64,000 nt of DNA, from NCBI GenBank assembly GCA_963855995.1, contig OY979722.1:4278001-4342000 (forward strand). Reading direction: 5' to 3'. Positions 1-64,000 of this stretch are shown one piece after another. The number at the start of each line of letters is the position of its first letter. The stretch's first letter is position 1. Made by a program: the position numbers and the translations under genes. The notes under the pieces are model-generated. The model ran no database searches. It saw nothing but the letters and a program-made list of their open reading frames with translations, and was not told the DNA's origin. The DNA comes from Muricea muricata (taxonomy: Eukaryota > Cnidaria > Anthozoa > Malacalcyonacea > Plexauridae).

Positions 1-3000
1 AGATACGTGCATAAAAATAGGGGGACATGTTGCACTGCTGAGTGGCCCTACTGTTTATACCCTATACTGTGACTGAACATCTGAGTAAGGGAGAGGTTGG
101 CAATTACATCACGCACGTTTTGAAAATACATAATTTATCTGACTTTTATTTGACTTACTTTGCTATGTCCGACTTATGACTAACATGTTCCCTGGCATTC
201 TTGCTGTCGGCAACTTCGACTTCATAGCCGAGATCACTTACAACCTCCATGATGTCCCTGGGACCAATTACGTCAGGCTTGTAGGAAACACGAGCTTTTA
301 ATGCTGCCAAAGAAACAGACGCTTCCAGGACGCCATTTTGCTTTAATAAGGTCGATTCGATTAACGCAACGCATGATGCGCAAGTCATTCCTTTTATCTA
401 GACAAGCAAGAGAAATAAAATAACTCTTCAGCTTGTCCGGTGTGGAGGTCAACTCAGAGTAACACCATAAAAATCAAGTAACGGCGACGCATCTGAAAAA
501 ATACTGCATGTGCTGGGAAAACTGCAATAATGTGGACTGCGCAGAGATTTACGACATAAATTTGAGAAACCCTTTTCTTGTCGCCGTCTTCACTACTCTT
601 TACACGTGCAGAATTTTCTTGGTAATAGTAATGTTTGAGAGCATTTTTTTTGGTAATCTGGGATCGGGTGGATAGCGCTATCCATCAGATTGTTTTTTTT
701 TATAAATCCAACCATAGGCAGCCCAGTTCAGCACACTGATCCCTATATGAAACTACACACTGAATTGGGCCGCCTATGATCCAACATCAAGGAAACTGCA
801 CTCGTGCTGAACTTTAATATGGGTTTTACCAGTCACTGAACATGTTTGGAAAGTTTGAGAAACTCACTATACGGTGGATAGCGCTTTTTACCTTTCGTAT
901 AACCGACCCCTGGATGTTCTATGTTACCCACCAGTAAATCAAGCTCAGCCTTGTCGTCATCACCGATAGCTTCGGCTTCAAAACCAATTGAGGCAATTTC
1001 TGCCGCAATCTGTTCAAGACTGATTTGTGTCGGGTCATATTTCACTTCTGCTTTCTGGGCGAGTAACCCGACTAGAGCCGCCTGTATACCTGCACAGGAA
1101 GAGAAATTGCATACTGCAGCAGTAACAAGAGACGGCGGGGGTGGGATGGGGGGGGGGGGAAGGGGGCATGGTCCTAACTTTTTGCTGCAGATGAAGTTTA
1201 TCAAGTTACCACTCTTGGTTAACATTTAAGATCACCAAAACCGATAAAGTCAAACGAACTGCAGCTAACATTTCAAAGGCCAAATCCAAAGTGTAGTTTC
1301 ATGATTTAAACTTCAATGAACATTGAACACTACTTCTGTGATAATTATGATTGAACTTGGTTGATCAAGCCATGCCCCTGGTGCTATTTAAATCCCATCA
1401 TACTCCTGGCTAATTTAAGTGCAAGGTAAAAAAGTTACAAAGCCAAAATAATCAGGTTTTGTGGTTGCATGACCTTTTGAAACAAAAGTCAAAAGTCTGT
1501 TTGTGGGCTGCCACCAACCGCTACCAACAGGCTTTGTGAGTGGTTGGTCATAACAGTGAAAGACAACAAACTATAAAAATTGGTTTTCTAAAGAACGAAT
1601 AACAAACAATAATGACTTTTGTTACCAAGGTCCAATTACAAAGCCTGATCATTTTAGGCCGGTATTTATTCATTTGCTAGAAATTCGTAGTTTGGAAAAC
1701 CAATGTATATGGTTTATGCCTTTCATTGTTATCATCAACCACTCACTTTCTTGTAGGGCAGAATATCATGCTCTCTCCCCCCTAATAATTGAAGTTTAAG
1801 TTCCCTCCTAGCTGTCAAACTTACCGTGTTTTTTCATGAGATGCTTCTCAATCAGAGAAACACATGAAGAGCATGTCATTCCTTTTACTTTAAAAAACGC
1901 TTTAGCAGTATGCAGTGCTGTCTCTTCCTCGTCATTTTGAGGCAAAATATGTTTACTTTCACCTAAAAATAAATATTATGTTGTAAACTAGTCAGAGCAA
2001 CCCAGAGACATTTGTGGTCCTGGGACAATCCTGCATTCTGGGGGGGGGGGTAAATAAGTTGTGCATAGTTGTGCTTCAGTAAAAATTGCTTGAAAACTGC
2101 TATATCTGCCAAAACTTAGGGTAACACCTGCGCCTAAGACTGTTGCATCATAAGAAGGTTAAAATCAGGATAACCTTTTCAAAAGAATATGTGGCTATGA
2201 TGTCAAAAGTCCTTTTTCTCGAGGCCTTGCACAGTAAAATGAAAAATGTTTAGTCAGAATGAAATATAAATTAATTTGTTTATAAACAAAATTTTCAGGG
2301 TCTTTATGTCTTCAAGTTGCATCAGCCCCCCCCCCCCCCCACTCTACCCCACCTTCTCAGCAACCTAGCACCCAGCCTTAAAGAAGAAAAGACAACAAAA
2401 GACATACCTTCATGCAATTCAATAGATACCATGTTTTTATCATTCACTTCACACTTTGGCTTCTCTCCAGTCTCAGCATCAAAAACAGACTTTAATGATG
2501 CTTCAAAGCCCATATCCACAATTTCCTGAACCAGTGTGTCCACAGTAGTTTTTAATGGAGAAAAGGTCATGACTCCCTCTTCATCCCTCAATGAAACCTT
2601 GATGAATATTACTCCAGGAGAATCCCCCAAGTTTTGTTCAATTGTCTTTACACATGAGTTGCATGTCATACCCCTTATACCAATGGTGGCCTTTTTGTTC
2701 TTGCTCGCATAGTCCATAGCAATGTTGTCCATTTTTAATGGTTTCTAGAAGTGAGTTAACAGGGTTTATATGTTTTAGAAGAACATTGAGAATTAAATTT
2801 CAGGTATATACATGTAAAAACACAATAAAATGCTTCACGAATATTTTCAACTTTTGTAATTTATGTTAAATGATTCAGACTGTTGCAACAGTTAGAATAA
2901 AAAATGTCTAACACAGTTATCAAAATATAATTTTTTAAAATATTTTGCAAGAGGAGTGGTTGCCCCTTCCCCATATGTCTCCACCACCTCCTTCTTGTAG

Positions 3001-3654
3001 TTTTTGGAGTAGGTATAGTTTGGTCACCCTCTATATTATGAAGGGTCACTTCTGGTGACTTTGACAAAAAGGTAATAAGTATATTAATCACCATAAAAAG
3101 GTCAAGCTTTCGCTTTTCAATTGCAATTATGCAGGGCCTGGCTAGAGCGTTAATTGGAAGGGGGGGGTGTATATTCATATATTCGTGTTATGACCAACTA
3201 ATTTCTTTTGAAATCAGTTGTCATTAGGGTTAATTTCAAAAGAAATTAGTCGGGCATAACACGAATATATGAATATACACCCCCCCAATTAACGCTCTAG
3301 CCACAGCCCTGCAATTATGGCAATTTACTTGCGGTAGTTGCACTGCATGTAAGCACACATTCCCAGAAATAATTTATTCATAGAATTGTTCATTGACTGA
3401 GCACCCAAGACAAAACAGATATTGTTTACTAGTGGGCTACAAACTTGTCGAGCTAACAAACAATGGATGGCTAATATACTAAGGTAGTGTTATATTATGG
3501 CTTAATGAGTTCATAGCTAGAATCAACCAACAAAACTCAAGCAAAACGTTATATACACCTGAATACAGCAACATTTAATTCGATACTCGTACTAAAATGG
3601 AGCCTTATATATTACCTCTTCCAGTAAACTCTGCTGCTCTGGGTTCCCCAACAT
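1..3654 (-). CDS. ATP7: Copper-transporting P-type ATPase (ATP7A/B homologue), N-terminal part
   Basis: Copper pump of the secretory pathway; cytosolic N-terminal HMA domains receive Cu(I) from the chaperone ATOX1. Five coding exons are visible: 3654-3616, 2744-2322 region (donor after GAATTGCATGAAG, about 2407), 1962-1825, 1089-932 and 397-159; the gene continues beyond the left edge, so the membrane and ATPase domains are not seen. All junction phases agree. The start ATG at 3654 has an in-frame TAG upstream and gives MLGNPEQQSLLEE before KPLKMDN. Three HMA domains follow, each with a copper-binding GMTCxxC motif: GMTCNSC (exon 2), GMTCSSC (split between exons 3 and 4) and GMTCASC (exon 5). 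HMA1 is followed by IVDMGFEAS, as in vertebrate ATP7. Vertebrates have six HMA domains; how many lie beyond the window is unknown. Divergent from GCSH. Confidence 0.93.
659..912. mobile_element. MITE family B copy in ATP7 intron
   Basis: Ends are inverted copies of a GGTTGTACGAAAGGTGAATA / GCTATCCACC type sequence: GATCGGGTGGATAGCGCTAT at the left and GGTGGATAGCGC...CTTTCGTATAACCGACCCC at the right. The same right half (from TGCTGAACTTTAATATGGG) recurs at 51486-51594 and a short relic lies at 13231-13285. It carries a nested 66-bp element at 713-778. Confidence 0.6.
713..778. mobile_element. 66-bp palindromic element nested in MITE B
   Basis: Begins CATAGGCAGCCCAGTTCA and ends TGAATTGGGCCGCCTATG, the inverted copy. 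It is flanked by a perfect 7-bp target duplication ATCCAAC (706-712 and 779-785). Same family as 39311-39461. Confidence 0.75.
3119..3331. repeat. Palindromic foldback element in ATP7 intron 1
   Basis: Two near-identical inverted arms (about 3119-3205 and 3233-3331) share GGCTAGAGCGTTAATTGG, a run of G/C, TATTCATATATTCGTG and AATTTCTTTTGAAAT. Related sequence with AATTGGGGG plus ATATTCATAT recurs at about 21494-21612 and 49276-49365, so this is a dispersed family. Confidence 0.75.
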
Positions 3655-5762
3655 CCTGGGATCCAAACTGACTAACAACTATAACTACTATTATTTTCTA
3701 ACCAGTTTGACTTAATCTGAATGAGATATTTCATACCCCTGAGAAAATTATTTGCGACTATTTACAATGGTAAAATATTTAACGAGCTTATTAAACATGC
3801 ATCATGTGACTTTTGTATTTGTCAAAGGCTCCTCTGTTTATATGAATTTTGAATTAGAAACTAGAAATATATTAAATGTATTCTTTGAGATCTTTGTTTC
3901 ATCAGGAAAAGCCACTTACGATGCGGGTACAGTAAGGAAAAAAATCGAACACAAACCGCGACCTTTAACATATAAGGTAAAGTATGCAAAGGTGATTTTA
4001 CACCGCTCAAAACGTAAACATGAAAAGTATCATATTTCTATTTGTTTGGCTGTAGGCTATAGATTTAGATTATTGATCGGCGACGACAGTGTCCTAACCT
4101 TGAGCAAAATTTTAACTTAAATCCCAGTCAAAATAGCTCAACCTCTCAATTATACGCCAGTAATAACAAGAGTTGGACTTTACAGCTATAGGGTAATATA
4201 TCCCACGGTGATATTGAACATGCAAACCAGACATCAGTCAATATTGTAAGAGATACATAAATTCTCCAAGTACGGAAAGGCGCGCATTTAAAGTTCACAA
4301 AAGGTTTTTTTTAGGTTTTTTTCGTGCCTCAAATATGAAAAATCAATAGATATTTTGCTGTCGAACTTTTAAAAGATTAATCATTAAATACTAATGTACA
4401 AAGTAATTAAATACCAATGTACAAAGGCAGAAATTGGCCTTGTATATTAATTTCATTTAAGTAAATACGATATATCGAAAACAACAAATGCGCAAAAACG
4501 GTTTATCCGACCGAAAATCATATTTCTGAAACTATGCCTCGCGATATAACAGCATTAAAATGATGACCAAGACCAAACATTATTGACGCCAGGCGGAGAA
4601 GAACAAATATGGCGTCATACAACCTGTTTACTAAATTTCTTGAAACAAAGTCGCTATTTTCAGCAATCACATGCAACAAGAGTGTTATAATACAACATTT
4701 CCCTTACCTTTTGACGTTTTTAATGAGAAAACTTCAATTTATAGTGATAGTTAAAAAAGATTAGATGTCGTTGTTTACGCTCTTACGAATGAATTCGTTT
4801 CAGCACAACACATATCACATGACTAAAGCTTTGCACCTTTACCAAGTTAAAGGTGCCAAGCGTTAGTCACGTGTTTATTTTGAAGTTACGTCATATAATT
4901 CCGTGTTTGAATCACGAGGAACGGAAATGACTTGCAATTTTGAAAAAGATGAATCGCCAGGATGACTATGCATTTTAATCACGAAATGAACTGGTCCAAT
5001 CAAATCCCTTACCTTAACCGCTTGGCCATTCATATCAAATATTCATTTACATTCATATTTCATGACTGCTGCCAACAAGTTCATAGTTGTAGTCAACAAT
5101 ATCGTTCGTGCATGCCTAATTATCAGGCCGCAAATTGCTCTAACACTGCTGAACAATATTGTTGACGATATTAAACAACGTGGGCAGGAAAGCATTGTTC
5201 ATTGGTATGTTGTTTTCAGCAACTTAGGCTGTGAAAAATTTCGCCTTGGTAATATCATGAATAGTTAAAGAGAACTACAATCCATGTTAATATGGATACT
5301 GTTTTTCATACTCCAATTAATCAGTTGTCATTATATATCCACTCTACATCTTCTGCAAAATAAACTATCGATATATTGACCTTTTCGTCCTGAATAGATA
5401 AAACTACCAAATGCCTGTAACCGCTATCACTTGCAACCATTGCGCTAGTGAGGCTAGTATACCCAAGTATACCGAAGACCGAAGTTGGGTTAGGCAGGTT
5501 GGTAGATATTATGAATAAATAAGCCAAACCGTCATTAATACCATCAAGATACCTGCCCTTCCTATAATACAATCCTCAAATAAGACAAATCAAATTTGTC
5601 GTTCTTAAAGAAAGACCAATTAGTTATTTCGTGACTATTTATTGCGTGACATGACAGTATAATCCAATCAGTGAACTCACTGAATCTAATCAACGTGTGT
5701 ATCAACAATAAATTAATTAAACATTGTTGCATAAATTATGCTAATTTCCTTATTCCACAAAA
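3655..5762. other. Divergent intergenic region between ATP7 and GCSH
   Basis: About 2.1 kb separating the two divergent start codons; it must hold both promoters and the untranslated leaders. ORFs here, such as one at 3752-4120, have AT-rich composition and no recognisable domain. A small hairpin lies at 4811-4875 (25-bp arms, CACATGACTAAAGC versus its inverted copy ending AGTCACGTG). No convincing TATA box or further exon could be assigned. Confidence 0.4.
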
Positions 5763-7910
5763 ATGGCTACTTTTGGCGTTGGACGAAGAGCGCTAACTGT
5801 GCTGAATTCGCGTCTTATTTCTCCTGTTTTAGCTTGTAAATCCACTCTTTGTAGACGAATACACACCTCATGGTTGCTTAGTACAGGTAATACACATAAA
5901 AGTGTCTGCTCAAACCTGTATATAATTTGGTGTATAACTTTTTTATGATTATTAGCGCGTGTGTACTTGTTTGGGGACCTGTTTGTCTTCAAGTACCTTT
6001 GACAAAACATTACTAGGATTGCAATATTGCATGGGGAAAGGGCTTTATTCATTTATAAATACACGGACAGGAATGTATAAATTACTGTGAAATATATCTA
6101 CATAAAAATGTTCCTGAAAGCAAAACCAAAATTATGATAATGTACAATATTATATAAATCATTATCTTGGAATTTTGGAAATTTACACAATGTCCTTGGT
6201 CGAAAGTTTGTCAGCTGCGCCAAAGATCTCTCGCGTGGCATAGAGTCATTTCTGTATATTTTGACGCAGGAGAATCACAATCTCTGGTGCAGGAAATGCA
6301 AACTTTCCACCATGGCACAATGTACAATTCACGAAGAAATAGAGGTCGGACTGTGACTATTTTGCTTGGAGTGGGAGGTGTTCCTCTATCTTACTGATCA
6401 TATCAATTCTGTTGATAAACTTACTTGCATTTTCCAGTAAATTTACCTACAGGTCATGGAGTTTGCAAAATCAGAAATTGTATGGTGACACCCCCACATA
6501 CATATGCTTGTTATACCCCAGCCAAAAAATCATCTCTTGTCAGAAGTTGTACACTTGAGAAAAAACACATCACCAAAAAAGTGGATGTTTCTGTTTTTCG
6601 CATTTGATTTTTTTGTCTTGTAATTATTCCTATTAAGTAATCAAAATAATTCACCTTAAAGTCTTTAATAGCAGATTAGTTTATGTAAAAAATGCACTGT
6701 CTCATATTTTTTAATTTGCCTTAGGCTGTGACATGTAAATTCGTTTTGTACAATAAAGTTGCACAATTATTTCTCTCCATCATGTTATAGTAAAGGCATG
6801 CCCTGGTCTGCTTATTACTGGTCATTGATGCAAGAATGCAAATCAGGAAGTCAAAAAAGATTTCGACCACATTTAGCTATCTTAAACAAGCATATGCTTT
6901 CACAGAGTCAGCCAGCAATATGATTACACTGACATGACTCAAATACTTTGAATAGAAAGAAAATTCACGAAAGAACATGAATGGATTTTGATGTCAAATG
7001 ATGTTGGAACTGTAGGGATCTCTGATCATGCACAAGTTAGTGCTTTATGTTAGATCTATGTTGTATTGAAAAAAATGATGGGGTTCATCTTAGCTGAGAC
7101 TACGAATGATAACAATATTATAACCGCATGATTGTGTTTTGTACTTTTTAGAATCTCTTGGGAGATATTGTATATGTTGAATTACCAGAAGTTGGAAACA
7201 GTGTTGAACAACATGGTAAACATAATATTTTATGTCTAATGGTTCAATGTGCTTTAATTTAAGTGGAAACCACACAATGATATTCAAATTGGGAACAGTT
7301 GAGGAAAGTTTATCATCAACTATTGGTCCTCCCATGCTGATCCCATGCATCATCAACTATAGGTCCTCCCATGCTGATCCCATGCATCATCAACTATAGG
7401 TCCTCCCATGCTGGTTCACTTACCCTGCTGAAACACAGGAGACTGACTGTATAATCCTTTAAGAATTTCCATAGGATTTTTTCCATGGGATGTGAATTCA
7501 TTCAAATTTTTTAACATGTTGCAAACTAAAATTTCTCTCTACTTCCAGACATATTTGGTGTTGTTGAAAGTGTAAAGGCAGCAAGTGACTTGTATTCACC
7601 TGCTACTGGTGAAATAGTTGAAGTGAATGAGAAATTAACTGAATCCCCAAATTTAGTCAATGAAGACCCATATGAGGAAGGTAGTGTGGAACCTTTTTAC
7701 ACATTCTTGCTGAAACAGTTTCTGATCAACTCAATAGCTAGTTTAGTATGCATGATCAATGAAACAAATCATGCAAAGTACATTAAGTGTATTTACCTTA
7801 TTTCTAAAGGTTGGATTGCAAAGATTAAGCTATCAAATATGTCTGAACTTGATGACCTTATGGATGAAGCTGCATATGATGACTTTGTCAGGAAAAGTGA
7901 AGACGAATGA
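5763..7910 (+). CDS. GCSH: Glycine cleavage system H protein, mitochondrial
   Basis: Lipoyl carrier that shuttles the aminomethyl group between the P, T and L proteins of the mitochondrial glycine cleavage complex. Five exons, 5763-5886, 6956-7035, 7152-7215, 7549-7680 and 7810-7910, join in phase to 166 residues, close to the human precursor (173). Exon 1 encodes an Arg-rich, acid-free N terminus starting [17 protein letters not shown], a typical mitochondrial presequence. Exon 2 gives KFTKEHEWI and [10 protein letters not shown], exon 3 [13 protein letters not shown], exon 4 the lipoylation site ESVKAAS (Lys is the lipoyl acceptor) and [14 protein letters not shown], and exon 5 [17 protein letters not shown] before the stop. 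The exon 2 acceptor (AATAG at 6951-6955) has a weak pyrimidine tract. Its polyadenylation signal is not certain; AATAAA occurs near 8246. Confidence 0.95.
7315..7412. repeat. 37-bp direct tandem repeat, about 2.7 copies
   Basis: Units containing TAGGTCCTCCCATGCTGATC start at 7321, 7358 and 7395, an exact 37-bp period, in GCSH intron 3. They look like a recent slippage or minisatellite; no function is implied. Confidence 0.85.
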
Positions 7911-9042
7911 TGTGTTTGGCAACTTGCACACACAAGAATGATTGTATAAAATTTACTTCAACTTCTTTGAACTGTGTCTGAAAACATCACAAAACCCTGA
8001 ACAAAACTATATAATATAATATATAACAGCATGATAGCAAAAATTAACTAAATGTTTTGTTATATATTTGGCACCATAACATATTTTTTTCTGAATGTTG
8101 TCACCTATAAACATGCACACTTTCTTCTGGTATTAAATTGCTAAAAGTAAACTTTTTTAATTCAGTCTCTGACCAAACATTAATGTTCAGCTTTAGCGTG
8201 ATATTGATGACCAGGGGGATTAAACCGTTGGTAACTTGCTGTGATGAATAAATTCATCTGACATTAGATATAATAGAGCAAGGTGTATTGCTGCCCAATG
8301 GGTAAAATAGCACATCATATTCTACATTATAGCTGGGCACGTATAACAACACATCTTGTATGTTTGGAAGGTTGTGCTACTAAAAATTTATAATAGGTCA
8401 ATTAGCACTGCTTTGGCCTTGTCAAATGGATAAACATACATGACTCTGTGTGGACTGTTGGATACTTTATTTTTACCTACAATACTATACTGTTGTTTAC
8501 TGAATAATTAAGGTTACTTAATTTCTTTACCATAAGTTTACATTATTATTTACATTAACTTAATGCCATCTGAAGTGTTTGATGTTTCCTGCAAATTCTC
8601 TCATCACAAGTGAATACCACATTTACCATACAAAACGCTAGGACTGCTTCACACAGTTAATTTCATCCACTCTAAAACTTCAAGAGGTCTTGACTTAGCT
8701 TTAGAGCTTCATAAACTATTTCTGTACAATAACATGTAATAACATCTGTAATGATGCGAATAGCAAGTTTACACTGACTTCTCATATATTATATTGCCCC
8801 ATATTTCTCGACTACAAAATACACCTTTTCATAAATGGTGATGTCATTTGGAAATCACACAGACTTCAAAAAACTTGGAGAGGGATTACAGTCCTTGATG
8901 TAAACAAATGATCTGTTTACATTTAGAACTGCTATATTTGTAAAATATGATTTACGAACTGAATATCTGAAAAAATACAAATTAATTCAAATACAACATT
9001 CACAATTTCATAAATGACATCACAATGAGGAAAAACAATGGT
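7911..9042. other. Convergent 3' region of GCSH and msrA
   Basis: Contains the two 3' untranslated regions pointing at each other and the msrA SECIS element (8651-8727). Apart from that structure and AATAAA-type signals it is AT-rich, with no ORF of interest. Confidence 0.5.
8651..8727 (-). promoter_or_regulatory. SECIS element in the msrA 3' UTR
   Basis: On the minus strand: quartet strand ATGA (8712-8709), one A, an 11-bp helix GCTCTAAAGCT (8707-8697) pairing with AGTTTTAGAGT (8679-8669, two G-U pairs), an apical loop opening with the conserved AA (8696-8695), then the opposing GGAT (8668-8665). This gives the non-Watson-Crick U-U, G-A, A-G pairs of the SECIS core. Helix I continues with TAGTTT (8718-8713) against AAATTA (8663-8658), and after a small internal loop with ACAG (8725-8722) against CTGT (8656-8653). 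The 12-nt spacing from ATGA to AA is canonical. It starts about 330 nt after the msrA stop codon and would direct selenocysteine insertion at the in-frame TGA. Confidence 0.88.
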
Positions 9043-10988
9043 TTAAAAAAGCATTTTGCATACAGCATTAGCTACACCTGGAGCCAGATTCAGTGTCTTA
9101 ACCTCAGCATCAAACTGTTTCTTGGAGCCATTTTGTCCAAGGTATCCATTCAGGCGTGCTGCAATTGTTGAGTCCTTTAATTCTTCGTTATTCAACTGTA
9201 GCGAAGCCAAGATGTTCCCATGTGCACGTAACCTGTACTTCTGATGATAGCTAAACAAATGCACATATTAGAGGGCATTTTTCGTTAAGTGCCAATGAAA
9301 TTATAAATGAGTAAAATAGTAACAAAGGCTTACTCTTCAGCATCATAGAATGTGTTGGCTGGTAGAATATCTGTTGCGATAGTTTTCTTTGATCTGCTGT
9401 ACTCAGCCTTAGCACTCTCTTCAGCTAATCTTTTCTGCTCATCATTGTGATAGAATATTGCTGACTTATACTGAGCTGATCGTTTTTGTGTATAGTTGTG
9501 CCCTTCCCAGAATACTTTCAAGATATTACTGAAGTTGGTCACTTTTGGATCATATTCCACCTGTAGTGTCTCAGTATGGTCACCCCTGGAAAGAAGTGTT
9601 AACCATGTTACTAACATATAAAGTTCATTATGTGCTGAATTGTCCATATCCTTGATCATTACCTATGGTATCTCTATTTAGACAAGCAAAATGAAAGTAA
9701 TAAAGAGCAAATTTCAGTTTAGGGAAAGTCAACAAATGGATTTTTTCTACATTGTGGATTTGTCCCACAATTGCTTCACTCCACCCCCCCCCCCCCCCCC
9801 CCACTCTATCTGTGACTAGTTTAATGGGTTTTCAAAGTAAAGAATAAAGTTATGATTTTACAGTCACTATTGGACCTAAGATGCGAAAATTGACCTCGCT
9901 TGAACAAAAAATGTCAAATTCCTGTAGCCTCCCCCCCCTTCCCCCAACCGTACCTTGCAGCTTCACAGATTGACAGGTGGCTACACAACACTCTATCTTT
10001 GCCAAGTAATGAAAAAGGATTCTAAAATTGCTCAACACTAGGGCAGAATGGCTCAATCAAACATATTAAACGTCGACAGCCTTTTACAATTTGCATTAGA
10101 TTTAAGCATTAAATTGTGATTTTATCTTTTATACTGCAATAAATCACAGAAATAATAAGTATTCATTATTCCTCCATGCCAAACTTAGTCAAAACAAAAT
10201 AGCTAAAACCATGATAGGCAGCAATTAGAATCAATCTGTGACTCTGCTTGCTGCACTCTATTATATATTTCAACTATGCAACTACATAGAAAGAGAGCTG
10301 TATACTGTTTATAAAGAGAACTTTATACTCTTTATACAGAGTTTTATATTTTTAGAGTCTTTCGTTATTATATAATAAAACATAAAAATTTCTTTCACTT
10401 TATATAAATCATGCGAGTTGGTATTAATTGGTATAAGTGGGGTTAAACTTAAACCGCTGTGTTTTCTTCCATTTACTAAGCGAAACTCCTCGACAAAACA
10501 TTTTTTTAAATTAAAAGTTAAGTTTTAAATTGAAGACATATTAATTACCAATTACAAAGCAACTGGAAGTTATAATATATGTGGACTACAGGCAGTGATA
10601 TATGATTACCTAACATGACGCAATCGAGAACTGAAATTTTCCCAAGTACTAGTCTATAGAAAATTAATGCTAAATTGATATTTTAACATACTTACAAGCT
10701 CCTATACGTCGGGTTCTTCTTGTGCCCGCCAGTATAGCCAACTCGGGTTTTCACGATCCCCGGGACGCAGCCAAACTGCGACTCGGGGAACCAAAATCAT
10801 CCCATGGCAAAAGTGGCCGTTTCTGTCATCTTCGAAACCTCGTTCGAGCTCATGGCCTTTCTCACCGATGCTGCTGCTGAGCTTTTACCAAATGTTCGGG
10901 CAAGAAATGTCAACACCGACGACATGAACGGCAAGAGAACAACACAACCAAGTACGACCGATACGGCGCTTAAAAATCCCAGTTTCAT
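9043..10988 (-). CDS. msrA: Peptide methionine sulfoxide reductase MsrA, selenocysteine form
   Basis: Reduces methionine-S-sulfoxide in proteins and free Met-SO. Three exons, 10988-10696, 9585-9334 and 9250-9043, join in phase to 250 residues if TGA at 10799-10797 is read as Sec. The catalytic motif is then TFAMG-Sec-FWFPESQFG in place of the usual GCFW; downstream frame stays open and fully MsrA-like (VGYTGGHKKNPTYRSLGDHTE across the first junction, then YDPKVT, KVFWEGH, QYKSAIFYH, TFYDAEDYHQKY). The ATG at 10988 gives a hydrophobic N-terminal segment, KLGFLSAVSVVLGCVVLLP, so secretion or membrane anchoring is likely. A Cys four residues from the C terminus (NAVCKMLF) could be a resolving cysteine. 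Sec-type MsrA is known from Chlamydomonas and some bacteria and is reported from some invertebrates. A SECIS lies in the 3' UTR. An ordinary gene finder would truncate the protein at TGA. Confidence 0.93.
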
Positions 10989-13620
10989 AACAAACAAGAC
11001 TAATTGACAGGTTAGGTCATCGCCATTCCTTCACAACAGCTTCCGACCTTCCGACTTTCCTTAAAATTCCTCAGATTATACGAGCCCGTGAACGAACCGC
11101 ACAACGGTATAAAATAATAAAATATTATAAATCTTAATCTAATGTTTTTTTGACCAAGGAATCCCAGTCCACGTGCATGGAGATTAATGGAATATTTCCC
11201 TTTTCCCAGCAAAGAAGGCAATTCCAAGCTCCCATTGTACCCCTTCAGTAGCAGTATAACAGTATAAGTGGCGATCTAAGACCAATTGTAAATACAATTT
11301 TTTAAAAATATTTTTAAGAATGAGGAATGCGTTGCAGAACGGAAAATTCTTGACGAAAAAAACAAAAAAAACCCCATAAAAAAACAGCCCTAATTTCTTT
11401 TCATTAAGTTCCTCATCAAAAAATGAAATTCCCAGCTTTAAGGATATATCATGAAAAAAAATAATAGCATGTTTCGCAACGTCACGTTTCATTGTGGTTT
11501 GCATATTTTCCGGGGGTGTTTTACTTGACCTTCGTCACCTTTTTTTGTTAATAAGGTTATGTCGCATGTCTTAAGCAAATATTTTGCAGGAAAACTGAAA
11601 TAACGTATATTATTATATTCTTAAAAAATTCCTTCAAGCCATTTATGGAAGGTGTTTCACTTTCGGGGATTAGGCCGGAACACACGAGGCGACATGTCGC
11701 AACAACAAATTTTACTGTCTGATCAGGACAATTTTAGTGTAAATTTTGTCGAAAAAACCCAAGATTTTGTCAAAACATTTTTGCAGGTGTAGATTCAGGC
11801 AAGTTCATACTATATACTTCCAAACTAAAGGTTGTTAAAGCAGCATCAATCTTGTTCAGCTGAACTACGAGATCTTCAAACCACTGAATTTTTTAGTTTC
11901 TCTTTTCAAGGTATGAACTTTAGCTTAAGTCTGGTGAATTATTTCAATACCGACAAACCATTCGTCCCGTCTTGGCTAAGCGAAACCATATTCACATAAA
12001 CAGTTAATTAAATTACTTAGTTCATTTTCGAGTATGTTTTCTTTGATCCACAGGGGTAACCAGCAGTTCAACGTTTCTATATTGGCCAGAAAGGGCAATT
12101 GACTGACCAAAACCTATATAATAAACATGCATAATGCCATATGCGTGGCGACACAAGCTTAAAAGGCTCCGATTCGAGTGGCCCTTGCGTTTATCTTCTA
12201 TTCTGTGGCAGCGACCTTGAATAAACCAGATTAAACTTGTGAAGAAATGACGAGATCTGAAATCTTTAACATCGATTGATTCTAGTTGGAAAACGTCCAA
12301 TAGAATTAGAGTCAGATGACTGCCTCGAAAGTTGGGATTTATATTAAGGTTTCTATCTCTTACATAGGAGCCACAATTATTTAAAATATGCAATATTGTA
12401 ACTAACACTATTGTAATTAAAAGTTGGCGGGAAGTCCGGGGACTCAGGAAGTTCATCCTTGGTGGCGACCCTATAGCCAGCTTCTGGCAAGTTTTGCTGG
12501 GATTTTACTGCACGAGGGTAGAGATTCATATATCACCTTTGATAAGGCTAAGGATCGAGTATGGATAGCTCAGGCATGCTGTCTCTTGCACTTGATCGGT
12601 TTTGCGATATTCTTATGACACAGTTGTACACATGCATATTGAGCAACAACACATCAATCTTAAATTTTGTACGTGATGTAGTGACGTCTTTAATCTGCGA
12701 ACCTGTCAAGCTGCTAACTAATTTGTCATAATGCATACTTTCGATTTGCACGCGATTCAGCGTTATTTACTCAAATGACCTGCTGGAACGAAATGAAAAA
12801 TAAGAAAGATTTTGTGAAAAAATGTTGGAAGCCACGAAAGTTCAGTCAAATCACGTAGTGCTCTCGTGAGAGACAAAACCACAAGATTACCTGCTGGTGT
12901 ATTAGCTTGTTGAAATGAAATAACCTTAGTTTATACAAGTACATGTTATAATCCACCATTAAGAAAATAATAGCCTTTTCCTAAATCACGACCTATTCCA
13001 GCGCATCCGAAAACCTGTTTCGTCATAAACGCAAAAGAATTCAAAAACTCCACAGAAGCATACAGCACACAGCATATATGGCATCCAGCTAACTACAGCC
13101 ACAATGAGAGAGTTTGCATTGCTTACTTGTTCCAAATTTGTGGAACCAACTGAAAAAAAAAAGCATGTCAAAAGAAAAGCGAAAGAATGTCAGCACTGCG
13201 CATGTCGATTGAATTTCACCAAATGATTTCAGCTCTAAATTCACTATAACGCTGTCCATCTTTCATACAACCGGACCCAGGGCATTATCAGATTACAGGT
13301 AACATTAATTTAAAACATAATAGAATTATTCTCAGCTTCTCTTATCGCATGGTGGCACGCAGCGCAACCTGAACCCTGACCGAAATTCTGCACGCCATTT
13401 GGCAAAACGCCGCGTGCATGTGACTTGCAAGCTTTCAAAAGTTAGCAAAGTTAAAGAACGGCATTACTTCGCTGAAATAATATAATAAGTGCTCAAGGAT
13501 GCTTCTAATCAAAGTGCAACGTAGATGAATAAATTCATGCTTTCAAGCAATATCAAAATATTGAGTATTGTTCATCCATTTGACATTCAACCTATGCTGT
13601 GTTTAAAATTTGTGGAATTC
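10989..13620. other. Gene-poor region upstream of msrA
   Basis: Presumably holds the msrA promoter at its left end. Otherwise only unrecognised ORFs (for example minus 12022-12456, plus 12424-12618) without domain similarity, a fragment GGCCGGAACACACGAGGCGA at 11671 resembling a MITE end, and a MITE family B relic at 13231-13285. No convincing gene. Confidence 0.4.
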
Positions 13621-15678
13621 TTAAAGTGTCTATGAACTCAAAAAATCATATTCAATTTTTTGGGCTTAAATGATAGCTAGGTAGCAAAGATTGAGATAAA
13701 ACGCAGTTTGACGAAAATCCGTAAAATAATGGCCGAGATATAAGGGCCCAAAGTTCGAATTTTTTGGTCATTTTTTCTTGAGAACTGGATACGAGTTTAA
13801 TGCGGCGATGACGTATGCAAGTGGACACGGCGACACGCAAGTTCATTATAAACCATAATAAAACATGGCAACATCACGGGAAAGTGAATGCGCTTCAGCT
13901 TCAAGTTCTTCCTCGAAAGGTTTAGATAGCTCTAACGAAAGCGATGTTCTAGAACAGTCTTCCTTCGTTGAACCATATACCAACGAACCACTTGCCAGCA
14001 GCGGTGATGAATTTGAACAGACCGAAACAGACGACGAGGATGGCATTTCATCTTGCGCAGCGATACGAGAAGGAAATTCCGGTTGAATCATGGTAAGTCA
14101 CGCGATTGTACCATTTATTGAAATATCAACGTTGTTCTTACTAGCTAACTTATTTCTACAATATAATATAGGTGCAAGTGTGGACGATGTAGCGACGTAC
14201 ATCTCTCAATTGCAAGCGCAAGAGAATTTCGTTGTTGCATTGAATTACTCAGTGTCAGGGTAAATATACATTGGAAGGAAAGAACGCAGCGTGTATTGTC
14301 GAGCATTGGGACTACATACCTATGATTCATAGACCTGTTCTTAAAAATGTTGGACCGCTCTTAAAAACAAAGGAAGGGACAAGATATAAACAGAAAAAGA
14401 AGCAAAGTGAAAATGAGTGAGTACATTCAATAAGTCAAATGGAATATGTATGTCTTGGCGCGATTCATAATGTAATAATCACTATTATAAATATCAAAAT
14501 CGTGTAATTAAACATCTTTGATTTTATTTCAATGTGAATAGGTATCTACGGTCCGTGGCTTATCGTTGGCTTGTTTTATGGCTCTGTGGTTACCTAGGAT
14601 GGGATCAGTCTTAATACCACCACATCAGCTCTGAGTTTCCCAGCGTGGATGTAGCAGGGTACAAAGGTGCAAGACAAAGACAAACCTAATTTCTAGAGAC
14701 AATATCTCGTATATCTTCATGTACCTGTATCTTCAACAGACCATTTTAAATTGAAATTAGCTGGACAACTTATAAAATTCCTACGTTTACAATACCTTGT
14801 GTTTTTGCAGATCATTAGTTCATTACATGTAATTTATACCAGACAGAGCTGGAAATTAACACAATATTAGGAGGCAGCTAATTTGAATTTGAAAGCGTAT
14901 ACTTTTTGTCAACCCTGTATATATTTACATGCATATTATGATAAAATTTTATAAAGTTACTGATCTGCTTCATTCGTGCAAGTTCTTTTTTGTGGCCTTC
15001 AACATAGATGGGATAGTCGACTAGAATCAACTTACTGTCCTACGTCTGTGTTTGAAGGACTTCCTTCATATTTTGATGTAGATACAAAATCGGAAGGTAT
15101 GAAGACTGTTTCTATGTCTTATTTACATGAATTGCGTCAATTCGTCCAAAGCACATAAAATTGCTTCACACGATGCTAGCAATTATTTGCAGTCATTATT
15201 TTGCTTCAACTGATGACAAAAAGTGTATGTTTAGTTAGCATAGGATCGGAGATGCGACAGTTCACAGTTGCAAGTTATATGGCATACAAGCCAATAAAAA
15301 CATGCTCAGAACATTTGTTCACTTGCAACAAAACTTCAAAATTATTATATTATTGGTAAATTGTAAAATATAAGTAAATCAGGCACTTAATTCGTTTTCA
15401 AAGGATTTGTATCAGGTGCATGTAGTATTTTGGTATAGTTATACGATTTCACAAAGATAATATGTCCATTTGCATACGTCATCAATGACCTTTGGCACCG
15501 TCTGACCGCGCGATAATTTGACCACAAAATCACGCATTTTCGCCATGTTTGATGGGTTGTAACTCGCAAAATATTGTACGGAATTAGTTCACATTTCGCA
15601 CAAAGTGTTTTCTTGAGCAATTCTTCCATCTGCCGCGAAAAAAAAGAGTAGTGATTTTTGAGTTCATAGGCACTTTAA
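13621..15678. mobile_element. TTAA-flanked terminal-inverted-repeat transposon with P2X7-C-like cargo
   Basis: Both ends carry TTAA followed by the inverted repeat AGTGYCTATGAACTCAAAAA(A)TCA (left 13625-13648, right 15652-15674), with one mismatch and one indel. A second inverted match, GATGACGTATGCAAGTGGAC (13807) against its complement at 15463-15483, lies about 190 bp inside each end, so the imperfect TIRs extend to about 200 bp. TTAA is the target site of piggyBac and Kolobok superfamilies. The only recognisable cargo is the broken gene at 13865-14690; no transposase was seen, so the copy is non-autonomous. Total length is about 2.06 kb. Confidence 0.72.
13865..14690 (+). pseudogene. P2X7 C-terminal (ballast)-like domain gene, broken
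   Basis: Relic of the zinc-binding P2X7 intracellular-domain family, which is abundant as stand-alone proteins in cnidarians and other invertebrates. Three exons with intact splice sites: 13865-14092 (Ser/acidic N terminus with FVEPYTNEPLASSGDEF, then RYEKEIPVESW), 14172-14416 (CKCGRCSD, EFRCC; then YIPMIHRPVLKNVGPLL and QSENE) and 14542-14690 (YLRSVAYRWLVLWLCGYLGW, then a TAA and HHISSEFPSVDVAGY). The Cys pairs match the family pattern WCxCGxC...CC. The frame changes between DDEDG and RYEKE, again near 14250, and a stop interrupts exon 3, so no full protein can be made from this copy. It lies inside the TTAA transposon. Confidence 0.75.
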
Positions 15679-17038
15679 TAGAATTGTAAAATCTCTAAAA
15701 TTTCAAGGCGTGACATAGTCTTAGTAGCTACTGCATGATAACATCAGTACAACCTTTGATATCAATTGTGCGATGTTGGCTGCAGATTTTGGCGAGTACC
15801 TGTGAGTTAACTCGGTCACGTACAGAAAGCAATCTATCAATCACTACAGCATTTTTGGTGTTTCCTGATAAAAAAAACTAATGCTTATATTAGTTAGCAT
15901 TTTTTTATCAGGGTTCATACAGACCAAAACGAATAGAATTGAAGGACTTTTAAGACCAAATATTAAGAATACAGTGCACGAAAGACACAGCTTCTTTCAC
16001 TACTTGAAACGATGAAGAAAAAACTCGACGTTTCGAGCGAAGGCCCTTTCCTCATTGGCAACTTTAGTTCGACATATACAAGTAATTTAAAGGTTGCCCA
16101 TTGCAAACGGTCATGGCTTTATAGGATACCCTAAAGGTCGAAATGTCGAGAGAGCACTGGGACCGAGTTGCCCCTGTGTTTTGTGTATTTCTCACTCACT
16201 GGGACTGTATCTACTTCACCAAATTTAGCTGAAGAGGGAGCGCATAGCGCGACATTAAGCGTACTGTTTTGCTATATTAAAACTATTCTCACTCACTGGG
16301 ACTCTTACAACAAAGACTAGTCTTTAGCGCAAGTTGTCCATTGGCGAAGGACAACCTTTTTTTTGTATTAACTTTATCAAGAAGTTCAAGGACGAGAAAG
16401 GGTGGCAACATCTTGTTTGAACTCCAAATTCAATAAATTTTGAAAAAATGATTCAGTTTTAGTCATAAATCACATATTTAACAACAGAGACTTTTCTCGG
16501 AACAACTTCAGAAACTCTAGGACATTCAAGGTCTTGAATTTTTGTTTTCAAATTCAAGGGCATTCAAGGAATGTAACACGAACCATGTGTGACGCTTTTA
16601 GCAATGGCATTTTGTAGGCCAGCAAGTTCATCGCGCTATTTCATGCAAAAACCTGATCGGCGATCGATTGACTAACCGATTATTAGCATTCCAACACATG
16701 CATATCGAACATAGCATTGCTATTGTTTCACCTATGAGTTTCGCAAGGGTGGTGGGAGGTGGTAACCCTCATTCCCCCTTTCCGCGGAGTCGTATCAGAT
16801 CTTGCTATGCCAAACTTATATTTAGACCGTGCAAAATCCCAAAGTACCTACGAGAATCTTTAAAGAAAATGAATAGACATCTTGGACAATGGACGTTAGA
16901 CAAGAGGTCGATTCGTTTATTATGCCAAAATTTCTCATTATTAGGTAATCTTGTGTCATCTTTATTGGAATTCAGTCACTTCTACTTGACATTGGCATAG
17001 CATTCTCGGTCTAAGTTTCTTGTACGTTTGCATGGTGA
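15679..17038. other. Gene-free region with hairpin and repeat relics
   Basis: Contains a strong hairpin at 15865-15912 (CCTGATAAAAAAA paired with TTTTTTTATCAGG) at the edge of a repeat that runs to about 16595 (AAGGACTTTTAAGACC near 15945; CATTCAAGG and GTAACACGAACC near 16505-16590). A CGACGTTTCGAGCGAAGGCC segment at 16027 is repeat-like. The ORF at 16668-17000 has no recognisable domain. Confidence 0.35.
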
Positions 17039-17215
17039 ATACAATATACTTGTTAAGCTTTGTGGAAACACCACGTAAATTTATTATTGCAGAGCTTTCG
17101 ATCCGTAAGCTCGGATCTTCATCAGTGCTATAATAATATTATAGCACTGATGAAGATCCGAGCTTACGGATCGGCAGCTTTGCAATAAAAAAGTTTCCAC
17201 AAAGCTTAACAAGTA
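17039..17215. mobile_element. Near-perfect palindromic MITE (family C)
   Basis: The arms ACTTGTTAAGCTTTGTGGAA...GATCCGTAAGCTCGGATC TTCATCAGTGC are mirrored around 17130 and end TTCCACAAAGCTTAACAAGT. A related, more diverged copy lies at 57245-57393 (GCGGATCGAAAGCTTTGC, AAATTTACGTGG) and part of one near 59828 (ACCACGTAAATTTATT). Confidence 0.8.
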
Positions 17216-17693
17216 CATTCTCGGTCTGTTTTACTCACACACAAATGACAACCAACCACTCACAAAGTCTTTAGGTATAGGTTTGTAGCGACCGTAATTT
17301 GGATCCCATTTGGTAGCACAGGGTCGAGCCTAGGGCCAGTTCAAATCACAACACTTCGCTGTTTGCGCAGCCTGCATGTTTATGATGCAATAATTATCTT
17401 TTGATATTTGTCACTCGACGAGCATGCACTATATAGCAACTGCACGTGCTGATTAACTTAAAATCTCTCAATCTTAACGGCTAAGGCGAATTTCATTAAT
17501 TCAGCTGAGGAATTTAGCGGATTTTGCATTTGATATTACTATCTGCACAATAAGGTTTTGTTTGGTGTTAGTTTTGCAAAAGAGAATCGGATTATAAGGG
17601 GGAAAGCCAGCCTGTAATATGTTTGTAAAAGAAAGAGATTTAAATTTCTAACAGTTTTTGGTCACATCGTCTCATCTATCACTTATTTAACAG

Positions 17694-17898
17694 CAGTGGC
17701 GGATCCAGGGTAAGTCAAAATAAATTATATAACAGCTCAATTTTAAATTCAAAATAACTTTATAACAATGTCATAGGTTATGAATTTCAAAAGAATAAAA
17801 TCTAACCAATGAAGTTGCTTTGAAGGTATTTTAAAATGTAAATATATCCTAGAATGAGCTGTGGTAATTTATTTTGACTTACGCTAGATCCGCCACTG
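17694..17898. mobile_element. hAT-type MITE, 205 bp
   Basis: Begins CAGTGGCGGATCCAGGGTAA and ends TTACGCTAGATCCGCCACTG, a long inverted repeat that continues with GTCAAAATAAATTA. CAGTGGCGGATC termini are typical of hAT elements. An 8-bp target duplication is visible with one mismatch: TTTAACAG before and TTTAACAA after. No coding capacity. Confidence 0.85.
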
Positions 17899-19210
17899 TT
17901 TAACAAAGTACGCTGGATTATGGCAGCTTGATTTAGGCCGAAGCACATCTCGTGAATTGATATAAGTGTTGCGGCAAAAAAGAATTCGCATTGCTGGGAT
18001 ACGAAGTCTTTAGAAATGATCCTCAAATTGATCCGATATTTGTTACTCTCTTGCTCAAACGAAAATATCAAGGTCAACAACTTACATCCTTCTTTTCACA
18101 GTTGGATAAAAAATTTGAAACATCTAACATTTAGCATTTAGTTACATTTAATCACAGCTATGACTAAGAGTGGTCTAACAATTACAAATAGAATTACTAA
18201 TCACAAAACAATGACGGGACTAACATAACTCAATATAAAGATACGTTACCATTTAAGAGTATAAAATCAAGCACAAGGGGATTGCTATCATGGTTTCTAC
18301 GTGTTAGCGCGCTTTTTTGCAACAGAAAAGGCCTCGATAATAAATAAAGCAAAAAAATACAACTCAAAGAGCATTAGGAAATTTCCTGGCACCACGAAAG
18401 CTCTGATACCACCTCTCAACTGACCCACCGCGTAAAGTGAGATCTTGGAAACAACTATCAAGTTTCAAAACAGGAGAAAGCCTGGATACAGAACTTGTTG
18501 ACTGCAGCAAAAAAAAGAAGATGTACCGGAGGTTGTACCTTGGGGTTAAGTACCCCTTAAGTACCCACCTTGGGGGTACCCTCGGGATACGATTCCTGGG
18601 ATAAGTTCTCGAAATCATATTCCCCATTCCCCAGAGATGAAGATCTGTTATAAGGTTACTGCAACAGTTTGCTACTGCAAAAAGCAATATAGACAGAGAT
18701 CGTGATTTTCAGCCCGTTCTCATGATATCACATGACTGAAAACACAATTCTCTGGCGTTTCAGTTTTGTTCGAGCAATAAATTTAGAGGAATTTAGAGCA
18801 AGATGTTTATAACTTTCACATTTTTCTGATTTCCTGGACTTACGATGGAGGGTCAGTAGTCCGAGGTGAGTACCGGAAGCTTTTGTTTGTTCACCGTGGG
18901 ACTCCCGGTCAAACCGGGACACTAGGAATCACTGAGTTAGTATATTGTTTTCATTTTTCAGCAAAAAATTTATTTCATGAAACCTAGTGCAAAAAACGTT
19001 CGTTCCGGGAACTGGAAATGTCAGCAACAAAAAGTGTATACGGCTGCGGCCTGAGTTCGCCCCTATACAGTTTCTCCACCATTATGACTACGGTCACTTT
19101 TTCTTAGAATTACATGACGTACTGATGAATTGGTTACAATCGAAATCAACCGAACCATTGTTTTTTAAACACTAAACTATTAAAACAATGAGACTAGCAT
19201 TGACAATAAA
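17899..19210. other. Gene-free region downstream of the mucin-like gene
   Basis: ORFs at 18364-18687 and 18728-18922 (minus) have no recognisable domain and no conserved splice context. A GTACCCCTTAAGTACCCACC segment near 18548 is locally repetitive. Nothing else is supported. Confidence 0.35.
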
Positions 19211-22200
19211 TTAGAGCAACCGTGATGCGGCTGGATCTCCTGAAAGCTCTCTGTTAATTTTACGTTGGCGATAGACGAGGATAGCCAGGAGGACTGTTGT
19301 GATGCCTAGTATTATGGCAAAACTGGCAGCGACCCACATTCGCTTCTTCACATCGTCATAATCTTTGTCATCTTTTCCTGCGAACAGGCACGTTGGTAAA
19401 TAAATGGAGTATATATTAGACGACGGTTTGAAGAAATGAATCCTTTCCTGGACTGGTGAAAACGTCACATGACAAGACGCACATCTTCAAACTGCCGTGT
19501 AATGTTCTTTTTTGTGATTTAGTCGAAAAAGTTTAAAGAATTACTGATACGCGTTAGTAATGCGGGCTCAATTTGCTGACCATTTTGTCTGCGACATCAC
19601 GATATAAAAACATTTTTACAATCCGTCTTTGATATCACAAAAGCAATCCTTGACCAAATTACTGATTATTTTACCTGTTTTTTATCAGCATTAAAGCCCA
19701 AACAAGGTATTTTTAACAGCGATCCTTCAAAAAGCTCAAGTTAGCACTATTATTTGATCGCTAATCCTAAAAACTTAATGCATCATGTTATCAAAATACT
19801 GCGCAACATCGTTTCCTTTTAAAAGTTTTAAATCTTTCTGCTGTTTTTTGACAAAGATCAAAATTGGTGCACGGTTTCCATCAAAACGTGGGTATTAATA
19901 GCGTTAAGTATGTCGACTCAAAACTCAGAAAAACTATTAAACTTGCCTTTAATTAATACAGTTCAACGTTAAAAACACACAATTTTTGGCGGGAAATGAT
20001 CACGTGGTCGATATCTTCACTAGTGAAGATATGGAAAACACTTCGTACCAGATGTGTAAAAATAAAACCGCCTATTGTTGAACAGAATCCATGTTCAAAT
20101 TTGTACGAAAGTGAGAGAAACCACCATATGATAAACATGAGTGCTAATTGGCAACATGTCCAAATTTTTATTATATAAAACAAATAGATAACACTTTGTC
20201 ACAGTTTGCTGAGTTATAGATACACAGCAGCACGCAAAAAAGTAATAGACACAAAAAAATTGGCCGAAGAGCTGCTGAGGCGAGTTGGTCATATATTTTG
20301 CGACTTGTATTCGGTATACCACATCATGACCAGATCTGGTAAATTTTCTACCACACTCGCTTGAATCCCCCCTGCTTCAAATAATTGCAAGACTAATAAC
20401 AGGAGGGGGCATCCAATCATGGATAAGCAGGTTTGGTTAAAAATTGCATAAAATGGTCACACTGCTAGCTAGCTAATAATACAAGGGCAGAAAAAAGTAT
20501 AAACTTGAGCAACATTTAATCCCACCGAAGTAGAACATGTTCCATCTTCCCTATACTCTAAGACAAACACAAACAGACTGTTTGACCTAACCATAGATAA
20601 TAGAAAAGGGATGGATTGGCAACTCTTTTGTTATCTATATTTTATCTTCAGTTGAGCACACCGGAAGCAAACATTGCCCAACTTGTATGGTAATTATGCT
20701 CATGAACTAATTTTGTCCATGCGCATAATTACCATAGCGATTTGTGCAATGTTTGTTTCCGGTTTATTCAAAACAACTGAACCGAAGATCGTGGATAGTA
20801 TTGAATAGCGTTGCCAATCCATTCCCCTTTCTAATATCTATGACCTAACAAACGAAGCCTACTCTTCCGGCGCATACTTTTTTATAGGCAAGGCTAGTTT
20901 TTTATAAACTTACCTGCAGATTTGGTCGGACGCGGCGTTGAAGAATGTGTAGGGGGGTGCGTGGATTTGGCTGCAGTTGAGGGTACAGGGGAAGAAGCAT
21001 TATGGTGCACAGTGCTTGAAATATTTGGGCTCGCTGTGCTATACGGGTAGGTGGTGCTGCTGATGTAAGGGTTCATGGTGGTATTTGGGTTAATTGCACT
21101 TGAATTGTTAATTGGTGGAAAACTTGTGCTTGGCTTTATGCTGGAGTGGCTTGGGTTTATGCTGGAGGTGCTTGGGGTAATGGTGGGGTGGCTTGTGCTG
21201 ACAAGTGAGGGACTTGGCGTTACAGTAGTTGAGCTACTGTTTTTTTTGCCTAAAAACAAATGCTTGTCAAATGACAATGTCCTTGCACTTTTCGTTAGAA
21301 GCTAAAGCTTTTGTTGAATTATATTGCTTTTGTGTAATTATTAAGTAACTTAAAACAGTTTTTCTCTGAAAGATTGCTTGATGTAATGTTCAAAGAGGGA
21401 GGCATCAGCATTAGGCCTGCTGACCAACCCACAATGGAGCAGTTCAAAGCATGCCTGATATTCAATTTCTCTGCAGCGCCGCAGCTAGCTCGATAATTGG
21501 GAGGGGAGTGAATATTCATATGTATGGGTTGACAGACCATAAAAGCAATAGATTTAAAGAGAAACTAATTGTGCAGAACCAGAATATATGAATAAGTGCC
21601 CCCCAATTTTTAAACTGTCCATGACGCTGTTTTTCTGGTGTGTTCTATTAATTTCCTGCTGAGTGTGAACAGGACCAACTTATCCACTATTTTGGATAAG
21701 CTCATTGACCGTCTAAACGACATATCACAAGCTGAGTATAAGCCTTGGAAAAATACTAGTGATCAAGTACTAACTAACAGTTCAAAGCTGCCAAAAAATC
21801 ATTATGTGATTGAAATATGGGGAAAGGAATGAGTTTCAGGTTTATGCTGATCACTGCCAGTCAATAATGAATTGTGACTTGGTAGTGAGTAATAGTTTAG
21901 TTTAGTTTTATTACTTCATCATCAAAACAAATTACAAAGATGATAGGTGAGCAGACAGAACATAGCCCCAACTGAATCTGCCTACCATAATTTTACAAAC
22001 GAATGACATACAGTGCAATACATACAAGTTAACTGTTAACATGCTAAGATATGAAGTAACAATAAAAAATACAGAAAATACAGAGATATATAAACATTTA
22101 AAGGTTCAAAAAAAAATACGGAGGTATATAATCATTTAGAGGTTCAAGAAAATATTTTCTCAATTTCCTTTTAAATAGTCCAATTTCAGCAATAGCCTTC

Positions 22201-24074
22201 ACATCACCTGGCAGTAGGTTCCAAGCTCTAATTACTCTTGGAAAATACAAGTGTTTAAAAAATTCAGTGTTGCATCTAATCTCATTGAAATTGTTGATAT
22301 TACAAGATCTAATATTATATCTAACAGTCCGTTGTTTAGCTATGTTTGAGATATCTAAGTGATATAAGCCATGTTGGCATTTAAAGAAGAACGCCAGGTC
22401 GTTCCACATTCTTCTGCGTTCTAATGGGAGCAAGTTCAACTTGACAAGTCGCTCCTTGTAGCTGCAGTGTAGGGAATAGTCTAGAATAAACTTAGTCGCT
22501 CTAGGTTGGATATTCTCTAACATACGCTTGTATTTGACTTGATTGGGAGACCATAATTGAGTTGCATATTCAAGTTGAGGTCTTATCAATGAGCAGTACA
22601 GAGCTTTAATTTAAAATGTAAGGAGGGTTGACAAAATAAAATTTCATAAAGTTCTTTGTCCTTTGTTACCCACAGACGACAGGAAAGAGGAATCATGCTT
22701 GACTAACGAGTGTTTCAAACATCTTTAATATATCATTAACATATATTGAACTGTTTCATGCTGCTACGTGCAGTTCAAATTTGAAAATTCAAATTGGAAT
22801 ATTCTTTAATTTGCAGACAACACGAAAGAACCTTTGTCCAAATTTTTAGAATCGCACCTTTGCATTGTTTAGGATAACATGAAATAACTCTGGCAGTAGC
22901 AATAAAATACTGACAATAAAAACCACTTTGTTACTTCTTTGGTCAAATGCCAAGCATTTCAGAATTGTGGATATAAAACACACTCTGGCTATTTCTGGCT
23001 GGTTTGTATTTGATCGACTTCTCTGAGTTAAGTTCATTTCATAAAATCAAAACATTTACACTTGATTTCAGCCGACTTTTCACTGTTAGATTCTAAACTA
23101 TATAGTGAACTAATAAATGAACTTTTGAAACTCACAAAAAATGTTGCAATAATATCAGTTTGGAAACTTAGAGTGAAAAGTTAGCTGAGATCAACTGCAC
23201 TGTTCCGAAGCTTGTTCCAATAATGTGCAATTCAATATTAAGGCAATTGATTATCTTGTCTGACTGATTAATGACCAATAACTAGCTCCTGACTTTGATG
23301 GTCTTGGCTTGCAAATATGATATAATCATACAAATACTGGGAAAAAATGATGTATAAAAATAAAGGAAAATTTGGGTTGGTTTGATCATTAGCGAATATG
23401 GGGCCGGTTGTTCAAAGCTGGGTTAGCACCAACTCTGGGTTAAAGTTTAACCCAACGTTTCAGTTGCTGTATTTCAACATATCCGTTTATTTTAAAACTT
23501 TACAAACCAAAACTACTATTGAGCCAGACAAGATTTCTTAAGAAATATCTCGCAATACTACCAACAAGCTACTGGAAAGTTTGGAAAGAAATTTTACGTT
23601 AACCCAGGGTTAAGCTAACCGGCTTTTGAACAACTGGCCCATGGCTGGCAAGCTTACACCTAAGGAAGCTACATTTGGGTTTTATTACTTCTTTACCATT
23701 TGAATAATCATTAAATTAAATATGAACTTTGGAACTTGGCAAAAAATACTCGAAATGCCAAAATCAAGATTTGAATTCAGCTTGCAAATACAAATTAAAA
23801 AAAAACACGCAAGGGGAATTACTGTTATTGGCGTTTGAAGTGAACACCTCGTGCATCTCATTGTTTCGAAATCTTATGATCACGTGAATGGCACGGTGAA
23901 CAATGATGATACACAAACAACGAATTTTTATGGCGGACCATATGTTCAAAAAAACACACATTTACAGCACTATTCAAATACAAGGCGGCAAATTTATATA
24001 AAGCTAACAGGAAACAAACCTTCGGCCAAAGAGAATACAGCTAGCAGAACGAAGCAAGCGAGAGTAAAATTCAT
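19211..24074 (-). CDS. Small mucin-like type I membrane protein
   Basis: Not assignable to a named family; architecture is that of a short sialomucin. Three exons, 24074-24020, 21249-20914 and 19377-19211, join in phase 1 throughout to 185 residues. Exon 1 is a signal peptide (MNFTLACFVLLAVFSLAEG). Exon 2 is a 112-residue Ser/Thr/Pro stalk rich in STTVTPSPS-type O-glycosylation sequence and with several N-glycosylation sequons (NSS, NTT, NIS, NAS). Exon 3 has an acidic stretch KDDKDYDDVKK, one transmembrane helix (ASFAIILGITTVLLAILVY), a basic stop-transfer RQRK and a 17-residue tail ending RLL, a possible dileucine sorting signal. The intron 1 donor is the less usual GTTTGT. Stalk sequence evolves fast, so homology searches may find only the membrane exon. 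Intron 1 hosts a LINE fragment and MITEs. Confidence 0.75.
20592..20841. mobile_element. 250-bp palindromic MITE with 8-bp TSD
   Basis: Inverted ends ATAGATAATAGAAAAGGG...GGATTGGCAAC and GTTGCCAATCCATTCC...CTAATATCTAT, with further internal pairing (ACCGGAAGCAAACATTG / CAATGTTTGTTTCCGGT). Flanked by GACCTAAC at 20584-20591 and 20842-20849. Lies in intron 2 of the mucin-like gene. Confidence 0.85.
21895..22615 (-). mobile_element. 5'-truncated non-LTR retrotransposon (LINE) fragment
   Basis: An open frame (22589-22098) encodes the C-terminal end of a non-LTR reverse transcriptase: SLIRPQLEYATQLWSP, RATKFILDYSL, YKERLVKLNLLPLERRR and FPRVIRAWNLLPGDV are hallmarks of the CR1/L2/jockey-like clade. 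The catalytic RT domain is missing (5' truncation near 22615). The 3' tail ends in TAATAAAACTAAACTAAACT near 21895. Inserted in intron 1 of the mucin-like gene, same orientation. Confidence 0.88.
23065..23195. repeat. Small inverted repeat
   Basis: TGATTTCAGCCGACTTTTCACT (start 23064) is mirrored by AGTGAAAAGTTAGCTGAGATCA near 23173, about 22 bp with three mismatches. A likely old MITE in intron 1 of the mucin-like gene. Confidence 0.5.
23402..23641. mobile_element. MITE family A copy, about 240 bp
   Basis: Left end GGCCGGTTGTTCAAAGCTGG then GTTAGC; right end GCTAACCGGCTTTTGAACAA CTGGCCC, inverted. Internal AACCCAACGTTTCAGTT and AACCCAGGGTTAAGC are diagnostic. Related copies lie at 26139-26348, 26349-26615 and 55572-55710. 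Confidence 0.75.
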
Positions 24075-25657
24075 CTTTGAGCTAGTGTTGAATTCAATAC
24101 TTGAACAGAATCTGCAACGCACAATGGTCCGTTTACAATGATTTAGGCCATAATTCGTGTCTAGGTACGGCCACAATGTACACCTAAGACTTCTAGAAAT
24201 ATATTAAACATACCTTTTCAAGGAAATTGTACTTTCTGTTCAAAGTGGCCCCAGTTTATAGCGTGTAGCTCCAAATATGTCCCTTCGAATTGCCCAATCC
24301 TTCCAAAATGTTCCGCATTCCTAGAATCAATCACCGTGTTAATGACGTAATAATATGTTTACACCACGCGTGTCGTAGCACGCAATCACGCAGTTCAAGT
24401 GTTTCGAACACGTTTTGATTAAGTTTATCTGTAGTTCTAACTTTTAATTTTAAGGACTATTCTTTAATAATTAACCTTACGCATATGCCTTTGCACGAAA
24501 TTTATTAGCATTTTGTAGTCCCGAACATACTTTGTAACTGTTCTTCAAAATCAATTTGCTGAGGGCAAGTTGCGCTATCCTGAAGCCAATCAATTGCGAA
24601 TTGTGGGGATGCAGAGAGACTTGAAGCGGGTAAATTTGGAGCTGAAAAGTTCCTTTTTTTCCCTATGGAAATGGGATTCATGCATTGGGACTGGAATTAG
24701 GACTAAGGGATTTGTGCATTTGAAAATGTGGACCAGGAAATGGGAAAAAGAATCACTTTTCAAAACCCTGGATTCAATATTGCTCCCAAACACACGTTTC
24801 ACTCGCTTTTAAAAAGGCAGGAGGTTCAATTGAATGGGGTTATTAGACTATAGAAATCATCACTTTAAAGTATAGCACAACATACAAGAATGTTGTCTTT
24901 TGACATGACGTAATGTTAGATATTATAACCCATTTTATCACATTTTTTATTAATGTAGTTGGTTCAAGTCCCCCTCCCCTCCTTCAAAAAGCCAGAAAAC
25001 TAACTTAATTAAGAACATTGATTTAAAATTCTCATGGCAGTCAACTTAATAATTAGACTTGGATTAAGTCCGTCTCTCTGACGTCCGAGGGAATTGAATT
25101 AGAATTACCTCACAGACCCCGCTCGAGTCTTCATTCCATCTCATTCTCACATCGAATTCTCAAAACCCTCGGAATTTAGAGAGACGGTCTTGTGCAAGTC
25201 AATCAATCAACTTTGCATGGCGGACTCAGTGAAAACCAACCGTGTCAAGAATGTGCAAGACATCAAACCTCCGAAGCTGATAAGAGAGAGCCCACCACCC
25301 CATTCCGGCCTTGCCAAGACTGCCCTGCTTTCAGATCCCTCAGCAAGCCGAATATATCTCACTGGCACTTGTGAGAGGCAGTTATAGAATGAACAGGTAA
25401 TGAATTATTCATCTCCTGCCCGTCTGACAGGTACCGCAGCAACACGACGGATCTTCAATTCATGACTTTATTGCTACAGGAATCCAAATAAAACAAAAAG
25501 GTTTCTTTAAATTTCCGTCTCCGTTTTACATTACTATTGATTCGCGAACAAAGTATAAAGAACAAACACAGCCGCGTTGGCAAAAAACGTGATTCTGCTA
25601 AATACTTACAAGTGTTCTTCGCGACCAAGTAAAGGATACGGTAAACGTAGGTCGTTT
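24075..25657. other. Intergenic region between mucin-like gene and PLA2
   Basis: Divergent promoter space of the two genes. Short overlapping ORFs at 25190-25387 are unsupported. A compact inverted repeat occupies 25069-25187: CCGTCTCTCTGACGTCCGAG against CTCGGAATTTAGAGAGACGG. Nothing else recognised. Confidence 0.4.
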
Positions 25658-27063
25658 ATGATATCAACAATATTTGGATGGTTTCTTCTGCTGTCATCGA
25701 GTAAAGTGATATTGTCAGGAGAAGGCCTATGTGACGCTGATACATATACAAATGGCTGTAGTGTTCCTTTGGGGCTAGACACACCGTTTAAGGAGACTTT
25801 CACTAAGGCCTGTGATAAACACGACATTTGTTATGGATGTGTAAGTTGTTGTTATTGAGATATTATATAAAATGAAGAGGAAGCGATAACCCGCATATAA
25901 AGTTACAAAAATTAAGTCGAAGAACAAATCGCTAGAACATAAATTTTTACACACTTTGAGGTGTTTTGCGTATGCCGATGATTAGGGGTATTATTACATT
26001 CAGTTCTCAAAGAATTTGTAATTGATGAGAAATCGTACGTGCGATTTCTGATTGTTTCATGGATGTCAATGAGGTAGAACTAATTAGAGGGTCCTGAAGA
26101 GGTCTAAGAACATCGGATTTGTGCACTTAGAGCCAGAGGGCGATTGTTGAAAAGCAGCTTAGCTTCCCCTGGGTCAACGTAGGATCTAAAAAAAATTCCA
26201 ACAATTTGTTTACAAGTTTGAAAATATTTCTTCAGATCTAGAAATATTAATAGTTAGTTTTGGTTTTTGAAAGGTTGAAATACAGAAAGTAAAATAGAGG
26301 GTTAAGCTTTAGTCCAAGGTACTTGCTAACACATCTTTGAACAACCGGCTCCAGTTGTTCAAATCCTGGACATCCTGGTTAGCGCTGATCCTGGATTAAA
26401 GTTTAACTCACTATTTCAGTTTCTGCATTTTTAGCACAGATCGGTTTATTTCAAAACTTCAAGACCCAAGCCGATACTATTGATGCAGACCGGATTAATG
26501 AAGAAATATTTCCATACAAGCTTTAATTTAAAGTAATTTCTGATTTTCTGGGAAATTTCTTTAGAATTTTAATTTGGCCCAGGGTTAAGCTAACCAGCTT
26601 TTGAGCAACCAGTGCTTGGACTATGGGATTTAGTCAAAACTTGGGCTAAAAATAGAAATAAAACCGCCCTCTATCACCAAGAAATACACTACGTTTTGTT
26701 TGGATTGAAGTGAAAAATGGTCTTTATAAATTCACCACGCATTTTCGCCTTGTAACACAGGGATATCACTTCAAGTGGTCACGTGCAGACTGCGACGCCT
26801 CGTTTCTGCGGGACATGAAAATCCTCTGCAAACCACGTACCCTGTCGCGAAAGAGACGTTTCATCGAGGCGCTCATGGAACTGTGGGATTTCCTACAAGG
26901 CATTAGCAAGGAAGAGAAACGTTGCCGAATGATGGCTGACATGTATTATGACGGCGTAAGGATGTTTGCGGGATCGCATTTTGAAAAAATACACAACACG
27001 TATTGTAATACAACTTGTGCCAAATTACATGGCAGCCCATTTGTACCTTTGACAAAAGGCTAG
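25658..27063 (+). CDS. Secreted phospholipase A2, conodipine-like
   Basis: Calcium-dependent secreted lipase of the short PLA2 type seen in fungi, bacteria and, as conodipine-like proteins, in molluscs and cnidarians. Two exons, 25658-25840 and 26761-27063, phase 0, 161 residues. The first ATG giving a signal peptide (MISTIFGWFLLLSSSKVILS) was chosen; the longer upstream frame lacks an ATG. Catalytic motif CDKHDICYGC: His-Asp is the active-site pair. The expected continuation follows immediately after the intron (YHFKWSRADCDASF, with the conserved CD), and further Cys residues (ILCKP, RCRMM, YCNTTCAKL) fit a disulfide-bonded fold. Such enzymes may act in digestion, defence or venom; nothing in the sequence decides between these. 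MITE family A copies lie in the intron. Confidence 0.85.
26139..26615. mobile_element. Two adjacent MITE family A copies in the PLA2 intron
   Basis: The first runs from GATTGTTGAAAAGCAGCTTAG to TTTGAACAACCGGCTCC (about 26348); the second starts CAGTTGTTCAAATCCTGGAC and ends GCTAACCAGCTTTTGAGCAACC (about 26612). Both share GGTTAGC termini and the GGTTTATTT / CAAAACTTC core with 23402-23641. Confidence 0.6.
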
Positions 27064-28063
27064 CTGGGATGGGAAAAAATGCCAAATCAGGGAACCGTTG
27101 TGCGCATTACTGAATTGAAGAAGTTGATTCCTTTTCAATTTCGCTTTACTGTATTTTATAAGAGTGCTGTTATGCTGTCTTGCGCTTCGTGTAAAAAGAA
27201 TCGACAAAAAACTGTCAGGGACATCATGCATTTGATATTTCCCATCCTATTTTGTGGACTTTAATCTATACGTTGGTTTGCAATGTTGTGTTACCACAAC
27301 TGACATCACTCAAATATTCTATTTCGGAGAAGTTACACTTCAGAATGTAACTCATTTTCTGCTAACATCGCCTGTGTTCAGTTCACCAACGAGGTTGGTG
27401 AACATGTCGAATGAAGATTAGACATTGATTTTCATGTTCGCTGCTGAATTTTTATAAAGTCGGGAAATTGAGAAAAATAGTTGAAAGGGAATATTTCCGT
27501 GATGCGTTGTTGAACGTTCTTCCCCAGGTAGCCCACTAATTGATGGTTATTACTCTGTCTAGAACTGTATTGACTCACCTTGTGATGCGTCATGTTTACT
27601 TCATGCACATATTTCTCTGGGCGCGTAATTAATGCAATTGTGGACTGAGTAATAATCATTACACAAGCATAAATAACAATAAATACCGATAATTATTAAA
27701 CCAAAAAGATATTTGCCATCAATTAGTGGGCTACCTGGGATTCTTCAAACTAACAGCAATGCTGGTCAACATCGCAAAATGTACCATAATAATATTCAAC
27801 TTTAAAAATGTTTATGAACAATGATTAGATTTCCATCTTCATTAGAGCGGCATTTTTATTCAAATACATCACAAAACCAAAACGTGGGTTTGCTATCTAA
27901 TGCCCGTATCGAAAAGGGCGTGTCAAAGCGGATGTTAGGCTAAGCGGAAGTGCGCGCGAGGTGCGTTCACTTTGTAAACATCCGGTGTTATTGGAAATTT
28001 GCCGACGCGTTACAGTACGTATAAATATCTTCAACACAATATACGAGTCTATTCTGCCAAGCG
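27064..28063. other. Intergenic region between PLA2 and SHCBP1 homologue
   Basis: Holds the MITE at 27523-27739 and presumably the SHCBP1 promoter. An in-frame TAA at 28022 precedes the SHCBP1 ATG. No other gene seen. Confidence 0.4.
27523..27739. mobile_element. MITE with perfect 24-bp TIRs
   Basis: CCCAGGTAGCCCACTAATTG ATGG at 27523-27546 is exactly inverted at 27716-27739. TTCTTC occurs just outside both ends (27517-27522 and 27741-27746), a probable target duplication. No coding capacity; partial copies of the GGTAGCCCA terminus occur at 29364 and 36436. Confidence 0.85.
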
Positions 28064-31000
28064 ATGGACAGCATGCCCATGATTTTTCAAACGTCAACGC
28101 TGGCTTACGAAGTACGTTTTTCCGTCTACTACAATATCTTGGGTAGATGTGAAGCAAGCGAAATTAAAACAAAGTTCGCCGCATATGTGGAGAAATTTGT
28201 TAAGAAACGCGGATGGAAGGCGATTTGGAGCTGTGTTGATGTGGACACTGACTTAAAAGAAAATTTGAATGTTTTAGTTGAGGTGAGGACAGGGTGAGGG
28301 CTAATATAAATGGAGGTAAATGTAATTACCCCCTGTCCCAAGTGACGGTGGTCCCTTCATTCAACTCCATTCAAATATTAATTTCTGTCTAGAGTCAATG
28401 ACCCGTTAGATTGTGAAAACATTTATTACTGTTAGTCTGAGAGATCTAGATTGATGATAAATTAGAGTGAGCTATTCAAACACTGGGTGACCTCCAAGAA
28501 TGCCTTATTAAGCTGCTATAAAAAAGCTGAATTAATTTAAAAAGTACTCAAGATATAACACCTAAACACCCAGGTCTGGATGTTAAACATAGCTTACACA
28601 CATGTAAGTGTAGCTTCAGTTATTTTCCACTATTATATGCTAAAAAATAAGCAATCTAACAGTTGCTCATTATGCAGTATGACGTCACTGGTTGTGTCAT
28701 TTTCAAATCAAATAGAATTGAATATCTTGAAAAGTAAGGCAGTTACAAAAATTCTGTCAAGGAAGTTATACAGTGATTTTAACTGATCTTTCCAATACAA
28801 TAAGAAAATTGGCGGAGAAAACTTCGTTTCATATGCACTTTAAGCTGCTGTCTAATGGTAGGTGCACTTAGACCATTTCTTGAGAGAGTAGGAGTCCATG
28901 TAATCTATTGATTTACCAAAAAAATCAATTTTAGTGGCCAATGTGCAGCAAGTGCTGGCAAGTGTCGCTCAAGGATGTGCTCATGTCTCTGGTTTGAGCA
29001 GTACAAATAACTGCAAACACAAAATTCAAAGGAACAGATAGCTAGTGAGACATCTGGCAGATTTTTATCTGTGCCACCATCTCCCTCAGCTCAGCATGCC
29101 CCTGTCACAGAGCATACAGAGGTTCAACTTCTCATTAACAATGCATACCCCTGGCTTAGACAGTGCACTAAAGAGGCATTTGCCCCCTGAAAATACTCAT
29201 GGCTGTTAAAAATGGCCAGGGGGGAAGGCCTCTCCATATAGCACCCTGGTTAAGATCAGAAGTTGAACCTCTGCATGCTTTGTGCCCCTGTCTATTTCCA
29301 GGTCCCCTCCTCCAATTTGAGTAGTAAACATATTTCATGAATAGTTATTATAACTTAGACTAGGTAGCCCCATTATTGAGACATTCTCTTGTAAAATCCT
29401 ACAGAGCACATGGGGTGGGGTGCACAGGGGTGCTAGTAGTACATAGTATGATCCTATTTGCTAAGGGAAAACATTAGTAAAGTGTTGCATTGTGTAGGTA
29501 GTAAACGTGTTCCCGCAGAGCTTATCATCAGAAGTGAATATATGTGTACCAGTGAGCTCAAATCTGCCAATCACATTCCAGCAAGCACAGGCACTGATCC
29601 GTGAAAGAGACAATTGTATTCCTTTAACAGAACTATTGCCAGTCTTTGACGAGTCTGGAGACTTTGATGAGACTGCTTTGGCACTTGAGCATGTCAGGTA
29701 GAATGAAACACTTATCTCTTGATAGCTGGTGGGCATGGGAAGCACTGTACTACAATTACTGTGCATGACTCCAGCTAGTATTAATAGATATATGTGGACA
29801 TACAACAGATGTATTTTCAATTATTTAGCAGAAAAGAAGGGTCGTGAAAAGATTGTAAGTCAGTGTCATCTTGCTTTGACAAGAGTGTCAGCCCAGTTAC
29901 ATTTTGTCCCTATTCTTTTCCAGAAAGCTGTTAAGCACATCACATTTTAAAAATAGCTAGTCTTTGAGCATTTGTACCACATGATATTTAAAGAGCATTA
30001 ATCAATCGCTGTGATACCGATAGATAATGTTAAATGATAAGAATAGCAGATTATATTATATCACCAATTTGCAAAATATTAACTCGTCTGGCAGTGAAAA
30101 CTATTTGTTAACCTTTGTTGCATAATGTCTTAGGTTCTTTTTGGAGAACCTCTGGCGAGATTGGGATTTAGATGCAGACGAAGAGCATGGTGATGTTGCT
30201 CAACATTTGGAAAACAGATTAAGACTGTATTATGATATCAAACAAAACAACCTATCTAAAGAATTCATAAAAAAATATAATGGTATGTTGTAAAAGAGAG
30301 AATTTTAAGTTCTATAGTGCAGTTGACGTGGTACGTACCCTTTGTCAAATGTTTCGTGTTCATTGACTGTGTAAACAATCAATTTCTAAATAAATTACAT
30401 ATGGTACAGATTACTTTTGGAAGCTCGGACAAAATTTCTATGAAAAACAGTTTTGATGTAATTTTGGCTTTTTTATCAAATTGTAACAACGGGCAAATTC
30501 CAGTGCGGTAAATGATTTTGACCGGCCTAACTAAGAACGAAATATGTTAGCAAAGCTAGGAAGAGTATCCTGAAATTACTAAACAGCATAGTACAGCCTT
30601 GAAAACATATATAACTGCATAATATAGCCTTGAAAAGTTTGAAAAATTCCATGTATTAAACACGCTCGGAAAAGCCGACAACTTTCCGACCAATTTTGGC
30701 TGGAATGTGGTTGGCTTCTTCGCAAGTAATACAAATTAATATATTTCAATTTTGCAAACCTCGGAAGGCTATATTTTACGTATTTTACAACATTTCGCCA
30801 TCAAACTTTGAGATTTACTAATTTTAAGATTCTGTTTGACAATCAGCACCTAATAATAGCAAGAAGTGAAATACGGTTATGAGAAACAAAGTAGTTCTTT
30901 TTAGCCTTCACATCTCAATTTCCGTTTATTCCCAGCCACTTTAAACGAATACAAACAAAAGTTGGTTCGTCTAAAAGAGCTTCGTAAAAGCATGTCGGCG

Positions 31001-34000
31001 AGCGATTCTGAACAAGAACTTGACTCATCAGACGTCTTCGTGCTTGGGCAAAAAACACGCGAACTAGAGGACGTTGTAAGGTCTTTGCAAACTATGGAGG
31101 ATCCACAAATGAGGTACAGGTCATTTGATAAGGAACGTTTACCTGGTTGTGTATTGAAGAAGAGTTATGAAGTGGAGAATTATCTCGGAGAGATATGATT
31201 TCGGAGAATGTCCACTTTTGCTAATGACCACACCCAATTTCTTAACTCTCCCGGCGTTTCCCTGAACTAAAATGAGAGTTATATTTGACGTCACTCTCTC
31301 TTGCCAACATGTATGAAAACGTTGGAGATCTATATCTTTCTCGCGTTCACGATATGTGCACGTAAGCTTTTAAAAAAAGGTTTTCGTAAAACGGCCGAGA
31401 GAACTCCCTTCCTTGCCAGAATAGTGAACGCGACTCAAGAATGATAACTCTCCAACGTCTTCATAAATATTCGCAAAAGAGAGTTATATAACTCTCTCGT
31501 ATTAGTCCAAAGAATCCTTTTACCTGTAGTTTTCAACAATTAGGTACTTATTGGCTTCGGTGAACTCGAAAAAGCCGAACGAAATGGGTCAAGTTCGCAC
31601 ATACCCGGTTACAATGATTGTTGCTGGAAAATTGACTGCTAAAATGACCAAACCATTCTCAGGTATTGGTGTTGTATATAGATCTTGATAATTATAAAGT
31701 GCCTAGTTGTGTCTGTGAACTGGGGACAAACATATGGACTGGTTTATTCTAAGTTGTATACTAGCTTTAACAGTAAGACATCTAACTTTAAAGTTGCTCG
31801 AAATCCCCAAATTTTGCCACTAACCACTTCACTTTAGATGAGACGGTTATTGAACATTTTACATCACTGGAAAAAGCCGTTGAATGTTCGGCAGCTGACG
31901 ACAGTATACTTGTCTATTCTGGCTGTTATAATGTTGGTGCTTTGGTATTTAAGCATAATCTCTCTATCGCTGGAAACGGCACTGTTTTAGGTGGGTGCTT
32001 GCATAAAAATTCGATTACAATTGTTCCACAGGCAAAAAGGCGCTAATTACAACAACTCTGTTTGCATTTTACACTGAGTTTGCAAGCTGATTGTCAAAAC
32101 CTGTTATCCACAAGCTTGCTGCAAGTTGTTTCAACGAGTTGTAACGAGACTGCAAATGTCTAGTACAACAAGTGTGATTTAGTTGACAGACTTGTTTTAC
32201 CTAGGTTCGATTTCCAGGTTCCACCTTGATAAAATTGACACAAGCAGCAACAAGCCTGTAAAATCGACACTTCCAACCCAGAAATGACAAATTGACAATC
32301 GTTTTCATGTTTTTTCAGTTGAATGCGACGAGTACGATTGTGACAATTTTTTGACGACCCACTTGCAGATAACGTTCGACAATATTAAATTTATTCACAC
32401 CTCTTCGAACTCTCCTGTTCTTGTGGTAGAAAAGGGAAGAACTGCGCTTAGAAACTGCGAATTCCGTTGCAACACGAGCGGTATTTTTGTCAGGCAAGGT
32501 GCACAATTGATCATGGAAAACTGCAAAGTTTCTGGTTCAATGGTAAGTGACTTAAAACGTGGCATTTTTAAGAGAGGTATCGTTTGAGAAGCGTCAACCC
32601 CCCACCCCTGCTAAAGATATAAACAATGCTAGCAAAAAGATAACTTCCGGAACTTTTACAATACTATTGTTACATGGAACAAGGGATATTATGTTGTCCA
32701 GTAATGATATCACAGTTACCACAATAACTCCCCCCCCCCTCCCATTGCTTGCTGTGAAAATATAAACATTTTTTGGTGCACAAAACATGCTTTTATCTTT
32801 TTACTTGCATTACCCATATACCCAACAGGGGGAAGGGGTGTTCTTTCAAGTCAATCTCTTAAAAATTCAATCAACTCAAACTAACATTGCCTTGTATTGA
32901 GCTTACTTGTTATCACTTTCTTTTATCTGCTGACAAGAACTTCACATCCACTAGCTGATCTGAGTGCAAGCTAAAGCCTGCTATTTTATCAAGGACATCA
33001 AAAACAGGGGGTGCCCCCCCCACTCCCAATAATTTCTATCTGTATAAGGCAGAGCAAAACTGCTGACAAGAACTTCATATCTACTACCCAGTCTGAGTGC
33101 TAGCAAAAGCCTGCTGTTTTATCAAGGACATCAAAAACAGGGGGTGCCCCCCCCCTCCCAATAATTTCTATCTGTCTAAGGCAGAGCAAAACATTCAGAC
33201 TAGGAAAGTGCAAACCTAGAACCCCATATCCATTTGTTTCCAATGCCCTTGTTTTTATCATTTATTTCTTAGTATGTCTATTGTGTTTTATGGCAAAAAG
33301 AGTTATAAATCGAATATAAATTTGGGAACAAAGTAAAATACAATTATTTGCAGCAGTAAATTTATTGCTGAATGGTAGTGTTGTCATTCATATTTTTTAT
33401 ATCACATAGGATCTAAAACCCTGCTCTATATGAACTTCAACCCCACCTATCAGGCTGCCAGGGACCTCACCCAACACTGCCCTGTCAACATTATGTCTCT
33501 CTGTACAGGACACCCTGTACAACGTCATAAACTAGAGCTCTTGCCTGCACAAAAACATAGCTTATAACTTACTTTATAATGTATTTGTATGTGGTGCTCT
33601 TAATAGAATGTGGGTATTACTATCGAGCAGAATACACTGGTTCAAATTGAAAAATGTGAATTCTGTATCAAAGATGTTTACAGGAACACAACTGGAATAA
33701 AGGTACATTTTAACTGTGGCATTGTTGCACAAATATGATGCAATATGATCACCGAGTTGTTAAACACCCAGCTGACAAACTTGCTACAATTATAGGCCTC
33801 AGTTAACAAAATAACTTGTTTGCAAATTGTAAAATGGCAACAATTTTGTGTAACCCAATTAGTATATCAATCTCAAGTTCCTTTTCTTTTGTACAAATTT
33901 AATCTAATGTTGGCTTCAAAAATAGATTTGTCTGAGATGAGCCCAATTGTTTATTTTTTCATTTCCAGATATTTTCAAGCACAACACATCCTGCTAATGT

Positions 34001-34178
34001 TATAATCACAGAAAGTCGGATAGCAGCTAGCCAGGGTATAGCTATTGATGGACAAGACAGAACTGTTGAACAATCTATTGAAAACCGTGTTGAATTAAAA
34101 CTAGAAAATAATGTAATTGAGTGTGAGTCTGCAGGTTATAAATTAGCATTTGAAGCCAGCACAGTATGCAGCAAATAA
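28064..34178 (+). CDS. SHCBP1: SHCBP1 / nessun dorma homologue
   Basis: Family acts with the centralspindlin complex in cytokinesis and binds the SHC1 SH2 domain in vertebrates. Nine exons, 28064-28282, 29498-29697, 30134-30282, 30936-31113, 31544-31662, 31838-31990, 32319-32542, 33607-33702 and 33969-34178, all in phase, give 515 residues. N-terminal domain: GRCEASEIK, EKFVKKRGWKAIW, LPVFDESGDFDETALALEHV and FFLENLWRDWDLD match vertebrate SHCBP1. A Ser/acidic linker (SASDSEQELDSSD) follows, then a pectin-lyase-like parallel beta-helix with repeated strands (VFKHNLSIAGNGT, VLVVEKGRTALRNCEFRC, LIMENCKVSGS). The protein ends soon after LENNVIECES, so the C-terminal tail of human SHCBP1 (672 residues) is missing. 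The ATG was chosen because TAA at 28022 closes the frame. Confidence 0.92.
29098..29302. repeat. Inverted-repeat element in SHCBP1 intron 1
   Basis: Left arm CCCCTGTCACAGAGCATACA GAGGTTCAACTTCT is mirrored by AGAAGTTGAACCTCTGCATG CTTTGTGCCCCTG. A MITE with about 35-bp arms; no clear target duplication. Confidence 0.65.
32928..33191. repeat. 133-bp direct tandem duplication
   Basis: Two copies (from 32928 and 33061) of a unit with TGCTGACAAGAACTTCA, CAAAAACAGGGGGTGCCCCC and AATAATTTCTATCTGT, in SHCBP1 intron 7. About 93% identical by eye, so fairly recent. Confidence 0.85.
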
Positions 34179-34590
34179 TTTGGCACATATAATTTGTATG
34201 TACAATTTGTCACATGAAATTCTGCTCATAGGTTTGCTTGCTAGCTACAATGCATACAAAGGGTGCCAACTGAAAATATGTGGAACATTGGGAAACTATT
34301 TTCTCTCTAATTGTATGTGCCATACAATGCATACACAGCCAATTAAGCATGCAGTGAAGGCAAAATAATTATGAGATAATATTTTATTTATTTCAATTAT
34401 TTATGACTTGATACTATTTTTGCTATTTATTGTTCCATTGTTCGTAACATAATTATACTTGTATATACATTATTCAATGTATCTATTTTTGTTCTATATT
34501 TACTGTGTTAGTTAATTTGCTGCAAGCATGGGCAGTCAAAATGACGACACATAATTATATACATGCTATCACTGTAGGCACATATCCTAA

Positions 34591-34994
34591 AGGCGCTGTT
34601 ACACTATGCAACTTGACTTGCAATTTTGTTGCTACACAAGTTACAAGCAAAATTGCAACATGTAACATGCTTTACAATCATAAAGTCACGCAACATTTTT
34701 GTTGCAGAAACATTGCATGAAGTAGAATCAGGTTCTACTTTTCGCAAAGATTGCTGCAACGCTGCAATGCTTTTTTTAGCCATTGCACAGTGTAACATCC
34801 CTCTTGCAATTTGTCTCGCAATATTTCAGCCGAGCAGCCAATAGAGACTCTCGGTTACAAAATAGATCCCAGCTTCTACTGAAATGGCGAGACAAGTTGC
34901 AAGAAATGTTGCACCATGTAACACCCCTGATCATGAAACTCCAATTTTTCAAATAAATTTGTTGCAAGACAAGTTGCAGAGTGTAACAGAACCT
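34591..34994. mobile_element. Harbinger-like MITE, 404 bp
   Basis: Termini AGGCGCTGTTACACTATGCA and its inverted partner ending GCAGAGTGTAACAGAACCT, flanked by TAA on both sides (34588-34590, 34995-34997). TWA target sites and AGG-type ends fit the PIF/Harbinger superfamily. The interior is full of GCAACTTG / CAAGTTGC / TTGCAAC motifs in both orientations. Lies between SHCBP1 and the first methyltransferase gene. Confidence 0.75.
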
Positions 34995-35129
34995 TAACCC
35001 ACACTTTCCACTTTTCCTGTGGGAGGAAACCATGGTACTCAAACTCCACCAAAGCCCAATGTCTCGACTATACTAGTATTGCTGGGTTAAAAAAGTCAAT
35101 ATCAAAAAGTTATATATTAATGTTTATGA

Positions 35130-36200
35130 TCACAATATTTGATAAACAAAGAACCAAGCATTGTCGTCCTTTAGGTAAACCGGTTCGTATTGCTTTGCAA
35201 TGAATTTCCACTTTCCCTCTTCGCTGAGTTGATCCATTTTTTCATGATACCCACCTTTAAAGGTATCAATTGCTTGTCCTCTGACACCAAACGTCACCAA
35301 ACCACCTGACTTAACGACATGCACAAGATCATCTAAGCCCTCACTTGGAACATGATTAAGTGTCAGGACACCCACACAAATGGCTGCATCATACTGGTTT
35401 GCAGCTACGCCTAAATCTTTGCACCCTGGGGATGCCATTAAACCCTCCCTTAGGGAACCATATATGCCTTTTTCTTTGGCCATTTGCAACAAATCTGGAG
35501 ATAAATCTACTCCGTCGATATTTTTGTAACCACGCTTGTGGAGCTGTTCACCGACGAATCCAGTCCCACAACCGAGATCTATAATACGAGCTTCTTTTGT
35601 GAATCCAAATTCAACCAGTTTTTGTGTCAGCAATTCTGCTGCTACAATGGGTCCAGAGTATGCATTGTCAAGCATGCCCTAAAGACACAACCGTATTCAC
35701 ACAAATACCCTAAGAACAACCAGTCTACTGTGCAATGTCCATATTTCATACTGTGTTCAAAGCTTGCATATGACATCCTTAGCTACTGTATATTTGTATT
35801 TGGAGCTGTGTTTGTTTTATAGGATACTGTAATGATCATTATTTTGTTAGTCAGATACTAACATACCTAAATTTGGAGACAACCCAGATACCAAATACCC
35901 AAAATATTAAACATACACCGGTTACAGGATATTGCAAACCAAATAATCGTAATCATGATCTAGATATGGTATACCTCAAATAAAGTACCCAGGATATCGG
36001 AATACCCAAAACCCTTTGGCAGGGTGTGATAAATCGGATCTCACAGGGGGCATATCAGTTCAGTTCGAAAACGTAAACCCTACCTTGTCATAGGTTTTGG
36101 CCCAAATATGATATGCATCTTTTATTTCTTCTTGAGTAGTTCCTTCTTTTTTCATAAGCACATCCATGTAAGCATAACCATCAAAATCTTCTGCAGCCAT
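35130..36200 (-). CDS. METTL27: METTL27 (WBSCR27)-like methyltransferase, copy 1
   Basis: Class I SAM-dependent methyltransferase of the Williams-Beuren WBSCR27/METTL27 group; the substrate is not known. Two exons, 36200-36084 and 35678-35130, phase 0, 221 residues. Exon 1 gives MAAEDFDGYAYMDVL and HIWAKTYDK, exon 2 the Rossmann fold: motif I IIDLGCGTGFVGEQL, motif II NIDGVDLSPDLLQMAKEKG, then YDAAICVGVLTLNHVP and VKSGGLVTFGVRG. It ends DDNAWFFVYQIL. Adjacent to and about 65-70% identical with the next gene, same strand and intron position, so the two are a tandem duplication. Confidence 0.9.
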
Positions 36201-37097
36201 TTTGTTCAACCTCTTAGTTGTTCAATATGTATACCACCACAATAAGCTTTTGTTTAAAAATGCACGAGGAGGATCACAACTTACACAAGCTAAGAGACCG
36301 CACCAGTCTGTCAACGCTACGTGAACGCAAGCTATCGTGTTACTGCATTCCCAGTTCGAATCAAATTTAAACTTTGAACTTTATAACAGTGAATATTTAC
36401 TAGATTTCTAATTTACCACTTTTAATACCTACACTAGGTAGCCCAGCCCCACCAGCCCAGCCTGTATTTGAATTTTGTGTGCGCAATGTCACATTACGCA
36501 TATCATTACGGTTATCCCGGCAGTCAATGTTGCATTTTTTGCCCAATATTTAAGAACGCCTAACCAGACAGCATAAAAAACAGCATAAAAAACTGCATAA
36601 AAATAGGATGGCCTGGCCCTACCAGGGAACACAGAGCATTAATTTGAGCTAAGGGGGTGGGGAAGTCCATCTAGGATTTTTCAGGGAAATTTTGACAACT
36701 AGCTATACAACCTTGGAAATCCGATTTCCTGTGCTTTGGGCATTGTACTCAAATGCATTTTCCACCAGTTTTAGTAACCTTGCAGGAATTAGAATTGGAA
36801 ACCCTACGGTCCAGTAGCGGCATAGGAATCTTCATTTTCAGCAAAAAGTGGGGGTGTCACACCCCCCCCCCCATCATGGCAATCCCTGCCCTACCTACAG
36901 TCCATTCGCTGATCTAAAAATTTGAAATATGTCACAATGAATTGTAATTTAATGTTCTACATTCTTGTCAATTATTTTTCACATTCCCCACATCCTTTTA
37001 TTTAATGCATTTCATCTTCAAAGAATATGTAACATAATATTAGAATAGATTTATAAGATATTAAAAAAACAGTTTCAATGTTTGTAATTTTATAATC
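36201..37097. other. Spacer between the two METTL27-like genes
   Basis: Includes the promoter of copy 1 and the 3' region of copy 2. Contains a GGTAGCCCAGCCCC MITE-end relic at 36437, a repeated CAGCATAAAAAAC at 36569-36600 and a C-run near 36863. No gene. Confidence 0.4.
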
Positions 37098-39076
<1,979 letters not shown>

Positions 39077-39310
39077 TTTGTTAGTGATTTTAAAGACACA
39101 CTATTTTAAAGACTCACTAGTGCTCACTATTTTATCAAATACCTCGCAGTCACCGCACCTCTGAGTTCGATCCGATCGGTTGATCAGATTCGGTCATAAT
39201 TTTAGCCGTTCGGATCGCATTACGTCGTACGCCAGGAAACGTGAATGCTCTTCTGTTGTGCAATATTGCTGTGCAATGGCTCATTACGCCGCAAGCACTT
39301 CATGTATAAC

Positions 39311-39461
39311 CATAGGCCGCCCAATTCAGTGTGTAGTTTCATATAGAGATCAGTGCGCACATAAACACACTTCGTAGTTTTTTTAACTATATAAACTACG
39401 AAGTGTGTTTCGTGCGCACTGATCTGTATATGAAAGAACACACTGAATTGGGCCGCCTATG
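39311..39461. mobile_element. 151-bp palindromic element with 7-bp TSD
   Basis: CATAGGCCGCCCAATTCAGT GTG... is mirrored to its other end ACTGAATTGGGCCGCCTATG, with arms over 70 bp and a centre near TTTTTTTAACTA. Perfect 7-bp target duplication GTATAAC at 39304-39310 and 39462-39468. Same family as 713-778. Confidence 0.9.
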
Positions 39462-39852
39462 GTATAACGCGCTGGAGAAGAATCGAGATTTTCGCTCCAT
39501 ATTTGGCATTTCCATACTAGGAATGCTGCTAAATAATGACGTCTCAGATTTAATTGGGTTTTTCCGGATCGGAGCTCTGGTGTTCGGGTCGGACATAGAT
39601 ATAGCACATAGAGATTATAAAAGAATAGAGGCGGCATCCTGATTAAAATTCAGTCAAGCTTGCGGGACAAATTGAAGCTCGCTAATGGGTCATGGCTAAA
39701 GGGGATAGACGAGAGGTAGGTTTTCAAGATGGCGGCTGTTTTTCAAGATTCTTAAAACGAGAACGAATTAACAACCTAACATTTATATCATTCCCAAGGC
39801 TCAATTCCGGTATTTAGGCTCAAGTGCCTGTTTTCCCAACCGCCATTTTGTC

Positions 39853-40180
39853 TCTAGTACCAATCTCGTACCCAGAGCAATGCATGTTCGCGGGTTAGGC
39901 TGGCATTGGCTTTGGGGAAACGGAATGAACTGCGTATGATTTCATACGCGCTCACTTAATGCGCATGCTCTCCACTAATAGGCTATGCTTTATTTATTCG
40001 GGCTCAACTGTTGTATTTATGATTATTTTGCTGGAAATAAAGCACAGCCTATTAGTGGAGAGCATGCGCATTAAGTGAGCGCGTATGAAATCATACGCAG
40101 TTCATTCCGTTTCCCCAGAGCCAATGCCAGCCTAACCCGCGAACAGGCATTGCTCTGGGTACGAGATTGCTCTAGTACCG
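39853..40180. mobile_element. Long foldback element, arms about 140 bp
   Basis: TCGTACCCAGAGCAATGC, GTTCGCGGGTTAGGCTGGCA, GCGTATGATTTCATACGCGC and CTCTCCACTAATAGGCT on the left are all mirrored on the right, ending GCATTGCTCTGGGTACGAGA. The arms are nearly identical around a 40-bp centre, which implies a recent insertion or gene conversion. Confidence 0.85.
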
Positions 40181-40449
40181 GAAACAGAAACTAGTTACCA
40201 GGAATACACCACGCGGTCAGCTCAAAATTATTTGTAAAAGCCTTTAACATGTTAAAAAGTTCCCCTTTCGATGCAAAACATTCATAGCATGATTTTTAGT
40301 TGCTTAATGCTTTATAATAGACAAAAGAATTTTGACTAAATTTCTAAATTTTTTTTATAATACCCCCTTAAACTATAAGTAAACTGGAACGATAAGTCAG
40401 TGGGAATTCTAGCCAATTTGAATCAGTTTTTATTTGACATACTTCAAAA

Positions 40450-40695
40450 AATGGGGCGTATATCAAATGAAAGCTATTAAAAAGTTGTAGTTGATTTAAA
40501 GAATTTAAGACTTTAAGAAAAAGAAAAATACCATAAAAACTTGGAAGAAAAAATTTGCCGTATTTTACAAAATTCAGTTGTTTTCGTATTTTTTAGACAT
40601 TTCTATTTCTCCAAAGTCTTGAATTTGTTATATTAACTGCAATTTTTAATAGCTTCAATTTGATATACGGTTCGTCGGTCTTTGGCGTTCAGTAT
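40450..40695. mobile_element. 240-bp dispersed repeat (family D), copy 1
   Basis: Starts TATATCAAATGAAAGCTATT AAAAAG and ends TTAATAGCTTCAATTTGATA, an inverted pair. Copy 2 at 44549-44770 has the same order of blocks (AAAAAGTTGTA, TTTGCxGTATTT, TCTTGAATTT). Lies just after the RECQL4 stop codon, so it probably forms part of its 3' UTR. Confidence 0.7.
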
Positions 40696-40771
40696 TTCAA
40701 CTCAAAACTCAGAAAACCAGCTTGCGTAAGTAAGCGTTTCAGTTGCGTTACAGTTCAGTAGTAAAAAGTAA

Positions 40772-43700
40772 CTATCGAAATTTGACCAGTTCTTTGGTGG
40801 CAACTTTACGTAATAAATTAAAGTCCACGTCGAGATGTCGTCTCCAGTAGCTTCGCTCCCTACCCCAGACTTTGGCGGGAAAACACGGGCTATCAATCCC
40901 ATGAAACACTCGGGCTATGGTTCGGCCGCTAAGCTCTAAATCGTTGTGGCTCGTGATAAACGAGCGTATATCCTTCGAGATTCGCTCCCAGTTCACTGGC
41001 TCTTCGACCGGGATCACGCTTTGGATAAATTCGGAATTTCTACGAGCTGTGGACAGCGTTTCGTATTCGGATTTCGTGGCGTCATTTTCGCTCGAAAAGT
41101 ACGCTTTTATGATGGACTTCAAGTCCTCGTCGACTTTTTTGTCGCATTCTTCCGCACTTTCCCAACAGTTCGGGTGGGCCTTGGTGTTAAATGTAAACCA
41201 GACGTTGTGAAGTTGCGCGACTTGGCTGCGTTCCTGAGCCATGATGCGATCTTCAAGGAAATCACAAACCTATATGAAAAAAAAGCTAAGTGGATGAGCG
41301 ACTTTCATAATCATTTCCTGAAAAGAATGGACTAAGAGTGGAAAGCTGAGTTTTTATGTCTCTTGCGATTTGAAATCAACATTTTAGACATTTGATTTCA
41401 TACGATTTGAAATCAACGATTTAGACAAAATTTTGAAATAAATCGAAATAGGAAAAAATATTACCACAGCTTAAAAGAGCATCCTAAACTTAGTAAAATT
41501 GTAAAGTTTGGTTGTAAAATGTTGTAAACTATAGAAAAATTTCTGTAGTTTTGTATTATCCGTTAGAAATGAATACCCAAGGGTATCAACTGGGTATTAT
41601 TTTCCACCCGTTATACAAATGTATACAAAATTTTCCAAATTCGCAAAGCTATATTTTCTATAGTATACAACATTTTACAACCAAACTTTGCAATTTTACT
41701 AAGTTTACAATGCTCTTTCAAGATGTGGTAATATTTTTGCCTGTTTCGATTTTTTTTCAAAATTCCGTCTAAAAGGTTAAATGTCCATTTGAGATATGCT
41801 TGGCTCAGCCAGGCTCGGGCCGTTACCTACAGTTTACTACCGCCTAAAAAACGTTCTGTTAAATTTTATTACAGTAGTGCTTTCACTTAAGTATATTTTC
41901 CCAATACTTTTCTTTTACTCAAGTAAAGTTTTTAAGCAATAATTTTACGTTTACTTGAGTAAAATTTTCAGGGAATACTTTTGCTTTAGTAAAAACTTTG
42001 AGTACTTTGCTGAGCACTGCCCACCTCATCCTTGTCATCGCCAGATAAATCCCCAGGTGCTCGAACATGGAATGCCAAATCGGCAAACTCGACAATGATA
42101 CCGGAATGACCGGTCGACAAACCGGTTTCACCGGCAAGTCTCAAGCCTTCGTTCCACTGCAGGCCGTACAACTCTCGTCTGACCGGTTCCAAATCCCAGC
42201 CCATCTCATCTACGATCTGGACAATGGGAAAAGTCAGAGAGCTCGTGTTGCGTTTGAATTCCCCGCGCTTGCGCGCATACGCCACTGCGGCGGTTACTAT
42301 GGGAACGCGCTGAGCAACGTAATGTAAATGGGCTGGGCCACCGTAGAACTTCAGGATGCAGGTGGAACGGATGGATTTTAGCATCTGTACCCAACGCTTG
42401 GCGTGCAGCTCAAGGTAGCACAATAGGGTCTCAATGGCTTCCTCTTTGATGTCTAATTGTTGCACCGCCTTGTCAATCGGTATTGCCACTTCATGACCAC
42501 CACAAACACGACTTGTACCACTATTTTCCGCCTGTCCGTCGACTACCCCCGACTCAACATTCCTGATGACGTCATTACCATTTGCCACAACGACGTCATC
42601 GCCCACCATGACGTCACGGCCCGCCGTGACGTCATCATGACTTGGGACCTCATCCATCGTCACGTCATTATTTGACGTTGCGTCACTCTTGTTGATGTCA
42701 TCATGTCGGAAATCCTTACTTTGGTTCTCAGGTTGACTGTGGTGGACAACAGTTTCAGACGAAATTTCGCTCTGACCACTACCGGAAATATTTGCTTCAT
42801 CATTTACCCTCAGTTCTTTACTGCTCTGAGCCTCTAGTTTCACCATTTGGCCAATCAGATCGTCGTCATCATCAAACCAATTCTGTTCAGCACTTCCATT
42901 CGAAGCAGTAGCGGTGGAAACCGCATTGAGCTCTGTAGCCCTCTTTTTGTTCATATTTTCATGAAGCAGCTTGCAGTCGCATGTAGGAAAGATCTGATGT
43001 ACAAGTTTCTTCACTGTACTTCTGTCAACTGTACTGGCGTAAGCGTGTCGGCGTAGCTCTCGAACATCTTTTCCCTAAAACGTTTAAATACATTGAAACC
43101 TGAGGTTTGTTGCACGAAAACGTCCTGCTAAAATGTAAGATGTGTGAACTACCTGAATCATTACACAAACACTTTGAAGGGAAGTGTCACAAAGCCGTAT
43201 AAGAGGATAATTATGATAGAAATGATAGATACAGAATGCATACTCGATCACGAGTATGTCTCCACTTTTGCTGGGCGTGCCCTTCAAAATCCGCCATATT
43301 GGATTTTCTCCTCATGCAACCAGTGCATGCAACGAGCTCTTGACAGCGCAAAATCTCTTGCCATAGGAGATTGGGACGAGCCAAAATGCCCTTCGAAATC
43401 CGCCATTTTATGGAGACAGTATTTTCACAGAGAAAAGATAGAAGCATGCATTCTATGTCAACTACCAAAAGGCCTTGGGACCGAGGTTGATTATTTCTAC
43501 ATTTATACATTCAAAAGATAAATTTACTCAAATACCAGCCATTGTTTTTAAGGTGGTAATGGTTGAGCTCTGGAAATACTAGCAAACATCGTTGCGGGAA
43601 CCCTGAACATCAAGCATGGCGGCATAATATAGAGTGAACGAACAGCTGACTCTAAGTTAAACGTACAACGCTGATAGAAAGCTTAAGCAAGCAACATTTT

Positions 43701-46700
43701 TGTCAACACGGACGGCAGCAGGAAGTGAGTTGCGTTGTTACCATTGACATAAATAGATCTGGACCGTCTGCTCGCATTATTTTCGCTTGAATTTTGCGTT
43801 ATCAATTGAAAATCACGAAGGCTGACGAATAATGACGAAAACTGACGAATATGAGAGTGACTGAACATCGCTGGCTCTTAAATAATACAAAAAATACTGG
43901 TCAGCAGTCAACTTCATGAGCAACACTCTCATATTTCGGCCATCTTTGATAACACTTTTCAAAGCCGAGCTGGCAGTCCAGATGTATATATGTCAATGGT
44001 TGTTACAGATGGCGATGATGGCGACAGCCGTTCTTGTATGAAATCATGAACGTGAAAGTTGACTGATTGCCGTTGTTGATTTCAAACAAGAACGGCTGAC
44101 GCCATCATTCGCCATCTATAACGACGAAACTTACTTCCGGCTGCCGCCCGTGTTGACAAAAACGTCGCTTGCTTAAGCTCTCTAATGTTACACACCTCTG
44201 GGTCAATGAAAACATGGCAGTGAGAAGGCAAACCATCGCGCCCCGCCCGGCCGATCTCCTGCACATAACTCTCGAAACTCTTTGGCATGTTATAATGAAT
44301 GACAGCTCGAACGTCGGCTTTATCCAAGCCCATACCAAACGCAACCGTCGCCACCACTATACGAAGCTCACCCCCCATGAATTTTGTTTGGACTTTCTTC
44401 CGCTGTGCCGCTGAAAGACCCGCGTGGTAGCACTCGGCCTGCCAAGAATTGGCGGGGTTTTTGCCCCGTTTTGCTTTCGCCGTTTCGGATTTTCTAAAGT
44501 CAGAAGAAGGGTTGCAATCGAATACAAGAGAGCAGGTACGGTCATTGGCTTGTATATCAAATGAAAGCCATTAAAAAGTTGTATTTGATGTACAAATTTT
44601 GAGACTCCAGGCAAAAGAAAAAAAACCCACTTAAACTCTGAAGGGAAATTTGCTGTATTTGGCAAAATTGCAGTTGTTTTTGTATTTTTTAGGCACTTAT
44701 TTTTTGTCTGAAGTCTTGAATTTTTATGTTAAATGTAACTTTTTAATAGCCTCAATTTGATATATGTTCCGATCTTTGGCGTTAAAAGAGCTGCAAAAAG
44801 CCACGGGCATGCAGGCATTAGCAGTGAGGGAGGTTTGCAAGATGGGCGGTCATTGAAGAAGGGGTTTCATGTCAAAACGTTACATAATGTACTACCGTAG
44901 CTGCTAATCACTATGTACAAAAATTAAAATATTCAATAAATTCGTGATAGGGCTAATCATTCCCATCTTCAACTTAACAAGATTTTCATGAGGCAGGTTG
45001 AACGCTTTTTGTAACTCTGAAGCAGTAACGGGTAACTACTTTATACAACGGTGATATTGTGGATCAGGGAATGGAATGGATCCATGAATTGTACATGAAC
45101 TGTAATAATTACACGCACATGACCTATATGGTTTAAAGATAGATTGAGCATTAAAGCTGCGCGGCGTGGAGTTGCAAGGCGCCCGATTTTGTTCTGAGCA
45201 TGATGAAACGCGTACATGGGAAAATGGGCATGTCCAACAGGCAACTTTAACATAAATTGCGCACAGCCCACCTCGCTATACGGAGAGACAATCTGGTTAT
45301 ATTTCCTGCACGCGGATGAACCGTTTTAAATACAGGCCATCTTCGCTTCCTACTGATCCTACCTTCCCTTTTTGCCACGTTTCTTTTCCTTGTTTTCCTT
45401 GTCCGTTTCATCGGCTTCGTTTTGCTCCGTGATACAGCTGCTTGTATTAAACGGATTCTTCTGCAAACACGTCCTGAGGTAAGTCGCCAGCCGTTCCGTC
45501 TGCTCGCGACGAGTACAGTAAATTATTATGGAGTCGCAATTGCTGAATCGTGAGCCTTGTAGAAGCTCAAGGATTGCCTAGACATGGTAAGAAATTGTAA
45601 AGGTGTAAAGAAAGCGGCAGAAAGCAACGTTATGCTGCAGTAGAGGGGGGGGGGGAGAGAAGGTCATCTATTTTGTTCACCATGCAATAAAAAAGGAGAG
45701 ACTACAAAGAAAGGCAGGTTCAGTCAAAAAAGCGTAAGGTGCTTGCGTGATGATTCGTCATGGGCGCCATGTTCCCAGCCAGTGCCTTAAACAGAAGCCT
45801 TTCCCCCGGAAATATTAAAAGTGGCTACTAATACCGGGGGAATGCTTCTGCATAGGGCACTGGCTAGGAACATGGCGCCCATGAAGAACCATCACAAGCA
45901 CCTTACGCTTTTTTTACTGAACCTGCCCCTCTTTGTAGTCTCTACTCTTTGATGCAATTCTACAAACAATCTCGAAGTCTTTGATATCAGGTACACATGT
46001 AATACACACATTGTGATGCAAGACATTCTCGTCTTTTCGAATAAGGACACAATAAAATCGTGCACGGCAAATCTGCAACAGGCTTGTTGCCCTGCAGTCA
46101 TCAAGTCAACAGGAAGCTTTAAGATTGACGACGGCTACGGAGAAAAAGCACGACTAGGAGATGTTTACTTCTTAAGGCCTATATACACGATACGATTCTG
46201 TTTAGGGCATTGGCTAGGAACATGGCGGCCATAACGAATATTAAATGCTCGTTTCTTCCGGAAATATTAAAAATGGCTACTAATACTGGGGGGGGGATTC
46301 TTCTGTTTAGGGCACTGGCTAGGAACATGGCGCCCATGGTGAATCATCACGCAAACACTTTACGCTTTTTGACTGAACCTGCCTTTCTTTGTAGTCTCTA
46401 CTCTTTGATCACATATACCAGAGTAAGAATCGTATGCGACAAATCGTATCGTGTAGGTAGGCCTTTAAATTCTCTCCTACATCCCGTATTCGTCTTAGGT
46501 TTGGGTCATCTGCGGTTTTCAAGACATATTGTGTCACAAAAACAGGATATTATCAAGTTTGCAATACAGCTGATTTTAAACGGAAAAATCTTGTAGTAGT
46601 ACTTGTAAGTCGTAACCGTAGTCAAACCTAAACTTTCTAATATCAGGATTGCTCCGGGTTGACGATAATTTCAAGCTGATCTGACCGTGAGTAAACGGCC

Positions 46701-49700
46701 TGGAACTAGCTACCGAATGAAAATCCATTTTGCTTTGTTTTAGTCACTTGTGTCTTTTGTTTTCCTTTATGAAACTCGCTGAAACTTTGTAATCATGTTT
46801 AATACAGAGAATAATAAATCCACCAGAAATTTGGAACCGAAGTAAATTATACTTGATGAGAAATTTGCTAGTTTGGCTTGAAAAATGGATTTCTATTTGA
46901 CAACTGGTGCCAGTACTTTTCCGTGTTTTAAGATCACCTATTTGTCTACTGCAAATTGTCAACAGGGTTGATGCAACTTGATTCAACAACTTGCAGAATG
47001 TCTGTAAGCATAATCATAAAGCCATGTGGTGTGATGTAACTTGCTAACGAACTTGCATTAAGCCAGTAAAATTCACAACTTGTATCCAGTCTGTTGCCTT
47101 TCCGGTTGGGTAGGTACCTCGGACAATCAGGTAATAATTCCGTGTTCTCAGTACGCAAAATTCAATTTTAATCCAAGCCCTAAATCTAATCAAATCTTTA
47201 AATCTTCAATCCATCAAAGTTAAAACATGACAAATAAAACATTGGTTAGAGTTAGGGCTGGGGTTAGTGTTAGGATTAAGATTTATATTCGCCATACTGA
47301 GAACACGGAATTATTACCGACAATCAGCTTTTATCAATCCCTTATGCAATGCTGCCACAAGGCTAAACGAACTCCAGCAACCTGGGAGATAGATGCACAC
47401 TGTGCCTTCACATCCTTAGGCAGGTTTCATCACTTACCCTATCTCTGTTCATGTCACATGAGACGGACAGGTGAAGATTGTCCGGGATTGTAGCGCCTCT
47501 GACGATCGCTTCCGGTCGGTGAATGATCCCCAGGTGCTCACATACCGATAATGCAGTGGATCTGGTAGCAGTAGCGGTCAGACCCAGGAAACATCGGACG
47601 CCGAAACGTTCCCGTAAAACCTGACAGTAAAAAAATAATATTAAATCCAGGGCTTCTACAATCAAGGAATTCTCCTTGAAAAAGTCCACATCGATTTTTT
47701 TTAAAAGGGAAAAAGATATACAAATTATTACAAACAGTTTGTTTCCATCACAAAATGGAGTGAAAAACTCAAACAAACCTTGCAAACTCGAAGGTAGGAA
47801 GGTCGGAAGTTATGCGACCATTCCGATACGCAATGAGCTTCGTCAATGCACGCAAACGCAATCGGTGGTAGTTTGGAGGGGTGGGGCAGGCATCCCGCAC
47901 CAGAACTCCCTCCTACCAAAGCCTCGGGGGAAACTAACACCACGGCTACTTTGCCTGAGGAAATTTTCTCGACGGCTTTTTGACGTTGCTGTTTTGTCAT
48001 GTTCGTGTTCAAACTTATTCCATGTAGGCCGAAAGGTAATCCAACTACCTGAGGGAGAAATGAATGAAAAACAATTAGCCAGTATTAGAGATGGATTTTT
48101 TAGGGGTACAGGGGGTGCAACCCCCACCCCAATATTAGTTAACTCCCTGCCCAAAAAACCAACAAAATGTTCACCTCTCAAAAATATTTTTAATACCCCC
48201 CTCCTAATTTTCAGCTAACAAATAATCCATTGTCGAAGTATTTATCTATCAATCTATTTTTATAGATTTGAGCATATTTTGTGCTTCCCATTTGCTTGCA
48301 AGGAACTTTTGGAACTTTCAAAAGAAAAAAGACCTGCCCAGATCAAGCTTTACTTCGCATAAATTCTAGAGCTGGAGCGTTGGAGAAAGTTCACTTCCCC
48401 CCCCCTGAATTTATGGCATCACCCAAAAAAAAAAGGAAATGCATCTATGGCCAGTATTGCACGGCCAGTGTATTATGTGTACAGAAGTGCATCATTAAAT
48501 CCATCGAGCTAGCCGCTCGCGCCAACCGTGCTCTTAGTTCATCGGGGTAGTATGGCCAAGTAGTATGGCCCTTCGCAATATGACCGCCACCCTAACAACA
48601 TACCTGATCTTCCATGAGCGAGACAAGAGGTGATATGACCAATGTTAGACAAGCTGAACGACGACTGTACATGTATGCTGGCAGTTGATAACATAATGAT
48701 TTACCAGCACCGGTCGACAGAACGACCAGAGTTGATAAACCTACAGTACGAAAAACAGAAGCAACATTTACATCATAGCCGTAGAAGCAATATAGAGGAA
48801 TTGATCAGAGGAACTGCTAAACTTGAGCAAATGAATGGTTCAAATATTTTCGAAACGCGTTTATTGCCGCGACTGCGATAATACCAGTACTATGTCTATG
48901 TTATAGCTCGAGTGTATGCAACGAGCAGAACAGAGCGGGAATCGAACCTACGATCTTTGAAATGCTACCCGAGAGCTGAGCTACGGGGTAAGGTCGGTTC
49001 GAGTATGAGACATTTAAAACTCTAGTCTAGTTCCTTCGATATCAATCTTAGGTGTAATCTTGACTGTTATATGTCTTGATGTTGTGCACCTCTTTGAAAC
49101 TGATGATGAGTTACTCTTATATCTACATGCACCGGGCAATATGCATGACCACGGCGGAAATGGAACCTACGATCTTAGGAATGCTACGACCTAGAATCTA
49201 TGAATACGACCTAGAATCTATGAGTACGACCTAGAATCTATGAGTACGACCTACGCAATGGCGCAGCACCTCGGTAATTGGGGGGGGGGGGGGAGCATAT
49301 TCATATATTCATTTTCACAGACTATAAAGCAATCCATTTCGATGCAAATTAATTGTGCCGATCACTGTGCATTTGCGGGAACGATTAACTGATACAAGAG
49401 TATACTGTCTTACCGCTCAAAATCTGCATGATCGCTTCCTCTTGCCCACATCGGAATGAATCAAATCCCAACTTATTCAACGCATCATACACTTCTTGCG
49501 GCGTGTCTGCAAGAAAACAGGTCAGGTTAATGGACCATTGCCCAATTAGACACACTTTTAAATTTGAAAACAATTTTAGCCCAGTTGGAAAGAGCTTCCT
49601 AAATTTAGTGAATCGGGCTTCGCCCTCATCAACTATCACCGCATAAAAATCTCGAGCTCGTAATCTAATTGTTAATTACTAATTTCATAATGATACTTAC

Positions 49701-52700
49701 TAATCGGTCGGTCATTCTCAGGTTCATAAAGAGGTTCAATAGGCGGAGAAGCTTGAGAAAGTGTACTCTGAGCTCGAGGTTGACGTTCTGACACCAAAGA
49801 CTGTAATTTCTCTTCGGCTGCTTGCCACTGCTCATCAGGAATCTCTAAATCCGCAGGCGCTTGGACCGGCTCTGACCAACTGTGATAAAACAAAATAAAT
49901 AGAGAGATTAGTTGCATGGTCTGCGAAGTCGCTAGTTCGACATGTTAATTATTAGGTCCTTTAGATGACCTTCGACGACCGGTCCTTTAGGAAGCGATGC
50001 TACATGTGATACAAACTCAACTTTGAGAAATTTTTATTCCCATGCTCTTTCCAACAGGTCTGATACTAGATTTCGTTTTTCTTGCTAAAGTCAACTGAAG
50101 TTTAGTCCAAAATTGGAATTGCTCATCGACCCACTTGAGGTCAGCGAGGATCAGGTTTGATTTACGCCACTGTCACTACCTCAATCTATCTTTTGGCCAT
50201 TCATTTGTGTTGCATCCTCCCGATTAGGGAAGAAAAGGTAGCGATAGTGCTCGTGGTATTACTGGTAGTGGACTGCGTGAGTCAGATCTGATCCTAGCAA
50301 ATCTCCTACAGGTTACAGATTCGTAAAACTAGATATAGATTTATAAACTACATAACTCGATTCATAAACTAGATTCAAAGATTACTATGAACTAAATTTC
50401 TCATACTACAGATCCATGTCACTCGTTTTTTGTCAATTTTGGTCAGCGCTTTACTAAATTTCATGTTATTGTTCTACGGGCTCAACATCAAGATTAAGCA
50501 TGACATGAACCAATAACCATTCTAGACATGGCAAAAGGGTCATGTGCCGTTAAATCTCGATGTTAAATCCTTAACAAGAAGGTACGTAAAGTCCAATAAA
50601 TCACTAACAAAACTTCATAAAGAACGAGGGATAAACATATATAACCAGATTTTCTACAGTATGTAAACATTTTCTTACTTTTCAGCGGGGACCCGAGCCG
50701 CCCTTTGCTTATTCCTAGGACAATCTTTGGCCCAATGACCATCCTCTCCACACTTGAAACAAGTCGTAGTAGCTGTACTGCCGCTTATACGCCTGTTACC
50801 TCCAGCGCTGTTTCCCTTTCTTTTCTTCCACTGATCTTTCTTGCCGTCCGCTTGTTCATTCGCCTGCTGTTTCTGTTTCCACATTTTCCGTTTGTACGCA
50901 GCGTAGTTTGTGCCGTGTCCGCGCCGGCTGAAGCGACGAACTTTCATATTCAACGCACGGAAGTTTTCGCTGACTAACCCAGAGGACCTGTAGGAATGAA
51001 TTATCTACCGGCATTACTCTACAGGCTTTATTGTACAGGGTAAAACTAGAGACTAACTAAACTAAACCCCCTATGTTAAACCTAAAAAGCCGAACCCTTA
51101 ACCTCGTAGTGCTGGGGATACTTCAGATCAGAAGTTGGTTGTTGTATGAAAGATAAATAGCGCCATCCACCAGATTAAGTTCTTTCTCAATGTATATTAA
51201 AACCGTCGCCCATCCGTCTCGTCCCCTGGCGTTTCGTCCCGTAACAATCTTGTCCCGCGTGTCGTAGTTTCGTAGACTTTCTCATTTTAAAATGTTGTAG
51301 TAATAAGAAATCTAGAACATTTTTTGGACTCCAGATTGCATCAGGGGCCGGTTGTGCGAAAGGTGGAGAGCATGCACCATCCGCCGGGTAGTGATTTTTC
51401 AACTGCCACAGAAAGGCATAAAAAGCAATGACACCAGGGACATTAAGCTCACAATAGATATAAAAGTGACTTCATCTCGAAAATGCTGAACTTTAATATG
51501 GGTTTTAGCAGTTACTGAACATGTTTAGAAAGTTTGAAAAAATCGCTATCCGGTCGATAGCGTTATTCACCTTTCGTACAACCGAACCCCAGAAATCTTA
51601 GAAACATTAATATTGTCTAGTATACAGTGTTTACTTCGCTGAACTAAATTTGATTCGCGTACAAACTTTTGTATCAGTTGCAAGTTGGTATGGTTTATTC
51701 TCATCATGTTACAACGTTAACTAATATGTGGATTGGATAAATATTTCGCAAAATGTTTTTCAGAAGGTTTGAACAACTTTTGCTGTACCTCTTCTTAGAA
51801 TAGTTTCCCTTGTTATTTATCTCCGACTGTGACAGTTCATCTTCGTTTGCTTCATACATCTTCCCATTTTCAACCTGTTCCACGTCTTCTTCTTGGCAAG
51901 CACCACCAGACGTTTTCATTTTCTTTGCCGGTTGTTCCTCCGCATCATCTTCAAACGATGGATCGACATCTTGAGACGTTGACGAGGTCTCTACCGCTCG
52001 AGCTCTTTTCCGTTTTGTGTTCGAGTTGTTTTTTGCGTTACGAGCTCCGATATTCTCTCTCTTGGCCAAGAATTCCGAATTATTGTCCGATGAATGTTTA
52101 ACGGTAGGCTCATGTGTCTCATATCCCGTGCTTTGGGACGGAATGGGGTTTTTTGTTTTCAAAGGTGAATTGATGTTGTTCTCATTGATATCATGGGTAG
52201 GTACTGAATCACTGGAACTATATTCTTTGTTTTCGGATGCTTGCTTCGAAGAGACTCGTCCATTTGCATGACTGCCCTTAAGTGTACAGTCTTTCACAGA
52301 CTCGTGGTCTACTGTTGATTTCCCTTTAAATCCACCAAGACCGCTTGTCGATCTAACATCTTTAGTGTTACCTTTCTCATCACTTGAAAAGGGCAATGTT
52401 TCAGTTTCATCACCTTGACCATGCGCATTATCAACATCACCATCGAGACATCCCCTTGAATCGTTAAAATTGCCTCGATCGTTTCCGTTTAGAATAGGAT
52501 CGATGATTACATTTGAAATGTTTTCGGCTAGCTCTGATTTGTTCTTTTCCAACCAATCGCTAGCCAGAGCTGATCGACGTTTCATTCGCTTCGCGAGCGC
52601 AGATTTCCCCATCATCATTCTTGGTTTGTTAGAGACTTCTTTTCTGTAAGAGATCGTTGGAGAATTATTGCTATAGAGTTGATGTGTGTCCTAATATACC

Positions 52701-55700
52701 CTTTTTCAGCTTGCATGCAAATTAACCCATTTCAGACCACATGATTGCTGAATGGCCAATGAGGGTCTATTTCAAGAAGGAATCGTACACACGTCGAAAT
52801 CCAAGGTAGGGACAGTACAAGTGCTCCAACAGCAGTGGAATCTACGTCTGCAACCAGCTACAGCGGAGCGTAGTGTATGGCTATGATTTCCACCCTAGAT
52901 TATTCTATCCTTTTTTTATTAGTAGCTTATCCACAAGGGCAGGGTCACCACAACAGCGTGAGCCAATTACTGTGGGCCCGTATTACCTATCCCACCCTGT
53001 CAACTTTCCCTGTGGGAGGGACCGGAGCACCCGGAGAAAACCCACAACTTTCGGCAGAGCGTTGAATATACTCTTTTCCCGTGAGGACTAGGTTCCAGTC
53101 CACCTTACGGGGGATCAAACTCGGAACCTCAGAGGTGAAAGGCGAGTGGCCTGATCACTACACTACCAAAGCCCCGGGCCCTTCTTCAGAAATTATTGAA
53201 GATCGAGTCAATTTTAAATGCCACAAAAATCATAATTAAAAAATTATCCCAAAGCCTTTTGTTGCACAGTATGATAATACTGCAGAGATCAAACTATATT
53301 AACAGTCAAACCTTACTTTGCAGAGGAGATTGTAAAACCCAGATCATTAGAAGTGCCACAGTCATTTCTCACTTCAGAGGGTTGATGTCCATTCTGCAAA
53401 CAAAAAACATACATTTACATGTAGCTATTAGCTAAGGGCAGCATACAATCAATTGTGGAAAGTATATATGTCCAACATGCACTACATTGATTAGCTGACA
53501 CCCTGAGTGTAAACATCAGTGTGTCATAACATTTACCTCGTTCTGTTTAACATCTTCACTTGTGCTTTCCATAAAATCTGTCTTAAGTTTATTGGCTGAT
53601 GGTTTCTTCTGCCTTTGACCGCCGTGACATAATTTTATAGGTTTGTATTCTGTAGGAGATATTTTAATCCTGACTGATCTCTTAGCTGTTACAGGGGTAT
53701 TACTTTTATTCAAGCTCTTTCCAAAAACATCATCCTCCAGTTGTTCCTAAAATTTGTCGGAGAAATCGTTCAATCCCGGATAATTCCAGGTAACGAGCCC
53801 GATAATTTCATGCCTTGATCAACTCAAGTCTTAACTCAATCTTGACCTCTGTAAATCATTACTTTAATTCTAAATACACACAAATGTTGCAATCTTAATC
53901 CTAATCCTAGCTACAGTACCCCATAGTACACTCTAATTGCTCATTTCCTTGTCAACCCTGCCGCAAAGCATGGGTTGCTTGGAAGGACAGTGAAACAAAG
54001 AGCAGCATTCAAGAGATGTGGAACAAATGGTACAAACATTTGAGGCCTATTCTCAAAGATAACAAGGTATTTATACTTTCTTCCTCTTATTAAAAATAAC
54101 ATCAAGTAGATTTGCCACAAGCAACTTGCATCACTTGCAAGCACGTCAAATTCCCTAGGAGCAAAAATGCTCCAGTGACGTCATTTTGAGCTAATTATAC
54201 TCTGTATTCTAAACTCAATTTTGTAAAAAAAACATCATATATATAATTTCAGCTATATAAATAATGGATTTGAAGATAAGGAAAGCTTTAGGCTATGTTG
54301 GTATTCACAATTTACAACCTCAGAGGCAATATTTACATACTTAATACCCACATAATTTTAATTGGTTTTTGCGCCAACATACTTAATAAGATTTCCAACT
54401 TTGCAAGTGACACAAGTTGCTCGCTCCTTTCTTAAGCATGCCTTTTTTGTTGCCTAGATAACAAGCAATCGTTTGTATTTCTCACTACAATTTTAACTTT
54501 TTAAAGCCTTCTTCGCATTGTGCCTTATTGCACTTTGCAGTTTTCAGGTGGAAAATGCTTTGAACAGCATCTGAATACTGAAAGGTCAACAAGCTCTGCC
54601 AGCCACACGGATCTTACTTTAAAGATCATCATTATCAAGTCCATGTGCTAAATAGTTGTACCTCATCAACAGGCCTTGAGCTTGTTTTCTTTACATCGCT
54701 TGCATCTCTTTTAAGTTGATTGTACTTCAAGTAAGTTTCTATTAACATATTGACGACTATGTTACATGAGGGGGTGCAGGAGCCAACTTAAACTGACAGA
54801 AGCATCCCTGATGCCCCCACTTGGCAACAGCCAGAACACAGTGTCGTTTCATTTTAATGAAATTTACTAATTTCATCGTGTTTTCCAAAGGATTTACCTT
54901 TTTGAACTAGATCAAAAGTTAACTACTCCATCTTGCAAATCATCTATCGTCTTACCTCGTATTTCTTCTGAAGCATTGTTTACATCATCCTTGAAAAAGT
55001 TAAAAAATTGTTGTGAAAACTGTCAGCTAGTCATATTCATTTAAAAAATAGACATAGACTTTTCGTCAGTAAAATTTTTGTCTTTACAAATGGGAGATTT
55101 CGAAGGGCATTTTGGCTCGTACCAATCCCCTAGGGGAAGGAGTTTTACACTGTCAAGAGCTCATTTCAAGAGGAGCAAATCCAATAGACCTTTCCAGTAA
55201 TTACATCATAGCTAACACTGTTTTCAACTTAGGACCAACTTAAATGTAGTGGATTTTAAGTTTTTTGTCACAGGCTATGGTCAGAGGCCCAGAACATCCT
55301 TCATCAACACATGCATGAAAAAGAATTTGGGATTTTGAGTATTAAACTTGGAAATAAGCTTAAACACGAAAACGAGGCTGAGGGTCATGGCCCCTCGGTT
55401 TCGTGCTTAAGCTTATTTCCACATTTATTGGTCAAAATTCGTTTTCGTCCATGTGTTGAATGTGTTTCAAGGATGCCCTGTGCTTCTGACCATAGACTCT
55501 GAGAAATAAACTTAAAATCCACTCTATTTAAGGTGGTCATAAGTTAGCTGTGACGTAATTACTGGAAAGGTTTATTCAAAGCTGGGTTGGAGAGCTAACT
55601 CTAAATTTTAGCCAGTAAACTCACTGTTATAATTTCTGCAATTTTATACAAGCAACTGGAAAATTTGCTTTAAAATTTACATCAACCCAGGATTAAGCCA

Positions 55701-55836
55701 TAACCTCATGGTATATACTATTGATACGAGTTCCTTCAAAGAAGTACCTTGTTTGGCCTTCTGCCATGTTTGCGTTCAAACATGCTTTCCCAAGCTTTCA
55801 GTTCCCCTTTCAGACATTTCAGTTCGCCCAATGACT
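40772..55836 (-). CDS. RECQL4: RecQ-like helicase RECQL4 with Sld2 N terminus
   Basis: DNA helicase and replication-initiation factor. Sixteen exons found: 55836-55748, 54989-54956, 54738-54662, 53746-53537, 53393-53317, 52643-51789, 50987-50679, 49879-49701, 49506-49414, 48740-48604, 48048-47779, 47620-47438, 45577-45363, 44493-44196, 43074-42025, 41269-40772; all phases agree and give about 1,525 residues (human 1,208). The first exon, needed to supply the start and one base, was not located. Sld2 motif: [38 protein letters not shown]. Then a zinc knuckle ([14 protein letters not shown]), helicase Walker A STGAGKS, DEAH box ([17 protein letters not shown]), [21 protein letters not shown] and [17 protein letters not shown]...GRAGRDG. 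The C terminus keeps [18 protein letters not shown] and [20 protein letters not shown]. An acidic insert of about 150 residues lies in exon 43074-42025. Confidence 0.93.
41421..41775. mobile_element. Palindromic MITE in RECQL4 last intron
   Basis: Arms of about 100 bp: TTTAGACAAAATTTTGAAAT, AAATATTACCACA, AAACTTAGTAAAATTG and AAGTTTGGTTGTAAAATGTT are mirrored from 41638 to 41775. A degenerate relative is seen near 30590-30840 (GCTATATTTTACGTATTTTACAACAT type). Confidence 0.75.
42560..42720. repeat. Cluster of TGACGTCA-type palindromes inside RECQL4 coding exon
   Basis: At least five GACGTCA/TGACGTC sites in about 140 bp (for example 42605-42640, GTGACGTCATCATGACTTGG). On the coding strand they spell an imperfect repeat, NDVT, HDDVT, GRDV, GDDV, GNDV. 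Could be a low-complexity expansion of a GATGACGT unit. Confidence 0.7.
43678..44175. mobile_element. TIR element in RECQL4 intron, abutting a splice donor
   Basis: GAAAGCTTAAGCAAGCAACA ...TGTCAACACGGACGGCAGCAG at 43678-43730 is mirrored at 44122-44175, ending GCTTGCTTAAGCTCTC. Inside it a second foldback (about 44008-44123, GATGGCGATGATGGCGACAG / CTGACGCCATCATTCGCCATC) is nested. Its right end is only some 20 bp from the donor GTGTGTAAC at 44195. Confidence 0.8.
44549..44770. mobile_element. 240-bp dispersed repeat (family D), copy 2
   Basis: TATATCAAATGAAAGCCATT AAAAAG at the left and TTAATAGCCTCAATTTGATA at the right, as in 40450-40695. Lies in the RECQL4 intron upstream of exon 44493-44196. 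Confidence 0.7.
45695..46415. mobile_element. Cluster of palindromic MITEs in RECQL4 intron
   Basis: GAGACTACAAAGAAAGGCAG GTTCAGTCAAAAAAGCGTAAG (45698) is mirrored at 45880-45955; the CACTGGCTAGGAACATGGCG CCCATG unit then recurs at 46305-46340 and a diverged one at 46207. The CCGGAAATATTAAAA / CTACTAATACxGGGGG centre occurs twice. At least two rounds of insertion are needed. Confidence 0.75.
47118..47335. repeat. Inverted-repeat element in RECQL4 intron
   Basis: GGACAATCAGGTAATAATTC CGTGTTCTCAGTA (47122) is mirrored by TACTGAGAACACGGAATTAT TACCGACAATCAG (to 47331). The inside carries GGTTAGAGTTAGGGCTGGGG-type sequence. Confidence 0.75.
48919..48998 (-). repeat. tRNA-like sequence (pseudo-tRNA or SINE head)
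   Basis: On the minus strand CCCCGTAGCTCAGCTCTCGG GTAGCAT followed by GATCGTAGGTTCGATTCCCG resembles RNA polymerase III A and B boxes. A second B-box-like GATCGTAGGTTCCATTTCCG lies at 49148-49172. Arms do not pair well enough for a functional tRNA. Confidence 0.55.
49186..49256. repeat. 20-bp tandem repeat
   Basis: Three and a half copies of ACGACCTAGAATCTATGAGT, in RECQL4 intron between exons 49506-49414 and 48740-48604. Confidence 0.9.
51130..51596. mobile_element. MITE family B copy in RECQL4 intron
   Basis: Left TTGGTTGTTGTATGAAAGAT AAATAGCGCCATCCACCAG; right CGGTCGATAGCGTTATTCAC CTTTCGTACAACCGAACCCC, inverted. TGCTGAACTTTAATATGGGT is shared with 808-827. Confidence 0.7.
52905..53185 (-). 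mobile_element. tRNA-derived SINE
   Basis: Minus strand starts with a tRNA-like head (GGGCTTTGGTAGTGTAGTGA as A box; CCGAGTTTGATCCCCCG as B box). A body follows with GGGTTTTCTCCGGGTGCTCC GGTCCCTCCCACAGGG, a motif conserved in SINEs of many animals, and an A-rich end ACTAATAAAAAAAGG. A degenerate piece of the same body occurs near 34998-35050 on the plus strand. Inserted in the RECQL4 intron before exon 52643. Confidence 0.8.
55189..55573. mobile_element. Palindromic MITE, about 385 bp
   Basis: CCTTTCCAGTAATTACATCA TAGCTAAC at the left and GTTAGCTGTGACGTAATTAC TGGAAAGG at the right. Internal arms (GTGGATTTTAAGTTT, CTATGGTCAGAGGC, AAATAAGCTTAAACACGAAA) are mirrored too. Lies in RECQL4 intron; a family A relic follows at 55572-55710. 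Confidence 0.8.
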
Positions 55837-57092
55837 CTATGAAACACGAGCAACAACACAATATACACTTAAATCTATACCAAGCATTACAATACATGTT
55901 CAATACAAAATGCTTCCAAATACAAATAGTGAGGTAATAGATATATGTATACTAATATTATCATAAACGTTCATAAACCTACTTTCCCCAAGCATATCTT
56001 CCTAGTTTAAATATTGATAACTCTATATGGTAAAACTAGATATTTTACACAGCATAAACACATAAATTGTAAACTAAATATTGTATTTTGTTCGTTTGTT
56101 GTTCTTCGTTTCATTTGCTAAATTTCCACTTTCCCGCCATTCCACACGACCGTGTCCCAGTTGTGGACTGGATCTGAACGTACCAAGTTCGTTAGCAATA
56201 AAAGCAAAAAAGCCAAATCGAACAACTAGGGGAAAGGGAGCACTTTCTCTTATTCCCCGTCGTGTTACGAAGAAAGGATGTTTTAAGATGAATTATTTTT
56301 TATTTCTATGGAGATCGCAGGTATCACGGGCTATACCCCCCCCTTTTTGTGGGCCAAAATGAATACACTAAGTACTGAATAAAATATGAACAGAAACTAC
56401 AATCTTGGACTTGGACAAAACGTGTGGAGACACTTATTGAAATTTTGAAGTCAAGCTACGTGTGCTATTCTTAAATGATTTGAATATTTACAATTTTCAT
56501 TCTCAACCCCCCCCTCCCCTGGTCCAACATTGACATAATTCAAAAGCCGCATGTCCGAAGCAAAGGTTTTATCTCCGCAACATTTTGAATGGGGGGGGGG
56601 GGGGGGGTAATGGATTCTACAAACCCTAGCAATATGACATATGATCGCTCAGTTGTCTCAACAATTTTTTTTGTAGCAAATATTTACTTCCTGACGACTC
56701 ATCCCTTCCCCCTTTTTTCATTGAAATGTTCCATTTTAACGATAAACTAATAGACCTATCTTATGACGTAAAAAGCTGAATAGAAATGTTACACCAAGTT
56801 TGATTGGCTTGGATGAAGTATCGAGCCAATCAAATTTTCTGTTACATAAATTCTGCATTTGACGTCATTATGAGAGCCGTCTATTAGTTTTATTGGTCAG
56901 TAACTTTGGCCTCCCGTCATAATATTTATACCCGATGCTTGACTGCTTAGTAATTCGAGACATTGTGAGAGATAAGGTGATTGTGAGAGGTAAGGTCATC
57001 TAAAGATTCATGTATGTTATTGACACAAAGTAAATTTTGTATGCTTTATTTTCTTTATCCGTACAAATCCGTATCAGTGAAATCGTCTCTCT
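55837..57092. other. RECQL4 upstream region / beta-tubulin 3' region
   Basis: Should contain RECQL4 exon 1 and promoter; candidate ATGs near 55906 and 56142 do not end in the required phase 1, so exon 1 stays unassigned. Also an inverted repeat at 56747-56888 (CTAATAGACCTATCTTATGACG against ATTATGAGAGCCGTCTATTAG) and a G-run near 56592. Confidence 0.4.
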
Positions 57093-60751
<3,659 letters not shown>

Positions 60752-61724
60752 CTTTAACACTAAAAACTTACTTTGGATATTAAAATCTACCTGCAAAACA
60801 AAAGTACTTGGCTACGCCTCGAAAACTTTCACAAAGTGAAAAACTGTTAAAATTGTCCACGCCACTTCGACGTTTGTATACGTCATCAAACGAGGCACTG
60901 ATTGGTTAATGAGACAAAAAAAGGTAAAAATTGACCAATCAGAGACCTTTTTCTGATGAAACAGTTGGAAACAAGTTTATCCGGTTTTAAAACTAAAGAG
61001 GAGCAGGCTAAAACTAAAACTGATTTCTTAAAAATTGCTTAAAAAAATAACTGAACCATGATTGAACTCATTTGAATACTTTAATTGTAATAATCGTCGC
61101 TAAAGTGACTTTTTCTCACTTAATTTCATTAGATTAAAGCTGTCAAAAAGTTGCAATTGAACCAAAATTTTCGGTTGAAATCCCCCCACCAAGTAGCAAC
61201 CCTAGGGGCATGAACACCCCTAATTCCGTGTTTCAAAGTATTGTAATGAACGTTTGGTGCACAAAACTATACATTTTTGGTCTTATTATTTATACACTTA
61301 AATTGGAGAATTGACATCTCTATGCAATTTCTCAAAAATACCTGGCACCTTTATTTCACTTTTACCCCCCCCCCCCCTCACCTACTGAAAGCCTCCCTTA
61401 CATAAAGCTTGTCAGTAGCAAAGCCAGCCCCACAATTTGGTCATGCTATGCAAATTTAAACATTATTCATTTCTTTAGAAATTGATCCTTTTACAGTCTA
61501 AAAACACAGAAAAATTTGCATTTGCATGATTGGCTAAATGTCAGGCTGGCTTTGCTATTGAAGTTTGTATTTTCTCAAAGCAGTCATGAGCAAAGTGAGA
61601 CAATCGTGTCGCAATTTTGTAATTTATTTATGATACGCTGCATATCTACCTAATAGTTTTCAATTAACACAACAGACAATTTTAGCAAATCTATCAACGT
61701 CGTTTTAGAAACGAAGTCTTTAAA
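60752..61724. other. Intergenic region between the two beta-tubulin genes
   Basis: Promoter of gene 1 and 3' end of gene 2. Contains an inverted repeat (AGTAGCAAAGCCAGCC at 61411 against GGCTGGCTTTGCTATT at 61542, with ATGCAAAT-type octamers inside) and a C-run near 61365. GACCAATCAGAG at 60933 and GATTGGTTAATGAG at 60899 contain inverted CCAAT-type boxes. No gene. Confidence 0.45.
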
Positions 61725-63996
<2,272 letters not shown>

Positions 63997-64000
63997 TTTG

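Follow-up and report, generated by a model that had tools for sequence, protein, structure and literature searches.

The window, i.e., the whole 64-kb stretch of octocoral DNA that was analysed, carries on its minus strand a gene of the MsrA family with three exons and 250 codons, in which the sole internal stop is a TGA at codon 64 (Table 1). In the context TETATFAMG-U-FWFPESQFG this codon stands in frame at the position of the catalytic cysteine of MsrA, as had been claimed in an earlier note on this DNA, and the frame continues, again as claimed, through two GT-AG introns to a TAA stop. In-frame stops lie upstream of the start ATG. The product matches two Pfam domains above their cut-offs (23.7 bits in both cases), namely PMSR (PF01625; 144.9 bits) and MsrA_helical (PF20939; 46.9 bits), the latter being, in Pfam's own description, the helical domain of selenoprotein MsrA. 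Residues flanking and completing the active site are conserved across 121 aligned rows (query included), with F65 in 113 rows, W66 in 114 and a gap there in 7, and with E103, H127 and Y137 in 121 of 121. A glycine cleavage H-protein match (PF01597) lies on the plus strand at window positions 7530-7907, convergent with the MsrA gene.

Table 1. Features of the MsrA locus, in positions of the window
Feature	Position	Strand	Basis or remark
MsrA exon 1	10988-10696	-	ATG 10988-10986, hydrophobic leader, active site; gene model
Intron 1	10695-9586	-	GT-AG, 1110 nt; donor GTAAGT at 10695
MsrA exon 2	9585-9334	-	gene model and genome profile search
Intron 2	9333-9251	-	GT-AG, 83 nt
MsrA exon 3, coding part	9250-9043	-	PF20939 helical domain; TAA stop 9045-9043
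In-frame TGA, selenocysteine 64	10799-10797	-	catalytic Cys position of MsrA
Possible second start codon, Met46	10853-10851	-	would skip the hydrophobic leader
SECIS-like element, form 2	8712-8665	-	fold, pattern scan, shuffles; without Rfam RF00031 match
AATAAA polyadenylation signal candidate	8471-8466	-	

At a distance of 330 nt behind the stop codon, the predicted transcript folds into a SECIS-like element. It starts with AUGA-A and an 11-bp helix; an AAG bulge and a 5-bp apical hairpin come next, and the closing helix leads to GGAU, with 12 nt from UGA to AA and an additional 6-bp helix beneath the quartet. This layout is the form-2 SECIS plan. The quartet, the 11-bp helix, the apical AA, their spacing and the distance from the stop had all been proposed beforehand, and each was found again. 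As the AATAAA candidate lies beyond the element, the latter is situated in a plausible 3' UTR. The span 8651..10988 proposed in the earlier note holds up insofar as the gene and the SECIS element are inside it, but its lower limit falls just past the end of the element and the transcript, judging by the position of the AATAAA, is probably longer, ending at around position 8450.

The minimum free energy of the 101-nt SECIS stretch is -26.5 kcal/mol (z -3.35) and a 68-nt stretch gave a z of -4.02, with 0 of 200 shuffles equalling either value. The strict pattern, which required a helix of at least 10 bp with no mismatch and at most 3 GU pairs, was scanned on both strands of the window and returned 1 strict site, the element itself, along with 5 loose sites; loose sites averaged 1.7 to 1.9 per shuffle, and 200 kb taken from elsewhere in the genome, also scanned on both strands, contained 5 loose and 0 strict sites. 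A first set of shuffles of the window contained the strict pattern in 1 of 100, and 1000 dinucleotide shuffles of 128 kb strand each contained 58 strict sites, i.e., 4.5e-4 per kb-strand. At this rate, some 5e-4 strict sites would fall by chance within 1 kb behind the stop, an estimate that is somewhat optimistic given that the limits of the pattern were chosen with the candidate in view. The Rfam SECIS_1 model (RF00031) did not match the element, neither at its gathering score nor at E-values up to 10 on the 101 bases.

The genome, searched for Sec genes as a 453-Mb assembly of 74 contigs, bears the marks of one that decodes UGA as selenocysteine. The earlier note had raised the possibility of a genome without Sec machinery; what the search found were two tRNA-Sec genes with anticodon TCA (contigs C4 and C6), SepSecS on contig C5, where six exons match over a span of about 5 kb, and a selD/SPS2 gene on contig C8 (L128) with a TGA in FTKLKG-U-GCKVP. 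There are also nine matches to GPx in the genome, and four of these loci have a TGA at the catalytic site (NVATF-U-GLT, NVASF-U-GLT, NVASQ-U-GFT and NTASL-U-GTT), with a fur­ther locus, L117, having Cys (TGT) at that site. The TGA positions in SPS2 and in the GPx loci are presumably the usual Sec positions of these proteins.

One of the GPx loci (L122, contig C2) has a strict SECIS downstream, from L122 position 2721 onward on the plus strand, with the same AUGA...AA...GGAU geometry as the MsrA element. It is matched by RF00031 as well (37.4 bits, gathering score 35) and as such serves as a positive control, i.e., the scan detects a SECIS that is recognised independently. The fold of this GPx stretch is weaker than that of the MsrA element (z -2.21, 6 of 200 shuffles as good), and a MAFFT alignment of the two elements paired unrelated parts. 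The strict scan and RF00031 found no SECIS in the flanks of about 1.5 kb around the TGA-bearing loci L119, L123, L125 (GPx) and L128 (SPS2), where the elements may lie beyond, and Rfam at the gathering score gave no match at L117, L118, L120 and L121, the GPx loci lacking TGA at the site. As a separate observation, contig C1 has large arrays of tRNA-like matches that fall short of the tRNA-Sec cut-off, at 57.95-58.24 Mb and 68.86-68.93 Mb, spaced for the most part at intervals close to 4.3 kb and 2.3 kb; one array copy is a tRNA-Ser(GCT) with a tRNA-Thr(TGT) adjoining.

Of the 7998 candidates scored in a homologue search, 7732 passed, and the comparisons below use the best 120 of these 7732. 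The nearest among them is an MsrA-like protein of Dendronephthya gigantea (P0001), an octocoral, with 83% identity over 184 residues. It has the same helical C-terminus and differs in that the record is partial; its 184 residues start at FPESQFG, directly behind U-F-W, so neither the Sec nor the N-terminus is displayed. A predicted structure of this partial protein had a mean pLDDT of 38. Partial records from Acanthaster (starfish) and Lytechinus (sea urchin) start at WFPEAQFG and FWFPEAQFG, respectively, i.e., no more than two residues past the Sec site, and a start just after the Sec codon is a likely reason why these three public records are short. Furthermore, the active site is absent or distorted in public MsrA records of a starfish, a sea urchin, a mite, a glass sponge and a shrimp (P0021, P0047, P0058, P0073 and P0077), as would be expected if automatic annotation had stumbled on a TGA at the active site.

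With the query excluded, 83 of the best 120 of the 7732 homologues have Cys at the Sec site and 27 have Trp; Ser and Val occur there once each, and 8 homologues lack the residue. The Trp is best read as a TGA translated under a code in which TGA means Trp. At the DNA level, the best 80 of at least 569 prokaryotic relatives have TGA in 47 cases, TGT in 10 and TGC in 5, with 18 unread by the motif, counts that lean to Sec forms in that the query alignment comprised 12 sequences of which 9 had Trp at the site. A tree built from all 121 rows joins the query to Dendronephthya (100/100), and this octocoral pair adjoins a set of 48 rows (99/88), in which Trp and Cys rows are mixed and which takes in glass sponge, starfish, sea urchin, crustaceans, mites, spiders, tardigrades, insects and hemichordates. 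Values of 97/76 were obtained for the split between these 50 rows and the other 71. The tree is rooted at its midpoint only and its bootstrap had not settled; as far as the sequences tell, the protein groups with animal MsrAs.

Reading from the DNA a gene with a TGA at its active site, a SECIS-like fold, part of the Sec machinery and further selenoprotein genes that contain a TGA, we consider it highly probable that the locus is an intact nuclear octocoral gene for a selenoprotein MsrA with an MsrA_helical domain, in which UGA 64 would be read as Sec by means of the SECIS and the Sec would be recycled by an outside reductant. The central claim of the earlier note, that this MsrA is a selenoprotein, is in this way borne out by the frame, the SECIS-like fold, the homologues and the presence of Sec machinery in the same genome, and we infer that the gene is transcribed, that Sec is inserted and that the enzyme is active. 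The same codon could have arisen in a decaying pseudogene of a Cys-MsrA through a single base change from a catalytic TGC or TGT, with a hairpin present downstream by chance, and the failure of Rfam to recognise that hairpin would fit such an origin. However, the 250 codons contain no other stop and both introns have kept their GT-AG ends, TGA or Trp recurs at the site in distant relatives, and the Dendronephthya record starts right behind this position, as would be expected if a TGA were present there too. A chance hairpin is in turn opposed by the low number of strict SECIS expected behind the stop. On the intact frame, the pattern among homologues and the control counts we have rejected the pseudogene with its chance hairpin as very improbable.

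Slightly less probable still is that no Sec enzyme is made at all, with the TGA being avoided by alternative splicing or RNA editing or acting as a true stop that would leave a product of 63 residues. Exon 1 is open on either side of the TGA and contains the active-site motif, the frame is conserved downstream of the TGA (at 83% to Dendronephthya), and the gene has a SECIS-like element and the genome Sec machinery, all of which argue against avoidance or termination.

In the mechanism that we propose for the octocoral selenoprotein, the SECIS in the 3' UTR would recruit the animal's Sec machinery, leading to UGA 64 being read as selenocysteine; the selenolate would attack methionine-S-sulfoxide with the release of methionine, and the resulting selenenic acid would be recycled by an outside reductant. 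The chemistry of these reaction steps is that established for MsrA. The proposed recycling route follows from the other cysteines of the product, Cys15, Cys74 and Cys246, none of which stands out as a resolving Cys. Dendronephthya has Arg in place of Cys246 and column 74 is highly variable, which makes an outside reductant more likely than an internal disulfide. Cys74 (in FGC), ten residues on in the same stretch, was considered as a Sec-linked resolving Cys and gave no clear case; Cys occurs at column 74 in 11 of 27 Trp rows, in 13 of 84 Cys rows (the query, entered as Cys, counting in both figures) and in 5 of the 8 rows that lack the site.

The best solved relatives among 30 matched sequences are the MsrA chains 7c13, 4u66 and 4lwj (about 147 bits), which we take to be the selenoprotein MsrA of an anaerobic bacterium. 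These align through the helical C-terminus and have HN at query positions 127-128, as does the query; residue 128 is N in 43 and D in 41 of the 121 aligned rows. They differ in that the match begins at query residue 55, leaving the hydrophobic leader of the octocoral protein without a counterpart, and the SECIS type of that system is presumably not comparable with the octocoral one. No paper was found on the MsrA of Alkaliphilus oremlandii.

Sec-containing MsrA has been in print for marine invertebrates since 2012, so the surprise implied in the earlier note finds no support: PMC3473315 calls it widespread in these animals and reports it from Amphimedon (sponge), Trichoplax (placozoan), Nematostella (sea anemone), Capitella (annelid) and Branchiostoma (amphioxus), with a table of invertebrate selenoproteins in six species giving two MsrA in Nematostella and none in Lottia. 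The octocoral gene is like those of these five species in its MsrA family, its Sec form and its being an animal gene; the table has Nematostella as its only cnidarian and contains no octocoral. According to PMC4244043, Sec-MsrA also occurs in the centipede Strigamia, Daphnia, Ixodes and amphioxus, and its authors argue that Sec-MsrA is ancestral and was later changed to Cys in insects and vertebrates. The arthropod forms are likewise Sec forms in animals, from another phylum, and in the tree the octocoral pair neighbours the other animal rows. Other studies place MsrA among the selenoprotein families of planarians, parasitic flatworms having largely lost these (PMC3828610), and report Sec-MsrA from algae (PMC7539508, PMC2375036). 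The sea squirt selenoproteome of PMC2874816 leaves Msr unmentioned, PMC3965025 names MsrA as a family only, and among the titles of open-licence papers listed by literature searches none was on an octocoral or a secretory Sec-MsrA. The octocoral Sec-MsrA is real, well supported and ordinary for its group, and the present analysis extends the Sec form to an octocoral with evidence for the gene, the SECIS and the machinery in one genome.

A profile search of the genome with PF01625 found this gene alone, two of its exons scoring above the cut-off; with the NCBIfam msrA model the same two exons alone were matched, each of them singly below the cut-off of that model. No other MsrA is apparent in the genome from these searches, which were intron-blind and scored few candidates such that a second MsrA made up of short exons may have escaped them. 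Should this gene indeed be the only MsrA, methionine repair in this octocoral would be tied to selenium.

Residues 3-29 of the product are strongly hydrophobic (best 15-residue mean hydropathy 2.75), with Lys2 before them and basic residues after. The hydrophobic N-terminal segment described in the earlier note is indeed present, but such segments are not rare among these relatives, many of which are bacterial: of those that have 15 or more residues ahead of the domain, 29 of 94 reach a mean hydropathy of 2.0 (30 of 95 with the query); two hemichordate rows have starts that, by eye, resemble signal peptides. On account of this putative leader there may, as the earlier note suggested, be a secretory-pathway form of the enzyme, and a start at Met46 would yield a leaderless one. 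Met1 and Met46 both have G at -3, making two products possible. That the sole MsrA is a selenoenzyme with both a membrane-anchored or ER-directed form (from Met1) and a cytosolic form (from Met46) is a speculative and rather unlikely extension of this reading; if true, all MsrA-type repair of methionine-S-sulfoxide, that in the secretory pathway included, would depend on the selenium supply.

Elsewhere on the minus strand of the window, positions 158-397 contain a heavy-metal-associated domain exon (PF00403), and an open frame with MTCNSC at 2325-2744 looks, by eye, to be part of the same copper-ATPase-like gene. Two similar methyltransferase-like frames lie at 35133-35678 and 37101-37646, the first matching Methyltransf_25 and the second being recognised by eye. 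The region 57495-63656 contains a tubulin GTPase domain at 59307-59843 and similar frames at 62074-63656, which looks like a tandem duplication, the repeat having been seen by eye.
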